64,000 bases of DNA, taken from the NCBI GenBank assembly GCA_027459625.1, contig DAIDHP010000004.1, forward strand, positions 62,001-126,000, read 5' to 3'. This DNA comes from Chthonomonadales bacterium. GTDB taxonomy: Bacteria; Armatimonadota; Chthonomonadetes; Chthonomonadales; CAJBBX01. Made by a program: the position numbers and the translations under genes. This document shows, in pieces, positions 1-64,000 of the stretch. The notes beneath the pieces are model-generated. The model ran no database searches. It saw only the letters and a program-made list of their open reading frames with translations, and was not told the DNA's origin. Every line of letters starts with the position of its first letter. Positions within the stretch are counted from its first letter, which is position 1.

Positions 1-135
1 CGTTCTTTTCGTGGGGGGCACCGAGAGAATTTTTAATAGCAGACAAATTGAACTGGATTCAAAATTACCGTTTTTCTATCAACGAATAAATTAGCTTTTC
101 CCACCTATAGGATGGGCAATATCTGGAGGAACGCC

Positions 136-498
136 ATGGGTAAACGCATCCTGATAACTGACGACGCACTCTTTATGAGGGTGACCTTAAAAAATATTCT
201 GACGAAGCAGGGCTATGAAATCGCCGGCGAGGCGACGAATGGAAGAGAGTCAGTGGAGCTTTACCAATCCACCAACCCTGATTTGGTGACAATGGATATC
301 ACGATGCCGGAAATGGATGGCATTAGCGCGGTTAAAGAGATACGAAAAATCGACAGCAATGCTTGTATAATCATGTGCACGGCAATGGGGCAAAAAACAA
401 TGGTGATGGACGCCATTACGGCTGGAGCAAAGGATTTCATTGTGAAACCGTTTCAACCGGAAAAGGTCTTGGACGCCGTTAAAAAACAGATAGGTTAA
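136..498 (+). CDS. cheY: CheY-type single-domain response regulator
   Basis: This 120-residue protein is a stand-alone receiver domain. It shows the paired acidic residues D9/D10, the phosphoacceptor D54 in a TMDITMPEMDG context, T82 in CTAMG and K104 in the IVKPF motif. Such proteins take a phosphoryl group from CheA and act on the flagellar motor switch. I chose the ATG at 136 over one at 112 because CTGGAGGA at 123-130 gives a Shine-Dalgarno site at good spacing and the protein then starts at the normal MGKRILITDD. It is followed after 17 nt by cheX and then a YjfB-like gene, which supports a motility or chemotaxis role. No CheA or other kinase is in the window, so the input is unknown. 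Identification of the family is firm; the exact partner is inference. Confidence 0.93.
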   Translation: MGKRILITDDALFMRVTLKNILTKQGYEIAGEATNGRESVELYQSTNPDLVTMDITMPEMDGISAVKEIRKIDSNACIIMCTAMGQKTMVMDAITAGAKDFIVKPFQPEKVLDAVKKQIG

Positions 499-515
499 CG
501 AAAGGCGTATCGACC

Positions 516-980
516 ATGAAAGTCGAATATATCAACCCTTTCGTTGTGGCAGCCTTCAATGTGATTGAAAGTGTATTGGGCGAACAACCGTCCAAAGGGC
601 AGCTTTCCATGAGACCGCTCACATTCACATCCCAGCAATGCAATCTGATGACGGGGGTTGTCGGGTCGATTGAGGGGCAGGTGATCTATGGAATGAGCCT
701 TACAACGGCCGATAAGATTGCTTCCACGATGATTGGGCAACCTGTTAGAACTTTTGATCAGCTAGCGGCAAGCGCAATTGCCGAGCTAGGGAATATGATT
801 ACCGGAAACGCAGTCACGCTCCTCTCCGAAGCAGGGTGCGTCTGCGATATAACGCCGCCGAGTCTCATCCGCGGCACGAATGTCAAAATCAACATGCTCA
901 ATATTCCCGCCCTTGTTGTTCCCATCTGTCTTTCGCAAGGGACTATTGAACTCACGGTCAGCCTTAGAGAGAGAGGTTAG
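516..980 (+). CDS. cheX: CheX-type CheY-P phosphatase
   Basis: A 154-residue cytoplasmic protein of the CheC/CheX/FliY phosphatase superfamily. The signature is one E-x-x-N active-site motif, E90 and N93 in AIAELGNMITGNA, on the helix that CheX uses to dephosphorylate CheY-P. CheC carries two such motifs and CheX one, and I see one, so CheX fits better. It lies directly downstream of cheY, the expected substrate, and is likely co-transcribed with it. A weak Shine-Dalgarno, AAAGG near 500, precedes the ATG. Length is normal for CheX. The function is inferred from the family. Confidence 0.88.
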   Translation: MKVEYINPFVVAAFNVIESVLGEQPSKGQLSMRPLTFTSQQCNLMTGVVGSIEGQVIYGMSLTTADKIASTMIGQPVRTFDQLAASAIAELGNMITGNAVTLLSEAGCVCDITPPSLIRGTNVKINMLNIPALVVPICLSQGTIELTVSLRERG

Positions 981-983
981 TGA

Positions 984-1199
984 ATGAATCCGGTAGGAAA
1001 CGCAACAAATGCGGCGTTGTTATCAATGCTTGCTCGCAACACCGATGTCAGTAGTCCGGCATCGCTTTCCATTTTGAAGGATGCGATGAACATGGAAACA
1101 AACGCCGCGCAAACCATGCTACAGTCCTTGGACACCAGCAACAGCGGAACGCAATCGCTTCTTCAGTCCGCCGTGAAGGGCTTGGATATAAAAGCGTAA
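984..1199 (+). CDS. YjfB-like putative motility protein
   Basis: A 71-residue protein starting 3 nt after the cheX stop, so it is almost certainly in the same transcript. The N-terminal half is Ala/Ser/Leu-rich, followed by the segment PASLSILKDAMNMETNAAQTM. This resembles the short YjfB family (putative motility protein), small proteins found near flagellar or chemotaxis genes in Bacillus and relatives. There is no signal peptide or membrane segment. The biochemical role of the family is not known. A strong hairpin follows 21 nt downstream and probably marks the operon end. Moderate certainty on family, none on function. Confidence 0.7.
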   Translation: MNPVGNATNAALLSMLARNTDVSSPASLSILKDAMNMETNAAQTMLQSLDTSNSGTQSLLQSAVKGLDIKA

Positions 1200-1220
1200 G
1201 AACCCAATTCCACCTGTTAT

Positions 1221-1256
1221 GCGCATAGGAGCGTCACCAGTGACGCTCCTATGTGT
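1221..1256 (+). terminator. Strong hairpin after the che operon
   Basis: A perfect 13-bp stem (1224-1236 with 1241-1253) around the tetraloop CCAG, extendable to 16 bp with G-U pairs. It lies 21 nt past the yjfB-like stop. The downstream sequence AACCCTATTTT lacks a proper T-tract, so it may be an RNA-end stabiliser or a Rho-assisted terminator rather than a classic intrinsic one. Confidence 0.5.
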
Positions 1257-1813
1257 AACCCTATTTTGATATTATCATTATTTCCTTTCGTCAAATCCTA
1301 CTTAATCCTCTTTGATTTGCATTCGCTCAACGCTCAAGTCTGCGCTTTCCCTCGCAAGATATTTGCATTCATTTATAATGCCTATGTTTCCAATCAGAAA
1401 GAGGTGAATTCGATAGGAAACATCTCGTTATGACATAACTGACTTGAACTGCTGTTGATTAGGTGTATGAGTGAATGTGAGATATTTGATTTTCAATCCA
1501 AAGTGCCATTCGAATCGGCATGACCACGAAACTCTGTGAAAAGAAGTGATAATTTGGATGGAATGATCACATCGGTGGCTAAAAACAATCTTGAAATTCA
1601 CAACAAAGATGATAACAGCGAGGAAAGTCCATATTGACTTAAGCGGGAAAAGTATTTAAAATGAAATTGTTCACCATTCATATTTGTCTGGATATCCCAA
1701 AGGATCTGCAAAGCGGAGAGTGTCCAGTATCTCGAGTCTATTTCATCGTTTAATTTTAATGGGTTCATCATATTTGAAAGCATCACGTCAATTTTGAAGT
1801 GCTGGAGAGGAAT
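1257..1813. other. Long AT-rich intergenic region
   Basis: About 560 bp between the che-operon hairpin and the alpha-mannosidase gene. Short open frames here (for example 1251-1433 and, on the minus strand, 1598-1819) have no ribosome site and no recognisable product. A TATAAT-like box occurs at 1374-1379 but without a convincing -35. The GAGGAAAGTCC at 1620-1630 matches an RNase P RNA motif by chance only. It probably carries the promoter of the gene at 1814, which I cannot pinpoint. Confidence 0.4.
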
Positions 1814-4800
1814 ATGCAATTAAGGTTCGGGGTTTTTTGTCTGATAGGCGTTTTGCTTATTTTCTCATGCGCCAAGATTTACGCACAATCAGGAGGTCGA
1901 AACTACTTCCACGACGGTTACTTGGATATCGTTTCGTCAAGCCATCAGGATATCGCCTGGATGGATACGCCCCAAGCCTGCGAGGAGTATCGCATTGATC
2001 ATGTGCTGATCCCCGCCATGAAAATGATGCGTGAAAACCCTCGTTATTGTTTCTCCATGGAGAACATGCTAAATCTCATGGAGCTATTGTCAAAACACCC
2101 CGAACTTAAATCGGAGATATACAAGTTCACACGCGAAAGAAGATTGGAATGGGGCGCCACCTATAATCAGCCCTACGAATCCCTTCTGTCCGGCGAGGAG
2201 TTAGTGCGAGAGCTCTATTACGGCAGACGTTGGCTGCTGAAAAATTTCCCCGGATGCGATACGCGTGTGGCGTTTACCATGGATGTTCCTGGGCGCGCCA
2301 TGCAGATGCAGCAGATTCTCAGTAAAGCCGGAGTTCCTTACCTGATGATCAGCCGTTTCCATGAGGGCTTGCATCAATGGCGAAGTCCTGATGGCTCAGG
2401 AGTGATCGCATACTCCCCGGGACATTACGTGAATCCTTCCGCATTGCTTAATCAACCTCCCGCGAACGCCGTGCGGGCAATCGAAGAGAAACTCGACAAG
2501 GAGGGAGTCTATTATCGCAAATATCAAATACCTCCGGATTATATTCTCTTGCATACCAATGATTTCGACACGCCGGTTGATTTCAACCCCCTTATTGACT
2601 TATGGAATAAGAGCGTCCAGCCGGTTATTGGTTCCGAAATGCGTTATTCCACTGCGAGAACTTTCTTTGATTCGATCTCATCCGCAAAATCTCATCTGAA
2701 TACCGTAACCGGTGAGCGTCCCAATGTGTGGATGTATATTCACGGACCCACGCATCATCATATGATCTCCGCCAAGCGGGATGCCGCTGTTTTATTACCT
2801 GAAGTGGAAATGTTCCAAATGGTGAAATGCCTGTTGGATGGAAGTTTTCAATCCTATCCTGAAAAATCGCTGAATAAAGCGTGGATGTCGGAAATCTATC
2901 TAGATCATGGCATTGGCGGAAATAACGGTAATATCACCGACGAAATCTTCAAGAACAAGGAGCTATACGCGAAACACACGGCTCAGAGGATTCTACATTT
3001 CGCTCTGCTCTCCATAGCTTCGAGAGTGAGAATTACCGATCCGAATTCGAAAAGAGTGGTGGTGTTTAACGGGTTAGCGTGGAAGCGTTCCTCCCCCGTG
3101 GTTGTTCCGATCCGGTTGAATCCAAAAGGACATTACCTCCTGAAGGATCCAGAAGGGCTTAACGTCCCGTTTCAGTTCACCACCCTTGATCAACCCTCGG
3201 AGATAAATGTGGCGACGCGAGCGATGGGGGCGCACGCCTATGCCAGTTCCTGGATGCCGGGCTACGGTCCGGAAAAGGTCATTGACGGAAGATGGTGGAA
3301 CGCCGTCTCGGATCGTTGGGTCTCCTCTAATACCACCACGCCCCAATGGGTTATCATTGATTTCGGCAAAACCCGAATCATCGATCACGTCACCATTCGA
3401 CACGAGGGAGCTGCAGGGATATTCAATGACGTTGACGAGGATAACACTGCGGATTTTCGGATCATGGGAACCAATTCGCCCGATGAGCCATGGATTAATC
3501 TGGTGCCTCCCGTAACGGGGAATCGTTCCGTGTATACAAGTGTGCGCTTCTCACCGCGTTCTATTCGTTATCTGTGCGTGTATATAACACGACCAGCTTC
3601 AAGACCGAATCAACCCGCGCGTATCTTCGAAGTATGCGCATATGAGAAAAACGTTCAGGAAACTCCGCACCCGATCTTCATAGCCGATAACACCCCCGCC
3701 ATTGGCTATTCCGCATACACATTCAAATCCGTTACACACGGATCAAAACCCGTTTCCAGTGATGTCCAAGCGAATGATAAACAGTTTCAAAACCGCTTTT
3801 ATCGGATCATGCTCGCATCCGGCGGAGTGAAAAGCGTTTACGACATGTCGTTGAAGAGAGAGTTGCTGAACACCGGTAAGTTTTTAGGGTTCGAAGTTTT
3901 CACGATGCAATCCGTTGGGACGGGGGCGGGGGAGTTCGGGGAGATGCAGATGCCAACGATGCAGGGATTTGACAAGCTTTCCAACTATCCCTCCAAATGG
4001 CGAATCATCGAAAATGGACCCGTCCGCACCTGTTATGAATTCACACAGGTCATTCCGCATGTCACTGTGCAGGAGAGGCTGGATATTTACAACACGATCA
4101 AGAGAATAAACTGTCATATCTCCCTTCTTAACTGGGATGGGGAGAAATACCGGGAGTTTCGCATGGCTTTGCCGCTCAACGAAATCAATGGGCGTGTCGC
4201 GTATGCGGTTCCGATGGGCGTGGACGAGGTTGGCAAGAGCGAAATCAAAACGAACGGCGGTTTCACTTATGCGGGTCTGGATTACTCCCAGCAGTGCTCG
4301 GATATTCATCCGCGAGAGGTGCAGGATTTTATGGATGCGAGCGATAAAAGCTTTGGAGTGACGATGTCGTCGAGCGTGGCGGTTTGCGATTATATCGATC
4401 CCACCACGAACCCCGTATCCTACCCTGTGTTGCAACCCATCCTTCTTGCGTCAAGGAGAAGCTGCAATGGAACGGGGAACTGGTATCTTCAGCCCGGCAA
4501 TCACGATTACATGTTCAGCGTCTTTTCGCATCTGGGTGATTGGAGAAAAGGATATCATGAAGGGCTTGAGGCGACGCACCCCTTACTTCCAACGCTACCT
4601 GCAGAGAGGGGTGGCGGTGGGGGATTGCCGCTGAAAACGAGTTTCTTTTCCGTTTCCCCTCAAGATTCATTAATCACAACGATTAAGAAGTGCGAGGATG
4701 ACGACGGGGTTGTAATCCGCATGTGCGAAATGGAAGGGAAAAACACCATCCTGCATCTGAAATCACTGTTTCCCATTCTTTCCGCGCAACACACGAATAT

Positions 4801-4912
4801 TTTGGAAATGGATCCCACCCCGATGCATTCGAAGAGAGATGGATTGGACATCGGATTAGGGTATGACGCAATTGAGACGGTGAAACTGAAAATGAGCCGG
4901 ACGGGAAGATAA
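1814..4912 (+). CDS. Secreted GH38-type alpha-mannosidase with inserted discoidin domain
   Basis: A 1032-residue exported enzyme with a cleavable signal peptide ending near CAKIYAQS. The N-terminal domain is a glycoside hydrolase 38 catalytic domain. H44 and D46 in SSHQDIAWMD correspond to the two Zn ligands, and D157 in FTMDVPG sits 111 residues later, the place of the nucleophile/Zn ligand. HGPTHHHM (about 310-317) may supply the last His. A galactose-binding F5/8-type C (discoidin) domain is inserted at about 465-612 (ATRAMGAHAYASSWMPG through ARIFEVCAYEK), before the C-terminal beta domains. The expected reaction is hydrolysis of alpha-mannosides in the periplasm or outside the cell. ATG 1814 follows GGAGAGG at 1804-1810; a GTG at 1799 is the alternative. 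It converges with a GH116-type gene. Substrate specificity cannot be read from sequence. Confidence 0.85.
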   Translation: MQLRFGVFCLIGVLLIFSCAKIYAQSGGRNYFHDGYLDIVSSSHQDIAWMDTPQACEEYRIDHVLIPAMKMMRENPRYCFSMENMLNLMELLSKHPELKSEIYKFTRERRLEWGATYNQPYESLLSGEELVRELYYGRRWLLKNFPGCDTRVAFTMDVPGRAMQMQQILSKAGVPYLMISRFHEGLHQWRSPDGSGVIAYSPGHYVNPSALLNQPPANAVRAIEEKLDKEGVYYRKYQIPPDYILLHTNDFDTPVDFNPLIDLWNKSVQPVIGSEMRYSTARTFFDSISSAKSHLNTVTGERPNVWMYIHGPTHHHMISAKRDAAVLLPEVEMFQMVKCLLDGSFQSYPEKSLNKAWMSEIYLDHGIGGNNGNITDEIFKNKELYAKHTAQRILHFALLSIASRVRITDPNSKRVVVFNGLAWKRSSPVVVPIRLNPKGHYLLKDPEGLNVPFQFTTLDQPSEINVATRAMGAHAYASSWMPGYGPEKVIDGRWWNAVSDRWVSSNTTTPQWVIIDFGKTRIIDHVTIRHEGAAGIFNDVDEDNTADFRIMGTNSPDEPWINLVPPVTGNRSVYTSVRFSPRSIRYLCVYITRPASRPNQPARIFEVCAYEKNVQETPHPIFIADNTPAIGYSAYTFKSVTHGSKPVSSDVQANDKQFQNRFYRIMLASGGVKSVYDMSLKRELLNTGKFLGFEVFTMQSVGTGAGEFGEMQMPTMQGFDKLSNYPSKWRIIENGPVRTCYEFTQVIPHVTVQERLDIYNTIKRINCHISLLNWDGEKYREFRMALPLNEINGRVAYAVPMGVDEVGKSEIKTNGGFTYAGLDYSQQCSDIHPREVQDFMDASDKSFGVTMSSSVAVCDYIDPTTNPVSYPVLQPILLASRRSCNGTGNWYLQPGNHDYMFSVFSHLGDWRKGYHEGLEATHPLLPTLPAERGGGGGLPLKTSFFSVSPQDSLITTIKKCEDDDGVVIRMCEMEGKNTILHLKSLFPILSAQHTNILEMDPTPMHSKRDGLDIGLGYDAIETVKLKMSRTGR

Positions 4913-4930
4913 TGAAGAGGTGTCCCGTCC
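4899..4930 (+). terminator. Intrinsic-type terminator of the GH38 gene
   Basis: An 8-bp perfect stem, GGACGGGA (4899-4906) with TCCCGTCC (4923-4930), spans the GH38 stop codon and is followed by TTCTCCCTTT. It fills the 26-bp gap between two convergent genes. The 16-nt loop is large, so strength is uncertain. Confidence 0.5.
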
Positions 4931-4938
4931 TTCTCCCT

Positions 4939-7578
4939 TTATTGAATCACTATCTCCAATCGTCTCCCCACGCCGATTTCCACCGGCTTGTCGAATCGGT
5001 ACAATAGGGTGTCACTGGTTTTTTGGATTACGGATCCGGGTGCCTGGGAATCCTGCAGTATCGCGGTTACGGTGTCTGTGCCGCCCTGCAATCGTGGCAG
5101 GAGGAGTTCCTGACATTCAAACCCCGCCCCGTTCGATGAGCCGCCGTTTACCCCGTTTCCGTGTGACGAAGCTCTTGTTCCAATGGGTATCAGGCGATCC
5201 AGACGGAAAGTGATGTGTATGTCCCGCTTTTCGGGCAGGTAGGTCATCCATCCCCAAAATGAGGGAGCGAATATAGGTGCGGAGATGGATGTCCATCCCT
5301 CTGGGATATCCGGCAGGAATCCTATTTTCTCATCCGGAAGATCAAGCGAGAACCCTTCCAGTGCATAAAGACAACTCCAAGAAGCTGCGGTATCCACGGA
5401 GCAAGCGGGGGCGTCTTCTCCGGAGTTATTGGCGGAATTATCTTTCGCCATTGTTGAGGGGACAGCCCAAGGGGAATTCAGTATGTTGATCTCCCAATTG
5501 TACAGCCCTTTCAGCAAGGATATGCAAGCATTTGAATTGGAGTTATAGGCATACAACGAGCCTTGAAAAAGTTCCGACAAACCCGTGTGCGAATCGACGT
5601 TATTAACTGAATTTTGTGCGATCATGCTGGATATGGCGGAATGCACAACGCTTTCCGGTAAAAGCTTATCCTCGTCAAAAGGCTGCAGGAGCGCCTGTCC
5701 GGCTAATTCTCCGTTGCTCTCGGGATGTGTCGTTTTATTTCCCTTAGCCGTAAGTGATCCTTCAAGGTTTTTGCCGTTCCACAATCTCTCCATAACCGCC
5801 TGTTGAGCGGTTTTCATTAGAGATCCGCAAAGTTTGGCGAAAGTTTCGTCCTTGCGTATCTCCGCCAATGACTGACTGGATTTCAGCGCCGCCATCCACA
5901 AAGTCGCCAAGTAGGAGCTTGATGTGATCCCTTTAGGCGACCCGTACATGGTTGCGCCGGAAGGGATGTTTCCATTGTTCGCGGCATTTAGAGCGATCAA
6001 ATCCACCGCTCGTTTCACGTGAGGATACGCGAATTGGAGAAATGCGTCATCATGCGTCCACATGCAATAGCGCGTGATTTGAAGGATGCCGTTCAGTGTC
6101 GCGTCTATTGGATAGGACGTGTCGGCCGGCGATTCCGTGTTTGCATCGGCGTTATTGAATGAGTATCCATCATGCAATGGCAGCGAACCATCCGGAGTCG
6201 GCACGGAGAGGAATTGCAACAGTTGAGTTCTGTCAAGGGTGGGGAACAGTGCCAGCAATAGAGGTTGCACGCACACTCTTTTATTGAGCGTGGAGATGGT
6301 GCAGGCTTTTTTATCCAAAACATCATAGTAGTCGAAAACCGAAGGTCCTGGCGAACTTGCACTGCCACCATTATCCCGGGTTAGGATTGTGTTTGTGAAG
6401 AGTACCGATGCGTTATTAATCAATTCGTCCACAAACCAATTCGGCAATGAACTCTGACGTAAACGATCCCTCCACTCGTCGGTCAAAGCAGCGAAAATAT
6501 ATCGGTTTTCCAAGAGATAGCGCGCCAACGAATCCGCATCCTCGAAATTGAGATCATACAGATGCCCATATTCCTTGCCGGAATAGCTTTGAAGGCGAGG
6601 CGTGTACCACGCAACGGCGAATGGGATGTGAAATGTCTCCCCGTTTTTCATCGAGAAATGTATCGCAATCACCCCGGCGGGATGTTTTGCTGCGAAGGCG
6701 GTTTTAGCCTTTCCAGGGAGTACGCCAGTGCGGGAGAACTCGTCCCACCAGGTTGGGGTGGCGCCGCTATCATCCCATTCCCGAATATTCACTTGCATAT
6801 CCGGTGAAGGGGTTTGAGTAAGCAATGCGTAGTCGCCCGTACGATTGGAACTCATGGACTGTTGCGAGGTGGGGGTGGGAGAGTTGATAGTGAAGCCCAC
6901 GGTTCCGTTTTTCAACGGGGATTCGTTGAATAATGTGTTTTGACTCAATATCGGGTGAGTCCCTGATAGCCCGTTTAATCCCTCCAAGGATAAAGCCAAA
7001 GTGACGTCCGCAGTGCCCCCCGAATCGTTGCGTATGTTGTAAATCATATAAAACGCCGGAAGCGACGAGTTCATCAGATCGAAGGGGATGAATGGGGAGT
7101 ACGCCTGCATGGTGATCTGCAAGGGCAGATGACTATCCTCGTAACGCAGGGTTGCTCTGGGAAAATCACCATGATAGAAAACTTTTTCAACCCCCGGCAT
7201 TGTATTCGTCGAGTTGTGAGTCAATTCCATCGCATGGATTCGCCCTCCGGCGTTGGTCCATACACAAGCGAACCATCCAGGCACGACAGGAATGGGATCC
7301 GTCCAGTTGTTGTTTAGTGTGGCGTTGCCGAATAAGCCGTTCGGCATTATCTCCACGGATCCGCATCCAATCCCCCCAAGCGGGACCCCACTGTGAAAAT
7401 CCGCGTTTTGATAAAACTTAGGGTTTGGGGGCGGGGGGACTAACGGCTGCAACTCCTCGGTATTGAGCATATCGGTGAAAGATGGTTTCTGTGAAGGGGT
7501 CTCATCCGCCAAAGACTGACGCAACCCTAAGGTGACAAGGGCGGTAGCGATCAACAATGGAAGGATTGAACGTATCAT
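4939..7578 (-). CDS. Secreted GH116-type (GBA2-like) glycosidase
   Basis: An 879-residue exported protein with a signal peptide ending near SLADE. The first domain holds the hallmark of bile-acid beta-glucosidase/GBA2 relatives, GVPLGGIGCGSVEIMPNGLFG at about 65-85. It is followed by a long beta-sandwich and then an (alpha/alpha)6 barrel region from about residue 370, with VFDYYDVLDKKACTIS and YCMWTHDDAFLQFAYPHVKRAVDLIA. Family members hydrolyse beta-glucosides, including glucosylceramide, or beta-xylosides. I could not assign the catalytic Glu and Asp with confidence because the barrel is divergent. It lies downstream of, and on the same strand as, a CBM9-like secreted protein. No strong Shine-Dalgarno precedes the ATG. 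The family call is solid; the substrate is unknown. Confidence 0.82.
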   Translation of the reverse strand: MIRSILPLLIATALVTLGLRQSLADETPSQKPSFTDMLNTEELQPLVPPPPNPKFYQNADFHSGVPLGGIGCGSVEIMPNGLFGNATLNNNWTDPIPVVPGWFACVWTNAGGRIHAMELTHNSTNTMPGVEKVFYHGDFPRATLRYEDSHLPLQITMQAYSPFIPFDLMNSSLPAFYMIYNIRNDSGGTADVTLALSLEGLNGLSGTHPILSQNTLFNESPLKNGTVGFTINSPTPTSQQSMSSNRTGDYALLTQTPSPDMQVNIREWDDSGATPTWWDEFSRTGVLPGKAKTAFAAKHPAGVIAIHFSMKNGETFHIPFAVAWYTPRLQSYSGKEYGHLYDLNFEDADSLARYLLENRYIFAALTDEWRDRLRQSSLPNWFVDELINNASVLFTNTILTRDNGGSASSPGPSVFDYYDVLDKKACTISTLNKRVCVQPLLLALFPTLDRTQLLQFLSVPTPDGSLPLHDGYSFNNADANTESPADTSYPIDATLNGILQITRYCMWTHDDAFLQFAYPHVKRAVDLIALNAANNGNIPSGATMYGSPKGITSSSYLATLWMAALKSSQSLAEIRKDETFAKLCGSLMKTAQQAVMERLWNGKNLEGSLTAKGNKTTHPESNGELAGQALLQPFDEDKLLPESVVHSAISSMIAQNSVNNVDSHTGLSELFQGSLYAYNSNSNACISLLKGLYNWEINILNSPWAVPSTMAKDNSANNSGEDAPACSVDTAASWSCLYALEGFSLDLPDEKIGFLPDIPEGWTSISAPIFAPSFWGWMTYLPEKRDIHITFRLDRLIPIGTRASSHGNGVNGGSSNGAGFECQELLLPRLQGGTDTVTAILQDSQAPGSVIQKTSDTLLYRFDKPVEIGVGRRLEIVIQ

Positions 7579-7650
7579 TTTATGTCATTCACCAAAAGAG
7601 GCGTGAAACTCATCCCGAGGTTCAGTCCCCAGACTTGATACCATAACAGT

Positions 7651-7703
7651 GCGGCGTTCGATAAACCTAATGAATTTATCTTTTCGGCTGCATCGAACGC
7701 CGC
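7651..7703. promoter_or_regulatory. 12-bp perfect stem hairpin between two minus-strand genes
   Basis: Arms GCGGCGTTCGAT (7651-7662) and ATCGAACGCCGC (7692-7703) are perfectly complementary. The 29-nt loop contains a second small inverted repeat (GATAAA/TTTATC). It sits between the stop of the CBM9-like gene (7733) and the start of the GH116 gene (7578). Neither side has a T-tract, so it does not look like an intrinsic terminator. It could be a processing or stabilising element, or a protein-binding palindrome. Confidence 0.5.
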
Positions 7704-7732
7704 GATTGAACTGAAAAATGCAAAGAGACAGG

Positions 7733-9376
7733 CTATTTCTTATCCGTTGCGGGTTTTGTCGTATCCGTCGTAGTGTCAGGCTTTGTGTTTGCACCTGCGG
7801 AAACTGCAAGCCCTGAAACATGCACGATATGATGCGCAACCCACGTTTTTCCATGCCATGAAATAGTGGCTTTCAGGTCATAGTCACCGTTAGGCATGGC
7901 GTTCGGGACCAAAACATAGAAATGCGAAGCCCTTGTGACATCCTCCCGATCGATGTAAAACCCTTTCTTGGATCTTCCTTTCACCTCCCATCCCGTCGGG
8001 ATGGAGAGTTCAACGTCGCCTTGGGCATATCCGGGCACCGCGCTGTATATGTTCACATCAACCTTCAACTGAGTCTCGCCAACGGAATTGATCGCCACGG
8101 AGGAGGGAATTGTGGTGATGGATAGGTTGAATGGCTCCACAATCTCGAAACTGATGGTGTTGGAGAATGTCTTTCCGTTTGTTAGGACGCCGTCGGTTTC
8201 AAACTGATAATATCCAAGGATGGCGTTGTTAGGAATTTGACTGTGATATTTCATAGTAATGGATTTTAAAGGTTTTATAACCGGTATGTTCACCTGTCGC
8301 AGGGTGTTTACAAGATTCGATGCCGGTCCGATCCCCTGCCAGGTGATAGATTGTATCTGGGTTGGGTCACTTAGCTGGCTAGCGATCTTTAACGTGGCGT
8401 CGAGGTTCTCGCCTGGAATGTAATTGACATCGTTCAATTTCAGAACCGGAGTAATGCCGGGCACGGTGACGGTTCTTGTATCAACCAATATTACATCCAA
8501 AAGCTTGTGCGGTTCGTAGGGTTTTGTGGGAACCGGGGCTGAGTCGGCGGGTAGAATATCCGCGCGGAACATCATGGAAGCATTTTCGCGCGGGTTCAAT
8601 CCCGCGATCCCCTTGGGGATTGCCATTTCGATCACCTGTCCCGTTCCGTCCGCCTTCTCCGCCATATTGATTGAAGAGGGGGATACCACCGTGTCGTTCC
8701 AAGTGGGGGAGTCGTTAACGCTCAGAGCGTCCAAAAGTCGAGCGGTAATGGCGGGCTTCGCTGCATTGTTTACGGGAGGCACGGTGAGTTCAAGGTTGTC
8801 CGCTCCGCGCAGCCAGCCATCGCCGTTGCAATCCAGATCGACCACAAGCCAAGCGGGTTTATCCGTTTGCGCGGCGATGTATACGTTATTATCATCCCAG
8901 TTCATGTAAATGGTTCCGGATATGTCGCCTTCCTGCAACGTGTAGCACTTGCTCCACTCATCATTGCCGATGACCCCGTCGATGATCGGTTGCTTTTTCA
9001 GTATCTGCGAAACATATGTCTGAGTGACCGGTTGCAGATAATTGATCTGAAATTGATTCGCTTGAACCGGCATCGGCGCAGGCGTGGCAGGCTGCGTTGA
9101 CGGCGCGGGAATTGTCGGTGCGGGCGTCGACGGTTGTGTTGGTTGAGTCGGAACCGGAGTGCTCGGAGTGGTTGGCGCGGTTGGCTCCTTAGGTTCGGTC
9201 GGGGTGGTCGGAGGAATTGGCAGAGGCACGGGCACCGGAGTGATGATTGGCGACGGGGCAGGTGTCGGCACTGGCTCCGTCGGGGTGTCCTGACCCAGAC
9301 TTGCACTCTGCATCGAGAATATAAGCGCAATCATGGTTCCCATTGAGGCGAGGATAAAGCGTCGTTTCATTTTCAC
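7733..9376 (-). CDS. Secreted CBM9-like protein with Pro/Thr-rich linker
   Basis: A 547-residue exported protein. After a signal peptide (cleavage near SLGQD) comes a linker of about 75 residues made almost only of Pro, Thr, Ala, Val and Ser. Residues about 125-260 form a carbohydrate-binding family 9/DOMON-like fold (PIIDGVIGNDEWSKC, YMNWDDNNVYIAAQ, DLDCNGDGWLRGADNLELTV). The C-terminal part resembles NEW3-type beta-sandwich domains (GDVELSIPTGWEVKGRSKKG). No catalytic domain is visible, so it is probably a cell-surface or periplasmic sugar- or protein-binding protein. A GTG at 9376 is preferred because AGGAGG lies 9 nt upstream; the next ATG would be 15 nt away. A canonical promoter lies at 9431-9459. 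The GH116 gene follows after 154 bp, so they may be co-transcribed. Confidence 0.75.
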   Translation of the reverse strand: MKMKRRFILASMGTMIALIFSMQSASLGQDTPTEPVPTPAPSPIITPVPVPLPIPPTTPTEPKEPTAPTTPSTPVPTQPTQPSTPAPTIPAPSTQPATPAPMPVQANQFQINYLQPVTQTYVSQILKKQPIIDGVIGNDEWSKCYTLQEGDISGTIYMNWDDNNVYIAAQTDKPAWLVVDLDCNGDGWLRGADNLELTVPPVNNAAKPAITARLLDALSVNDSPTWNDTVVSPSSINMAEKADGTGQVIEMAIPKGIAGLNPRENASMMFRADILPADSAPVPTKPYEPHKLLDVILVDTRTVTVPGITPVLKLNDVNYIPGENLDATLKIASQLSDPTQIQSITWQGIGPASNLVNTLRQVNIPVIKPLKSITMKYHSQIPNNAILGYYQFETDGVLTNGKTFSNTISFEIVEPFNLSITTIPSSVAINSVGETQLKVDVNIYSAVPGYAQGDVELSIPTGWEVKGRSKKGFYIDREDVTRASHFYVLVPNAMPNGDYDLKATISWHGKTWVAHHIVHVSGLAVSAGANTKPDTTTDTTKPATDKK

Positions 9377-9430
9377 TGGGATGATCCTCCTAAGGGATTC
9401 TATATAAACAGGGGTTGTGATCTTACATTG

Positions 9431-9459
9431 AATTTAGCATTATTATACCCATCTGTCAA
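9431..9459 (-). promoter_or_regulatory. Sigma70-type promoter of the CBM9-like gene
   Basis: On the minus strand, a perfect TTGACA (9459-9454), a 17-nt spacer and TAAATT (9436-9431), about 55 bp before the GTG start. It is divergent from the lysA promoter at 9525. Confidence 0.7.
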
Positions 9460-9524
9460 GTGAATAGTTGGGGGCATGTCCGAATGAACGTCTCATCTCT
9501 GATGAGCGTAATCAGCCCTGAGAT

Positions 9525-9554
9525 TTGACAATACGCCCCGAAACAAGCTAAACT
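9525..9554 (+). promoter_or_regulatory. Sigma70-type promoter upstream of lysA
   Basis: TTGACA (9525-9530), an 18-nt spacer and TAAACT (9549-9554). The expected start of transcription is near 9561, only a few nucleotides before the terminator-like hairpin at 9564. Confidence 0.72.
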
Positions 9555-9563
9555 AAATTTTGA

Positions 9564-9598
9564 GAACCGAAGTCATCTTAATGACCGGGTTCCTTTTT
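9564..9598 (+). terminator. Leader terminator/attenuator hairpin before lysA
   Basis: A two-part stem: GAACC (9564-9568) with GGTTC (9588-9592), and inside it GTCAT (9572-9576) with ATGAC (9581-9585) around loop CTTA. C and T5 (9594-9598) follow. It lies between a strong promoter and the lysA start, so most transcripts would end after about 38 nt unless read-through occurs. No lysine riboswitch is visible, so any control would use another mechanism. Confidence 0.65.
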
Positions 9599-9642
9599 CA
9601 TATGTGCGAGAAACAAGGAGAAACGAGGAGAATACCAGGTTA

Positions 9643-10992
9643 ATGCTGCTTGGCACCCAGAAAATTAACGCCGCAGGGCGTTTGGAAATATCCGGATGCG
9701 ACACCGTGGAATTGGCGCGACAATACGGCACCCCGCTCTATTTGATGGATGAGACGGTAATTCGGGAGCGATGCCGCAGATACAAACAAGCCTTCGATGA
9801 AAGGTACCCCAAAAATATCATCTGCTACGCCGGCAAGGCTTTTCTGACTCGTGCCATGTGCAAGATCGTTGAGCAAGAGGGGCTTTACCTCGACGTGGCA
9901 TCGGCTGGGGAGCTTTACACTGCGCTCCATGCCGATTTTCCCGCTTCGCGCATCAACCTGCATGGCAATAACAAATCCGTGGAGGAGCTTGAAATGGCGG
10001 TTAGCTCCGGCATCGCGCATGTGGTGCTGGATAACTTCGCGGAGTTGGAGACTCTCTCCTCTCTGGCGAGAGCCGCAAATCGCACTGTGGATGTGCTGGT
10101 TCGATGCGCCCCGGGAGTCGATCCTCACACGCATAAGTTCATCAGTACGGGACAGGCGGACACAAAGTTTGGCTTTAACATCAAGGATGGCTCCGCAATG
10201 GAGGCGGTTCGACGCGTGCTGGCGGCTCCGTCTCTCAGTTTTGACGGAATTCACTGCCACGTAGGGTCACAACTTTTGGATACCGACGCGCACGTGGGGG
10301 CGGTGGATGTAATGGTTCGCCTGATGAAGGAGATTTATGACACCCTTGGCGCTACCTGCAACGTATTGAATATTGGCGGAGGGTTGGGAGTAAGGTATCG
10401 GTCCAATCAAACGCCCCCAGAGTTCGAACGTTTCGCGGATGTGATAACCTCCTTGCTGAAATCTGCGCTGGAAAAATTTGGATTGGAGTTGCCCACTCTT
10501 CAACAGGAGCCAGGCAGAGCCATAGTGGGTGAGGCGGGAGTGACCCTTTACTCGGTTGGAGCCATCAAAACGGTGCCCATCATGGAGGCGCCGGGCACAA
10601 GAACCTATGTGTCCGTGGATGGGGGGATGTCGGATAATCCCCGTCCTCAGTTGTATGACGCAGTGTATGAGCTTATCGTAGCGAACAAGGCGAGCCAGCC
10701 GCACGATCGAGTGGTCACGATTGCTGGAAAGCATTGCGAAACGGATGTGCTTGTTATGGATACCCTGGCAGCCAAGCTGGAACCGGGAGATATCATCGCC
10801 GTCCAGACGACCGGGGCTTATAACTATGCAATGGCGAGCAATTACAACAAGGTGTTGAAACCTGCGGTTCTGCTATTGCAAGACGGGGAGGCGGATGTGA
10901 TTGTTGAAAGGGAGACTTTCGAGGATCTATTGCGTCATGACGTTATTCCGTCAAGGTTTTTAGAAGTGCGACAGCTTACCCAAACAGGATAA
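9643..10992 (+). CDS. lysA: Diaminopimelate decarboxylase
   Basis: A 449-residue PLP enzyme that decarboxylates meso-diaminopimelate to lysine, the last step of lysine synthesis. The Schiff-base lysine is K65 in ICYAGKAF. The barrel carries DGIHCHVGSQ, the glycine-rich phosphate loop NIGGGLGVRY and the EPGRAIVGEAG motif, and the C-terminal active-site segments GGMSDNPRPQLY and AGKHCETDVL are present. Length is normal. I prefer ATG 9643; an upstream GTG at 9604 would add 13 residues and is not excluded. Transcription is predicted from the 9525 promoter through a terminator-like leader. The M50 protease gene begins 12 nt downstream. Confidence 0.96.
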   Translation: MLLGTQKINAAGRLEISGCDTVELARQYGTPLYLMDETVIRERCRRYKQAFDERYPKNIICYAGKAFLTRAMCKIVEQEGLYLDVASAGELYTALHADFPASRINLHGNNKSVEELEMAVSSGIAHVVLDNFAELETLSSLARAANRTVDVLVRCAPGVDPHTHKFISTGQADTKFGFNIKDGSAMEAVRRVLAAPSLSFDGIHCHVGSQLLDTDAHVGAVDVMVRLMKEIYDTLGATCNVLNIGGGLGVRYRSNQTPPEFERFADVITSLLKSALEKFGLELPTLQQEPGRAIVGEAGVTLYSVGAIKTVPIMEAPGTRTYVSVDGGMSDNPRPQLYDAVYELIVANKASQPHDRVVTIAGKHCETDVLVMDTLAAKLEPGDIIAVQTTGAYNYAMASNYNKVLKPAVLLLQDGEADVIVERETFEDLLRHDVIPSRFLEVRQLTQTG

Positions 10993-11004
10993 AAAAACAA
11001 AAAA

Positions 11005-11646
11005 ATGTTTTCACATATCGATCTGACTTCGTTTATTATTTTCATTGCGGTGTTGATTATCGCCATCACGGTGCACGAGTTTTCTCATGCGATTGTGGCG
11101 GATATGTTAGGCGATCCCACACCTCGAATGCAAAAACGCATCTCCCTGAATCCCTTAAACCATTTGGATCCCCTCGGAACCATCATGATGGTGATCACCT
11201 CATTAACAGGGTTTGGATTTGGGTGGGGCAAGCCGGTGATGACCAACCCCTACAATTTCAAAAATCCGAAAAGGGATCAGAGTATCGTGGCGTTGGCGGG
11301 ACCGGTTTCAAACCTAATTCAAGCCACGATTTTCGCGATGATCTTTCGCCCCATTTTTCAGGTCAACGCAAATGCCGGTCCGTTAGAGACATTCCTATTT
11401 GTTGGAATCCATATCAATCTCTTCCTGGCGTTTTTCAATCTGATTCCCATCTCGCCTTTGGACGGGCATTGGATTATGATTGCGTTGTTGCCACGAAAAA
11501 GCTCGATGGTTTATGAACGATGGATGAACTCCTGGGGACCTTTTGTCTTTCTGCTGATCGTGTTTCTGGCTCCGGGATTGCTTAGCCAGGTTCTGGGTCC
11601 GCCGGTTAATTTTTGCATACATCTTCTTGTTCCGCAACTGGGATAA
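11005..11646 (+). CDS. Site-2 protease family (M50) membrane metalloprotease
   Basis: A 213-residue polytopic membrane protein. The zinc site is HEFSH in the first hydrophobic helix (about residue 25) and the C-terminal ligand motif is NLIPISPLDGHWIM (about 145-160), the NPDG-type aspartate motif of site-2 proteases. It lacks a PDZ domain and is shorter than RseP, so it belongs to the minimal rhomboid-sized M50 group common in Gram-positive-like and archaeal genomes. The substrate is unknown. No good ribosome site is visible before the ATG and it begins 12 nt after lysA, so translation may be coupled. Confidence 0.9.
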   Translation: MFSHIDLTSFIIFIAVLIIAITVHEFSHAIVADMLGDPTPRMQKRISLNPLNHLDPLGTIMMVITSLTGFGFGWGKPVMTNPYNFKNPKRDQSIVALAGPVSNLIQATIFAMIFRPIFQVNANAGPLETFLFVGIHINLFLAFFNLIPISPLDGHWIMIALLPRKSSMVYERWMNSWGPFVFLLIVFLAPGLLSQVLGPPVNFCIHLLVPQLG

Positions 11647-11719
11647 GCTGACGCGACTACCCTCCATCATTTTGTCCGCTTGATTGCGGCTTTACTATCT
11701 CTGCAAGTGAGGATTGTTC

Positions 11720-12703
11720 ATGGAACGATTGTTGAGTGGCATGCAGCCAACCGGAGTTTTGCATCTCGGGAACCTAGAGGGTGCACTGCGTAACTGGGTG
11801 CGCCTTCAAAACGATTACGAGATGTTCTGCTGCATCGTGGACTGGCACGCCCTAACAACCATGTACAATCGCACGGAGGAGATATCCAGTTCGGCGCGGG
11901 AGGTTGCTGCGGAGTATATCGCTGCGGGACTGGACCCGGAGAAGTGCTCCATTTTTCTGCAATCTCATGTGAAGGAGCATGCTGAGCTTCACCTTCTGCT
12001 TTCCATGATCACGCCTCTGGGTTGGCTCGAACGGGTGCCGACTTACAAAGAGAAACGAGAAAACCTGGGGCTGAACGAGGAATCGCTCTCTTACGGGCTA
12101 TTGGGGTATCCGGTCCTCATGGCTTCCGATATCCTTGTCTACAGAGCTCAGGCGGTGCCGGTGGGCAAGGATCAGGTGCCGCATCTCGAAATCACCCGCG
12201 AAATAGCCAGGCGGTTCAATTTTTTATTCGGAGACATCTTTCCCGAGCCCAAGGCGATTGTAAACGAGTCCGCTGCAGTGGTGCCGGGTTTGGATGGGAG
12301 AAAAATGAGCAAGAGCTACGACAACGCCATTTATCTCTCCGATGACGCCGATTCCGTAGCGAAGAAAATCATGAGTGCCTTCACCACGGAGACGAAGATA
12401 CGCAAATCCGACCCGGGCATACCTGAGACCTGCGTGGTCTGTCAACTGCGTAAACTCTACGATCCGGAAGGATATCAGACCTCCTGGGAGGAGGATCGCA
12501 GAGGGGAGCGGGGATGTGTTCAGAACAAGAGGGAACTTATTGATATCATCAACGCCTCATTGGAGCCTCTGAGGATCAAGCGCAAGGAATTGCTCGCCGA
12601 TCCCGCTCAGCTTGAGAAATATCTCGAGGATGGAGCTGAGCGGGCACGCCTAGTCACATCGGAAACTTTGAAAATAGTTCGTAAAGCCATGAATCTAAGA
12701 TAA
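11720..12703 (+). CDS. trpS: Tryptophanyl-tRNA synthetase
   Basis: A 327-residue class I aminoacyl-tRNA synthetase charging tRNA-Trp. The HIGH-type motif reads VLHLGNLEGAL near residue 15 and the KMSKS loop appears intact as GRKMSKSYDNAI near 195. The QPTG start and the DWHALTT segment are typical of bacterial TrpRS, as is the length. ATG 11720 is 6 nt after GTGAGGA (11707-11713); a TTG at 11714 is a less likely start. The gene is followed by an unknown membrane protein after 30 bp. Confidence 0.97.
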   Translation: MERLLSGMQPTGVLHLGNLEGALRNWVRLQNDYEMFCCIVDWHALTTMYNRTEEISSSAREVAAEYIAAGLDPEKCSIFLQSHVKEHAELHLLLSMITPLGWLERVPTYKEKRENLGLNEESLSYGLLGYPVLMASDILVYRAQAVPVGKDQVPHLEITREIARRFNFLFGDIFPEPKAIVNESAAVVPGLDGRKMSKSYDNAIYLSDDADSVAKKIMSAFTTETKIRKSDPGIPETCVVCQLRKLYDPEGYQTSWEEDRRGERGCVQNKRELIDIINASLEPLRIKRKELLADPAQLEKYLEDGAERARLVTSETLKIVRKAMNLR

Positions 12704-12733
12704 TCTCACCTGCGGCGGAAAGGAGTATCCACA

Positions 12734-13336
12734 ATGCACCTCCATATCAGCCGAGATATTCAAGCAATCATCTACACCTTGTTGCCTGTTTTAGCCGCAT
12801 CCGGGATAGGCGCCTCGCTCCAAGGGAAAAAGAGCAAAATTCCTCCGTACCTTTTGATTCCCTTGTTCCTTGTGTGGATTGTTCTCCTTCCGGGGATGTG
12901 CACCCTCCTTCTGCAATGGAGGCACGAAATGCTTGGCTCCTGGTGGAGCGCATGGCTGGATCGTCGCCTGCCCTCGGCGGGTATGTACGCGCTTGTGAAA
13001 TCCGTGGGGCTTTTGATGCTGTATATTTTTATTTGCGTCATGGCGATCACCTTATCCATTCGTCCCGTGGAGATGGCGTTGCGCTCCAGAAAGGTTCACT
13101 TGCTCCTCTGGGCGCCAATTCTTTTTTACTACGTCGCCTATGTGATCTTTCTGATCTATTTTGTTCGATTTCACCCTCTCCATTTCTCCAATATCGGGTT
13201 TCAAGTCAAATTCACCTTCCACTTTCTGCGTTTCCCCAATGTCGCAATAGCCGTAGGCGTCCTCGCCGCGCTACTCTGGATGATTTACGAAGGCGGTGAG
13301 CTATGGCTTGAAAGCGCATTGAAGAGGTTGAAGTAA
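12734..13336 (+). CDS. Unknown polytopic membrane protein
   Basis: A 200-residue protein that I do not recognise. It has about five hydrophobic segments: roughly 10-28, 40-62, 85-108, 122-145 and 170-190. A basic loop (GKKSKIPP) lies after the first and a Trp-rich loop (EMLGSWWSAWLDRR) between the second and third. It has no cysteine pair, no metal motif and no lipobox. An AAAGGAG site upstream of 12734 supports the start. It may be in the lysA-M50-trpS transcript. A function cannot be assigned. Confidence 0.65.
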   Translation: MHLHISRDIQAIIYTLLPVLAASGIGASLQGKKSKIPPYLLIPLFLVWIVLLPGMCTLLLQWRHEMLGSWWSAWLDRRLPSAGMYALVKSVGLLMLYIFICVMAITLSIRPVEMALRSRKVHLLLWAPILFYYVAYVIFLIYFVRFHPLHFSNIGFQVKFTFHFLRFPNVAIAVGVLAALLWMIYEGGELWLESALKRLK

Positions 13337-13659
13337 GGGGAGATTTTAAGTAATCTTAACGCATGGAGAGGGGTATCCATTATATACCGCTTGAGATTCC
13401 TCATTAAAACAAAAACGTATGCACATCGGCTCTTCTCACGGCGAGGGATCGCCTGCGTAGCCGGAACATAGGTCAACCCACCGCCGAGGACTGATCTCTT
13501 ATTCCGGAATTGACATCCTATCCAAGGCTTGAGGTAGGGATGGCAAAGTATTGGGCGATTAAAAGTATCTTTGTAAAGGCGATGGATAATCGGTCCGTTT
13601 TCAATTCCAAGCCCTCTATTTCAAGCAACACTTCTTCCTCTCATAAGGGTTCTTGGTAT
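13337..13659. other. Intergenic region with a nested hairpin
   Basis: No supported gene. At 13427-13463 there is a two-tier hairpin: CGGCT/AGCCG outside and GGCGA/TCGCC inside with a GGGA-type loop. The short open frame starting at 13510 has no ribosome site and runs through the promoter and terminator at 13660-13726. The region might encode a small structured RNA, but nothing matches a known family. Confidence 0.35.
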
Positions 13660-13689
13660 TTGACAGTCTTTTACTTGCGAAGGTATAAT
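13660..13689 (+). promoter_or_regulatory. Consensus sigma70-type promoter P1 abutting a terminator
   Basis: Perfect TTGACA (13660-13665), an 18-nt spacer and perfect TATAAT (13684-13689). Predicted transcription starts near 13696, and an intrinsic terminator stem begins at 13700. The product would be an RNA of only about 30 nt. Confidence 0.8.
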
Positions 13690-13699
13690 AAGTTGCCTT

Positions 13700-13726
13700 G
13701 GACGGCTGGTATCGCCGTCCTTTTTT
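13700..13726 (+). terminator. Intrinsic terminator directly after P1
   Basis: A 7-bp GC-rich stem, GGACGGC (13700-13706) with GCCGTCC (13714-13720), a 7-nt loop and T6 (13721-13726). It is a textbook intrinsic terminator and sits 10 nt past the -10 box of P1, upstream of the separate recG promoter. Confidence 0.82.
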
Positions 13727-13750
13727 CGTGATTTTTAACGGTTTCGCTCA

Positions 13751-13780
13751 TTGACAACCGACTCCGGGGTTTGCTATACT
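13751..13780 (+). promoter_or_regulatory. Sigma70-type promoter P2 of recG
   Basis: TTGACA (13751-13756), an 18-nt spacer and TATACT (13775-13780), 30 bp before the recG ATG. It lies just downstream of the P1 terminator. Confidence 0.78.
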
Positions 13781-13810
13781 AGCCCCAAGTCTATATTGTC
13801 CGGAGGGCTT

Positions 13811-15940
13811 ATGTCCTTCTCTCCATCAACCGACGAGCGGGGGGCTATGCGGCGTGATTTATCCGATGAGGTGCAGTATCTTAAAGGCATCGGACCGCAA
13901 GGAGCCACGCTGTTAGCCAAATTGGGAATATCCACGGTGTGGGACCTTCTCCGCCACATGCCGCGTCGCTACGAGGATCGAACGAAGTTCCGCCTAATTG
14001 CGGAATTACAGCCAGGTGAGTTTGCCACCATTCGAGCCAAGGTGATCGGGGTTGAAAATTCCCAGTCGCGACAACGGCGAATGAACATCACCAAGGTCAC
14101 CATGTCGGATGACACAGGCTCGATCCATCTGGTTTTTTTTCAACAACCCTACCTTTTGCGTCAGTTCCAAAAGTGGTCCACACTCCGCACGGAACTGATT
14201 GTTTACGGGCTCGTGAAGGAAGGTTTTAACTGGGGCGTGTTGGAGATGGAGCGAGCGGAATGGGAGGAGGCTAGCGACAATCCCGATTCTCTATCGTCGA
14301 ACCGTATCGTTCCCATATACCCCTTGACGGAGGGGCTGACGCAAAAAAGGCTGAGGGTGGCGGTTGATTGCGCTCTCAAGAAGTACGTCGGTATGATACA
14401 GGAGATACTACCGGCGGAAGTGGTGCGTCAAAAGCGTCTGTTGAATCCAGCCGACGCATACGGCAACATCCATTTTCCCGAAAACGAGGGAATGAGGTGC
14501 GCCGCGCGAGAGAGACTTGTTTTCGAGGAGTTTTTTCTGCTTCAGCTTTCGCTTGCCCGTAAGAGACTGAAATATACAAGCGACCACCCGGGAATTCGTT
14601 TCAGCATCTCGGAGAGCAAGCTTATGGAGGATTTGAAGCGGATCGCTCCGTTCGATCTGACCAACGCGCAGTTGCGAGCCGTTCGAGAAATCGCGGCGGA
14701 CGTAACAGGCGGAACGGCGATGAATCGGTTGCTCCAAGGGGATGTCGGTTCCGGCAAAACGATGGTGGCATTAGCCGCGATGCTTATGGCGATGGAGAAC
14801 GGCTACCAATCCGCCATCATGGCTCCGACGGAGATTTTGGCTCAGCAGCATGCAATTGTGTTTCAAAGGATGCTGGATTCCTGTGGCATCACTGTCGATT
14901 TAACGATCGGCAGTCTCCCGGCGAAATTGAAGGAGGACGTGCGGAACCGTATTCGCGGGGGTGTCACCAATATCGCCGTCGGCACGCATGCACTCATTCA
15001 GGAAGGGATTCAGTTCCACAAATTGGGGATGGTCGTTATCGATGAGCAGCATCGCTTTGGAGTGCTCCAAAGGCAGGCGTTGCACCAAAAGGGGGAATCC
15101 CCGCACATACTGGTGATGACCGCCACACCCATACCGCGCACGCTGACCATGACTCTTTACGGCGATTTGGATGTGTCCGTGATTTCCGAACTCCCGCCGG
15201 GACGAAAACCGATTAAGACGCATTGGAAACGCAAAATTCAGGCGGAATCGGTATATAAATCCGCCTCGCAGTTCATTGAGCATGGAAGGCAGGTGTATGT
15301 CGTGTGCCCGCTTGTGGAGGATTCTGAAAAGATGCAGGCGCAAGCGGCTACGAGGTTGGAGGAGGAACTCAAGGCGACGATGTTCTCGCGTTATCGCGTC
15401 GGGTTGCTTCACGGGCAGATGAGATCCGACGATAAGGATTCGGTCATGCGGGACTTCAAGGATAGGCGCTTGGATGTGCTTGTTGCCACCACGGTTATAG
15501 AGGTGGGTATTGACGTTCCAAACGCCACGGTGATGATCATCGTGGATGCGGATCGCTTCGGACTTTCTCAGTTGCATCAATTAAGGGGGAGAGTGGGGAG
15601 AGGAACCCACTCCTCTTACTGTATTCTTCTTGCGGACCCGAAAACCGATGACGGGGTTGCAAGAATGAAGGTAATGACGGAAACAAATGATGGTTTTCGA
15701 ATCGCAGAGGAGGATTTAAACCTTCGCGGGCCTGGCGAGTTTTTTGGCACCAAGCAGAGTGGTATGCCTGAGTTTCGTTTCGGCAATCTACTTACGGACA
15801 AGGAGATCATGGAGGAGGCGAAACGAATGGCGTTTGATTTAATACATACCGACCCGAACTTGGAGCTTGTCGAGCATGCGGGATTGAAAAGCGAAATAAA
15901 ACGAAATAGTCAGGCTTTCGAACTGATGCATGTGAGTTGA
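13811..15940 (+). CDS. recG: ATP-dependent DNA helicase RecG
   Basis: A 709-residue helicase that remodels stalled replication forks and branch-migrates Holliday junctions. The N-terminal wedge/OB-fold region starts with LKGIGPQGATLLAKLGI. The motor has Walker A GDVGSGKT, the DEQHRFG box, TATPIPRTL, and motif VI LRGRVGRG. The C-terminal DLNLRGPGEFFGTKQSG is diagnostic for RecG. The start is ATG 13811 after GGAGGG (13802-13807). A TTG at 13751 is excluded as start because it lies inside the -35 box of P2. The following gene, coaD, begins 123 bp downstream. Confidence 0.97.
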   Translation: MSFSPSTDERGAMRRDLSDEVQYLKGIGPQGATLLAKLGISTVWDLLRHMPRRYEDRTKFRLIAELQPGEFATIRAKVIGVENSQSRQRRMNITKVTMSDDTGSIHLVFFQQPYLLRQFQKWSTLRTELIVYGLVKEGFNWGVLEMERAEWEEASDNPDSLSSNRIVPIYPLTEGLTQKRLRVAVDCALKKYVGMIQEILPAEVVRQKRLLNPADAYGNIHFPENEGMRCAARERLVFEEFFLLQLSLARKRLKYTSDHPGIRFSISESKLMEDLKRIAPFDLTNAQLRAVREIAADVTGGTAMNRLLQGDVGSGKTMVALAAMLMAMENGYQSAIMAPTEILAQQHAIVFQRMLDSCGITVDLTIGSLPAKLKEDVRNRIRGGVTNIAVGTHALIQEGIQFHKLGMVVIDEQHRFGVLQRQALHQKGESPHILVMTATPIPRTLTMTLYGDLDVSVISELPPGRKPIKTHWKRKIQAESVYKSASQFIEHGRQVYVVCPLVEDSEKMQAQAATRLEEELKATMFSRYRVGLLHGQMRSDDKDSVMRDFKDRRLDVLVATTVIEVGIDVPNATVMIIVDADRFGLSQLHQLRGRVGRGTHSSYCILLADPKTDDGVARMKVMTETNDGFRIAEEDLNLRGPGEFFGTKQSGMPEFRFGNLLTDKEIMEEAKRMAFDLIHTDPNLELVEHAGLKSEIKRNSQAFELMHVS

Positions 15941-16063
15941 TGAGATAATATATATAAACGATGCGACGATTTAAAGACCCATCCATTGGTAGTTAAAGAG
16001 AATTTGTCGTTGCGTAGCATCTGCCGAGAGAAAACCCTCGGATACCATATTTAAGGCGAGCAT

Positions 16064-16549
16064 ATGCCATACGCAATAGTCCCGGGAAGTTTCGACCCGG
16101 TCACCAACGGTCATTTAGATATAATAGAACGAGCTTCCAGGACATTCGATCATGTCACAGTGGCGGTTGTGGTGAACCGCGCCAAGTCGCCGATGTTCAC
16201 GATCCAGGAGCGAGTGGAGATGTTGCGCGAGGTTTGCGCTCATCTCAGTAATGTGGACGTGGACAGTTTTGATGGTTTGCTTGTGGATTACGCTAGGAGC
16301 CATGGAGCGGGTATCATAGTACGTGGCTTGAGAGCCGTGTCCGATTTCGAGTATGAACTGCAAATGGCGCTGACGAATCGTCGTCTGCTGCCAGATATCG
16401 AAACAGTTTTCATGATGACGGGAGCGGAGTATTCCTATCTCAGCTCCAATATCGTGCGGGAGATCGCCCTCTTGGGCGGGTCCGTGGAAGGATTGGTGCC
16501 AGACAGTGTCAAACAACACCTTCGACAAAAAATCCTCCTCAAACAGTGA
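16064..16549 (+). CDS. coaD: Phosphopantetheine adenylyltransferase
   Basis: A 161-residue enzyme that converts 4'-phosphopantetheine and ATP to dephospho-CoA. The nucleotidyltransferase motif GSFDPVTNGHLDI is at residues 8-20, the RGLRAVSDFEYE segment is present, and the C-terminal SYLSSNIVREIALLGG is the CoaD-type ISSTxVRE motif. Length is typical. A small hairpin (CCGAG/CTCGG near 16022-16039) and an AAGGCGAG ribosome site precede the ATG. The next open frame overlaps its 3' end by 44 nt if the upstream GTG is used. Confidence 0.96.
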   Translation: MPYAIVPGSFDPVTNGHLDIIERASRTFDHVTVAVVVNRAKSPMFTIQERVEMLREVCAHLSNVDVDSFDGLLVDYARSHGAGIIVRGLRAVSDFEYELQMALTNRRLLPDIETVFMMTGAEYSYLSSNIVREIALLGGSVEGLVPDSVKQHLRQKILLKQ

Positions 16550-17171
16550 GGAGCACAAAGGAAACGGTCACGCCGTTAACCAGGTGATGGATGGCGGAGA
16601 CGGGTCGCGCCGTCTTCCCTTGAAGGGAACTTATGTGCCGAACGATACGGAATCGGTGGATGTGTTCCGGCTCTTGGATCAATTGGAGGAACTGCCGGAG
16701 AAAGCCAAAAATCTTCCATTGAAGATGCTATATGGCTTCGATCACGAGAAGTTTTACTATCTCGTGCTGAAAATCCGCGCGAACCTTCCGGAGGACATGA
16801 AGAAGGCGCAAAAGATCGCGCGGGAATCCGAGAGAATCGTCGGCGCCGCGAAGGATCAGGCGGATCTTCAGTTGGAGAGTATCCGGATGCAGGCGAACAG
16901 CCTCATTGATGATGCGAAGCGCGAAGCCGAATTGATCGTTGATCAGGCGAAAAGGAAGGCGGCGGAGATGCTTGAAGCGAATGAGCTTGCGCGTCTTGCC
17001 ACCGAACAGGCGAATGAGATCATACGAAACGCTGAGACTGAGTCGAAAGAGATTCGAAAAGGCGTGGATGATTACGCAGGGGATGTTCTTAATAGCCTTG
17101 ATTCCGCCGTTCAGAAAGTTCTTTCCGGCGTGATGAAAAGCAAGGAGATGTTCGAATCCTCTCGCCGATAG
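16506..17171 (+). CDS. Coiled-coil protein, V/F-ATPase subunit-like helix
   Basis: A 221-residue soluble protein of unknown function. Residues about 85-215 form a long charged helix rich in Ala, Glu, Lys and Arg (KIARESERIVGAAKDQADLQLESIRMQAN and onward) that resembles ATP-synthase b/E subunits or DivIVA-type coiled coils. A short conserved N-terminal block (VDVFRLLDQLEELPEKAKNLP) comes before it. The open frame begins at GTG 16506 inside coaD; GTG 16584 or ATG 16587 would avoid the overlap and I cannot decide. Its place between coaD and yceD-rpmF suggests a conserved housekeeping cluster. No catalytic motif is visible. Confidence 0.75.
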   Translation: MSNNTFDKKSSSNSEEHKGNGHAVNQVMDGGDGSRRLPLKGTYVPNDTESVDVFRLLDQLEELPEKAKNLPLKMLYGFDHEKFYYLVLKIRANLPEDMKKAQKIARESERIVGAAKDQADLQLESIRMQANSLIDDAKREAELIVDQAKRKAAEMLEANELARLATEQANEIIRNAETESKEIRKGVDDYAGDVLNSLDSAVQKVLSGVMKSKEMFESSRR

Positions 17172-17201
17172 GGTTGTCTCGCGCGACGGAGGAGGAGCGG
17201 G

Positions 17202-17759
17202 ATGAAACTGGACCTGAATGAAATATTATCCCGTGTGGGGATGCGTTTTCCCTACTCCGTGGAAGAGGCGCCGATAGTGGATGAGGATTTGGAGTGTGAT
17301 TCTCCCATCGTCGGCTCTATCATTTTCTCCAATACGGGAAGCGTTTTGTTGGTGAACGGGCAAATAAGCACACAAGTGGTTTTGGAGTGCAGTCGTTGCC
17401 TTAGGTATTATCAGATGGATGTGGACAGCGTGATCGAGGAGCAATTTCCGCTGGAGATCAAACCCGTCGGACCTAGGGGCAGGCACATACAGGTGGTTGT
17501 CGAGGAGGACGAAAACCCCGATGCGGGTAAATTGTTCGAGGGGTCCCTTTTCAACCTGACGGAGATGCTCAGGCAGAACATCATGCTCTCTTTGCCGACC
17601 CAACCCTTGCATGCCCCGGACTGCAAAGGGTTATGCCCGCATTGTGGAACCGATCTGAACGATTTCACCTGCGATTGCGATCTCACACCGGTCAACCCGT
17701 CCCTATCCAAATTAGGGGAGTTATTAGCGAACAAACGAGTGCGTATCGAGCCAAGCTAG
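17202..17759 (+). CDS. yceD: YceD family (DUF177) protein
   Basis: A 185-residue protein of the YceD/DUF177 family, almost always encoded next to rpmF, as here. It carries CSRC at about residue 66-69 and a C-terminal zinc-ribbon-like cluster (CKGLCPHCGTDL and CDC). In plants and E. coli, relatives affect 23S rRNA accumulation, so a role in large-subunit assembly is the best guess. GGAGGAGCGGG just before the ATG is a strong ribosome site. It is 36 bp from rpmF. Confidence 0.88.
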   Translation: MKLDLNEILSRVGMRFPYSVEEAPIVDEDLECDSPIVGSIIFSNTGSVLLVNGQISTQVVLECSRCLRYYQMDVDSVIEEQFPLEIKPVGPRGRHIQVVVEEDENPDAGKLFEGSLFNLTEMLRQNIMLSLPTQPLHAPDCKGLCPHCGTDLNDFTCDCDLTPVNPSLSKLGELLANKRVRIEPS

Positions 17760-17795
17760 GCCGTTCGCCTCTCAAGCATATCACAAGGAGATAAG

Positions 17796-17993
17796 ATGCC
17801 ACTACCGAAAAGACGTCATTCCAATATGCGCACCAGGTTGCGCAGGACCCATTACAAACTGAAAAAGCCTGTCATCGGCACCTGCCCGCGATGCCATGCG
17901 CCAAGACAGCCCTACCATATCTGCCCCTCTTGCGGATATTATAACGGTAGACTCGTATTGGAACCCAAGCAAAAGAAACACACTGAAGCGTAG
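17796..17993 (+). CDS. rpmF: 50S ribosomal protein L32
   Basis: A 65-residue protein with the bL32 start MPLPKRRHSNMRTRLRRTHYK and four zinc-ligand cysteines (CPRC and CPSC). It belongs to the common yceD-rpmF-plsX-fabH arrangement that links ribosome and lipid synthesis. ACAAGGAG precedes the start. Because all zinc cysteines are present, this is the zinc-containing form. Confidence 0.97.
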   Translation: MPLPKRRHSNMRTRLRRTHYKLKKPVIGTCPRCHAPRQPYHICPSCGYYNGRLVLEPKQKKHTEA

Positions 17994-18005
17994 AAATCAC
18001 TAATA

Positions 18006-19052
18006 ATGTCTATTTCGCGCCAAATGCGGATTGCTGTGGACGCCATGGGTGGCGATCTCGGACCTGAGGAGATCGTTCGCGGAGTCATAGCGGCCGCTAG
18101 AATGCATTTGGATTCAATGCAGTTGATAATTGTGGGTGACGCTAAAGTGATAAACGCGGAGCTCGAACGCACACGTAACCTCCCCTCGAACATTGAGGTT
18201 AGGCACGCTTCTCAGATCATTGAGATGACGGACAAGCCACGAGAGGTCTATCGAAAGAAACCGGATGCATCCGTGGTCGTCGCCGCCAAGCTGGTGAAGG
18301 AGGGGGATGCCGACGCTTTTATATCCATTGGCAACACCGGCGCGGCCATGGCTGCCGCAGTGCTCATATTGCGACCCATCCCTGGAGTGGACAGGCCCGC
18401 GATCGCAATTCCTGTTCCCTCTCTTGGGGAGCCCGCGCTCCTCTTGGACGCAGGTGCGAACGTGGATTGCGTGCCGCATCAGTTGCTGGAGTTCGGCATC
18501 ATGGGGCAGGTTTACGCGAGGCGCGTCCTTGGCGTGGAAAAGCCTGTTGTCGGTCTGCTTTCCAACGGATCGGAACCGAGTAAGGGCAACGATCTGACTA
18601 AGCAGTCGCATATTCTGCTGAAAACCCACCTGTCGGATTTTTACGGCAACATCGAGGGCATGGATATTTTCCGCGGCATTGTCCAAGTGGTGGTCTGCGA
18701 TGGGTTCGACGGCAATGTGGTGCTCAAAGTCGCTGAAGGCGCCGCCGAGATAGTAATGACCTTGGTTAAGAAAGAGTTGACGCGTGGGAAATGGAAGAAA
18801 CTTCTGCTTTTTCCGTTGCGCAACAGCATTCGCATGCTTCGGGATAGTCTGGACTATCGGGAGTTCGGCGGAGCTCCGTTGCTAGGTGTCAACGGCATCT
18901 GCATCATAGGTCATGGCAGATCGGACGCCAAGGCGATCGTAAACGCCATCCGTGTCGCTGACACCTCCGTTCGTAACGATTTAGTGAAAGAGATTGAGCG
19001 TGCGATGTTGATAGCGAAGAATAAACAACCTGACACGGCAAAAGAAGCCTAA
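18006..19052 (+). CDS. plsX: Acyl-ACP:phosphate acyltransferase PlsX
   Basis: A 348-residue enzyme making acyl-phosphate from acyl-ACP for phosphatidic acid synthesis. Family motifs are AVDAMGGDLGPEEIVRG near the N-terminus and AFISIGNTGAAMAAA near residue 105. Length is normal. It starts 12 nt after rpmF and its TAA overlaps the fabH ATG by one base (TAATG), so translation of the two is likely coupled. The Shine-Dalgarno is weak. Confidence 0.96.
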   Translation: MSISRQMRIAVDAMGGDLGPEEIVRGVIAAARMHLDSMQLIIVGDAKVINAELERTRNLPSNIEVRHASQIIEMTDKPREVYRKKPDASVVVAAKLVKEGDADAFISIGNTGAAMAAAVLILRPIPGVDRPAIAIPVPSLGEPALLLDAGANVDCVPHQLLEFGIMGQVYARRVLGVEKPVVGLLSNGSEPSKGNDLTKQSHILLKTHLSDFYGNIEGMDIFRGIVQVVVCDGFDGNVVLKVAEGAAEIVMTLVKKELTRGKWKKLLLFPLRNSIRMLRDSLDYREFGGAPLLGVNGICIIGHGRSDAKAIVNAIRVADTSVRNDLVKEIERAMLIAKNKQPDTAKEA

Positions 19053-20065
19053 TGCGAGAATTAATTAATTCGGGAATATCTGGCGTGGGGATGGCTGTTC
19101 CGGAACGCATCATGACGAATGCGGATATCGAGCAGCTAGTGGAAACAAGCAATGAGTGGATAGTCACCCGGACCGGAATAAAAGAGAGGCGGGTCTCCGC
19201 GCCTGATGAGACGGTAGCCTCATTGGGGGCGAAGGCGGCGAAGCTAGCTCTGGAAAACGCCGGCGTCACCGCAGATAAGCTCGACTTGATAATTTGCGCC
19301 ACCACGACGGGGGATTTTCTTTGGCCCGCCACTGCGTGCCTTATTCAGAAAGATATCGGGGCGGTTAGCGCCGCAGCTTTTGACATCAGCGCCGCATGCT
19401 CCGGTTTTGTATACGCCCTTTCCGTCGCTGACGGTTTCATTCGAACAGGCGCGATGAAGAACATTCTTGTAATCGGTGCGGATACGTTAACCAAGCAGTT
19501 GAACTGGCAGGACCGCAACACCTGCGTGCTTTTCGGGGATGGAGCGGGGGCGGTTTTGCTCGCGCCGACCCAACCCGGTTACGGTATTCTATCCTTCACT
19601 CTCGGGACGGATGGAGGAAAATTTGATGTGATCGGCATACGCGGCGGCGGCACTCGCAATCCGATCACACATGAGGGGCTGGATCTCAAAGAAAACACCA
19701 TTGTGATGCGAGGCTCCGAGGTTTTCAAGTTTGCCGTCAAGATCATGGGCGACGCCAGCCTCAATGCGCTGGAGAAGGCGCAACTGACAATCAAGGACAT
19801 TGACCTTTATATTCCCCATCAGGCGAACCTTCGCATCATCAAGGCTGCGGCGGATAGGATGGGATTGGATGAAAATCGGATCTTTCTAAACGTGGAGAAA
19901 TACGGCAACACCTCAGCGGCATCCATTCCGATCGCCATGACCGAGGCGGCTCAATCCGGACGGATAAAAACCGGGGATGTGATTGTGACCGTTGGCTTCG
20001 GAGCCGGTTTGACCTGGGGTGCGAATGTGATTCGATGGGATTGCAGGAACGGGGGGATGGGTTAA
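19052..20065 (+). CDS. fabH: 3-oxoacyl-ACP synthase III
   Basis: A 337-residue condensing enzyme that starts fatty-acid synthesis from acyl-CoA and malonyl-ACP. The catalytic triad is visible: C116 in DISAACSGFV, His in YIPHQANLRII, and Asn in YGNTSAASIP. Length and sequence are typical. It is coupled to plsX by a one-base overlap and followed after 5 nt by fabD. It supplies the primer for the type II system encoded by the next genes. Confidence 0.97.
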   Translation: MRELINSGISGVGMAVPERIMTNADIEQLVETSNEWIVTRTGIKERRVSAPDETVASLGAKAAKLALENAGVTADKLDLIICATTTGDFLWPATACLIQKDIGAVSAAAFDISAACSGFVYALSVADGFIRTGAMKNILVIGADTLTKQLNWQDRNTCVLFGDGAGAVLLAPTQPGYGILSFTLGTDGGKFDVIGIRGGGTRNPITHEGLDLKENTIVMRGSEVFKFAVKIMGDASLNALEKAQLTIKDIDLYIPHQANLRIIKAAADRMGLDENRIFLNVEKYGNTSAASIPIAMTEAAQSGRIKTGDVIVTVGFGAGLTWGANVIRWDCRNGGMG

Positions 20066-20070
20066 AGCAG

Positions 20071-21012
20071 ATGGCCAAGATCGCCTTTATATTCCCGGGG
20101 CAGGGATCTCAGGAGGTCGGCATGGGCTCCGATTTCCATGATCATTTCGACAAAGCGAAGGCGTTGTTCGATACCGCGAACCACATTCTTGGGTATGACC
20201 TGAGCCGTCTATGTTTTGAGGGACCCGAGGAAGAGTTGCGATTAACCATTCACACTCAGCCCGCTCTTTATGTCACTAGTTGCGTCGCACTTGCGGTTCT
20301 GAGCGACCGAATCGCTTTAAAACCATACGCTTACGCAGGTCATAGCGTGGGGGAGTACTCAGCGCTTCACGCGGCTGGGGCGCTCTCGTTTGAGACCGGC
20401 TTGAAGCTCGTTCAAAAACGCGCTGAACTGATGCAGGAGGCTACTGTTTCCAGACCTGGCGGGATGGCGGCGATTATCGGCATGGATGCGGATGAGGTTA
20501 AGGAGATTTGCCGGGTGAGCCGATCCGAGGGTATTATAGCCGTTGCCAATTTTAACTGTCCCGGACAAACGGTCATTTCCGGAGAGACCGAAGCATTGCA
20601 GGCGGCATGCGAAATGGCGAAATCCAAAGGTGCGAAACGGGTGCTTCCATTGTCCGTGTCGGGAGCGTTTCACTCGCCATTGATGGCGAATTCCGGGGAT
20701 GCGTTATACCCATATTTGCGTGACGCTCATTTCAAGAACACCGTCGCACCTGTCGTGGTGAATGTCACGGCGGAGTATTGCACGAGCGGGGTCGATTTCG
20801 CGCCCTATCTCACCATGCAATTGAGCGGAAGCGTAAGGTGGGAGGAATCCATGCGCCTCCTGATTTCGGATGGTGTGGATACTTTCATTGAAATCGGTTC
20901 CGGTACGGTGTTGGCGGGATTGATGAAGCGGATTGATCGTAACGTAAGCGTGCACAGCGTAAGGGATTCCGATTCACTTGAAAAAACGCTTGCTGGACTA
21001 TCCGTGAATTGA
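20071..21012 (+). CDS. fabD: Malonyl-CoA:ACP transacylase
   Basis: A 313-residue enzyme loading malonyl groups on ACP. It has the FPGQGSQEVGMG start, nucleophile S92 in GHSVGEYSA, and the active-site His in SGAFHSPLM. I start it at ATG 20071, right after fabH; an in-frame ATG at 20035 lies inside fabH and would add 12 foreign residues. It is the third gene of the fab operon. Length is normal. Confidence 0.96.
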   Translation: MAKIAFIFPGQGSQEVGMGSDFHDHFDKAKALFDTANHILGYDLSRLCFEGPEEELRLTIHTQPALYVTSCVALAVLSDRIALKPYAYAGHSVGEYSALHAAGALSFETGLKLVQKRAELMQEATVSRPGGMAAIIGMDADEVKEICRVSRSEGIIAVANFNCPGQTVISGETEALQAACEMAKSKGAKRVLPLSVSGAFHSPLMANSGDALYPYLRDAHFKNTVAPVVVNVTAEYCTSGVDFAPYLTMQLSGSVRWEESMRLLISDGVDTFIEIGSGTVLAGLMKRIDRNVSVHSVRDSDSLEKTLAGLSVN

Positions 21013-21061
21013 AGTCTCTTCGTAACAGGAAGAGTCAATAAACAGAGTTGGAGATATCCGG

Positions 21062-21811
21062 ATGAAATTGGAAGGCAAGGTCGCGCTGATCACCGGCGCA
21101 GGCAGAGGTGGACGCGGCATAGGCAGGTCCGTAGCCATGGCTCTTGCGCAGGAAGGCGCGGAGATAGTTATCACCGACTACATCCCAGAGAACGCCGAGG
21201 CTGTCGCCATGGAAGTTCAAGCATCGGGCCGACGAGCTTTGGCGGTTCAAGGAAACGTGGCGGTCTGGGAGGACGTGGAAAAAATATTCTCTAAGGCGAC
21301 GGAGACCTTTGGAGCCGTGGATATCCTCGTAAACAATGCGGGTATAACCAAGGACAATCTCATTTTGCGAATGAGCGAGGAGGATTGGGACGCCGTCGTG
21401 GATATCAACCTTAAAGGCACTTTCCTGTGCACCAAGGCGGCGGCGAAAATCTTTCTCAAACGCAAATCCGGGAAAATTGTGAATGTCGCATCCGTAATGG
21501 GCATTGTGGGGAACGCCGGTCAGGCTAATTACTCCGCCTCGAAAGGAGGGATAATCGCTTTGACCAAGACCACCGCCAAGGAGTTGGGCTCAAGGGGAAT
21601 TACGGTGAACGCGGTGGCGCCGGGCTTTATTCAAACCGTTATGACGGATCAGCTATCGGACGATTTGAGGGAGCAGATGAAGAAGCAGGTTCCCTTGGCA
21701 AGACTGGGAACCCCGGAGGATGTGGCTAGGGTTGTGCTTTTCCTATGCACCAGTGATTCCGACTATGTTACGGGACAGGTTATTTCCATTGATGGCGGTC
21801 TTTTCATGTAA
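21062..21811 (+). CDS. fabG: 3-oxoacyl-ACP reductase
   Basis: A 249-residue short-chain dehydrogenase that reduces 3-oxoacyl-ACP with NADPH. The nucleotide loop reads TGAGRGGRGIG, one residue longer than the usual TGxxxGIG (the canonical form is GASRGIG). It also has NNAG at 91-94, and the catalytic S144, Y157 and K161. C-terminal ITGQ-like YVTGQVISIDGG is typical of FabG. Placement between fabD and acpP supports FabG rather than another SDR. The extra Gly in the cofactor loop is the only oddity. Confidence 0.95.
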   Translation: MKLEGKVALITGAGRGGRGIGRSVAMALAQEGAEIVITDYIPENAEAVAMEVQASGRRALAVQGNVAVWEDVEKIFSKATETFGAVDILVNNAGITKDNLILRMSEEDWDAVVDINLKGTFLCTKAAAKIFLKRKSGKIVNVASVMGIVGNAGQANYSASKGGIIALTKTTAKELGSRGITVNAVAPGFIQTVMTDQLSDDLREQMKKQVPLARLGTPEDVARVVLFLCTSDSDYVTGQVISIDGGLFM

Positions 21812-21840
21812 GGTCCGCAAGGACGAAATCATTTAATACG

Positions 21841-21924
21841 AGGTAATCGCAAAATTCCGTCAACCTCTCCTCCCTAGGAGCGATCCTCTTGGAGAGAGAT
21901 TGAAAGTGTTTCATGCTATTACCT
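21841..21924. repeat. 84-bp imperfect palindromic element upstream of acpP
   Basis: Three nested stems: AGGTAAT-c-GCA (21841-21851) with TGC-t-ATTACCT (21914-21924), CTCTCC (21865-21870) with GGAGAG (21891-21896), and AGGA/TCCT around GCGA (21876-21887). The left end GAGGTAATcGCAAAATTC nearly matches the end of the palindrome at 62085. It ends 14 bp before the acpP ribosome site, so it would fold in the acpP 5' leader or the fabG-acpP spacer. Confidence 0.6.
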
Positions 21925-21949
21925 GATCTAATCACCTAGGGAGGATACG

Positions 21950-22186
21950 ATGACGACGTTTGAACGTGTACGCAAAGTGATTATGGAGCAGTTGGATGTA
22001 ACCGAGAACCAGGTTACGGAAGATGCTTCCTTTCAGGAGGATCTCGCTGCGGATTCACTTGATATTGTCGAGTTGGTGATGGCGCTTGAGGAGGAGTTCG
22101 ATATCGAGATCCCCGATCATGAAGCCGAAACGATCCTTACCGTCAAGGACGCCGTTGATTATATAGACAAACATATTCACGAGTAA
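21950..22186 (+). CDS. acpP: Acyl carrier protein
   Basis: A 78-residue acidic helical protein. The phosphopantetheine attachment serine is S36 in [18 protein letters not shown]. It carries growing acyl chains for the Fab enzymes and donates them to LpxA, LpxD, the LpxL-type enzyme and PlsX, all encoded in this window. The strong ribosome site AGGGAGGA (21938-21945) fits its need for high expression. Long hairpin-forming palindromes lie on both sides (21841-21924 and 22198-22277), which may set its expression relative to the rest of the operon. Confidence 0.97.
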
Positions 22187-22197
22187 CATCATTATTT

Positions 22198-22277
22198 CAG
22201 GCGAAAGGGGTTGACAGTGCGTTGAAGCGCTAATCAATCTCAATCATTCGCGACGGCTTACGTCAATCCTTTGCCTG
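22198..22277. promoter_or_regulatory. 80-nt long-stem structure between acpP and fabF
   Basis: CAGGC-g-AAAGG-gg-TTGAC (22198-22215) pairs with GTCAA-t-CCTTT-GCCTG (22262-22277), 15 base pairs with small bulges, enclosing 46 nt. It starts 12 nt after the acpP stop and ends 24 nt before the fabF ATG. There is no T-tract. It may be an RNase-processed or stabilising spacer; RNase III is encoded downstream in the same cluster. Confidence 0.5.
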
Positions 22278-22301
22278 ATTATTATCCATTGAGGCTGTTA
22301 T

Positions 22302-23564
22302 ATGACCATTAAACGAGAATTGTCGGACTCTGAGCGCGTTGTGATAACCGGATTGGGTGTGATGACCTCCCTCGGGTTGACAGTGGACACCTTTTGGGCG
22401 AATATCATTGCAGGCAAATCGGGTATCGTTCCCATCACGAGCTTTGATGTGAGTGCATACGACTCTCGAATTGCCGCCGAGATTCGTGACTTCAATCCTG
22501 CGGAGTATATGGAGCGCAAGGAAGCGAGACATATGGACCGCTTCTCCCAGTTCGCCGTGGCTGCCAGCCGACAGGCGGCGGAAGACGCCAAACTCGTCAT
22601 CACGCCGGATATGGCGGATCGAGTAGGTGTGCTGATCGGATCCGGAATTGGAGGGATTCTGACAATAGAGGATCAATATCGCGTTCTTTGGGAGAAGGGA
22701 CCGAGTCGAATCAGTCCGTTTTTTATTCCCATGCTGATTTCAGACATGGGATCGGGACAGGTAAGCATTCAACTAGGCGCAAAAGGTCCGAACACCTCAG
22801 TGGTGACCGCCTGCGCCACAGGCACGCACGCCATAGGTGACGCCTATCATATCATTCGCAGGGGCGATGCGGATGTGATGATCGCCGGAGGGGCTGAGGC
22901 TCCGATATCTCAAATGGGACTTGGAGGATTCTGCGCGGCTCGGGCTGTCTCCACTCGCAACGATGATCCGGAACACGCCAGCAGACCATTTGACGCGACG
23001 AGAGACGGATTCGTTATGGGAGAAGGATCCGGAATTGTCATTTTGGAGCGCTTGGATTTCGCAAAATCTCGAAACGCCCGAATCTACGCGGAGGTGGTTG
23101 GATATGGGATGAGCGGTGACGCTTACCATATAACCCAACCGGCCCCCGAGGGCGAAGGAGCGGTGCGATCCATGAGGAACGCCTTGGCGAGGGCGAATCT
23201 CTCCACAGAGGAAGTGGATTACATCAATGCGCACGGCACCTCCACCATTCCCAACGATAAGTTGGAAACGGCGGCAATCAAGCGATTGTTCGGAGATCGG
23301 GCATATAAAATCGCTGTCAGCTCCACAAAGTCCATGACAGGGCATCTGCTAGGAGCCGCCGGAGCGGTGGAAACCATTATCAGCGTCCTTGCGATCCAAA
23401 ACGGTATCGCACCGCCAACCATGAATTACTCGGAACCCGATCCGGATTGCGATTTGGATTACATACCAAACACGGCTCGTAAAATGCCGATACGAACCGC
23501 CATGTCGAACTCCTTTGGTTTTGGAGGTCATAACGCGACGCTCGTTTTCATGAAATTGGAATAA
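22302..23564 (+). CDS. fabF: 3-oxoacyl-ACP synthase II
   Basis: A 420-residue elongating beta-ketoacyl-ACP synthase. The Cys-His-His triad is present: C171 in VVTACATGTHAIGDA, His in NAHGTSTIPNDKLE, and His in KSMTGHLLGAAGA. Length and motifs match FabF rather than FabB. It follows acpP after a structured 115-bp spacer. Together with fabH, fabD and fabG it forms most of a type II fatty-acid system; the dehydratase fabZ is in the LPS cluster at 48685 and no enoyl reductase is in the window. Confidence 0.96.
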   Translation: MTIKRELSDSERVVITGLGVMTSLGLTVDTFWANIIAGKSGIVPITSFDVSAYDSRIAAEIRDFNPAEYMERKEARHMDRFSQFAVAASRQAAEDAKLVITPDMADRVGVLIGSGIGGILTIEDQYRVLWEKGPSRISPFFIPMLISDMGSGQVSIQLGAKGPNTSVVTACATGTHAIGDAYHIIRRGDADVMIAGGAEAPISQMGLGGFCAARAVSTRNDDPEHASRPFDATRDGFVMGEGSGIVILERLDFAKSRNARIYAEVVGYGMSGDAYHITQPAPEGEGAVRSMRNALARANLSTEEVDYINAHGTSTIPNDKLETAAIKRLFGDRAYKIAVSSTKSMTGHLLGAAGAVETIISVLAIQNGIAPPTMNYSEPDPDCDLDYIPNTARKMPIRTAMSNSFGFGGHNATLVFMKLE

Positions 23565-23631
23565 TTGGCGCCGCCGCAATTCACCAAAGGAACCCTATTG
23601 CTCTTTTAGTGAAACGTTGAATTTATCACGA

Positions 23632-23647
23632 GCGCAATCATTTGCGC
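23632..23647 (+). promoter_or_regulatory. Leader hairpin before the zinc-ribbon gene
   Basis: A perfect 6-bp stem GCGCAA (23632-23637) / TTGCGC (23642-23647) with loop TCAT, followed by CTTTCTC. It lies 25 nt before the ATG at 23673. A weak TTGCTC/TTTATC promoter-like pair lies just upstream. It may be a weak terminator for fabF or a leader element. Confidence 0.35.
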
Positions 23648-23672
23648 CTTTCTCAACGAAAGGAGATGTGGT

Positions 23673-24506
23673 ATGTACTGCGGTTTTTGTGGCGCCCAAA
23701 TCCCTGATGACGCTAAAGTGTGTCCATTTTGCACCTCCGCCGTAACAGATGGTTCGCAATCGAAAACTTCCGTTCCTCTTCAGAATGACTCAGGTTCAAT
23801 GGGAGGGCAGCCCATGGGACCTGGATTGTCCTCATCACCTCCTGTCACTTCCCAAGAGTCCGCTTCGGATAATTATGTTTGTCAGGTATGCGGGTATGTG
23901 CTTGGTTCGATGGATAAAGTGTGCGCTCGATGCAAGACCCCTAGGGGAATGCGCGTGGATGTCAGCGCGGCTATGCCCGGTTCCTACACATACGCCCAAG
24001 GATATGAATTCGTCAACACTTCGGGTATACACGGTGATGTGCCGCAGGAAGTGAAGGGCGGGTGGAACTGGGGGGCTTTCTATTTTAATTGGATTTGGGG
24101 AATTGTACATAAGACTTGGATAACCTTAATCGCGTTAGGGTTAGGCATTGTGGATGTAACTCTCAGGCTGATTATTTATCCGTCAAGCTTCACACCGCAT
24201 CCAATGCCTATGCCTGGCGGGCCTCCATTTGGGGCGCCAAGTCCCACCGCCCCGGGATTGTTAATCTTGAATGGTGTTTTCTGGTTGATGGGTTTGGGGT
24301 TAAATATTTGGTTTGGCTTGAAGGGAAATGAATGGGCTTGGCAAAACAGACGCTTTGAAAGCATCGCACAGTTTAAAAAGGTGGAGAGAATTTGGGCGTA
24401 CTGGGTATTGGGGTTCTTCCTCGCCACCGTGGCATTTGTGGTGTTGCTTATTGGTGCGTTAGGGCTTTTAACCGCCGCCACCATGTCTCAAGGCGGACCT
24501 AGGTGA
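23673..24506 (+). CDS. Double zinc-ribbon membrane protein
   Basis: A 277-residue protein. Two zinc-ribbon knuckle pairs occur: CGFCGAQIPDDAKVCPFC at the start and CQVCGYVLGSMDKVCARC at about 70-87, joined by a low-complexity linker. The second half has membrane segments near 140-165, 190-215 and 240-265, beginning with the WNWGAFYFNWIWGI motif typical of DUF2628-like small membrane proteins. AAAGGAG directly upstream supports the ATG. The function is unknown. The arrangement suggests a membrane-anchored protein with zinc ribbons in the cytoplasm. Confidence 0.75.
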   Translation: MYCGFCGAQIPDDAKVCPFCTSAVTDGSQSKTSVPLQNDSGSMGGQPMGPGLSSSPPVTSQESASDNYVCQVCGYVLGSMDKVCARCKTPRGMRVDVSAAMPGSYTYAQGYEFVNTSGIHGDVPQEVKGGWNWGAFYFNWIWGIVHKTWITLIALGLGIVDVTLRLIIYPSSFTPHPMPMPGGPPFGAPSPTAPGLLILNGVFWLMGLGLNIWFGLKGNEWAWQNRRFESIAQFKKVERIWAYWVLGFFLATVAFVVLLIGALGLLTAATMSQGGPR

Positions 24507-24547
24507 GATCGTAGAGGATGTGACCGGAGGCATAGGGATAATAACAT

Positions 24548-25255
24548 ATGTTGCTTAATCCTATGGTCGAATTGCTTCAACAAAGAATTGGGGTGAAGTT
24601 TCGCGATGCGGATCTCCTGCGCAAGGCGCTGAGGCATCGTTCCGCCGATCCGGATCATCCCGATAACAACTACGAACGTCTTGAGTTTCTTGGCGACGGC
24701 ATTCTAGGAGTGACAATTTGTCAGTATCTCTATTCCCATTACCCGGATAAAAACGAGGGGAATCTCGCGATTGCAAAATCGTATCTTGCAAGCGATAGGG
24801 TATTCACCGCCATCGCATTGGAGCTCGGCTTGGATGAAGCCATCGAACTCGGTGATTTGGAAGCCATATCCAGCGGACGAGCGCGCAAGCGAATTCTGGA
24901 GGATGTTTTCGAAGCTCTTATCGCAGCCATCTATTTGGATCAGGGGATGCGCAAGGCGCAACAGGTCGCAAGGAAATGGCTAAAACCCTACTTCAAAGAG
25001 GTGGAGACGACAGCGTATCGGCGAGATTTTAAATCCATGCTTCAGGAAAGCACGCAGAAGACGCATCACAAGGCCCCACGTTATCAGATCACGCAGGAAA
25101 CGGGAGCGGAACACGACAAGACCTTTTATGCTCAAGTACTCCTTGGAAATAAAATACTAGGACATGGGGTTGGAAAGAGTAAAAAGGAGGCGGAGCAGGA
25201 AGCGGCAAGCGAGGCTCTTCGGATTATTGACATGGAGTTTTCGGAGGGAGAGTGA
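24548..25255 (+). CDS. rnc: Ribonuclease III
   Basis: A 235-residue double-strand-specific RNase. The catalytic signature NYERLEFLGDGIL is at 41-53 and the second acidic motif EDVFEALIAAIYLD at about 118. A C-terminal dsRNA-binding domain follows (SMLQESTQKTHHKAPRYQI through KSKKEAEQEAASEAL). Length is normal. It processes rRNA precursors and other hairpin RNAs. Its position after the fab genes is a common arrangement. Its stop is 6 nt before the mtnP ATG. Confidence 0.97.
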   Translation: MLLNPMVELLQQRIGVKFRDADLLRKALRHRSADPDHPDNNYERLEFLGDGILGVTICQYLYSHYPDKNEGNLAIAKSYLASDRVFTAIALELGLDEAIELGDLEAISSGRARKRILEDVFEALIAAIYLDQGMRKAQQVARKWLKPYFKEVETTAYRRDFKSMLQESTQKTHHKAPRYQITQETGAEHDKTFYAQVLLGNKILGHGVGKSKKEAEQEAASEALRIIDMEFSEGE

Positions 25256-25261
25256 TTGACC

Positions 25262-26059
25262 ATGAAAGATATCGCGATTGGAATCATTGGCGGCAGTGGT
25301 TTTTACAGCCTGCTTGATAATGTGGAGGAACGCAAAGTGGAAACTCCCTATGGCGATCCAAGCGATAACCTCTTCATCGCGGATTTGGGAGATCGCAAAA
25401 TAGCCTTTCTGCCTCGGCATGGCAGAACCCATACGATTCCCCCTCATAAAGTGAATTATCGAGCGAACATCTGGACTCTCAAACAGGTTGGTGTGAAATA
25501 CCTGATCAGTCCCGGAGCAGCGGGAAGTCTGCAGCCGCATATTCATCCCGGCGATTTTGTGGTGTGCGATCAGTTCGTGGACAGAACCCGTGGACGACTG
25601 GATACCTTCTATGAAGGTCCCGATGTCTACCATGTCAGTCCTGCGGACACCTATTGTCCTCATCTGCGCCAATTGGCGATTGAGGTGATCCGCGAACAGG
25701 ATATTCACGTTCATGAAAAAGGAACGGTTGTGGTGATTAACGGTCCGCGCTTTTCCACCAAGGCGGAGAGCAAATGGTTCGCCGCGCAAGGCTGGGAGGT
25801 GATCAGCATGACTCAATATCCCGAAGCCTATCTTGCGTTGGAAATGGAAATGGCGGTGGTGAATATCTCCTTAATTACCGATTATGATTGCGGGTTGCAT
25901 TCGGAAGGTAAAATTAAACCGGTGACCGCCGATGAAGTCTTCGCCGTTTTCAAAAAGAATTCGGAGCAAATAAGGAAAGTGGTTCTGGCAATGGCTTCTC
26001 GAATTCCGTTGGATTTGGATAGCCCTTGCCACCATTCTCTAAAGTATGCCAAAGTGTGA
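25262..26059 (+). CDS. mtnP: S-methyl-5'-thioadenosine phosphorylase
   Basis: A 265-residue phosphorylase splitting methylthioadenosine with phosphate into adenine and methylthioribose-1-phosphate. GIIGGSGFY at the start and RHGRTHTIPPHKVNYRANIW are family marks. The base-recognition segment ends in TDYDCG, the Asp-containing form expected for 6-amino purines, favouring MTAP over inosine/guanosine phosphorylase. ATG 25262 follows GGAGGGAG in the rnc 3' end; a TTG at 25256 is the alternative. Its two products are used by the next genes mtnA and apt. Confidence 0.93.
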   Translation: MKDIAIGIIGGSGFYSLLDNVEERKVETPYGDPSDNLFIADLGDRKIAFLPRHGRTHTIPPHKVNYRANIWTLKQVGVKYLISPGAAGSLQPHIHPGDFVVCDQFVDRTRGRLDTFYEGPDVYHVSPADTYCPHLRQLAIEVIREQDIHVHEKGTVVVINGPRFSTKAESKWFAAQGWEVISMTQYPEAYLALEMEMAVVNISLITDYDCGLHSEGKIKPVTADEVFAVFKKNSEQIRKVVLAMASRIPLDLDSPCHHSLKYAKV

Positions 26060-26095
26060 TGTCCCGGGTGACGTAAGAGAGAATGAGGATAGTAA

Positions 26096-27163
26096 ATGCG
26101 AGGTCCGGATAAAGTTATACAGACAGTCTCTTGGAAGAATGGGCGAGTGCTGCTGATTGATCAGACCGCCCTTCCGGAGCGTTTATCTTATGTGGAACTG
26201 ACCGACTGGCGTGAAGTGGCTCAGTCAATTCGCACCATGGTGGTGAGGGGGGCTCCCGCCATCGGTTGCACCGCCGCTTTGGGGATCGCACTTGCGGCAA
26301 GGGGCATTATCGCACAGAATCGAGAGGCGTTTACGAAAAGAATTGCGCAAATCGCCGACACCTTTCGAGCTGCGCGCCCCACCGCAGTGAATCTGTTCTG
26401 GGCGATTGATCGGATGATGAACGTCATCGAGAAAACCGATGGTAACGTGGTGGATATAAAGGACGCCCTGATCACCGAAGCGTTGGAACTCTTGGGGGAG
26501 GATATCGAATCCAACAGAGCCATGGGGCGACACGGTGCGTCTTTGCTGAAGGATGGGGATTCCATCCTGACGCACTGCAACGCGGGCGCTCTGGCAACCG
26601 TGGGATATGGAACCGCGCTCGGCGTGATACGTTCCGCCGTGGAGGACGGGAAACATATTCAAGTGTATGCGGATGAAACTCGCCCGAGATTTCAAGGCAT
26701 GAAATTGACCGCATGGGAACTGCAGCAGGATAACATCCCTGTGACAATCATAGCGGATAACATGGCGGCGTCGCTGATGAAAGATTCGAAGATAGACGCT
26801 GTGATCGTGGGCGCGGACAGAATAGCCAGAAACGGCGACACCGCGAATAAGATAGGTACCTACAATGTGGCGGTGATCGCCCATTATCATCAAATTCCGT
26901 TTTATGTCGCCGCGCCGTTTTCGACCATTGACCCCTCTCTTCCCACCGGAAGGCAAATCCCCATCGAGGAGCGTGAGCCCGTCGAAATGACTCACGTGGA
27001 GGGAATTCGCATTGCGCCTGAAGGCGTTCCGGTGCTGAACCCAGCCTTCGACGTGACCCCTGCGGAATTGATCACGGCGATTATCACGGAACGCGGGGTG
27101 GTGAAGCCTCCCTATGACGAGGCGTTGGAAAAAATGAGAACCCCTGCAACTGTTGAAGCTTAA
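26096..27163 (+). CDS. mtnA: Methylthioribose-1-phosphate isomerase
   Basis: A 355-residue enzyme isomerising methylthioribose-1-phosphate to methylthioribulose-1-phosphate. Motifs include VRGAPAIGCTAALG (about 45-58), ILTHCNAGALATVGYGTALGV, VYADETRPRFQG and VGADRIARNGDTANKIGTY, which hold the catalytic Cys and Asp of the family. It is related to eIF2B alpha-type subunits, but the active-site set marks it as MtnA. It directly follows mtnP. Downstream steps of the methionine salvage pathway (mtnB, mtnC, mtnD) are not in the window. Confidence 0.96.
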   Translation: MRGPDKVIQTVSWKNGRVLLIDQTALPERLSYVELTDWREVAQSIRTMVVRGAPAIGCTAALGIALAARGIIAQNREAFTKRIAQIADTFRAARPTAVNLFWAIDRMMNVIEKTDGNVVDIKDALITEALELLGEDIESNRAMGRHGASLLKDGDSILTHCNAGALATVGYGTALGVIRSAVEDGKHIQVYADETRPRFQGMKLTAWELQQDNIPVTIIADNMAASLMKDSKIDAVIVGADRIARNGDTANKIGTYNVAVIAHYHQIPFYVAAPFSTIDPSLPTGRQIPIEEREPVEMTHVEGIRIAPEGVPVLNPAFDVTPAELITAIITERGVVKPPYDEALEKMRTPATVEA

Positions 27164-27194
27164 TGTAAGCAATTCTTTTTTAATGGAGGATGGC

Positions 27195-27716
27195 ATGCCC
27201 CATCTGATAGCTAAATCTCTCATAAGGGATATACCGGACTTTCCACAACCCGGTATTCTTTTTAGAGATATCACACCCGTTTTAGCGAACCCGCAAGCGG
27301 TGGCTGAAATCATTGATCGCTTCGCGAATTTTGCATCCTCACGCAAGCCAGATGCCGTGGTGGGTATCGAATCAAGAGGGTTTATCTTCGGGATGCCCTT
27401 GGCGATGCATATGAACCTTCCGTTTGTACCGGTTCGCAAGGCGGGGAAACTGCCATGGAAATGCATTATAGAGGAGTATGCGCTTGAATATGGCGTTAAC
27501 TCCATGGAAATGCATTCCGACGCCATTGCGCCCGGGCAGCATGCCTTGATCGTGGATGACCTCTTAGCCACGGGCGGCACGGCCGCCGCCGCTATCAGGC
27601 TGGTGAAACGATTGGGCGGAAGCGTGGTGGGTTGCTGTTTTCTGATTGAATTGAAGGATCTGAAAGGTCGCGATAGTTTAGGCGACCTTGACGTGCAAAC
27701 ATTGATAGCATATTAA
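27195..27716 (+). CDS. apt: Adenine phosphoribosyltransferase
   Basis: A 173-residue enzyme that converts adenine and PRPP to AMP. It has the IPDFPQPGILFRDITPVL start, ESRGFIFG, and the PRPP-binding loop ALIVDDLLATGGTAAAA. ATG 27195 follows GGAGGA (27185-27190) and gives a standard length. The longer frame from 27153 overlaps mtnA and is unlikely. It should salvage adenine released by MtnP. A terminator follows at 27757. Confidence 0.96.
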   Translation: MPHLIAKSLIRDIPDFPQPGILFRDITPVLANPQAVAEIIDRFANFASSRKPDAVVGIESRGFIFGMPLAMHMNLPFVPVRKAGKLPWKCIIEEYALEYGVNSMEMHSDAIAPGQHALIVDDLLATGGTAAAAIRLVKRLGGSVVGCCFLIELKDLKGRDSLGDLDVQTLIAY

Positions 27717-27756
27717 ACGAACCCGTGGAGTTTCCTAATCTCACGCGACTGTTCAT

Positions 27757-27789
27757 CCTTACGCCATTAATGGGGTAAGGCTAATTTTT
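27757..27789 (+). terminator. Terminator after apt
   Basis: CCTTAC (27757-27762) pairs with GTAAGG (27775-27780) and the palindrome CCATTAATGG lies inside; CTAA and T5 (27785-27789) follow. It closes the rnc-mtnP-mtnA-apt transcript before the permease gene. Confidence 0.65.
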
Positions 27790-27882
27790 GCTTGGCGTCA
27801 CGTTTTCTTCCTTCGCCGCCCGAACGAGATCGATTTTACACCGCCACAAACGCGATTTTTTATCTTCCCGAGGGGGATCACC

Positions 27883-29223
27883 GTGATTGAGAGACTTTTT
27901 CATTTAAAGGAGAATAACACCACCCTCCGTACCGAGATTATAGCGGGTTTCACCACCTTTATGACAATGGCGTATATCATCGCGGTAAACCCTCTTATTC
28001 TTGCAGGGACGCCGGGGCATGAAGGACCGTTAGGCTCTAAAATGTTCGCCGCCACCGTCGCCGCCACCTGTCTTGGCGCTGCTATCCCCACCCTTCTGAT
28101 GGGTTTATGGTCCAACTACCCACTCGCCTTGGCAAGCGGCATGGGCCTTAACGCCGCTTTGGTGGCGGCCGTCGGGAGCCAGCAGGGCATCACCTGGCAG
28201 GTGATGATGGGGGTTATCTTCGTGGAGGGTGCGATCATCACTATTCTTGTGCTCACTCGCATGCGTGAATGGGTGATGAACGCCATCCCAATGGATTTAA
28301 AACGAGCTCTTGGAGTGGGGATCGGCCTGTTTATCGCACTGCTCGGTCTCCATGGCGGGCATTTGATGAACACCACCCATCCCCTTCCGGGCGACCCGCT
28401 AACCACCACCCCAACCGGGAATTTCCATAACCCTGCAACCTTGCTCGCCACATTCGGAATCCTTATAAGCGTGTGGTTGATGGCGAGACGAACCAAAGGG
28501 GCGTTGCTGATAGGCATCATTCTAACCACCGTTGTGGCGATTTTTTTCCATCTTTCTCAAATGCCTCAAGAGATCATGGAGATGCCTCATTTCACCACTT
28601 TCGCCCATTTGGATATCCTCGGGGCGTTGCAGCCAGGACTGTTAGCTTTAGTGTTCGCGTTCCTGACAACCGATTTTTTTGATACGATGGGAACCGTTAT
28701 CGCCGTCGGGGAGCAAGCCGGACAGTTGGATCCGGAAGGGCGTCTTCCGAGATTGAACCGTGTGTTGCTCGTGGATTCCCTTGCCGCCATGTGGGGTGGT
28801 ATTTGTTCGGCATCCTCCGTCACCACCTATATCGAGAGCGCCTCCGGCGTGGGAGAGGGCGGCAGAACAGGTTTGACAAGCGTAGTCGTCGGCTTGCTTT
28901 TTCTGGTGGCTATGTTTTTTGCTCCGATTATCGGCGTTATCCCGCCTGAAGCCACCTCCGCCGCATTGATCATCGTCGGTTTTCTCATGATGAAAGTGGT
29001 GAAGGATATTAACTTTGAGGATTACAGTTCGGCGATTCCCGCTTTCCTGGTGATGCTTGTCATTCCTCTCACCATGAGCATATCCAGGGGGATTGGGGCT
29101 GGCTTCATCTGTTATGTTTTCGTGAAGTCCTTATCCGGTAAAATCAAGGAAATACCCGTTGTTCTGTGGGTTCTGGCATTTCTTTTTGCGTTGAGTTTTT
29201 ACCTCGAAAGAGCCCCGCATTAA
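27883..29223 (+). CDS. AzgA/PbuG-type purine permease (NCS2 family)
   Basis: A 446-residue transporter with about 12-14 membrane segments. The N-terminal segment TEIIAGFTTFMTMAYIIAVNPLIL and TDFFDTMGTVIAVGEQAG are diagnostic of the AzgA-like branch of nucleobase transporters, which import hypoxanthine, guanine and adenine with protons. The start is a GTG with GAGGGGGA 6 nt upstream. It follows apt and probably feeds adenine or other purines to salvage. I see no purine riboswitch in the 166-bp leader. Confidence 0.93.
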   Translation: MIERLFHLKENNTTLRTEIIAGFTTFMTMAYIIAVNPLILAGTPGHEGPLGSKMFAATVAATCLGAAIPTLLMGLWSNYPLALASGMGLNAALVAAVGSQQGITWQVMMGVIFVEGAIITILVLTRMREWVMNAIPMDLKRALGVGIGLFIALLGLHGGHLMNTTHPLPGDPLTTTPTGNFHNPATLLATFGILISVWLMARRTKGALLIGIILTTVVAIFFHLSQMPQEIMEMPHFTTFAHLDILGALQPGLLALVFAFLTTDFFDTMGTVIAVGEQAGQLDPEGRLPRLNRVLLVDSLAAMWGGICSASSVTTYIESASGVGEGGRTGLTSVVVGLLFLVAMFFAPIIGVIPPEATSAALIIVGFLMMKVVKDINFEDYSSAIPAFLVMLVIPLTMSISRGIGAGFICYVFVKSLSGKIKEIPVVLWVLAFLFALSFYLERAPH

Positions 29224-29241
29224 TTATTCAGGAAGGATATA

Positions 29242-30012
29242 ATGACGAACATGCATGCTTGGGATTCCGATTCCTATGATAAGTCCTTTTCCTATGTCTG
29301 GAAAATGGCGGAAAGCGTTATGGCGTTATTGAACCCCCAGGCATCCGAAACCATTCTTGACTTAGGATGCGGCACGGGGCATCTCACCAGAAGAATCGCG
29401 GATTCAGGAGCAACGGTTGTTGGACTGGATAGCTCCTCCGAGATGCTGTTCAAAGCGCGCACCGCCTATCCTGATATAACTTTCATTCAGGCGGACGCCC
29501 AGAATTTCACACTTGACGAGCGTTTTGAAGCCGTTTTCTCCAACGCCGCTCTTCATTGGATGAAAAACGCCGAAGGGGTGGTGAAAAGCGTCGCTAACGT
29601 ATTGAAGCCTGGTGGAAGGTTCGTGGCGGAGTTTGCCGGCAAAGGGAATGTGGGCAAAATATTTGATCAGCTTGATCGCAGTTTCGATATGATGGGCCGA
29701 CGGACCGAGCCGGAAGTGAACCCTCGTTTCACGCCAACTCTTGCGGAGTATTCCATGCTTCTTCAAAAGCATGGACTGGAGACCGTCTGTGCAACAATGA
29801 CGGATCGACCCACTCCTTTGGAAGGGGGCGAACTCGGTTTGAGAATGTGGCTGGATCAATTCACGAAAGCGTATTTTGCGGAGCTTAATCCTGCGGAGAT
29901 GGAGACGCTCTATCTGCATATCGAGGATGGATTGCGCCGGTATCTCTTCCATGATGGAGTTTGGATAGCGGATTATCGTCGATTGATGTTCAAAGCTATA
30001 AAAACATTGTAA
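29242..30012 (+). CDS. Class I SAM-dependent methyltransferase
   Basis: A 256-residue soluble methyltransferase. Motif I ILDLGCGTGHLTRRIADSG with the acidic VVGLDSSSEML binds SAM, and FSNAALHWMKNAEGVVKSV matches motifs of the Tam/UbiE-like group. The C-terminal half (SFDMMGRRTEPEVNPRFTP onward) resembles trans-aconitate methyltransferase-like enzymes, but the substrate is not clear. An AGGAAGGA site precedes the ATG. It is 18 bp after the permease and likely in its transcript, which ends at the shared terminator at 30011-30040. Confidence 0.85.
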   Translation: MTNMHAWDSDSYDKSFSYVWKMAESVMALLNPQASETILDLGCGTGHLTRRIADSGATVVGLDSSSEMLFKARTAYPDITFIQADAQNFTLDERFEAVFSNAALHWMKNAEGVVKSVANVLKPGGRFVAEFAGKGNVGKIFDQLDRSFDMMGRRTEPEVNPRFTPTLAEYSMLLQKHGLETVCATMTDRPTPLEGGELGLRMWLDQFTKAYFAELNPAEMETLYLHIEDGLRRYLFHDGVWIADYRRLMFKAIKTL

Positions 30013-30040
30013 AAAACCCCCGTCATGTTTGATGACGGGG
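30011..30040 (-). terminator. Intrinsic terminator for the minus-strand PEP-CTERM gene
   Basis: A 9-bp perfect stem CCCCGTCAT (30018-30026) / ATGACGGGG (30032-30040) with a 5-nt loop. On the minus strand it is followed by G and T6 (complement of 30011-30016). On the plus strand only AATTT follows, so it may also weakly end the methyltransferase transcript. Confidence 0.8.
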
Positions 30041-30072
30041 AATTTGAGAAGACAATCCGTATTTAACACCTT

Positions 30073-30783
30073 TTAGTGGGTGAGATACCTTTTCCGGATT
30101 AGTAACATCAAGCCGGGTATGCCTGATCCTATCAGCATGCCTATCGTTCCAGGTTCAGGCACTTGCGAGTATGTCTGGTCCACGAAAGAGAGTGTTGGTT
30201 CCAACCCTGAATTACGAAACATCATATCCTTTTTGACATTCAACTGATAGATAGGGGCAAAATAGATATGATCGTCTGAAATAGTGGTGTGGGTGGTTCC
30301 CTGTCCGGGAACATATGAAGCGGAGTCGTGTATGCTCAGTTTTCCCACTACCACGCTGTTGCTCGGATTGATCAGGGATTCGGTGATGCTCATCAGTCCC
30401 GTGCCTGCGGTGTTGCCGGTGCCATCCACCACATCCGGATTGCCGTATAGTTCCGCATCGATAATAGGATTGCCCGATGAAGTCACCGTGTAGCTTAACA
30501 GTCCATCCAATATGGTGCTCGGGTTGGGATTGCTCCATGCGCCTTGAAATTCCAAGCCGTAAACCATGGGGCGCGGATTGATGGTTAAAACGCTAATTGC
30601 GGATGGGTCAACGAGACCTCCGCTTGCGGATGTGTAGTTAAAGTTCGAAAATGTTTTATCGCCAATAACCAACGTGCCGTTATTGGTGATGAGATCCGAC
30701 AAGACCGCCGCCTTCGCCTGTGAAAGCGTAAGCAGTAACAATAAAGCCACTAGGCCTGCGATACTCCAAGTATATCTTTTCAT
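30073..30783 (-). CDS. PEP-CTERM sorting-domain secreted protein
   Basis: A 236-residue exported protein with a signal peptide (ALLLLLTLSQAKAA). The C-terminal tripartite sorting signal reads VPEPGTIGMLIGSGIPGLMLLIRKR: a VPEP motif, a hydrophobic helix and a basic end. It should be processed by an exosortase, which is not in this window. The body is low in charge and rich in Gly, Ser, Thr and Asn, as usual for these extracellular proteins, and has no recognisable enzyme domain. The gene is monocistronic: a terminator follows and its promoter lies in the 178-bp gap upstream. Confidence 0.85.
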   Translation of the reverse strand: MKRYTWSIAGLVALLLLLTLSQAKAAVLSDLITNNGTLVIGDKTFSNFNYTSASGGLVDPSAISVLTINPRPMVYGLEFQGAWSNPNPSTILDGLLSYTVTSSGNPIIDAELYGNPDVVDGTGNTAGTGLMSITESLINPSNSVVVGKLSIHDSASYVPGQGTTHTTISDDHIYFAPIYQLNVKKDMMFRNSGLEPTLSFVDQTYSQVPEPGTIGMLIGSGIPGLMLLIRKRYLTH

Positions 30784-30961
30784 CGTGAATCACTCCTTCC
30801 AGGGAGAGTGGATAGTTGATTATGATCCACTTGACGGCGGATCATAAAGTGACTGTTTGTTTCCTTGCGTTTCTTACGGATTCCTTCCCAATTAAGGATT
30901 CATTTGTTAATGTTGCAAGAAACATGCCAAACTTCAATGTTACAATCGCAGCCTCGACGCT

Positions 30962-33900
30962 TTACGGCGTTACGATTTTACTTTCGCCGAACTCCAATGG
31001 CGCTGCGAGCCGGCCGAGAATCGCCAGGCGTAAAGTCAACGGTTCCCCTGCATGGCTGTTGATTCTGATCACCGGAAACGCGTAGTTTTGATAACGGCTT
31101 ACATCCTGGCGGATCGGAACCGTATCGAGGATTTTATCCCCGTTATTTATTAGCAAGACCACCTGTCCTTTTCCTTCGGACGCAAGCCATTCCGCCTCCC
31201 CGGTGTTCCCGAAGGATACGTTAAGCGTTAATACATCTCCCGCATATCTCGTCTGTAAATAATTAAATTCCGAATTGGCGTATTTCAACGGGTTTTTGCC
31301 GTCCGCAGGTATATTTCCAACGGATATCAACGGCATGTTCGCCGTCGTTTTGCCGGTGCCGGTGGTAACGAATACTGGAAACTTGCCTTCCAGACGAAGC
31401 TTTAGGTATGGTTTCTGATCGTTCTCCCATATGCCCGGGAAACCCATGGAAGTGGCGTCTTCGTCGATTGTAAAATCAACAAGAGAGGTTTTATCCGGGG
31501 GAGTGACATCCTGAACATTTTGAGCGTATTTTTTCAATTCCATTGCGGAGGGACGCGGTTTTCCGTCAGGAGAGAAAATGCCGTAATCGCTGTTTTCGTT
31601 GATCCTTAATCCGCCGGGGAACCACCAGCATGCGCCTCCGTTCGCCTTTGACGCCAAAGCCATGCGGTAGAATAGCCGATAATAATCCCCTTGGGCGATT
31701 ACATTCGCGACCTCGTCGCCGGGGTAGATGCTCTTGCCAAACTCCGCCCAGTAGACAGGCTTGCCGTTTCCAGCCCAACGGGCGTACGCTACGGTCAAAC
31801 CGCCAGCGCCGAGGAAATTGTCCCACGATCCATTCAACGCATATCCCTCGGGCGAGATAAAATCAAGGTTCTTCGCTCCCGCCACAAGATCGAAAGGCAA
31901 GCGATTTTCCGCCCAAATGCTTCCATTGCCTCCATAACCGCTTCTGGCTCCGATTAAATGAAATGAGTCGACGGATTTGATTGTTTGGCGTACATTCAAA
32001 TATCCCTGGCTTACCACATCATCGATGAACCGTCGATAAGCGCACACCATCACTCGCCACGGTCCGTTGTGCGTTAATTGATTATCCTCGGGATTAGTGA
32101 TGACTCCGTTATTCATCGGTGCGGGGTAATTCCATTCCTTCTCCGCATTATCAACGGACCCATACTGATCTTTTATCCACTGCGCCCACTTACCGTCCAG
32201 ATACTCTCTTTCCTGATGATTCCCCACAACCGGTTCCCATGCCACATCGTAAGCGAACACTGCGGGGTTGTGGGCTAATCGCGCCGCGCTAATCAGGCTG
32301 ATTATCTTTTGAGGATCGGAATGAAGTGGGTATCCTCCATCGATGAACACATTAGCGTGGATGCCGTGCTCTTTGCAGCGATACAGCGCATCTATCAGGG
32401 AGAGGGCCTGATTCGTATTCAGATACATGATGCAGACTTCGTTCACGCCAATGGCTTGAAGCCGCTTCATGTCCCGTTCCACCAATCCGGGATCATATTG
32501 GTTGGGGGAAAGCCAATGAGCTGTGTATTGATTAGCATCCTGTCCCGACGACCATAATGGCCAGTAATTTACGCCGGCGGGATGCCATGGTTTTCCATCA
32601 AATATAAACTGACCGTCATGCACCGTAATTGGATTAACAGGCCCGTCAGACGCTACATCCACGGTGAATTGATTATGTATCTCATCCAGCAAAGCGTGAG
32701 ATGCCATGTCTGTTATGCTCGCAACATAACGCCAATTTCCGGAAGAGAGACGTGGCAATGTTATTGTCACATCTTCGCTGGCATTCGGTGACAGGTTCAC
32801 TGTGACGCGGCGTCTTATCTCCGTGTGTTTATCCTCTTTGGTTCGGAAGGCGATCACTTCGCATACAACATGTTTGGCGCTGTCACCCGAATTAATCGGA
32901 TGCATGACAAACCGTATCGGATCTCCGGGAAGGAATGAGAATTCATTTGGTCCCGCCCATCCCAGATAAACAGGTTGGAGGATCGAATCCACATATTTAC
33001 GGATGAACTGCGGCTTTTGACAATACCCCCACATGCTTCCCGAATCGGGGGAGCTGTATGAACGATAAATCCACCCGGCGGGAGTGCGGCTGGATAACCT
33101 GCCGTACGGTTGCACTGAGGAGCCCCCGCGATAGCGCAGTATCGGTAGCCAGTTTCCGGAATTGTCAGACACCCTTTTGTACCATGGGGAGAGGGATTCC
33201 AATACGGGCGGTTGCGCTGTGAGCAATGAGACTGGGGCTTTGACAAATTCAAGTTTGGCGATCTCAAATTCCTTCTCGCCCGATGGCATGGGGGTGTGGG
33301 ATTGATCGATGCCGATGGTTAAATGTGCGGCGTTTTCGGTATGAAAATAATCCCCGTCCCCACCGCGATTCGCCGGGCTTCCATCTCTCCAAAACTTGAA
33401 ATCGGTGGAGAGAACGAGATGCTTTTGCCACTTGCTTGTAAGCGGCACGGCGGCGATCCAACGAGATCCATCCCTTTCACGCCACTCAATCGTCATGCCC
33501 GTAGTATGAGAACCTCCCTTGGCGTAGATCGTCATAGCGTTCGCACCGGTTGGAAACGGACTGCTATCGAATTCAGGAAGGCTGAAATTATCCCATTGAC
33601 TAAAATCAGAGAAATGAAAACGCAGGCTGGGTCCGTAGGGGCTGGTCGACTTACTAACGGTGGATATGGTATTGCCATCTCCGGAAGCGCGCATCCACTC
33701 GTTTACAGGATATTTCGTGATATCCATGTCTCCCATGGATGTAAGATGCTGAGCCAACGCCTCTTTCCGCGCCCACACGCCATTCAGATCGTAAACTAAA
33801 TGATTAAAAGGCAACCCCTCCACGCATATCAGTTTCCCATTCTCCTTCAGATAATTCTCCAGCGAAGGAATGGCATCGGCGGGAAATGTGTCGCAGTGAG

Positions 33901-34132
33901 GCAGGATGAGCAAATTGTATTTTCGTGGAGTGAGATCATTATTATTCGCCAACTGCTCGCCGGTAATAATCGTCGCATCATAATGGGCGTTTTGAAGGAT
34001 CGTTAGGATTTGCTTAGAAGCACCATTATCCGTTAGTGGAGGGAGAGACTCAAGAATTGCAATTCGAGGCGCGGCAAGGCATGCCTGAGCGTAGAGAGAG
34101 AAAAGAATGATAACAGAGATAATTTTACGCAT
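30962..34132 (-). CDS. Large secreted glycosidase (clan GH-A-like TIM barrel)
   Basis: A 1056-residue exported protein with a signal peptide (VIILFSLYAQACLAA). Residues about 22-110 look like a glutamine-amidotransferase-like fold (RIAILESLPPLTDNG, LLILPHCDTFPADAI), as in some trimeric beta-galactosidase relatives. Residues about 150-290 resemble a carbohydrate-binding jelly roll. An Ig-like region leads to a TIM barrel from about 510. There, FAYDVAWEPVVG offers a likely acid/base Glu and KPVYWAEFGKS a likely nucleophile Glu, the clan GH-A pattern. The C-terminus is another beta domain. AAGGAG about 10 nt before the ATG supports the start. The exact GH family and substrate are not resolved. 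Confidence 0.7.
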   Translation of the reverse strand: MRKIISVIILFSLYAQACLAAPRIAILESLPPLTDNGASKQILTILQNAHYDATIITGEQLANNNDLTPRKYNLLILPHCDTFPADAIPSLENYLKENGKLICVEGLPFNHLVYDLNGVWARKEALAQHLTSMGDMDITKYPVNEWMRASGDGNTISTVSKSTSPYGPSLRFHFSDFSQWDNFSLPEFDSSPFPTGANAMTIYAKGGSHTTGMTIEWRERDGSRWIAAVPLTSKWQKHLVLSTDFKFWRDGSPANRGGDGDYFHTENAAHLTIGIDQSHTPMPSGEKEFEIAKLEFVKAPVSLLTAQPPVLESLSPWYKRVSDNSGNWLPILRYRGGSSVQPYGRLSSRTPAGWIYRSYSSPDSGSMWGYCQKPQFIRKYVDSILQPVYLGWAGPNEFSFLPGDPIRFVMHPINSGDSAKHVVCEVIAFRTKEDKHTEIRRRVTVNLSPNASEDVTITLPRLSSGNWRYVASITDMASHALLDEIHNQFTVDVASDGPVNPITVHDGQFIFDGKPWHPAGVNYWPLWSSGQDANQYTAHWLSPNQYDPGLVERDMKRLQAIGVNEVCIMYLNTNQALSLIDALYRCKEHGIHANVFIDGGYPLHSDPQKIISLISAARLAHNPAVFAYDVAWEPVVGNHQEREYLDGKWAQWIKDQYGSVDNAEKEWNYPAPMNNGVITNPEDNQLTHNGPWRVMVCAYRRFIDDVVSQGYLNVRQTIKSVDSFHLIGARSGYGGNGSIWAENRLPFDLVAGAKNLDFISPEGYALNGSWDNFLGAGGLTVAYARWAGNGKPVYWAEFGKSIYPGDEVANVIAQGDYYRLFYRMALASKANGGACWWFPGGLRINENSDYGIFSPDGKPRPSAMELKKYAQNVQDVTPPDKTSLVDFTIDEDATSMGFPGIWENDQKPYLKLRLEGKFPVFVTTGTGKTTANMPLISVGNIPADGKNPLKYANSEFNYLQTRYAGDVLTLNVSFGNTGEAEWLASEGKGQVVLLINNGDKILDTVPIRQDVSRYQNYAFPVIRINSHAGEPLTLRLAILGRLAAPLEFGESKIVTP

Positions 34133-34441
34133 ATGGCGAGCGCTCCTTATAACAAGTGGTTTGGTTGCCGAACCCTAAAGGCGGTTCCGTGTACATTTTA
34201 CTCCATGCAATCGTAAAACCCCCCCTATTGATGTCTGCAATCCTATCCGCGATCGTTAGTGAGCGGGTTTACTCGGTCAATCGGATTCAATTAAGCTGAT
34301 ATTGACGGATTAGTTCGACGCGTGTGGGTAAGTTATAAAATCCGTCGCTTGAAGTTACCCTATGCCATCCGTTCCCTTAGTTCCAACTCGCTTATGGCGC
34401 GAATGGCGTTTCACAAAAATCGATGCATGGTGCTGGCTATG
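34133..34441. other. Intergenic region upstream of the secreted glycosidase
   Basis: Between two minus-strand genes. It holds two overlapping inverted repeats near 34163-34187 (GGTT-gccg-AACC and GAACC-n8-GGTTC sharing AACC) and a TTTTAC/GTAAAA hairpin followed by a C7 run. These could be mutually exclusive leader structures of the glycosidase mRNA. No clear promoter or open frame was found. Confidence 0.35.
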
Positions 34442-35476
34442 TTAAGTCCGTTGACAAAAAATCTGCGACACGGCGTCCTCCACTTCCTGAATGGTGACGG
34501 CGTCAAGCGCAATGCGCATATCGGCGGGAACGCCTCGTTTGGCGGGGTCTCCATGCGTCAAGGTTTTGTGCTTTGAAGTGTCGTATCCCCAGCGTTTGGC
34601 TTTCGCAGGGGTGAATATCCCCACCGTCGGCGTTCCGAGCGCCACGGCTGCGTGCAGCATCCCTCCGTCATTGCCAATCCACAAATCGCATGCGGCGATC
34701 AAACCCAACGCTTGACGGAGATGGGTTTTCCCCGCGAATGATACGCACGGTTTTCGCATCATTATCTCCACGGACTTGGCGGAATTGATCTCCTCCTGGC
34801 TCCCCATCAGAATGACCCGTGCCTTTAGGTTTTCAATAAGCCAATCACCGACTCGCGCGTATTTGTACGCCCCCCATTCGCGTATTTCAGGATCATGCGC
34901 ACCGGAATGAATCGCTACTATCGGGCGTTTTCCGGGCGAGATCCCCACCGAGTTCAATCTACGGATTGCCTCCTCCTTTTCGGAGTTTGATAACCATAGC
35001 TCCGGGGTATTCATATCCCCAGGTGAATTTAGTCCGAGAATCGACAGCAGCGATTCTCTTTCAGGTATGTCCCAATTGTATGGTAAGCGATGTGTGAGCA
35101 ACGCTCCACGATGCTCCGTGTCGAATCCAACTCTTACGGGTATGCCAGCAAATTTCGCTATGAGTGCGGAACGAAACGATCTGTCCAGGAGATAAGCGAT
35201 GTCGAAATGAGAGCTTTTCAGTTTTGAAGCCAGGTTCAGGGAGGCTCCGAGACCTTTTACTTCGCTCTTTGCCAAAGCAATATACTCGGACACGTACGGG
35301 CATCCTTGCAACAGAATGGGGATCATCTCACCGCTTAACATGGCAACCTTTGAGTCCGTTAGATATCCGTTGAGAGCTCGAAGAAATGGGGTGGCTACGA
35401 TAGTATCCCCCATGTAACCCGCTTTGGTCACGACAAGCGCTTTTTGTATTTTGGATTTGTCGTATTCCTTGCTCAT
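34442..35476 (-). CDS. Glycosyltransferase family 9 (heptosyltransferase-like)
   Basis: A 344-residue GT-B enzyme of the ADP-heptose:LPS heptosyltransferase family. The N-terminal VVTKAGYMGDTIVATPFLRALN matches the GxxGDxxxxxP motif of WaaF/WaaC. In the C-terminal domain, IVAIHSGAHDPEIREWG and WIGNDGGMLHAAVALGTPTVGIF form the nucleotide-sugar site. It overlaps the end of the preceding GT9 gene by ATGA, so the two are translationally coupled. It probably adds a sugar, likely a heptose or other core residue, to lipid A-Kdo. I cannot say which. Confidence 0.85.
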   Translation of the reverse strand: MSKEYDKSKIQKALVVTKAGYMGDTIVATPFLRALNGYLTDSKVAMLSGEMIPILLQGCPYVSEYIALAKSEVKGLGASLNLASKLKSSHFDIAYLLDRSFRSALIAKFAGIPVRVGFDTEHRGALLTHRLPYNWDIPERESLLSILGLNSPGDMNTPELWLSNSEKEEAIRRLNSVGISPGKRPIVAIHSGAHDPEIREWGAYKYARVGDWLIENLKARVILMGSQEEINSAKSVEIMMRKPCVSFAGKTHLRQALGLIAACDLWIGNDGGMLHAAVALGTPTVGIFTPAKAKRWGYDTSKHKTLTHGDPAKRGVPADMRIALDAVTIQEVEDAVSQIFCQRT

Positions 35477-36612
35477 CGATGTTCGATACCTTTATCCTCC
35501 AACAGCTTGATCGCTTTTGCGACCACCTCCTCTACGGTAATGGACGCGATGCAGGCGGGAGGCGGGGAGAGGCATTTCTGTTTGCTGTTAATCGGAGCGG
35601 TTTCGTGAAATCTCCGGCACGCCTCCTTGCACATTTCTCGATGATGGATTACATTTTGAAATTGACCGTAAGGTGCCAGTCTATCCGGATTGCTTCTGCC
35701 GAACAACGAAATGACCGGTGTCCCCAATGCCGCCGCCACATGAGCGGAACCTGTGTCCCCACAGAGATGGAGATGACAATGCTTCAGTATTGCCATCATT
35801 TGCTTCAAATTCGTCTTTCCCACTACGCTGGAGGGATTCCATTTTGTGCGGGAGAGTATACTCTTCTCCTCCTCGACATCCCCATTGCCACCGATGAGAA
35901 CAATCTGTAGACCTGTTTTCGAGGTGAAGGAGTCGATGAACGCGGAGAATTTTTCAGCACCCCAACCCTTATTTCCCCCGCCGCCTGAAGAGGGATTGAC
36001 AACCAGAAACGGATGCTTTAAATCCATACCCGCATGTTCAAGCAAATCCAGTGCTCTTTTTTCTTCGTCAGGCGGTATGGATAGTGGGAATTTTATTGTC
36101 GTGTTCTTGGCTCCGAGATACCTTGCCACGTCCATAAACTGATCCACGACGTGCACGCTTTCAGGTTGTCTCGGAATGCGTTGAAGAAGAAAAGGCGCCA
36201 ACTCGCGCAGCCAATCATATCCGTATCGATATTTCGCACCGGACGCCCATGCGATGAGCGCGCTCTTGCTTAGTCCTTGCAAGTCTATGACGGCGTCAAA
36301 ACGTCGCGCTCTCAATTCCTTTCGTATTTCCGCGAATAGCCTTGCGGATCCTATGCTCATTCTATTCTTACGCCAGTCGGCGGGAAGAGTGATCACCTCC
36401 TCCAGATAAGGATTGCCTTGGACTATGGGATCCGCCATTCGCTCCACCACCCAGCTTATTTTGAGGTGAGGATGGGTTTCCTTCAGAGCCGCGCTCACCG
36501 GCAAGGCGTGAACGACATCTCCAATGGAACTTAGTTTAACGATTAGAAGGTTCCGCACCTTGGACATATCCGGCGGGCTCTGCAAGTCTGGGATTGTCAT
36601 GGATACGCTCAT
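35473..36612 (-). CDS. Glycosyltransferase family 9 (heptosyltransferase-like)
   Basis: A 379-residue second GT9 enzyme. NLLIVKLSSIGDVVHALPVSAAL is a textbook WaaC/WaaF N-terminus, and LVVNPSSGGGGNKGWGAEKFS and HLCGDTGSAHVAAALGTPVISLFG are the C-terminal sugar-nucleotide motifs. Two Cys-rich positions near the end (MCKEACRRFHETAPINSKQKC) are also seen in heptosyltransferase relatives. I start at ATG 36612, whose ATGA overlaps the acyltransferase stop; 36567 is a later alternative. With the next gene it suggests a core of at least two added sugars. Confidence 0.88.
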   Translation of the reverse strand: MSVSMTIPDLQSPPDMSKVRNLLIVKLSSIGDVVHALPVSAALKETHPHLKISWVVERMADPIVQGNPYLEEVITLPADWRKNRMSIGSARLFAEIRKELRARRFDAVIDLQGLSKSALIAWASGAKYRYGYDWLRELAPFLLQRIPRQPESVHVVDQFMDVARYLGAKNTTIKFPLSIPPDEEKRALDLLEHAGMDLKHPFLVVNPSSGGGGNKGWGAEKFSAFIDSFTSKTGLQIVLIGGNGDVEEEKSILSRTKWNPSSVVGKTNLKQMMAILKHCHLHLCGDTGSAHVAAALGTPVISLFGRSNPDRLAPYGQFQNVIHHREMCKEACRRFHETAPINSKQKCLSPPPACIASITVEEVVAKAIKLLEDKGIEHR

Positions 36613-37529
36613 TTCGTAGCTTCGTTCGTCGGAGTGACACCGATATTCGAGGATTTCCATCGGTTATGGAACCACAGCCATTGTTCGGGATGCTCTCGTA
36701 TCATCTCCTCAAGTTTCGCATTAATCTCAGTGGTAATACGAATGATATCCGCTTTTTCATCCCCCGTGGATTCCGGAAGAAGCGAGCCAAATGATTGGTA
36801 GCGATAAAACCCCGGTTTCGTACGATATCCGGCGAAAAAGAGTATTGGAGCGGACATTTTCAATGATATCCGCGCAGGTCCGTCAGCCGTGCCTGTCATG
36901 TGTCCGAAAAAGGGAACGAATACGTCCGATGCGTTCTGATCGCAAATGATCGCGATTATCTGGTTCCGCTTAAGAGCTTGCAGGATGGACTTGATGGAAC
37001 CGCGAATCGAGATCGGCGTGATTCCATTTTTTCTTCGCAAATCGTTCATAATCTCAGTGGTCCCTTGGTCCCTTGCTTCTCTCATCAGGGCGTAAAGATC
37101 ATGGTGACGCAGTTCAAGCCATTTCGCTCCAAGCTCGAAATTGCCCAGATGACCTGTTAGCATTAGGCATCCCTTATTCATCTTCAAAAGGTGAGTGAGG
37201 TCGTCGTAAAGTTGCATCTCTATACGCTCCTCCACTTCCTCAGGCGGAATTTGGGAGGATTTGATGCTCTCCACCGCAAACATGCCAAACTGACGAAACG
37301 ATTCCTTGGCAATGCGTATTTTTTCCTCCTGTGACTTCGTATCTCCGTAGGCGATGTCCAAATTCCTCAGAGCGATTCGGTAACGTTTCTTTGACGTAAT
37401 ACGCATCAGGTTTCCAAAGAACCTGCCAATGGCGAGACTGGAATTATAAGGGACAAGTCGCAGGATCAACATCAGTCCCCGCAAAAACCCTCTGCCTATC
37501 GCCCTTAAGATCGCTTTTCGACGTTCCAT
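36609..37529 (-). CDS. lpxL: Lipid A late acyltransferase (LpxL/HtrB family)
   Basis: A 306-residue membrane-associated acyltransferase that adds a secondary acyl chain to lipid A precursors. The active-site HX4E motif is in MLTGHLGNFELGAKWL (about 122-137), and an N-terminal hydrophobic segment anchors it. Downstream, IAIICDQNASDVFVPFFGH is a family block. It overlaps lpxK by 25 nt upstream and the GT9 gene by 4 nt downstream, so it is in one operon. Whether it acts as LpxL or LpxM cannot be told. Confidence 0.86.
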   Translation of the reverse strand: MERRKAILRAIGRGFLRGLMLILRLVPYNSSLAIGRFFGNLMRITSKKRYRIALRNLDIAYGDTKSQEEKIRIAKESFRQFGMFAVESIKSSQIPPEEVEERIEMQLYDDLTHLLKMNKGCLMLTGHLGNFELGAKWLELRHHDLYALMREARDQGTTEIMNDLRRKNGITPISIRGSIKSILQALKRNQIIAIICDQNASDVFVPFFGHMTGTADGPARISLKMSAPILFFAGYRTKPGFYRYQSFGSLLPESTGDEKADIIRITTEINAKLEEMIREHPEQWLWFHNRWKSSNIGVTPTNEATK

Positions 37530-38632
37530 GATTCCCGTTTTCCATTCACTGTTTTTCTAATCATAGCAAAGAAACCGTCCTCGTCATCAAGTATCTGCCG
37601 CACGATAAGCGCGTAAAACGGAAGGGGTCGCGAAATTGGCGGGAGCTTGACAGCATCCTTCTCCGATACGACTATACACTCTGCGCCGTTGTTCTCCGCT
37701 TCCATCATCAGCTTTTGCAAATCACCCATTTTTGGCTCTTGATGGTCCGCCAAGCGCAAGGAAGCCTTGTTGATCGCACCCTCACGGTTCAGTTGCTCCT
37801 CGAAATTGTCAGGATTGCCAAGAGCGCAGAAGCTTGCGATATGCCTGCCTGATAACCATGCGGAGGGGAGAGCGTGGGAACCGTCCAGCGCTCTCAAGCA
37901 CTCGACCTGATAGCATGCCGTGTATATTTTCGTGCGATGAGTAATCCCTATAATTCGTTTCCGAAGGCGGTCCAACTCATCGGTCGACACCTTGTCCGCG
38001 TTTGTTATCACCACGCACTGGGCGCGTCGAAGATGCGACGGAGGTTCTCGAAGCAGACCTAAGGGAAACACGTTTCCGTTCCCGAATGGATTGGTGGCAT
38101 CCACCAAGGCGATCTCCAAATCCCGGTATAATTGATAATACTGCATGCCATCATCCAATACAATCGCCTTAGGGTGGAACTCCTCCCACGCCATCATCCC
38201 CGTTCGCCTTCGATCCCTTCCCACCAGCACTGGGGTGTTCCAAAGCAGCGAAGCCAAAAGGTGCGCCTCGTCTCCCGCTTTACGAGCGTTTAGAAAGATA
38301 CGCTCCCCATTGGAAACAATCGCGGCGTCGTTCTCGTTTTCTCCCAGATACCCTCTGTTGAGCACGCATGTTTTGATCTGGTTGTCGATGAGATATTCGC
38401 ATATCCGGATGGTTATGGAGGTTTTGCCGGTTCCGCCCACGCTGATGTTCCCGATGCTTATCACAGTACAGGGAAGTCGATACTGTTTTCGCAATCCCAA
38501 ACGATAAGGCGCCAAATATGTTTTAAGCCCCGCTGCATAGAGATAAGAGAGGGGTTTTAGGGCTCCTTTGACAAGCAACGCATCTATTCCCTTGCGTTCG
38601 CCTTTTATGATGGATAGAAGATAGTCTTTCAT
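37505..38632 (-). CDS. lpxK: Tetraacyldisaccharide 4'-kinase
   Basis: A 375-residue kinase that phosphorylates the 4' position of lipid A disaccharide at the inner membrane. Walker A is SVGGTGKTS inside VISIGNISVGGTGKTSITIRI (about 56-76), and VLDDGMQYYQLYRDLEIALVD is the conserved active-site segment. It lies between kdtA and the acyltransferase, in pathway order. Length is slightly above the E. coli enzyme. Firm identification. Confidence 0.93.
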   Translation of the reverse strand: MKDYLLSIIKGERKGIDALLVKGALKPLSYLYAAGLKTYLAPYRLGLRKQYRLPCTVISIGNISVGGTGKTSITIRICEYLIDNQIKTCVLNRGYLGENENDAAIVSNGERIFLNARKAGDEAHLLASLLWNTPVLVGRDRRRTGMMAWEEFHPKAIVLDDGMQYYQLYRDLEIALVDATNPFGNGNVFPLGLLREPPSHLRRAQCVVITNADKVSTDELDRLRKRIIGITHRTKIYTACYQVECLRALDGSHALPSAWLSGRHIASFCALGNPDNFEEQLNREGAINKASLRLADHQEPKMGDLQKLMMEAENNGAECIVVSEKDAVKLPPISRPLPFYALIVRQILDDEDGFFAMIRKTVNGKRESWNVEKRS

Positions 38633-38663
38633 ATGGTATGTTGGAATGACCGTCCGTATTTCT

Positions 38664-39842
38664 TCATTGCCGTGCCGAATTGGTTATGTTGAGCAGTTCC
38701 GCCATTGTTTGCGCGTATCTTTGCGATGCTCCTCGGTTTTTTCGAATGAGAGCGGGACCGTCGACCCTTATGCGGGTTTTTAACTCATTGTCACGAATTA
38801 TGTTCATTGCTTTCGAATAGAGATCATTCGCGTCTCGCACTTCCCAGCCAGTTTCGGATGACTTCATCATCGCCACGATATCCCTGAAATTCGTCATGTA
38901 AGGCCCGAAGAGTGTCGGCGTGCCTTGTGCCAAGGGCTGAAGGGGCGATTGCCCTCCGCCTGGAGGCAGCATGCTATTTCCCACAAACGCCACATCCGCC
39001 AGCGCGTACACATTCACCAGTTCCCCGAAACTGTTCAGGATAATCTGCGTCGGTGGATGGGTGATCTCCTTCAATTCGGATCTCATGACCGGCTCCAGCC
39101 CTCTTGAACGCATGGCGGCGGCGATCTCCTCTGATCTCTCGATGTGTCTTGGAGCGTGAATTAACACCAAATCCGGTATCTCTTTCAACAACCGTGTGTA
39201 TGCGTCCAGAATGCAACTCTCCTCCTCCGGCGTGCGCGTGCTTCCAACCACCCATACAGGCGCACCGGGAGGCAGACGGAATTCGCACATCAGATCCCTG
39301 CGCCGCTCTTCATTCAATGGTTCGGATATCTGGTCGAATTTGGCGTTGCCAGCCACCTGCGTACTCCCTTGACAAGCCCCCAGCTCCATATATCGCGCCA
39401 AGTCCGTTTCCGTTTGCACGAGTATGCGGTCGAAATGGGAAAGTGACCATCGTATGAACCGTTTGAAGCGGCGATACCTCGGCAGGCTTTTATCCGATAT
39501 CCTACCATTAATCAGACATATCCTTGCGCCGCTTGAGCGCGTAAGATATAACAGGTTCGGCCATATCTCCGTCTCCAGAATGACAAGTTCGTCCGGTTTT
39601 ATGGCTTCGATAAACCGCTTCACCGCGAATGGGAGATCAAACGGAGCGTAGAGCGCCTCCGTGAGAAGCTTGCCCTTCAATTTTTGCGCCACCTCGAATC
39701 CGCCCGGGGTTATTACGCTCATTACGATCTCATCCTCCGGGTGCAGTTCCTTGTACGCCTTGATTACCGGCTCCGACGCCATTACCTCGCCCACCGAGGC
39801 GGCGTGTATCCAGATTCTCTTACGGGTATCGCTTTTCGGCAT
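38664..39842 (-). CDS. kdtA: Kdo transferase WaaA/KdtA (N-terminus probably mis-started or broken)
   Basis: From the first available ATG the protein is 392 residues. HAASVGEVMASEPVI holds the catalytic Glu; GSTRTPEEESCI and GNSMLPPGGGQSPLQPLAQG are the CMP-Kdo motifs. The usual N-terminal membrane anchor is missing from this frame, yet the 42 codons upstream (to 39966) read in frame as IYYLYNTLLILLSPALAIHL and then LVLRLFAGKSREGWRQRWG, a perfect KdtA anchor. No ATG, GTG or TTG exists there. An ATG with a ribosome site at 39997 is out of frame because of a 26-bp insertion. It may be a frameshifted gene, or one using a rare start codon. It transfers Kdo to lipid IVA. Confidence 0.88.
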   Translation of the reverse strand: MPKSDTRKRIWIHAASVGEVMASEPVIKAYKELHPEDEIVMSVITPGGFEVAQKLKGKLLTEALYAPFDLPFAVKRFIEAIKPDELVILETEIWPNLLYLTRSSGARICLINGRISDKSLPRYRRFKRFIRWSLSHFDRILVQTETDLARYMELGACQGSTQVAGNAKFDQISEPLNEERRRDLMCEFRLPPGAPVWVVGSTRTPEEESCILDAYTRLLKEIPDLVLIHAPRHIERSEEIAAAMRSRGLEPVMRSELKEITHPPTQIILNSFGELVNVYALADVAFVGNSMLPPGGGQSPLQPLAQGTPTLFGPYMTNFRDIVAMMKSSETGWEVRDANDLYSKAMNIIRDNELKTRIRVDGPALIRKNRGASQRYAQTMAELLNITNSARQ

Positions 39843-39962
39843 AGTCGGGATATCGCCCCATCGTTGTCGCCAGCCCTCTCGGGATTTGCCTGCAAAAAGA
39901 CGTAGGACGAGGTGGATCGCAAGCGCCGGGGAGAGAAGTATCAGTAATGTGTTGTATAGATA

Positions 39963-40012
39963 ATAGATCGCCGAGTGCCTCTTGAAGGATAGATCATGTA
40001 ATAGTTACCTCT
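39963..40012. repeat. Imperfect tandem duplication at the kdtA 5' end
   Basis: ATAGATC occurs at 39963-39969 and again at 39989-39995, exactly 26 bp apart, and CCTCT (ribosome-site complement) at 39978-39982 and 40008-40012. On the minus strand each unit is AGAGG followed by GATCTAT. Removing 26 bp joins the ATG at 39997 to the in-frame kdtA anchor, giving MIYYLYNTLL. Confidence 0.65.
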
Positions 40013-40063
40013 TTTATGATACCCGTTTACGACTTTCACTAAGAGAATGCCGGGGAAGCTGGA

Positions 40064-40210
40064 ATGGTGCGCTTGGGTTCATTCTTCGTGGATGTCACGC
40101 TCATGAAGAAATGCATGCGAGCTTCCATGCCTCCTCGTGAGGTTTTCGCGGCTTTGGAGGACATGAAACAAGTGGGGGAAGTGGAGGTTGTTATCCAGAC
40201 TGTAGTTTAA
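40064..40210 (+). CDS. Small open frame, 48 residues, unknown
   Basis: An open frame below usual gene-finding length, in the 327-bp gap between kdtA and the phosphoesterase gene. It begins with MVRLGSFFVDVTLMKK and ends with EVEVVIQTVV. Upstream GGGGAAG gives a weak ribosome site, and an in-frame stop (TAA at 40040) bounds it. Codon choice looks like that of neighbouring genes, with G/C-rich third positions. It might be a genuine small protein, a remnant, or chance. No family recognised. Confidence 0.3.
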   Translation: MVRLGSFFVDVTLMKKCMRASMPPREVFAALEDMKQVGEVEVVIQTVV

Positions 40211-40324
40211 TACGTTTTCACATCCCTTACTCGCGCCGTTCCTCAAACCATGTTTTGACTATTTTCCAGGTTTTCGTTCATGATGTAATCGGAGTGGGAA
40301 AATTCAGGGTGGGGAGGACTTCCC

Positions 40325-43300
40325 ATGAATGTATCATGTATCCATACGATTCAATGGAGGGTATCCATGTTTTTGAGTATGTCTCAGTGTAATCGCGGAA
40401 GGTGTCAAAACGCGATTCATCTTGTCATAGCCTTCATTGGCGCATGCGTTCTGTTGCGCACTTCCACTGCGTATTCGCAGAACTTGTCCAGCCGCAACTG
40501 GGGCGAAATAACTGCGCCGACATACGGCATGGTCCAAAAAGGGCTCTTCCACGGCGCGGAGCTTTTCGCAGGACCCAACCAGTTCGACGGGAACTATTTC
40601 CACGGCGTTCTGCCCAATGGCAAGATAGTCAAGCCTGCAGGGGTTACGGTTCAAGTAGGCATGAATCCGCTTGGAGTCGCCTTGACTCCCGACGGAAAGT
40701 ATCTCGTCACTAGCAACGACGATGAGAGGGGGTTTGGATATCCCCCGCACTCCTCGCCCGTGGTTATGCCAAGTCTCATTAACCCGGTCAATGAGGGATA
40801 CTATTCACTAAGCGTTATTCGTACCTCCGATATGCATGTTATTTCGCAAATAAATACCGACGGACGATACTTTATCGGCTTGCAGATCACAGGCGGTGGA
40901 CCCTATACGATTTGGGCGTCCGGGGGAGGGGATAACGATGTCAAAATCTACGATCTTTCCACCTCAGGGGAAATCATCAAACTGCACTCGGCGATTTCGA
41001 CAAAACCAATTCTTCCTGCGAACTTGGGGTACGTTTCCCATTACACCCCCGCAGCCACATTCGGGGAGAGAGGGTCGAATGGATATCCGCCTCCTGTTCC
41101 CAGCGGATTCTCGCGGCCTGCCGTCAACCGAGATGGTTCCATCAGAAATCCCGGTGGCGCGGCTATCACCTTTCCCGCAGGCATAGCTCTAGGCGACAAC
41201 GGCAAATACCTTTATGTTGCGTGTGACGGGGATAACAGTATCGCTGTCATCGATACGAAAACCAGAACGGTAGTGGCGCGAAAGCCGGCGGGTTATTTCC
41301 CTTACGGCGTGTGCGTGAGCGAGAGCGGAAAATACGCAGCGGTTTCCAACTGGGGGGTCACAGCATATCGATTTAAGAATTCAAAATACGATTCGAACGG
41401 GGATTTAAGCGGATTGAAGCCAACACCAGGCAATAAACCTGCGGGTTTTTACGTGCCGATTACCGATGACAAGGGGAAATTCCCCAAAACATCCTCGGTT
41501 TCGATTTATCACATCTCCTCGGTTGCCGGCAAACTCATTCAACCAACTGGAGCCGTGTATCTGGGGCGTCCATTGGATAGCGAAAAAATAGTCGGAGGGA
41601 CTCATCCTTCGGCGATGTCTTTGGTGGGGAAGCCCGGGAATGAGATATTGTATGTTTTGCGCACCAATGATGACAGCATCGCTCTCGTCCGAATACGGGA
41701 TGGGAAACGGATAGGATCGTTTAACCTCTCCCCGTTAAGAGGGAGATTTAATTCAGCCAGACCCATTTACGGGGCTTATCCCAACGCGATCGTGGAATCA
41801 CCGGATCATAAACGAGTCTACGTTGCGGAAGCAGGAATAAACGCGGTGGCCGTGCTGAATACTGTGAACCCCGAGCGCCCCATATTGGTGAGTTATATTC
41901 CGGCGGGTTGGTATCCCACGGCATTGGCGATAAGCAAAAACGGCAAGTATCTCTATATCGTGAATGCGAAGGGGATAGGGGAGGACCGAAACCATATCGA
42001 GGATAATCCCACCGCCACGGGGATCATGTCATTCTCCGATAGCAACTATATCTTTGGCACGGCGCAAAAAGTGGATTTGTCTCGAATCAAACCGTCCGGC
42101 GGTACGGTGCTGAACCTGAGTTACAGAGTTCACCCGAGAAAGAATCAAAAAATCGTCCCAATAGGATCTCACCCATCGAAAGTGATCACTCATGTATTTT
42201 TTATCATGCAGGAGAATAAGACTTTCGATTCCATGCTTGGTAACCAGAAACACTTTGGTCCCTACGCCAGCACCACCTTTAACAATCCTTTCGGGGAGCG
42301 ATTCCGAAAGGGGTGGGGGGATAATGCGAATGGTTCTCCCTTTGCGGATCCCCAATACACACCGGTGGCGCTTAATACTCAGCGTCTTGCGGACTCCTTT
42401 TCAACCGCCGTTAATTATTACTCGGATTCCGAGGAGAGCGATGCGGGACATCAGTTCTGCGCATCCGGAACCGCCTCAGATTACTCGGAAAAGACGCTGC
42501 TGGTGAAGTCTGGTCGTGGCTTGCTGGTGAATAAGAACTTCGAACCGGAGGATTATCCTGAATCCGGTTATATCTTCAATAACTCTGCCAGAAGCGGAGT
42601 TTCGTTCAAGGATTACGGCGATATGATCCGAATCGAGGGGACAGATACTGGTTCCAGCACACCCACTCGTATTAATGACCCCCTAAGCGGTAACGCAGGA
42701 GCCCCCCGTTTGAATGCGGAAGGCGGAGTAGCGCAGCCTTTGGAGGATGCAGGGGATGTCACCACCCCAACGCGGGGATTGGGGCAATCCTATTTCCTCG
42801 CGTTGCCCGGATTGGCTGTTCTTGGCGGAAGGAATCGTAACGGCGAGTTCAGATTGGATCGCAATTATCCCGGATATAACTTCAATATCTCCGATCAGAG
42901 AAGAGCATTGGAGTTTATACGCGATTACCGCCGAATGGAGAAGAGCGGAACCACACCGCAGTTCCTTTACATCTATCTGCCCGACGACCATACGGGAGGG
43001 GTGAGCGCACCCAACAGATCGAATGTCTTCACAAGGTCCCCGATGCAACAGGTGGCGGACGGGGATGTGGCTTTGGGCATGGTGGTGCAAGCGATTATGA
43101 AAAGCCCATTGTACTACAATCCCAAAACAGGGAAAGGGAGCGCCATATTCATCACCTACGATGACGCGCAAGCGACCTTGGATCACATCCATCAGCATCG
43201 GACCCCACTGATTCTGGTGAGTCCTTATGCGAAGCCGGGCTATCTTGCCAAGGAGCACTATAGCACTGCATCCATAGTCAAAACGGAGGAATTGCTGCTT

Positions 43301-43642
43301 GGCATGCCGCCGAATAACCTCGGAGATCTTTTCTCAACGGATTTACGGGATATGTTTCAGGATAGATACAACCACATCACCGCGAGCGATATCGCTTTTA
43401 CGCGGCGTATCTCCTACAAGCCGTCCAAGGAAGGCGAAAAAATATGGCGGCTTGCCTCCAAGTTGGATTGCGCGGAGCCGGATCAGGATAGCGAGAGGCT
43501 GGGTCGTTTGGCGCGTCTTTCCATAATGGCGGATAGGCTTCATTACAAGCAGAACGGTCCCTGGAGGGTAAGTTCTCGGGAGTATGTGTCGGAGCAGAAG
43601 GATTTGTATCAAATCGCACTGCAGGTGGTGAATAGCGATTAG
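40325..43642 (+). CDS. Secreted YVTN beta-propeller/phosphoesterase fusion
   Basis: A 1105-residue exported protein. The first half (about 80-590) is a seven-bladed YncE/YVTN-type propeller with blades such as KYLYVACDGDNSIAVIDTKT and KRVYVAEAGINAVAVLNTV. The second half (about 610-1000) is an alkaline-phosphatase-like phosphoesterase domain (acid phosphatase/phospholipase C family): VTHVFFIMQENKTFDSMLG, SDAGHQFCASG, YIYLPDDHTGG and FITYDDAQATLDHIHQHRTPLILVSPYA. It may cleave phosphate mono- or diesters in the periplasm. Two starts have good ribosome sites: ATG 40325 and ATG 40367; the later gives a shorter signal-peptide n-region. It is on the opposite strand from the surrounding LPS genes. 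Confidence 0.85.
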   Translation: MNVSCIHTIQWRVSMFLSMSQCNRGRCQNAIHLVIAFIGACVLLRTSTAYSQNLSSRNWGEITAPTYGMVQKGLFHGAELFAGPNQFDGNYFHGVLPNGKIVKPAGVTVQVGMNPLGVALTPDGKYLVTSNDDERGFGYPPHSSPVVMPSLINPVNEGYYSLSVIRTSDMHVISQINTDGRYFIGLQITGGGPYTIWASGGGDNDVKIYDLSTSGEIIKLHSAISTKPILPANLGYVSHYTPAATFGERGSNGYPPPVPSGFSRPAVNRDGSIRNPGGAAITFPAGIALGDNGKYLYVACDGDNSIAVIDTKTRTVVARKPAGYFPYGVCVSESGKYAAVSNWGVTAYRFKNSKYDSNGDLSGLKPTPGNKPAGFYVPITDDKGKFPKTSSVSIYHISSVAGKLIQPTGAVYLGRPLDSEKIVGGTHPSAMSLVGKPGNEILYVLRTNDDSIALVRIRDGKRIGSFNLSPLRGRFNSARPIYGAYPNAIVESPDHKRVYVAEAGINAVAVLNTVNPERPILVSYIPAGWYPTALAISKNGKYLYIVNAKGIGEDRNHIEDNPTATGIMSFSDSNYIFGTAQKVDLSRIKPSGGTVLNLSYRVHPRKNQKIVPIGSHPSKVITHVFFIMQENKTFDSMLGNQKHFGPYASTTFNNPFGERFRKGWGDNANGSPFADPQYTPVALNTQRLADSFSTAVNYYSDSEESDAGHQFCASGTASDYSEKTLLVKSGRGLLVNKNFEPEDYPESGYIFNNSARSGVSFKDYGDMIRIEGTDTGSSTPTRINDPLSGNAGAPRLNAEGGVAQPLEDAGDVTTPTRGLGQSYFLALPGLAVLGGRNRNGEFRLDRNYPGYNFNISDQRRALEFIRDYRRMEKSGTTPQFLYIYLPDDHTGGVSAPNRSNVFTRSPMQQVADGDVALGMVVQAIMKSPLYYNPKTGKGSAIFITYDDAQATLDHIHQHRTPLILVSPYAKPGYLAKEHYSTASIVKTEELLLGMPPNNLGDLFSTDLRDMFQDRYNHITASDIAFTRRISYKPSKEGEKIWRLASKLDCAEPDQDSERLGRLARLSIMADRLHYKQNGPWRVSSREYVSEQKDLYQIALQVVNSD

Positions 43643-43684
43643 TTAGCGTAAAAAGCCAGCCCCTGCGGCGCCGGCGTAAAACCT

Positions 43685-44368
43685 CTACTCAGCGGGGAGG
43701 ACCCCAACCATCCTCTCCGCTTCCTCTTCGGCTTGATTGATCGCCTCTTCGATTTTCAGCGCAATTTCCTGTTTTTGCTCATCCGTCATATTCGGAGGAA
43801 CGAATATCGGTTCGCCTAACACCATAGCCCCTTTTGCGAAGAACTTTGGAATAAGATACATATCCCAGGATTTCAGCAGCTTGCGAGGATTGGCGGAGAA
43901 TCCAAGGGGGATAACGGGGCATCCGCATCTCTCCGCCAGAAAGATAGTGCCTTCCTGAACCTTGTGAGAGGGTCCGCGAGGACCGTCCGGCGCATAGGAG
44001 AGAATCCCTCCTTCCCGTACCTTTTTCGCCATTTGCAGTACCGCCCTCACTCCTCCTCGGCCCGTGGAGCCGCGAATGGTGTGAAATCCGAAGAGCTTGA
44101 AGATACGATTTTGGATATCACCGTCACGAGAAAGGGAAATCAAAGCCCAGTAACCTCTGCCTCGGAAATAGTTCGCCGGAACCATCGTTCTTCCATGCCA
44201 GGTGATGAGGATTGCCCCTTTGCCATCTTTCTCGAATTCACGCATGATTTCTGCGTTTTTGGTCTGCAATCGTACGGTGCGTGAAATCATCCTGGCGATG
44301 AACCAGAGTAAAGCCCCAATCAGATCGCCACGGAAGCCTTGTTGTCGTTGCTCTTTTTCCTTGGACAT
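43685..44368 (-). CDS. DUF374 lysophospholipid-acyltransferase-like protein
   Basis: A 227-residue protein with one N-terminal hydrophobic segment and a PlsC-like fold. ILITWHGRTMVPANYF replaces the classic HX4D with HGRTM, typical of DUF374. Then come RGSTGRGGVRAVLQM and YAPDGPRGPSHKVQEG, which match the phosphate-binding and substrate motifs of that family. Members lie in LPS clusters of diderms and are thought to acylate lipid A or Kdo-lipid precursors. It starts 10 nt after the msbA-like stop and is probably co-transcribed. Confidence 0.82.
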   Translation of the reverse strand: MSKEKEQRQQGFRGDLIGALLWFIARMISRTVRLQTKNAEIMREFEKDGKGAILITWHGRTMVPANYFRGRGYWALISLSRDGDIQNRIFKLFGFHTIRGSTGRGGVRAVLQMAKKVREGGILSYAPDGPRGPSHKVQEGTIFLAERCGCPVIPLGFSANPRKLLKSWDMYLIPKFFAKGAMVLGEPIFVPPNMTDEQKQEIALKIEEAINQAEEEAERMVGVLPAE

Positions 44369-44378
44369 TGAAGTACGG

Positions 44379-46178
44379 TTATTCCACTATTTCAGCGCGA
44401 AACTGTCTTTCGTAAAGTACGCTGTACAGACCGCCCTGTTTCATCAGTTCCGAATGTGTGCCGCTTTCGATGATTCTTCCCGCCTCCATCACAAGGATTC
44501 GATTAGCGTTCAGAATGGTGGAGAGGCGATGAGCGATAATGATCGTGGTTCGGTCTTTCATCAGTTTGTCAAGAGCCTCCTGCACCAAAGCCTCCGAAGA
44601 GGCGTCCAAGGAACTGGTGGCTTCATCCAGGATGAGCAACCGGGGGTTCATGAGTATCGCTCTGGCGATAGCGATCCGTTGACGCTCTCCGCCTGACAAC
44701 CTCACACCGCGATCTCCGACAATCGTATTGAACTTTTCAGGCAAGCCGTCGATAAAATAAGCGTTAGCCGCATACGCCGCCTGCATCACTTCATCATCCG
44801 TCGCGTCTCGTTTGCCGTAAGCGATATTATCCCGCAGGGTTCCGGCGAATAGCCATGTCTCCTGCGGCACGATTCCAATTTGCCGGCGAAGGGATTCGAG
44901 CTTCACATCCCGTACATCCACGCCGTCAATAAGCACCTGCCCCTTTTGGATATCGTAGAATCTGGGAATGAGATCGGCGATGGTACTCTTGCCTGCGCCA
45001 CTCAATCCCACGATGGCAACGATTTCTCCGGGTTTCACTTCGAAGTTGATGTGGTGAAGCACCAATGGACCATCACCGTAGGAGAAACTAACATCTCTGA
45101 ACTCCACATGCCCTTTGATACAGGGCATGATGACGGCGTTTTCCTTTTCCTCCACATCGCTTTTCTGATCTAAAATCTCGTGAAAAATTCGCGCTGCTGC
45201 GGCGAGAGATTGGTGCCGGGTCACATTGATATTTCCCACGTCGCTCACGGAGCGGGCTATGTTTTGCAAAAGGAATACGAACATCATCAACCCGCCCGCG
45301 TTCATGTTGCTGAGTGGTTTGAGATGTTCATTTATCAATTTCGCATTGTATGCGGCTTCGTTGCCGCCAAGGAAAAGCACGAAGGCAATGCCGAATGATC
45401 CCAAAAATTCTATTATGGGACGGAGTTGCGCGCTCTTTTTCACCCCTTTGATAACGGTGTCAAAAGTTTTTTCGTTCTCTTCGCTAAAACGATTGATCTC
45501 CACCGCCTCCGTGGCGAAGGATTTGATAATTCGAACCCCGGATACGGTCTCCTGGGTGATGTTCGTCATATCCGCCAATTTGACCTGCACGAGATCGGAG
45601 ATACGTCGTATTCGCCGTCCGATCTTCATTACCACGAACCCCATCAGAGGCACCAATATGATTGCAGCAAACGTGAGCCGCCAGCTTGTGGAGAAAAGCA
45701 GCACGAAGCTGATGATAATCGTTGTTGGGGCGGTTATGAAATCCTTGAGGGTCATTGTGGCGTTTTGGATAACCGGAACATCGTTGGAGAGCGTGGACAT
45801 AATGGCTCCGGTGCGCTTCTGATTGAAGAAGGAGAGCGAGAGTGAATGGAGATGTGTGAAAATATCCTCTCGCAACTTAGTCGTCACTCTTTGCGCAACG
45901 AGCGAAAGGAAATATGTTTGACCATACCCCAAAATGCCCTTAATGATGAATACGAACACCACGACAATGCATATGAAATTGAGGCGCCCCACGCTGCCGT
46001 TAATAAGAGCGTTGACGGAGAGTTTGATTCCCACTGCGATAAGAGCCGTAATGCCACTCGTGCCCGCCGCGCAAATCAACCCAATGATGATGGTGGCGGT
46101 GTGGGGTTTTAAATACTCCAGCAGGCGTCGTTGTATTCGTGCGGTGTCCAGATCGTTTTGGTCTTTGTTTTTACTCAT
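44379..46178 (-). CDS. msbA: MsbA-type lipid A exporter ABC transporter
   Basis: A 599-residue half-transporter: six membrane helices followed by an ATPase domain. The ATPase has Walker A GLSGAGKST, signature LSGGERQRIAIARAI, Walker B RLLILDEATSSLDASSEALVQ and the switch His in IIIAHRLSTI. Its place between lpxB and a DUF374 acyltransferase supports MsbA rather than a drug or lipid exporter. I prefer ATG 46178 (MSKNKDQND); an ATG at 46226 adds 16 residues. Neither has a clear ribosome site. It flips core-lipid A across the inner membrane. Confidence 0.88.
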   Translation of the reverse strand: MSKNKDQNDLDTARIQRRLLEYLKPHTATIIIGLICAAGTSGITALIAVGIKLSVNALINGSVGRLNFICIVVVFVFIIKGILGYGQTYFLSLVAQRVTTKLREDIFTHLHSLSLSFFNQKRTGAIMSTLSNDVPVIQNATMTLKDFITAPTTIIISFVLLFSTSWRLTFAAIILVPLMGFVVMKIGRRIRRISDLVQVKLADMTNITQETVSGVRIIKSFATEAVEINRFSEENEKTFDTVIKGVKKSAQLRPIIEFLGSFGIAFVLFLGGNEAAYNAKLINEHLKPLSNMNAGGLMMFVFLLQNIARSVSDVGNINVTRHQSLAAAARIFHEILDQKSDVEEKENAVIMPCIKGHVEFRDVSFSYGDGPLVLHHINFEVKPGEIVAIVGLSGAGKSTIADLIPRFYDIQKGQVLIDGVDVRDVKLESLRRQIGIVPQETWLFAGTLRDNIAYGKRDATDDEVMQAAYAANAYFIDGLPEKFNTIVGDRGVRLSGGERQRIAIARAILMNPRLLILDEATSSLDASSEALVQEALDKLMKDRTTIIIAHRLSTILNANRILVMEAGRIIESGTHSELMKQGGLYSVLYERQFRAEIVE

Positions 46179-46226
46179 AATTTTTGAAATGATTGCAATA
46201 TATATGTTTTGTAGTGCGCGCATCAT

Positions 46227-46522
46227 TTTGATCGAACGTCATTCGCCAGTTATAGTATCCGCTTTACGACAAGCATCCATGCTCAATTTCCATCCCAAAC
46301 TGTTTGCTGCTTGATTTCTCCGCCGTGGCGGGTCGAAAATCGCAATCGTGATTATGGATGTGGCTGCTATCACTTTCCACATAAATGTCAATGTGCCCAA
46401 ATATTTCGGTAAGAACGGCTAATATCGTTCATTTTAGGCATGATACAGGAATGGTGCAATTCCATGTTCCAATTATTATATAGCAAACGGCGGGGATATG
46501 TCTTTTCACCGGTTGCTTCTTT
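46227..46522. other. Gap between lpxB and msbA with a conserved-loop hairpin
   Basis: About 300 bp. A hairpin GAACG (46414-46418) / CGTTC (46427-46431) encloses GCTAATAT, the same loop as in the 62.1-kb palindrome: 17 of 18 bases of GGCTAATATCGnTCATTT are shared. A TTGACA on the minus strand at 46392-46387 with a poor -10 could drive msbA. No open frame supported. Confidence 0.4.
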
Positions 46523-47815
46523 CTACCCATTCATAAGTTCCAGGGCAATGCGTGCGGTCCTCTCGCTCGCCCCGACTTCACCCAGCATCTCTTTGATTTG
46601 AGACAGTTCGTTTCGTATGGCTTGACGAGTGTCGGGTTCCTTCAAATAAGAGATTATATGAGACGCGATAGTCTCGGGTGTCGCTTCGTTCTGAATGTAT
46701 TCCGGAACCACTCGTTTTTGAGCGATGATATTCGGCATTCCTATGTGTTCGGGATTGATGCGTCGCATCCGTCTCTCGAACTCCATCAAGCGCGATCCCC
46801 GGTAGATTATCACCATCGGGGTGCGCAATATCGCGGCCTCCAATGTGGCGGTCCCCGAACATATCATCAAAGCGTCGGAGTGCGCCATGACATTCCATGT
46901 TTGATCCCTCGTAATGACGAAGGACGGAGATCCGTTGCACTTATGAATGGGGGCTTTGCCTATGTTCGCCATCTCCTTGAAATTTTTTCCGCGCAAGGTG
47001 AATCCCTCGGGAGTGGTGATGATTCTTTCGCGTTGTGTGTTTTCGCGTTGGTTTCGCTTCGCGGGCGCGGAGTTTCTATTCACATGCGCATCCACCAGTT
47101 TCTCGATCCTCTTAGCGGCCATGTCGGACGCGGCGGCGAACACAAATTGCGGTGACATGATTGATTGGGTGATTATCTCCGCCGCTTCGAGCATCACGGG
47201 CGTGTTGTATTGCACCTCGAAAGGTCTGCTGCCTGGCAGCAATCCAATGATGGGACGATCCAAGGCAAGCCCGAACTTCTTGCAGAGCTGATCACGCGAT
47301 AGAGACGCTCGCACGATTTCCACCAAAGGATGACCGACATATTCCACATCCGCGCCTAACCGCTTTAGACGCTCCGCGGACCATGGGAACGGAGTGGCAA
47401 TCTTATCGGCGATGCCTGCTAACTCCGCCCCTTTGGAGCCAGTGCGTCTCCAAGAACCGGGCGGGAAATAATACAGGATATGAAACCCCTTCGGTTTGCA
47501 CCATTTCGCCACGCGAACATTAAATGCGCCGAAATCTATCAGGATGATCAATTCCGGTTTGCGGCGATATATTTCGCCAAGAATGCGGGGGTAGACGGTA
47601 TATCTTATCTTCGGATAGACCTTCAAGGTTTCCACCACGCCTATCGCCGACCACAGAGCACTGTCGTAGAGTATCTCCACGCCGGCTTTCGCCATGTTGG
47701 CACCGCCGATTCCCCATAGGGGGATTTCAGGTCGCAAGGCGTGTAATGCGTTCGCCAATGCGCCGCCAGCCATATCTCCGGATACTTCACCTGATATGAT
47801 CGCTATTCCTGACAC
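46523..47815 (-). CDS. lpxB: Lipid-A-disaccharide synthase
   Basis: A 430-residue GT19 enzyme that joins UDP-diacylglucosamine to lipid X. GEVSGDMAGGALANALH is the N-terminal motif. GLLPGSRPFEVQYNTPVMLEAAE and ICSGTATLEAAILRTPMVIIY are the UDP-sugar binding and active-site blocks. It carries an unusual insertion of about 45 residues, rich in Arg, Asn and Gln, at about 245-290 (NRNSAPAKRNQRENTQRE and onward). Otherwise it is typical. It is downstream of lpxA; no lpxH or lpxI lies between. Confidence 0.92.
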   Translation of the reverse strand: MSGIAIISGEVSGDMAGGALANALHALRPEIPLWGIGGANMAKAGVEILYDSALWSAIGVVETLKVYPKIRYTVYPRILGEIYRRKPELIILIDFGAFNVRVAKWCKPKGFHILYYFPPGSWRRTGSKGAELAGIADKIATPFPWSAERLKRLGADVEYVGHPLVEIVRASLSRDQLCKKFGLALDRPIIGLLPGSRPFEVQYNTPVMLEAAEIITQSIMSPQFVFAAASDMAAKRIEKLVDAHVNRNSAPAKRNQRENTQRERIITTPEGFTLRGKNFKEMANIGKAPIHKCNGSPSFVITRDQTWNVMAHSDALMICSGTATLEAAILRTPMVIIYRGSRLMEFERRMRRINPEHIGMPNIIAQKRVVPEYIQNEATPETIASHIISYLKEPDTRQAIRNELSQIKEMLGEVGASERTARIALELMNG

Positions 47816-47880
47816 TTCACCCTCGTCAATTGGTGTCGCCGAATCTAAGTTGCGCGCACCGATACGTTCGTTTCATTGGA

Positions 47881-48681
47881 TCAATAGCGCGGATTATCGT
47901 TCCCTCGTCCTGCGTAGCCGCCCATCGTACCCCTCATGAAATTGAGGAGATACTCCAACTCATCGCACTTCTCCACCTCCTCTTCGATTCTTTCCATCGC
48001 TTGAGATAGGTTCAAGTTGGACCGATACAACAGCTTATACGCCTGCCGGAGTATGGCGCGAACATTCGGCGGAGCGCCACTGCGACGCAGCCCGATTTTG
48101 TTCAACTCCAAGACGCGGGCGGGGGTGCCGTCAGCCAACATGTACGGTGGCACATCCTGATTGATCTTCGCCATTCCGCCTATCATCGCTAACTTTCCGA
48201 TTCGGCAGAACTGATGAATGCCCGCCGCTCCGCCAAACACCGTGTTATCCTCAACCGTCACATGTCCACTCAACCCCACGTAACTCGATATGGTGTTACC
48301 GTTGCCGATCTCGCAGTTGTGCCCAACGTGGGCGTAAGCCATGAACATGTTGTCACTGCCAATACGAGTGGCGCCGCCTTCCCCCACCGCACGATGCAAT
48401 GTGCAGCATTCTCGGATGATATTGTGATCCCCTATGATCACGAAACTTCTCTCTCCGTGGTACTTATGATCCTGTGGGGGGCCGCCTACCACCGCGTTCG
48501 GCCATATCTGACAATGTCTGCCAATACGTGTCCCGCTATGAAGGATTACGCTCGCTTCCAATCGTGTTCCTTCGCCGATCTGTACATCATCCTCTATGAT
48601 ACAATATGGGCCAACTGTAATATTATCCGCCAGATATGCACCGGTGTGAATGATGGCGGTTGGGTGGATGTTTTTAGCCAT
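47881..48681 (-). CDS. lpxA: UDP-N-acetylglucosamine acyltransferase
   Basis: A 266-residue left-handed beta-helix enzyme, the first step of lipid A synthesis. It shows hexapeptide repeats beginning with HPTAIIHTGAYLADNITVGPY and the catalytic His in AYAHVGHNCEIGNGNT. The short C-terminal helical bundle is present. It starts 3 nt after the fabZ stop, so it belongs to lpxD-lpxC-fabZ-lpxA. Acyl donor length cannot be read with certainty. Confidence 0.95.
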   Translation of the reverse strand: MAKNIHPTAIIHTGAYLADNITVGPYCIIEDDVQIGEGTRLEASVILHSGTRIGRHCQIWPNAVVGGPPQDHKYHGERSFVIIGDHNIIRECCTLHRAVGEGGATRIGSDNMFMAYAHVGHNCEIGNGNTISSYVGLSGHVTVEDNTVFGGAAGIHQFCRIGKLAMIGGMAKINQDVPPYMLADGTPARVLELNKIGLRRSGAPPNVRAILRQAYKLLYRSNLNLSQAMERIEEEVEKCDELEYLLNFMRGTMGGYAGRGNDNPRY

Positions 48682-48684
48682 TCC

Positions 48685-49158
48685 CTACTCCTTCACAGAC
48701 TCCTTGGATAGCGACGGCATCTCTGTTTGACGACGGTCCAACAATCCAAACGTGATTTCGCATTGAACGGCAATTTCATCATCCACCTTGCTGGTGAGTT
48801 TTACCTTCCCAAACGGTTTGCGGAAGTATTTCAACTCCGCCTCGGTGATGAGAGTATCCCCCGGCACTACCGGACGGCGAAAACGCACATTCTCCATTGC
48901 GGCTAGAACCGGCAGTTTGTCTCCGTATTCGCTTAAGGATAACATGAGTACGCCGCCAACCTGTGCCATAGCCTCGACGATGAGCACGCCTGGCATCATA
49001 GCCTGTCCGGGGAAATGCCCGTTAAAAAAATCCTCGTTGATAGTGACATTTTTCAACCCAACTGATCTTTTACCCGGCTCCAACTCCAAGATACGGTCCA
49101 CCAGAAGCATTGGGAACCGGTGAGGGAGCAGAGTTCGGATCTGTTCGATATCAAGCAT
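48685..49158 (-). CDS. fabZ: 3-hydroxyacyl-ACP dehydratase FabZ
   Basis: A 157-residue hot-dog dehydratase. The catalytic segment GHFPGQAMMPGVLIVEAMAQ supplies His and Glu. IRTLLPHRFPMLLVDRI is the typical start. ATG 49158 follows AAGGAGA with 5-nt spacing; a longer frame to 49194 is unlikely. It competes with LpxA for hydroxyacyl-ACP, and its clustering with lpxC and lpxA is the classic arrangement. It completes the fatty-acid cycle with the fab genes at 19-24 kb. Confidence 0.95.
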   Translation of the reverse strand: MLDIEQIRTLLPHRFPMLLVDRILELEPGKRSVGLKNVTINEDFFNGHFPGQAMMPGVLIVEAMAQVGGVLMLSLSEYGDKLPVLAAMENVRFRRPVVPGDTLITEAELKYFRKPFGKVKLTSKVDDEIAVQCEITFGLLDRRQTEMPSLSKESVKE

Positions 49159-49193
49159 GAAGGTCTCCTTTATCGTGTTGGATATAATATCCA

Positions 49194-50024
49194 TTATTTC
49201 TGCGGGTTATTCGTAATAATCTCTTCAAGCATCGCTTTTAAAAACATCGTGTTGCCGTAATGACTCGGCTTATATGCCGTGATGGATGCGTTGATCGGTG
49301 CATTGCCGAGGCTGAAATCACCGATCATATCCAATAGTTTATGCCTGCAGCATTCCGAGGGCAACAGTTCATGCGTCGAGTAATGGTCGGGATACACGAC
49401 CAGAGTGTTCCCGAAATCCCCGCCTAATCCCAATCCCGCCGCGTGCAAAGCCTCCACCTCGTCAATGAAGCCAAAGGTTCTGGCGGGTGCGATGTCCTTG
49501 GCGTAATCCGTTGTACCATGTAAATAATCCGATATTTGCAACCCGATTAAAGGGTGCGCAAAGTCAATAATGCATGTTAATCGCATTCTATCGGAAGGAA
49601 TGGCGCAATATACTGTATCATTATATTTACGAGCTATAGGTTCATGCAATGTGCGTGTGGGGATGACATTCCCCGAAGTCCGGAGCAACGGCTTTAACGC
49701 TTTCACCCATTCCGTCGCCCCCCCGTCAAGAATTGGCATTTCACCGCCATCAATGTGGATATCCGCATTGCGCACGTTTAATGCGAACAGGGCCGATAGT
49801 AAATGCTCGACCATATCGATTCGAATGTCATCCACGCCCAAGGATGTGCAGCGTCGCGCATCCACGACACAGTCAACCGATGCGGGAATGATCCTGTCCT
49901 TTACAAGGAACCTGATCCCCGTGTCCTCAGTACCTTGGGTTATTAGAACCGCATTCTCCTTGCCGGAATGGATGCCGACACCGGATATCCTTGTCGTCTC
50001 TGTCAATACCATACCGAACGACAT
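49194..50024 (-). CDS. lpxC: UDP-3-O-acyl-N-acetylglucosamine deacetylase
   Basis: A 276-residue zinc hydrolase, the committed step of lipid A synthesis. Zinc ligands appear as His in MVEHLLSALFAL and His/Asp in HKLLDMIGDFSLG; GEMPILDGGATEW is a family mark. ATG 50024 follows GGGAGAGG at 9-nt spacing and gives TETTRISGVGIHSGKE, the normal start. It is a separate gene rather than the LpxC-FabZ fusion of some phyla. It starts 4 nt after lpxD stops. Confidence 0.95.
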   Translation of the reverse strand: MSFGMVLTETTRISGVGIHSGKENAVLITQGTEDTGIRFLVKDRIIPASVDCVVDARRCTSLGVDDIRIDMVEHLLSALFALNVRNADIHIDGGEMPILDGGATEWVKALKPLLRTSGNVIPTRTLHEPIARKYNDTVYCAIPSDRMRLTCIIDFAHPLIGLQISDYLHGTTDYAKDIAPARTFGFIDEVEALHAAGLGLGGDFGNTLVVYPDHYSTHELLPSECCRHKLLDMIGDFSLGNAPINASITAYKPSHYGNTMFLKAMLEEIITNNPQK

Positions 50025-50028
50025 GCGT

Positions 50029-51108
50029 TTACGCCTCTCCCTGTTGGTCCTCAATCCGTTGTTGTAATTCCGATATTCGCTGTTCCAGCGATTTGACGCG
50101 TTTCAGCAGCTCAGGCAAATTTTCGTACGCGGCTTCCTGGCGTAAACGTTGCCGATGAGGGCGCGCAGGGTAACCGGAGACCACCGATTGTGGCGGAATA
50201 TTGCCGAAAACGCCGGCTTGCGCCAATATGATGGCTCCGTCACCTATTCGTGTATGGTCTTTTATACCGGCCTGTCCACCGAGAATCACCCCTATCCCCA
50301 ATTGCACGCCGCCCGCAAGCCCCGTTTGCGCGACGAGAATGCAATTCGGTCCGATCTTGCAATTATGACCCACATGCACCAGATTATCGATCTTCGTGCC
50401 GTTTCCAACCACCGTCATTCCGGTTTTCGCTCGGTCCACCGTCGTATTGCACCCGATCTCCACGTCGTCCCCGATAGTCACTCCGCCTATTTGGGGGATT
50501 TTTCGATGCTGGTCATCAATAAACATATATCCGAAACCATCGGCGCCGATCACGGCGCCGCTATGCAATATCACACGTTTGCCAATGCGAACCCCATGAT
50601 AAACGGTGACATTGGGATAAAACATGCAGCCCTCGCTTATTGTACAGCCATAACCGATGAAACAGTTCGCCATGATTACGGAGCCGGCATTAATCACCAC
50701 ATCGTCCTCTATCACCACGTTCGGTCCGATGCTGACGTCAAGGTCAATTCGGGCGGTGGGGGATATCAAGGCGGATGGATGAACCCCAACCGGGTTACGA
50801 GGGGCGTCCGCGAAAAGCTCGATAATTGAAATGAATGCTCTGCGTGGATCCGTCACCCGAATAACAGTTTTTTCCGTATCGGGAGTATTTAACGGCGCCA
50901 CAATTGCCGAAGCATGCGAATTTATGGCCTGTTTTAAAAATCGATCATTCTCCGCGAATACGATGTCACCCTCTTCGGCATCCTCCACATCCGAGACACC
51001 TGTGATTAGGAAGTCGTCGTTGCCGGATATTTCGCCCGATATTATACGGGCGATGTCCGAAAGGCGATAATGGCGAGGTTCCGATTCGATGCTTTCCTTT
51101 GAATTCAT
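50029..51108 (-). CDS. lpxD: UDP-3-O-acylglucosamine N-acyltransferase
   Basis: A 359-residue enzyme. An N-terminal uridine-binding domain (RIISGEISGNDDFLITGVSD) precedes a left-handed beta-helix with hexapeptide repeats. The catalytic His is in NLVHVGHNCKIGPN. A C-terminal coiled-coil tail (LPELLKRVKSLEQRISELQQRI) is present, as in many LpxD. It adds the N-linked acyl chain to the LpxC product. It heads the compact lpxD-lpxC-fabZ-lpxA group. Confidence 0.95.
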   Translation of the reverse strand: MNSKESIESEPRHYRLSDIARIISGEISGNDDFLITGVSDVEDAEEGDIVFAENDRFLKQAINSHASAIVAPLNTPDTEKTVIRVTDPRRAFISIIELFADAPRNPVGVHPSALISPTARIDLDVSIGPNVVIEDDVVINAGSVIMANCFIGYGCTISEGCMFYPNVTVYHGVRIGKRVILHSGAVIGADGFGYMFIDDQHRKIPQIGGVTIGDDVEIGCNTTVDRAKTGMTVVGNGTKIDNLVHVGHNCKIGPNCILVAQTGLAGGVQLGIGVILGGQAGIKDHTRIGDGAIILAQAGVFGNIPPQSVVSGYPARPHRQRLRQEAAYENLPELLKRVKSLEQRISELQQRIEDQQGEA

Positions 51109-51124
51109 TGTATGTTACTTTCAT

Positions 51125-51214
51125 GAGGTTACCGCATATTTAGATTATGAGGTTTCCATCACTCTTTTCATGATTGATGAAACGCGGCACATCGGATTTT
51201 GCAATTGCCTCTTC
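51125..51214. repeat. Degenerate copy of the palindromic repeat between lpxD and the OmpH-like lipoprotein gene
   Basis: The right arm GATTTTGCAATTGCCTCTTC (51195-51214) matches 17 of 20 positions with the right end of the 62.1-kb element. The left arm GAGGTTACCGCA (51125-51136) is weaker. An inner stem GTTTCCATCA (51152-51161) / TGATGAAAC (51175-51183) resembles the nested stems of the other copies. Confidence 0.4.
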
Positions 51215-52444
51215 TTATCGTTTCATCATGGGTTGAAATTCCCGTGCCAATAGTTGTTGGAAAAGCTTGGTCTCGTCCGTCTCTCCAAGTCTCCACTGAT
51301 AACTCACTGTCCAGTTGCGTTTTAAAGCGATCTGACTTATTCTCCCCATGATATCGGAACGAATGGTTTGAAGCAGGCGGTTCCGTTGAGCCTTTATCGC
51401 ATCCATTTCATTTCGCGCTGCATTGACGGATTGTTGAGAAGAGGCGGAACGAAATGCCGGTAATTTTGGAAGTGGGAAATAGGCTTTCATTTCCGGAGCG
51501 GATGTCTCATTTCGCTCGGATTGACCGTTTCCGGACAGGGTGTTTAGGTTATCCTGAATATCCTGCTTGTAGCGGTTTAGCCTGCTATCGGTTTCCGTGC
51601 GCAATTTCACTTCGCGTTGTTTGACGCTCATATCCGTGTTTTTGTAAACCTGATCTTTGTAAAGCTGTAGAGTATGAGCGTATTTCGCCTCAATCTCCGC
51701 AGTTTTGGCGTTCATCTCCTTAACAAGCGAGGCGATCTTCTGGTTTGCGCCGGCGAGTTGAATTCGCGCGTTGTCCTGGAGAGGGCCTGTATATGTCCGA
51801 ATATAGCTCTCATAACCGATCGCCCGAAGCTGATACACTCGGATTTCAGATTGATAGGACTGCATTACCAAGGCTGTGTCTTGGTTTTGGAGTGCATTCA
51901 GTTTATTCATTTCCATGGCGATTTTGCCAAGAGCTTTTTGGTTTTCCGTTTTGCGCCACTGGTCAAGGATTCGGCTGTTTTGTATATTGATCCTATTACG
52001 CATACTCTCAATTCGATTGAACGCCGGCTGAAGCACGTCGCTTTTATTTGGGTTTTTATTGCTCGCGTTAAACTCGTCTTTCAGAGGCTGATTAGGTTCG
52101 TACCTTTCAGTTATCCGCAAGGATTTCATTCCCGACGGGTTTCGGAAAGAGGGTGGAGTTGCTAAAATGCGATCCATTTGAATGATATTCGTCCAAGATG
52201 GATGAAGGGTGATCAGACGATTGATATCCACGTAAGCCACTTTCATGCTTGGCTTACTGGTGTGTTCGCTGCAACCTCCCGCAGCAATAACTAAGCAACA
52301 AACGATAGCGGTTAAAGCTCCGGATTGGAGACAGCGTTTCGCTTCTTTGGCTTCGTATGACGAGTTCAAAGATAACAATATTCTGTCCCGGGGATTTCGA
52401 TCTCTTCTTGGGGTGTCGTCGCCAAGCGTTTGCGAGTATCCCAT
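51215..52444 (-). CDS. OmpH-like coiled-coil lipoprotein
   Basis: A 409-residue protein. After a long basic N-terminus comes a hydrophobic segment ending in a lipobox (VIAAGGCSEH), so it should be lipid-anchored. AYVDINRLITLHP resembles the start of mature OmpH/Skp, and a long charged coiled coil covers about 130-300. The C-terminal part (GRISQIALKRNWTVSYQW) resembles the Skp end. It is much longer than Skp and sits next to a normal ompH gene. ATG 52444 follows AGAGGG with a 6-nt spacer. A periplasmic chaperone-like role is a guess. Confidence 0.65.
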   Translation of the reverse strand: MGYSQTLGDDTPRRDRNPRDRILLSLNSSYEAKEAKRCLQSGALTAIVCCLVIAAGGCSEHTSKPSMKVAYVDINRLITLHPSWTNIIQMDRILATPPSFRNPSGMKSLRITERYEPNQPLKDEFNASNKNPNKSDVLQPAFNRIESMRNRINIQNSRILDQWRKTENQKALGKIAMEMNKLNALQNQDTALVMQSYQSEIRVYQLRAIGYESYIRTYTGPLQDNARIQLAGANQKIASLVKEMNAKTAEIEAKYAHTLQLYKDQVYKNTDMSVKQREVKLRTETDSRLNRYKQDIQDNLNTLSGNGQSERNETSAPEMKAYFPLPKLPAFRSASSQQSVNAARNEMDAIKAQRNRLLQTIRSDIMGRISQIALKRNWTVSYQWRLGETDETKLFQQLLAREFQPMMKR

Positions 52445-52617
52445 CTTTTACCCTCTCGCTCGATTCTTTAGGTATCACACGGAACCGCATCGGGAAAAAC
52501 AATCATCCCGATGCGGCGTGCATGAACATTAAGCCAAATAAACCTTTATCGCCCAGTAAATTGAATGTATTCAAGCTCACCCGTATCATGTTGCATTTTC
52601 GGGCGAATACCATCGAG

Positions 52618-53268
52618 CTACTTGTTGAGAATAGCCAGTACCTGGTCAGTAATATCCACTCCCGAATAGAGCACCACTTGATTGTTGAAGACGATGGTTA
52701 TCCCTTTATCCTTTGCAACCTGAGCGACCGCAGCGCGAATATTCTTCACCAGCAAATCAGAGTTCTGATTATCGAAATTCGTGAGTTCAGCCTTCATCTG
52801 ATCCTGCATGCTGTTGTACTGATCCGACGCTTTGGCTATTGCCGCCTCAAGCGTGGCGAGTTGGGTTTTATCTGCGTCAGTCAGATCGCTCTCCTTCTTC
52901 TGTCTCAGGGCTACCAACTGATTGTTCAGTTGCTGAGCCTTATCCATTAGTTGTTTCAGCGTCGCCTTATCCGCGTCGGTTTGATTGGGACCTTTTTCTT
53001 CAATCGCGTCGATTTGCTTTTGCTCATCTTCGGTGAGAAGAGGCATGTTCTGTCTACGCGCCAGCCTGCCTTGCCATTTGGCTTGGAGTTGCTGGAATTG
53101 TGTTTCCAAAACCGCCTTCATTTTATAATTATCATTTATCTTCTGGACATCCACCGTGGCGAATGTGATCTGCTTCTCGCTCGCTCCTGAGGCGCGCAAG
53201 GCAAAGGCGAGGCATACAACCATTGTGGACAAAACCATCACTCTCCACCATGCTGGTGACTGGGACAT
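52618..53268 (-). CDS. OmpH/Skp family periplasmic chaperone
   Basis: A 216-residue exported protein. Signal peptide (VLSTMVVCLAFALRASGA) then ITFATVDVQKINDNYKMK, the OmpH beta-strand start, a long coiled coil in the middle, and IRAAVAQVAKDKGITIVFNNQVVLYSGVDIT at the end, a clear OmpH C-terminus. Skp-like proteins escort outer-membrane proteins to the BamA machine, encoded directly upstream. GAGAGGAG precedes the ATG and its own extended -10 promoter is visible at 53300. Confidence 0.88.
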   Translation of the reverse strand: MSQSPAWWRVMVLSTMVVCLAFALRASGASEKQITFATVDVQKINDNYKMKAVLETQFQQLQAKWQGRLARRQNMPLLTEDEQKQIDAIEEKGPNQTDADKATLKQLMDKAQQLNNQLVALRQKKESDLTDADKTQLATLEAAIAKASDQYNSMQDQMKAELTNFDNQNSDLLVKNIRAAVAQVAKDKGITIVFNNQVVLYSGVDITDQVLAILNK

Positions 53269-53299
53269 ATTAAACTCCTCTCAAATCTTTTCGATACTC

Positions 53300-53329
53300 A
53301 TTATAGCATTGAGTCGCGGATTTCAACAA
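53300..53329 (-). promoter_or_regulatory. Promoter of the OmpH/Skp gene
   Basis: On the minus strand a perfect TATAAT (53305-53300) preceded by TGC (extended -10), with TTGTTG 18 nt upstream (53329-53324). It sits just after the bamA stop, about 31 bp before the OmpH ATG. It would allow OmpH and lpx genes to be transcribed apart from bamA. Confidence 0.6.
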
Positions 53330-53330
53330 G

Positions 53331-55385
53331 TTAGAATACCTGACCAATGCTGAAGTGAGTTCTGGCTCCTTCGCGACCGAAACCTTCGTCTATGCGTATC
53401 GGCCCGATGGGTGTAATGACGCGCAAACCAAAACCAACTCCGAGAGACGGGCTGAAACCCGCATGCTGGGTGAAACCCGAAAAACTCACATTTTCGTAAT
53501 TTCCCCCCCACGCATCTCCAACGTCCGTGAAGAGAACGCCGGTCAGGCTTTTTTCAATTGGCTGTCGGAATTCGACCGATCCAAGAAACATATTTCTACC
53601 CCAGAACCGATCCTCCTGGTACCCTCTCAGACTTTCCGCGCCACCCACGAAGAACTGTTCTGAAAATGGCATTCGACCGGTGGATGTCCCGACTAAAAAT
53701 CTGAAAGCGAATACTTGGCGCAATTGGTTCGGGTTGGTTCTCCTGCCTTGCAAGGAGATGAATCTCCGAAGGTCGATGATCAACTTTGTGTAATTCATTG
53801 GACCATACACTCCGTTTGGAGTGGCGCCATTCAGAAGGGTGATAGGTCTCATGTCGGCGTGCCCAACGTCAACCTCCACAGTCTCATACCCGCCGGCGGC
53901 AGGATTTTGAATGAAATCCCGGGTGTCATGGGATACTCGACCGGTCACGACCGCTATGGGCCCGTTCTGCAAAATAGAAGCGTCATTTGCATCAAGGTCC
54001 AATGCGGGAACGCTGACGTTATCATAACGAATACCCAAATATCCCCGCATCGTGGAACTCAAAGGTCTGCCCAAGGTAACTTGTCCACCCACATGGGTTT
54101 CATAATAATCCGTGCTCGTACCCGCCAAGTTTGAGCTGGTCAAACTCCCGATGGAGGTACCAAAACGGTAAACAGCTTTGTCATATAGGTCCACGGACAA
54201 GGATGTGTGTTTTTTATCCAACCATGGCTGCGTGAATCCCAATTCATAACTGTTCTGGTTTGCGATACCGCCTGTTTGAGCGCGAAGATTGACTTGCTCG
54301 CCAGTTCCAAGGAAGTTTGTGTCGCCGACATCCGCAAAATAGATGAGTTGTTGCTGACTGCTGTAACCAAGACCTAACGCCAAGGAACCCGTATGCTTCT
54401 CCTGTATGTTTAAAGTGATTTCCACGCTTCCCGGAGCGGGGTAGGCGAAAGCCGGTTCCACGCTGTCGAACAGACCCGTGTTGTAGATCGCTGTAAGATC
54501 CTTGCGCAGTTGAAGCACGTTGTAGTATGATCCCTGCTTTAACTGCATCTCCCGTAATACAACCCAGGGGCGGGTCTTCTTCAATCCGTGAATGGTTATC
54601 TTGGTGACTTTACCCACTATGATAGGGATATCCAGAATACCGTTCGTGATTCCCAGTCCGTCAGGGTTCACAACCGCCTGGTATCCTTTTTTCTCGTAGG
54701 CTTGCTGAATAGCCTCAACGTCACTACGCAATGTGTTGATGTTAAGGACTTGGCCCTCTTGGGTTTTCATCAACGCTTTGATTGTTGCGGCAGGTATTGG
54801 ACCCGTGCCTGTCAAATTGATCCCCTGCACCATGTCGTTTTCATCCACGGTAATGGTTACGTCAGCTTCATTGCCAACGACATTAGCAGTGATAACGACA
54901 CCTTGCGCGGGGTTATCCGGATGATGAGATCCAAAGTTACCTGTTTGCAGTAACCGTTGCTGAGCGTCGTTAATGCTTTGCTGCGTCAGCGGTTGACCAA
55001 CGGTCAAGCCACTTGCAAGAATGATTGCGCTACTGTTTATGTTCTTATTGCCCACCACCGTGATAGACTTGATGATAGGGTTTAAAGGCGCCAATGGCGT
55101 TGTGGGCGCGGTCGGAGTCGTGGGCGTTGTATTTGGCGTGGCGGGCTCCGTCGGTTTTGTCGGCGCCGCAGGCGTTGTTGACGGTTTGCCTGGTTGCGGG
55201 GCCGGATTTGGAGGCGTGACAGGCTTGGTGGTCGGGCTCGTCGGTTTGGTCGGCGAAGCGGGACTTGACGGCTGGGATGTTGGCTTCGTCTGCTGGGCGT
55301 AAGCCTGCTGCACCGGAAGACCAAGCATGCAGAACAGCATCAGGGATAGGATTGTAGTTACGACCTTATAGTGTTGTATTTTCAC
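53331..55385 (-). CDS. bamA: Outer-membrane assembly factor BamA (Omp85) with Pro/Thr linker
   Basis: A 684-residue outer-membrane protein. A signal peptide is followed by about 65 residues of Pro/Thr/Ser-rich linker. POTRA domains come next (about 105-335), for example IIKSITVVGNKNINSSAIILASG and GKVTKITIHGLKKTRPWVV. The C-terminal barrel has LRGYQEDRFWGRNMF, the lid-lock VRGY/F-type motif of Omp85. It has about three POTRAs rather than five. The barrel ends in FSIGQVF with a terminal Phe as expected for substrates and BamA itself. The start is a GTG with AAGGGAG upstream. It inserts outer-membrane beta-barrels. Confidence 0.93.
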   Translation of the reverse strand: MKIQHYKVVTTILSLMLFCMLGLPVQQAYAQQTKPTSQPSSPASPTKPTSPTTKPVTPPNPAPQPGKPSTTPAAPTKPTEPATPNTTPTTPTAPTTPLAPLNPIIKSITVVGNKNINSSAIILASGLTVGQPLTQQSINDAQQRLLQTGNFGSHHPDNPAQGVVITANVVGNEADVTITVDENDMVQGINLTGTGPIPAATIKALMKTQEGQVLNINTLRSDVEAIQQAYEKKGYQAVVNPDGLGITNGILDIPIIVGKVTKITIHGLKKTRPWVVLREMQLKQGSYYNVLQLRKDLTAIYNTGLFDSVEPAFAYPAPGSVEITLNIQEKHTGSLALGLGYSSQQQLIYFADVGDTNFLGTGEQVNLRAQTGGIANQNSYELGFTQPWLDKKHTSLSVDLYDKAVYRFGTSIGSLTSSNLAGTSTDYYETHVGGQVTLGRPLSSTMRGYLGIRYDNVSVPALDLDANDASILQNGPIAVVTGRVSHDTRDFIQNPAAGGYETVEVDVGHADMRPITLLNGATPNGVYGPMNYTKLIIDLRRFISLQGRRTNPNQLRQVFAFRFLVGTSTGRMPFSEQFFVGGAESLRGYQEDRFWGRNMFLGSVEFRQPIEKSLTGVLFTDVGDAWGGNYENVSFSGFTQHAGFSPSLGVGFGLRVITPIGPIRIDEGFGREGARTHFSIGQVF

Positions 55386-55429
55386 TAGGACACTCCCTTG
55401 CGAGTGAGTTCTCTAATCATTGACGTACC

Positions 55430-56098
55430 TTATTGGTCTTTGTAATAAGGCTCGAGTTTGCGCCTGAGCATTGCCCGAGCACGGGAAAGGCGCGTCTTTA
55501 CATTTTCAATTGTGAGGTGGGTCACTTCAACGATTTCATTGTAAGATAACCCTTCCACCTCGCGTAAAATAACAACTTCACGATACTCCGCGGGAAGGGA
55601 GTTCACCGCCGCGAGGATCTGCTGCTTGAGTTCCTTTTCCTCCGCGATGACATGGGGCGCCTTGGAAAGATCGGGGATCTCCTTGGAAGGGAAGCCCTCA
55701 TCGTCGCTCCATTCATCCGGTTGGTCCAAAGACTCCAACTTGATCGTATGTATTCTGCTTCGTTGTCGCAGACGGTTGCGGCATTGATTGATAGCAATCT
55801 GATATAGCCATGTGTATACTTTGGACTCGCCTCGAAACTCATTGAAATGACGATAGGCGTTGATGAAAGTGTCCTGCGTTAAATCCGCCGCCTCATCGTA
55901 ATCCCCTATTATCCGATAGATCACATTGAATATTTTCTTTTCATATGTGGCCACTAGCGAATCAAAAGTGGTGTGGCTATCCTTGCCGCCCGACGTTTGA
56001 TCCCTCATCGGCCGGTCCTCATCGCGTTGATCCTCCGAAGTGAGTTCGCTCGTCATAAGTAGGACATAACTTTTTCCACTGTTGTTTAGCGTGTTCAC
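55430..56098 (-). CDS. ECF sigma factor (RpoE-like)
   Basis: A 222-residue extracytoplasmic-function sigma factor. Region 2 is DEAADLTQDTFINAYRHFNEFRGESKVYTWLYQIAINQCRNRLR and region 4 is SLPAEYREVVILREVEGLSYNEIVEVTHLTIENVKTRLSRARAMLRR. An acidic linker lies between. It may start at GTG 56098 or ATG 56056; the ribosome sites of both are poor. No anti-sigma gene is next to it. It sits between tamB and bamA, so it may control envelope or outer-membrane genes, perhaps its own operon. Confidence 0.9.
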   Translation of the reverse strand: MNTLNNSGKSYVLLMTSELTSEDQRDEDRPMRDQTSGGKDSHTTFDSLVATYEKKIFNVIYRIIGDYDEAADLTQDTFINAYRHFNEFRGESKVYTWLYQIAINQCRNRLRQRSRIHTIKLESLDQPDEWSDDEGFPSKEIPDLSKAPHVIAEEKELKQQILAAVNSLPAEYREVVILREVEGLSYNEIVEVTHLTIENVKTRLSRARAMLRRKLEPYYKDQ

Positions 56099-56111
56099 CG
56101 CTGGTTATATC

Positions 56112-59100
56112 CTAAAACTTAAAGACTCCCTCAAGAAGGTACGCGTTCGTTTTTTGATCATCCACCGACCAGGAAAATTGCAAATTATCTCGAATACGAT
56201 AGCTAGTCTTTAACTCCCAGGAGATGTTCCCTGAGTAACTTGTGGAGTTCGTACCTGTGAATAGTCGCCAATAGCTGATGTAAAATGGTCCGAACAACTT
56301 GCGTGAAACATGGAAGGAAAATGCGTCCATGTTATTGTATTCCACCGAGATATCCTCCAATCCCAACGCTTTCCTTAATCCCATTTTTTCCAATAGACTG
56401 GGCAGGTAACTGTTGGAGAGAATGTCGGATAACTGTTGCCCCAGAATGCGTCCGACATCCGGATTTCTGCTGAATAACTGCTCAATGGAATTCTGACCGC
56501 CTAATAATCCCGTTATCCTCTCCTGCAATCCTTGCGGCCCTGGCGCGAGGTCCGCTGGGTCCGAACGAAATCTGAGTATCAGTCCGGATCCTGGATGTGT
56601 GTTGGATACCAACTGATTGGATGTGGCGATAGTCAATGGGGCTCCCATATTGATGGGACCGCTAGCCTCAACCGTGATAGTATACCTTTTATAGGACCCA
56701 TTCACGGAAGTAGCCATCAAATGAGTATTCGCCACAAGGTTGATATTGATGCCGAGCGATGGATTTGCGTAGTCTCCCATTGCGTAGGTTGGGAACCGCA
56801 AATCCACAACACCTCCCCGTTGAATCACAAAGCGCGCCGTTGGGAACACCAGTGTTCCTCGGTCAATTGTCACATGTCCGCTGAAATTCGGATGTTCCAG
56901 CGTGCCTGTCAGCATCATAGGATAGGCGGGCTCCGTGTACACGACGGCGGATAACTGTGCGGAACTGATTGTGACGGCTTTTCCCAAGGTGATGCCCAAA
57001 TGAAACATCGGTGAGAATGGCATCTCGCTCGGGGTTGTTGACGTGGCGACGATCTGCGGCATCTTGAACTCCGCTTGATTCACGTGTATGTTGCCGGTGA
57101 TATTCGGTTTGAACAGGGTGCCGGTGATGGTGAAATTCGCGGCGGTGTCTCCGGTGACCAAGCTGCCGGAATGCAATATCGGCAAAGGTGTCTCCGCCAC
57201 TACGAGGCGGGGAATGGAAATAGTCAATCCTTTTGAGTTGGCTACGCCTTCATGCAGCGGAAGATCCCCTGACATCGTGATCGGTTGGCTGGCTAAAAGA
57301 GTTTTCCCTGTTCCCAAATCGAAAACCTTCGTGTCGGCGCTGAAATGGTCTACGCGCAGCGAACTCCCGTCGAAACTGAACAATGAGTTCAAATCCGTTA
57401 GCGCCGTGGACATACCGCTTAACTGTATCTTATCCGATGGCGACTGGGTGATTTGAAGCTGTCCGTGAATGTCAGGTTTTTTCAACGTGCCTGTCCAGTC
57501 GAAGGATGCATCAAGGTTTCCTTCCAGGACGGCGTTGGAATTCGGCAAGAAAGCGGTGAGGATGCTCAAACTCTGATTTTTTATCCTCACGCTCATGTCC
57601 AGCTTTGGATCCGGAGGAATGAAAGGTGATATCCATGAAAACTGAATGGACCCTTTGGCGGAAGCGAGGTATTCAGGCGCAGGCTGCTTCGGGTTTGATT
57701 TTTGCCCCTTGAGTATTATGCGAATATCATCCGCGTTGATGCTGCCCTCCTGTAGGGTCGCTTTGGAAATGGAAATGTGGTCCACTTGAAACTCTTTGCC
57801 CGTGGCGATCTGCGGGTCTTTCCATAGAAGATGGGAGAGTTCACTGGAGAGAGTCAGTTTCGGTTGGCTTGGATTGCCGCTCGCTTGTATATAGATAAGA
57901 TCCGCAGTTCCGGACAAACCGCTAAGCACGGGTGTGTTTGGGAACCAGCGCCCCAATAATTGCAGAGGAAGATTGTTCATGCTGATATCCCCGTCGATAC
58001 TTTTTGCGAAAACCATCTTCCCTTGAGCGGAAATCGAGGATTCCCCAGCCTGCAACTCGGCGTCGTTAAGCGCAAGGGATCCAGGCGTGTAAATACCGGA
58101 ACCCTTGAAAACGGAGATAGGTTGATTCTCCACGATTATCTGGTTCCCATTCCATTGAAATGCGATATCTGGATGATGATCCGTATCGGTCAGATGAGCT
58201 TGCATGGAGATGTCCCCTTGCAGCGGGTTCGATAATCTATTCAACCAATACACCAACGGGGAGTTAGGCTGGCTCACGGCATAAGGGCTGTTGACGATAA
58301 GATGACGGATGAGCTCGAACGGGATGGAATTGGCGACCAAATCCCCCTTGAAGGAGGATTTGTCAACATTGTATTCAAAATTATCCACTTGCATCAGTGT
58401 CTTGTTGGAATTCAAGCCCCTGAGGGCTATGGCGTTGGACGTGATCCTGTTATCGTCAAAGAGTATCTTCGCAACAAGATCGCCTGGTTGCTCATCGTTA
58501 ATTGTGAGTCCGGTTGTGCTTGCGTCGATTTCCCCTTGCATTCCTTTAACCGCGCCTGAAACGATATTCCCTTCAAGTTTGAGCGTTCCGTTCGCCTTTC
58601 CGCTCATTACGATGTAATCCTTCATCCAAGGCTGGAAAAGCGATAGATCTAATTGATTCAACTTGGAAATGATGATGAAGTGATTGGCTGAATCCATGCT
58701 CGCTTGAGCGTCAATGGTGGAAGATCCGATGCCTGCGTGAAAAGCGGGCACGGTCAAACTTGCGCCGTTTGACGTTGATTGGTAATTCAAGGATAACGAG
58801 AGATTGTCGAATGTGAAATCCGCTAGGGTTGCGTCCTTTACTATGATAACGGGCATGCTCACGTCTGGTTGAGAATAGGTGCCGGTAACCTGAAATGAGC
58901 CCTCGCTTGCGCCGCTCATCTGCCAATTTTTCCCCGCCATCTCCGCAATATCCTGTAATTCAAGCCGTTGGAAATCCCCATTGAGATTAAGAGTCGCCTT
59001 TGAGGATAGCGGATTAGTGATCACCCCGGTGATCGAGGCGATCGCAGGGAATCTCCACGCCGTGCCGTTGATAATCTTCAACTCCTCCTTGCTCGCTTCG

Positions 59101-61106
59101 AAATCGGTTGTGAACAGATCCATCTGCACGTTATTATAGGCGAGGGAGTAGATATTGACTGTTCCGTTTATTTGGGGATCATCCCATGTCCCCTGAATGC
59201 GAACGCCATTCAGAAACGCCTCTCCCCCAAGATTTGCTATTTTCAACGAGTTGAGAGGCGAGTTGCCGTCACTTGCCTCAATTTTCCCGCCATTCTCATA
59301 TTCTTGAATGAGAGATTTAATATTTATATGGTTCGCACTCGCACTCAAATCCAATATGTGAGTTTTCAGATCCACCGAACCGGATGCGTCTATCTTTCCG
59401 TCGTTACCGCCGACATCAAGTTCATCCACGTAAAAAATATGCCTGTAGGAGCGAAACTCCCCCTCGAAATTGTGAAGATTGTACTGATTCACGTGCAAAT
59501 TGTTCGCCTGCACGTTTGCTCGAAGGCGCGGGTATTTAGAGAGGGAGTTGCCGATGAGTGCGAAGTCCGCGTTTCCGCTTCCTTGGAGTTGGACCCGGGA
59601 TATGGGTAAACTCGCGAGATCAATGTTTCGACAACTGGCGTTAACTCTATAATCAAATCCTTTGGGTTTGGTAAACGCAATCCCATTTAATACGCACGAA
59701 CCTCCGAAGCATGTTCCTTTAAGGGTGACATCCAAATGGTGTTTGAACAGATGGGCGGAAAACCGAGCGTTAGTGGCGCGATGTCCCTGCCAGGTAAGAT
59801 AAGGGACCTTTGCAGACACCATGATATCAGGGTTTTGGGGTGTGCCGACGGCGACGAAATGCAACGCGCTTAATCCAAGATCGGCGTATTGATCCTTGCC
59901 TAAGGGAATGCGTCCTTGCAGCGACGTATAACCCTCGGCCCCGATGAGCAGCGAATGCAATGGTCCGTTCAGGCTCAATTTGAAAGACCCCTTCGCTCTT
60001 GCCGTCTGCAAGGATTTGAAAGCGCCGCCTATATTAAAATCCTTGGCAAGGGAGGCGTAATTCACCGCGCTGGAGGATATCGATCCGTGAAACTCAGGGT
60101 TTGTGAAATCCATCAAATCCCCTTGCAGGTTAACGGGCATGCCGGCGAAATTCGCCGAAGCGTTGCGGATATGAAGCCAGTTGTTCGCTACCTGAGTCTC
60201 TCCGGAGATTCCCGTGATGCTCCGATGCATGCGACTTACGTACACGTCCCCGTTCCGTATCGCGATGTCGCCTTGAATATCAAAAGGTATCCATCCTTTC
60301 ATGTTGGGAGTACGCACAATTGAGACATCGCCCGCTGCGACCCCGTTTTGGATATCATAACCCAAGGGGAGAAATCTGTTTGCCATAATTGGGAGCGAGA
60401 CATGATCGGCTTGAATATTCAACCCCAAACGTTTTATTGGAGAGAGGTAAGAGCCTGATACGTGAATCTTCCCCGCCTGACCTGAGACAACCGCGCCCGA
60501 GACATCCCAATACACGCCTCCGTCGGTAGGGAAATAAAACGCTCCGTTGATGCTTTTTACGCGAACTATGTCGGTTTGTGACTTGCGTTGTCGATTGTGA
60601 GGGAGGGTGGCGTCCACATAGGTCAGCCTGCCGTTCTGGATGTCTATCTGCGAAAAGCTCGGTCGTGACTTGCGATTTGATTTCTTTTTGAACAGGCTTA
60701 GGAAATTCCATTTGCCTGGCTGAAGTCGTTGGATTTTCACATCGGGGTCATATACGTGAATGGTCCAGATACGGGGGATCACCAAACTCTTTTCAAGAAA
60801 AAATCTGCGCCAAGCAAAATCAAAGGTCACTCGCCTCGCCTGTACCATTGTTCCGCTTTGACGGATCGTTTTGCCTTCTGCTATCTGGATATGTTCGATC
60901 ACGACATCGCCGTTCAGGGTCGTGATTTTGCCGATGCGCACCTCATGCCCTAAGTATTGAGTGGCTTCCGACGCGAGGATTCCGCCTAGATGGGTTTCAG
61001 CAATTGAGAGGAATCGTAGAATCACATCTCCGCTTATTATAACTAAGCAAAGAAAAGGTGCGACCGAGATCGTCAAAACGAAAATTCGGTGGATGATACG
61101 AGACAT
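56112..61106 (-). CDS. tamB: TamB/AsmA-like inner-membrane translocation protein
   Basis: A 1664-residue protein with one N-terminal membrane anchor (about 8-32), a very long region of beta repeats and the C-terminal DUF490/TamB domain. The latter shows GHVTIDRGTLVFPTARFVIQRGGVVDLRF and ends in a barrel-like segment (SYSGNISWELKTSYRIRDNLQFSW). TamB-type proteins form a hydrophobic groove across the periplasm used in outer-membrane protein assembly and lipid transport. No TamA is here; BamA downstream may be its partner. The next gene, the sigma factor, starts 13 nt later. Confidence 0.88.
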   Translation of the reverse strand: MSRIIHRIFVLTISVAPFLCLVIISGDVILRFLSIAETHLGGILASEATQYLGHEVRIGKITTLNGDVVIEHIQIAEGKTIRQSGTMVQARRVTFDFAWRRFFLEKSLVIPRIWTIHVYDPDVKIQRLQPGKWNFLSLFKKKSNRKSRPSFSQIDIQNGRLTYVDATLPHNRQRKSQTDIVRVKSINGAFYFPTDGGVYWDVSGAVVSGQAGKIHVSGSYLSPIKRLGLNIQADHVSLPIMANRFLPLGYDIQNGVAAGDVSIVRTPNMKGWIPFDIQGDIAIRNGDVYVSRMHRSITGISGETQVANNWLHIRNASANFAGMPVNLQGDLMDFTNPEFHGSISSSAVNYASLAKDFNIGGAFKSLQTARAKGSFKLSLNGPLHSLLIGAEGYTSLQGRIPLGKDQYADLGLSALHFVAVGTPQNPDIMVSAKVPYLTWQGHRATNARFSAHLFKHHLDVTLKGTCFGGSCVLNGIAFTKPKGFDYRVNASCRNIDLASLPISRVQLQGSGNADFALIGNSLSKYPRLRANVQANNLHVNQYNLHNFEGEFRSYRHIFYVDELDVGGNDGKIDASGSVDLKTHILDLSASANHINIKSLIQEYENGGKIEASDGNSPLNSLKIANLGGEAFLNGVRIQGTWDDPQINGTVNIYSLAYNNVQMDLFTTDFEASKEELKIINGTAWRFPAIASITGVITNPLSSKATLNLNGDFQRLELQDIAEMAGKNWQMSGASEGSFQVTGTYSQPDVSMPVIIVKDATLADFTFDNLSLSLNYQSTSNGASLTVPAFHAGIGSSTIDAQASMDSANHFIIISKLNQLDLSLFQPWMKDYIVMSGKANGTLKLEGNIVSGAVKGMQGEIDASTTGLTINDEQPGDLVAKILFDDNRITSNAIALRGLNSNKTLMQVDNFEYNVDKSSFKGDLVANSIPFELIRHLIVNSPYAVSQPNSPLVYWLNRLSNPLQGDISMQAHLTDTDHHPDIAFQWNGNQIIVENQPISVFKGSGIYTPGSLALNDAELQAGESSISAQGKMVFAKSIDGDISMNNLPLQLLGRWFPNTPVLSGLSGTADLIYIQASGNPSQPKLTLSSELSHLLWKDPQIATGKEFQVDHISISKATLQEGSINADDIRIILKGQKSNPKQPAPEYLASAKGSIQFSWISPFIPPDPKLDMSVRIKNQSLSILTAFLPNSNAVLEGNLDASFDWTGTLKKPDIHGQLQITQSPSDKIQLSGMSTALTDLNSLFSFDGSSLRVDHFSADTKVFDLGTGKTLLASQPITMSGDLPLHEGVANSKGLTISIPRLVVAETPLPILHSGSLVTGDTAANFTITGTLFKPNITGNIHVNQAEFKMPQIVATSTTPSEMPFSPMFHLGITLGKAVTISSAQLSAVVYTEPAYPMMLTGTLEHPNFSGHVTIDRGTLVFPTARFVIQRGGVVDLRFPTYAMGDYANPSLGININLVANTHLMATSVNGSYKRYTITVEASGPINMGAPLTIATSNQLVSNTHPGSGLILRFRSDPADLAPGPQGLQERITGLLGGQNSIEQLFSRNPDVGRILGQQLSDILSNSYLPSLLEKMGLRKALGLEDISVEYNNMDAFSFHVSRKLFGPFYISYWRLFTGTNSTSYSGNISWELKTSYRIRDNLQFSWSVDDQKTNAYLLEGVFKF

Positions 61107-61141
61107 GATTACCAGTCGATCAATCCGATATTAGGGATGAG

Positions 61142-62047
61142 TTATGCGCTTACCGCGTTGGGCAACTCATCGGAATCCCCCAGTCGTTCCTTCATTATTT
61201 GACGAGAGAAGGCGATGGCGTTGTAACTGCTTCTGACGAAAGGACCGGAAGCCACGAATAAAAATCCTAATTTCATCCCTTCCGCCTCCAATTCGGCGAA
61301 ATAGGTCGGTTCAACGTATTCCAGCACGGGCAGATGATGCGTGGTGGGGCGGATGTATTGCCCTATGGTCAACGCGTCCACGTTATGCTCCCTCAAGTCC
61401 GATAGCGCATCCATGATCTCCTGATGCGTTTCGCCTAATCCAAGCATGATGCCGGATTTCGTGTAGATCGAATCGTCCATCATTTTCACGGTTTGTAAAG
61501 TCTGAAGTGAGCGACGGTATTTGGCTTGGGGGCGAACGGACGGGGAGAGTCGTTCAACCGTTTCGATATTGTGATTGAATATGTCGGGATGCGCCTCCAC
61601 AACCGTTTGTATGCACTCCTCCTTGCCTTTGAAATCCGGGGTGAGGACCTCAATGACGGCGCGAGGCAGTTTCGCCCTGATAGCGTGAATGGTGGCTGCG
61701 AAATGGGCGGCTCCGTCATCCTGCAAATCATCGCGCGCGACCGATGTCACCACGACATGCTTCAACCCCATTTCGGCTGCGATATCCGCCAACCGGGAGG
61801 GTTCCTCGGCGTCCGGCGCGAATGGCTTGCCCGTTTTTATGGCGCAAAAGCCGCAATTTCGGGTGCATATGTCTCCGAGAATCATGAACGTCGCCGTTTT
61901 ACGCGACCAGCACTCTCCCAAATTGGGGCACCTGGCGCTTTCGCACACGGTGTGCAAGTGCGCGTGTCTCATCATCCCCTCAACCTCTCGCACCGATTCA
62001 GGCCGAGGCGTTTGTTTTGACAGCCATGACGGCAAACTTCGATTCAA
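61142..62047 (-). CDS. lipA: Lipoyl synthase
   Basis: A 301-residue radical-SAM enzyme that inserts two sulfurs into octanoyl groups on lipoyl domains. The auxiliary cluster is C35, C40 and C46 (CESARCPNLGEC). The radical-SAM cluster is C61, C65 and C68 (CTRNCGFC). The C-terminal RSSYNA motif, with the Ser that binds the auxiliary cluster, appears as FVRSSYNA. The start is probably a TTG at 62047 with AAGGGTGG upstream. It lies 35 nt before tamB but its function is unrelated to envelope assembly. lipB is not in the window. Confidence 0.96.
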   Translation of the reverse strand: MNRSLPSWLSKQTPRPESVREVEGMMRHAHLHTVCESARCPNLGECWSRKTATFMILGDICTRNCGFCAIKTGKPFAPDAEEPSRLADIAAEMGLKHVVVTSVARDDLQDDGAAHFAATIHAIRAKLPRAVIEVLTPDFKGKEECIQTVVEAHPDIFNHNIETVERLSPSVRPQAKYRRSLQTLQTVKMMDDSIYTKSGIMLGLGETHQEIMDALSDLREHNVDALTIGQYIRPTTHHLPVLEYVEPTYFAELEAEGMKLGFLFVASGPFVRSSYNAIAFSRQIMKERLGDSDELPNAVSA

Positions 62048-62589
62048 AGCGGACCACCCTTATTGCTAATTGACGTAAACTATGTTAAGAGGTAATTGCA
62101 AAATTCATAAAATGAGGCTAATATCGCTCATTTCATACTCGGCGAAATACCTGAAAAGCGAATTTTGCAATAACCTCTTAAGTTTACCGGATTTCCCCCT
62201 TCCGGTCAAGTTAAGAGGGGAGATGGGCATAACAAACGCGGTTGTATGCCAAAAGAACCCCCAAGGCCGGCATCCTCGTTTGCACCGGAACAGACGATTA
62301 TCGCCCATGGGAACATTCAATCCGCTCCTTGCGATAAATATTGTTTCATATTCTCGTATGTTGTATTCCACCAGGCAGATTTTAGGACTCCTTCCAATGG
62401 TTACGGGTATAATCATTTGGGTATGATAATCTGTTGGCGTAACCGCAAAAAGTTTGGCTGCGTAAGCTCCAGTTTCCCTCATATCCGCATAAATTGAGAA
62501 CCAACCAAATCCTCCGCCTCGCCTGCCTGCGCGACTGAAACAGACATAGGACAGACCCGGCGGCGGGAGGAAATCGAGGAGAATAATTA
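62048..62589. other. Intergenic region with palindromic repeat
   Basis: A 542-bp gap between divergent lipA and the acyl-CoA synthetase. Apart from the repeat at 62085-62181 it holds a TATAAT-like box near 62408 without a good -35. Open frames on both strands here run through the palindrome, lack ribosome sites and match nothing. Promoters for both neighbours must lie here. Confidence 0.5.
62085..62181. repeat. 97-bp palindromic repeat with 22-bp terminal inverted repeats
   Basis: Left end TTAAGAGGTAATTGCAAAAT plus TC (62085-62106) and right end (62160-62181) are inverted copies with 21 of 22 matches. GTAAAC/GTTTAC extends the palindrome outside with a 4-nt bulge. An inner stem AAATGAG (62110-62116) / CTCATTT (62127-62133) has loop GCTAATATCG. 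It looks like a MITE- or REP-like element. Related ends occur at 21841 and 51195. Confidence 0.7.
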
Positions 62590-64000
62590 ATGGACAAACC
62601 GTACAAACCTAACGCCGAGCGACCAAACGGTATTTTTCATCTTCGCAGTAATCCGCTGGATGTCTTCTTCAAGCCGGAGAGCGTTGCCGTTATTGGCGCG
62701 ACTGAGAACCCGGGAAGCGTAGGCAGAACTCTGCTTTGGAACCTTATCAGCACCCCGTTCGGGGGAACCGTATATCCAGTAAATCCCAAACGCGCAAGCG
62801 TCCTCGGTATCAAGGCGTATCCCAGCATCGCCGATGTGCCCGAAGTGGTGGATCTTGTGGTGGTGATAACACCAGCCAAAACCGTTCCGGGCGTAATTCG
62901 CGAGTGCGTGCAGGCCGGTGTCAAAGGGGCGATAGTCATTTCCGCAGGCTTCAAGGAGCTTGGCCCCCAGGGAGCCGCGCTCGAACAGCAGGTGCTGGAA
63001 GAGGCGCGCAAGGGGAACATGCGCATTGTGGGACCGAACTGCCTCGGGGTGATGTGCCCCGTATCCGGGGTGAACGCCACTTTCGCTCCGGCTATGGCTC
63101 TCACCGGTAACGTGGGCTTTATCAGCCAGAGCGGCGCCCTGTGCACCTCCGTTTTAGACTGGAGCCTTAGCGCACAGGTCGGATTCAGCGCTTTCGTATC
63201 CGTAGGCTCCATGGCGGACGTTGGGTGGGGCGACCTCATCAACTATCTGGGTGACGACCCACGCACTTCCAGCATCGTGATCTACATGGAGAGCATCGGA
63301 GACGCACGCTCCTTCCTATCAGCCGCGAGAGAGGTGGCGCTGACCAAGCCGATCATCGTTATCAAAGCCGGAAGAACCGCCGCTGCGGCGAAGGCCGCCG
63401 CTTCCCATACCGGCTCCATGACCGGCTCCGACGCCGTACTCGAAGCCGCCTTCCGCAGGTGCGGCGTGCTACGCGTGAACGAGATATCCGATCTTTTCAA
63501 TATGGCGACCATTCTCGCCCGTCAACCGCGTCCTAAAGGACCCAAGCTTACGGTTATCACCAACGCAGGCGGACCCGGGGTTCTCGCCACGGACGAACTT
63601 ATCACATCGGGCGGTGAACTGGCTCCAATCACCGAGGAAACCATCAATAAATTGAACGAGTTTCTGCCCGGGCCTTGGAGCCACGGCAACCCCATTGATG
63701 TTTTGGGAGACGCCTTGCCGGATCGTTATGCGAAATCCGTGGAGATCGCCGCCAACGATCCGAACACCGATGGTCTGCTTGTTATCCTCACACCGCAATC
63801 CATGACCGACGCCACCGGCACGGCGGAGCAGCTCCGCCCGTATTCCCATCTGCCGAACAAACCGATACTGGCGAGCTGGATCGGAGGCCCGCTAGTCGCA
63901 CACGGCGCCGAGCTCCTCACTCGTCAAGGCATTCCCAATTTCGCCTACCCGGACGCAGCCGCGCGCGCCTTCAACTACATGTGGAAATACAGCTACAACC
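62590..64000 (+). CDS. ADP-forming acyl-CoA synthetase, alpha part (cut by window end)
   Basis: The first 470 codons of a protein that runs off the window. [25 protein letters not shown] starts a CoA-binding Rossmann domain. The succinyl-CoA-ligase-like domain follows with [23 protein letters not shown] and the phosphorylated-His region [29 protein letters not shown] marks the second ligase domain. This is the order in acetate:CoA ligases (ADP-forming) and related acyl-CoA synthetases. It probably makes ATP from acetyl-CoA or another acyl-CoA, or acts in acetylation if a GNAT domain follows beyond the window. ATG 62590 follows GAGGAG at 8 nt. Confidence 0.9.

Follow-up and report, generated by a model that had tools for sequence, protein, structure and literature searches.

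The kdtA locus and its start region

The window, that is, the whole stretch of 64,000 nucleotides analysed here, carries on its minus strand a kdtA (waaA) gene followed by further genes for lipopolysaccharide synthesis in a presumed operon. Because the neighbour at 40325..43642 (+) is divergent, kdtA is the first gene of its strand here. The features to which the text refers are as follows:

38664..39968 (-): kdtA (waaA), Kdo transferase; from the ATC, an open frame of 434 amino acids plus stop
39966..39968 (-): ATC, proposed kdtA start codon, from the onset of similarity and from ATC/ATT at the equivalent site in relatives
39978..39983 (-): AAGAGG, the putative Shine-Dalgarno sequence, spaced 9 nt from the ATC
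40005..40007 (-): in-frame TAA, seen in the sequence, which rules out a longer KdtA N-terminus
39891..39968 (-): hydrophobic anchor at the KdtA N-terminus, IYYLYNTLLILLSPALAIHLVLRLFA, with 19-residue Kyte-Doolittle means of up to 2.06
39840..39842 (-): ATG at residue 43 of kdtA, the first in frame and the expected choice of an automatic gene caller
39941..39997 (-): out-of-frame mini-ORF, ATG to TGA (MIYPSRGTRRSIIYTTHY), overlapping the kdtA start
37505..38632 (-): lpxK, starting at ATG and next in the presumed operon (PF02606, E 5e-75)
36609..37529 (-): lipid A acyltransferase, lpxL-like (PF03279, E 5e-54)
35473..36660 (-): heptosyltransferase family, GT9 (PF01075, E 4e-47)
40325..43642 (+): phosphoesterase/beta-propeller gene, divergent (PF04185 and PF10282)

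The identity of the protein as a KdtA/WaaA enzyme (GT30) rests on the Glycos_transf_N domain at residues 32-213 (Pfam PF04413, E 5e-58), on similarity to a solved WaaA across both GT-B halves (residues 47-392 against the Aquifex enzyme, PDB 2xci, E 4e-28) and on a hydrophobic N-terminal anchor with a Tyr-Asn motif, in frame from the ATC. The minus-strand frame stays open between the TAA at 40007-40005 and the stop at 38664. From this TAA to the ATG at 39842-39840 its codons read LLHDLSFKRHSA-IYYLYNTLLILLSPALAIHLVLRLFAGKSREGWRQRWGDIPT; there is no ATG, GTG or TTG among them. A sequence-only reading of this DNA had placed the KdtA membrane anchor in frame upstream of the first ATG yet without any standard start, and this is what we find, with IYYLYNTLLILLSPALAIHLVLRLFAG encoded in frame upstream of 39842-39840. 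The in-frame codons between the TAA and the ATC are CTA TTA CAT GAT CTA TCC TTC AAG AGG CAC TCG GCG, and the AAGAGG at 39983-39978 pairs only through GAGG with 3′-UUUCCUCCA (duplex energy -5.8 kcal/mol).

The locus is single copy, with no second intact kdtA in the window’s genome. A promoter and terminator scan of the kdtA leader gave nothing clearly exceeding shuffles, and fold prediction gave one unremarkable structure, judged without a shuffle control. The mini-ORF at 39941-39997 is possibly a leader; no counterpart to it was seen in relatives.

Absence of a standard start in related genomes

The window’s genome (G000) belongs to the class Chthonomonadetes (Armatimonadota), as does Chthonomonas calidirosea. 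In our sample of this class a kdtA match was found in 28 of 31 genomes; most genomes compared are fragmented drafts, presumably metagenome assemblies. Codon positions are counted back from the conserved Tyr-Asn.

Similarity to the relatives’ proteins starts exactly at the window ATC at 39968-39966, with no alignment upstream. In six of the 28 class loci there is no usable ATG, GTG or TTG between the in-frame stop and Tyr-Asn, and every one of the six, from the window’s genus and four others, has ATC or ATT at codon -4 or -5:

G000 (window): ATC at -4
G003: ATC at -4 (or CTG at -6)
G002: ATT at -4; sole standard codon a TTG just before Tyr
G004: ATC at -4
G025: ATC at -5, with a stop codon immediately before it
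G022: ATT at -5

G022 and G025 belong to one genus, so that ATT and ATC occur there at one position. As expected of a natural non-standard start, the stretch from the in-frame stop to conserved protein sequence contains no standard codon, and relatives share a codon at a fixed place, with Shine-Dalgarno pairing that is weak in G003 and G025. The suggestion in the sequence-only reading of a rare ATC start after AAGAGG gains support from these relatives, the closest of which also lack an ATG and have ATC/ATT instead; both the missing standard start and the shared position can be read directly in the genomes.

The closest relative, G003, has a KdtA 52% identical to that of the window over the whole protein, as against 26 of 42 identical residues in positions 1-42. 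It reads CTG GCA ATC TAC TAT, with no ATG; the TGA of the upstream gene is followed by 24 nt and then by ATC TAC TAT CTC TAC AAC. Its nearest in-frame standard start is a GTG within the anchor, from which a gene caller would cut the anchor off. In G001, of the window’s own genus, contig ends flank kdtA (G001:C12:13, G001:C185:7) and the gene is missing from the assembly; since this gap falls exactly at kdtA, the comparison holds no near-identical copy. The KdtA proteins of the named genomes compared are all distant (<=34% identical), and in Chthonomonas calidirosea T49 (G015) kdtA has a TTG with strong Shine-Dalgarno pairing.

Elsewhere a standard start is the rule. None of 90 kdtA loci from other Armatimonadota classes lacks one (Fisher p = 1.1e-4 against 6/28, a value that is indicative only, because the 90 loci are not independent and some families are represented many times), and ATG is found in 16 of 17 loci from other phyla and in Escherichia coli.

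Two further arrangements were seen in the class. In the kdtA of G019 (L030) we see no good standard start, and no ATH codon close to the anchor either. In genus g8 (L006, L010) the gene seems to begin well upstream, where a GTGA overlaps the gene before it; this would give an N-terminal extension of about 20-30 residues.

Position and Shine-Dalgarno pairing of the proposed starts

The assembly of the window’s genome contains no 16S gene, and the anti-Shine-Dalgarno sequence was taken from relatives: the 16S 3′ ends of G001, G012 and G015 carry CACCTCCTTT (anti-Shine-Dalgarno CACCUCCUUU), therefore the ordinary anti-Shine-Dalgarno applies. Where no standard start lies within 12 codons, ATH codons stand at -4 to -6 in 10 of 13 loci from the class versus 3 of 20 from other classes. 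Predicted Shine-Dalgarno pairing before these ATH codons has a mean of -6.0 kcal/mol, as against -2.8 kcal/mol before in-gene ATH codons (Mann-Whitney p = 3e-4); the mean before standard starts in other classes is -5.0 kcal/mol. Complementarity to the 16S end is a property of these sites seen in the sequence itself. The weakly pairing sites of G003 and G025 (-2.2) both lie close behind an upstream gene or an in-frame stop, and translational coupling may help initiation there.

Judging from sequence, AUC-type starts are likely also for kdtA of G030 and of the genus g7 trio (G007, G009, G011), and non-standard starts are possible in G012 and G018; G030, G012 and G018 also carry distant standard codons upstream. 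The G030 gene has AGGAG-N7-ATC, with a Shine-Dalgarno energy of -8.2. In the g7 trio, indels of 1-2 nt lie just upstream of GGGG-N-ATC, GGGGGTCGTCGCCATCATC (or GGGGAGTGTTCGCCATCATC), and because of them the frame upstream of the ATC is not coding. Downstream of the ATC, comparison of G009 with G007 gives pS 0.31 and pN 0.03, that is, purifying selection, which places the observed onset of coding constraint at this codon. In G011 a GTG overlaps its Shine-Dalgarno sequence and would be a poor start.

Alternative explanations for the missing start

Three short repeat copies lie around the kdtA start in addition to the proposed Shine-Dalgarno sequence:

39989..39995 (-): GATCTAT, first copy of a 7-nt repeat
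39963..39969 (-): GATCTAT, second copy
40008..40013 (-): AAGAGG, upstream copy, 30 nt (not 26) from the copy at 39983-39978

The sequence-only reading had proposed that a 26-bp duplication removed the start of kdtA, as a recent mutation or an assembly error. On this account an inserted 26-nt unit parted the true ATG (39997) from the gene, leaving gene or assembly damaged. Taking out 26 nt does restore MIYYLYNTLL as stated there, and a start of MIYYLYN would resemble the MIYW(L/I/V)YN of several kdtA genes from other phyla. The repeats said to bound the segment, GATCTAT and AGAGG, both occur twice as described, but their spacings differ (26 versus 30 nt). No tandem pair of similar 26-nt units is present: the best match of two such units covers 13 of 26 positions, the 7 repeat bases included, a comparable 7-nt direct repeat at such spacing occurs in 13% of the window’s 81-nt stretches, and 15% of adjacent 30-nt blocks align equally well. 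Unit comparison, period scan and adjacent-block control at the kdtA start thus gave no signal beyond chance; an old insertion is conceivable, but the copies of GATCTAT and AAGAGG do not speak for one. The closest relative, G003, also lacks the ATG, as do G002 and G004, the three belonging to three other genera and having ATC/ATT instead. A private mutation or assembly error is unnecessary, because class relatives from four or more further genera lack a usable ATG, GTG or TTG and do have ATC/ATT. The spacing between AAGAGG and the ATC is appropriate, no stop interrupts the frame downstream, and residues 1-42 are conserved at least as well as the remainder. We regard damage to the gene or assembly as very unlikely.

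Translation could instead begin inside the gene, at the ATG at 39842, and yield an anchorless KdtA. This is the first standard start, and the alignment to the solved Aquifex enzyme does not begin before residue 47; such a protein, however, would lose the anchor and, from the PF04413 match, the initial 11 residues (the GKSREGWRQRWG region), the codons upstream are conserved as protein across the class, and no Shine-Dalgarno sequence is evident before this ATG, so that we give this start almost no credence. The out-of-frame ATG with a ribosome site that the sequence-only reading had noted further upstream is present at 39997-39995, with AAGAGG 10 nt before it, and its mini-ORF overlaps the kdtA start; a programmed -1 shift from it (the slippage considered there) or reinitiation after the mini-ORF could in principle supply the protein. 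No slippery site is evident, though, and slippage is unsupported because this ATG is missing in relatives, whereas ATC/ATT is shared; we find such a route scarcely credible. Some other non-standard codon might be used, such as the CTG at -6 in G003, where the sequence is CTG GCA ATC and CTG is a known weak start codon, or the second ATC in G007/G009. In the window, however, the codons between TAA and ATC include no recognised start and the Shine-Dalgarno sequence covers the last of them, making this most unlikely.

From sequence comparison, then, we consider it highly probable that kdtA is intact and initiated at AUC with AAGAGG, one instance of a recurrent use of AUC/AUU in the class that would give low expression repressible by IF3. 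Perhaps AUA or CUG is also used for kdtA in the class.

Start codons of other genes in the class

The infC gene begins with ATC, ATA or ATT throughout the class; in the window’s genome (L062, G000:C8 near 109400) it has ATA after CAGGGGGA / CAGGGGGATGACTT. Standard starts were found for lpxK in 24 of 25 class loci and for rpmI in 14 of 14. A sample of 56 reciprocal-best pairs between G000 and G003, which includes some spurious antisense matches, yielded on inspection only infC and kdtA as truly without a standard start. The class is therefore not lax in general: starts are normal in lpxK, in rpmI and in the orthologue pairs sampled, and we rejected general start-codon laxity of Chthonomonadetes as an explanation.

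lpxB was rejected as a further gene with a non-standard start, as it has a GTG. The lpxK of G017 (L107) has no standard start; it reads GAGGG-TTTT-ATA GAA CTG TAC ATG and may begin at ATA.

Proposed mechanism and relation to known systems

In the proposed mechanism the initiator tRNA would read the AUC at 39968-39966 as Met, with AAGAGG at 39983-39978 serving as its Shine-Dalgarno sequence, and the product would be the complete Kdo transferase of 434 residues, N-terminal membrane anchor included. The AUC start would make translation weak, and IF3 would repress it further, as for infC. We infer the initiation at AUC itself, the low yield and the control by IF3, the last from infC and from sigR of Streptomyces, whose GTC start is repressed by IF3 (PMC5472188); by this analogy, translation of kdtA is probably IF3-sensitive. 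Low and controlled KdtA is plausible because WaaA in E. coli is also limited after translation, by FtsH (PMC6286764). The N-terminal domain surface of Aquifex WaaA is regarded as necessary for membrane association (PMC6286764). A doubtful further possibility is that the Kdo-transfer step in Chthonomonadetes is set by IF3-discriminated AUC/AUU codons that were retained or arose anew several times, coupling outer-membrane synthesis to the translation machinery much like the self-control of infC.

Among known systems, infC, with its AUU/AUC/AUA start, is alike in having an AUN start with a Shine-Dalgarno sequence, used class-wide and as ATA in this very genome; it differs in that it encodes IF3, the factor that represses such starts, whereas kdtA encodes a lipopolysaccharide enzyme whose link to IF3 we propose by analogy. 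Streptomyces sigR is a non-infC gene with a lineage-conserved non-standard start that gene callers mis-annotate, as proposed for kdtA, but its GTC is experimentally proven and serves the balance of sigma and anti-sigma factor (PMC5472188). kdtA/waaA genes elsewhere share the protein, the anchor and the start position and differ in the start codon. In Escherichia coli pcnB has an AUU start and low expression, as would kdtA with its proposed AUC/AUU start, though its function is different.

To our knowledge very few natural genes start outside ATG, GTG and TTG, and gene callers assume none; our literature search found no paper combining kdtA, start codon and AUU. kdtA would thus add to this small set a gene of an essential envelope function. 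From the class pattern one would expect KdtA to be annotated in truncated form in these genomes, and the recurrent AUC/AUU provides comparative material on the question why selection favours weak starts. The case further illustrates how comparison with relatives can reveal that a gene seemingly broken in a single genome is intact.

Evolutionary history of the start codon

Mapped onto a kdtA tree (28 class rows plus 4 others), the non-standard label requires 6-7 changes, a count that includes uncertain labels, the well-supported branches alone forcing only two; with 6-7 changes the non-standard start was probably gained or lost repeatedly. Several kdtA proteins of other phyla begin MIY..YN, and a simple path would be loss of the first codon, after which the second, isoleucine, codon takes over as the start. 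The kdtA of G006 retains GTG ATC at -5/-4.
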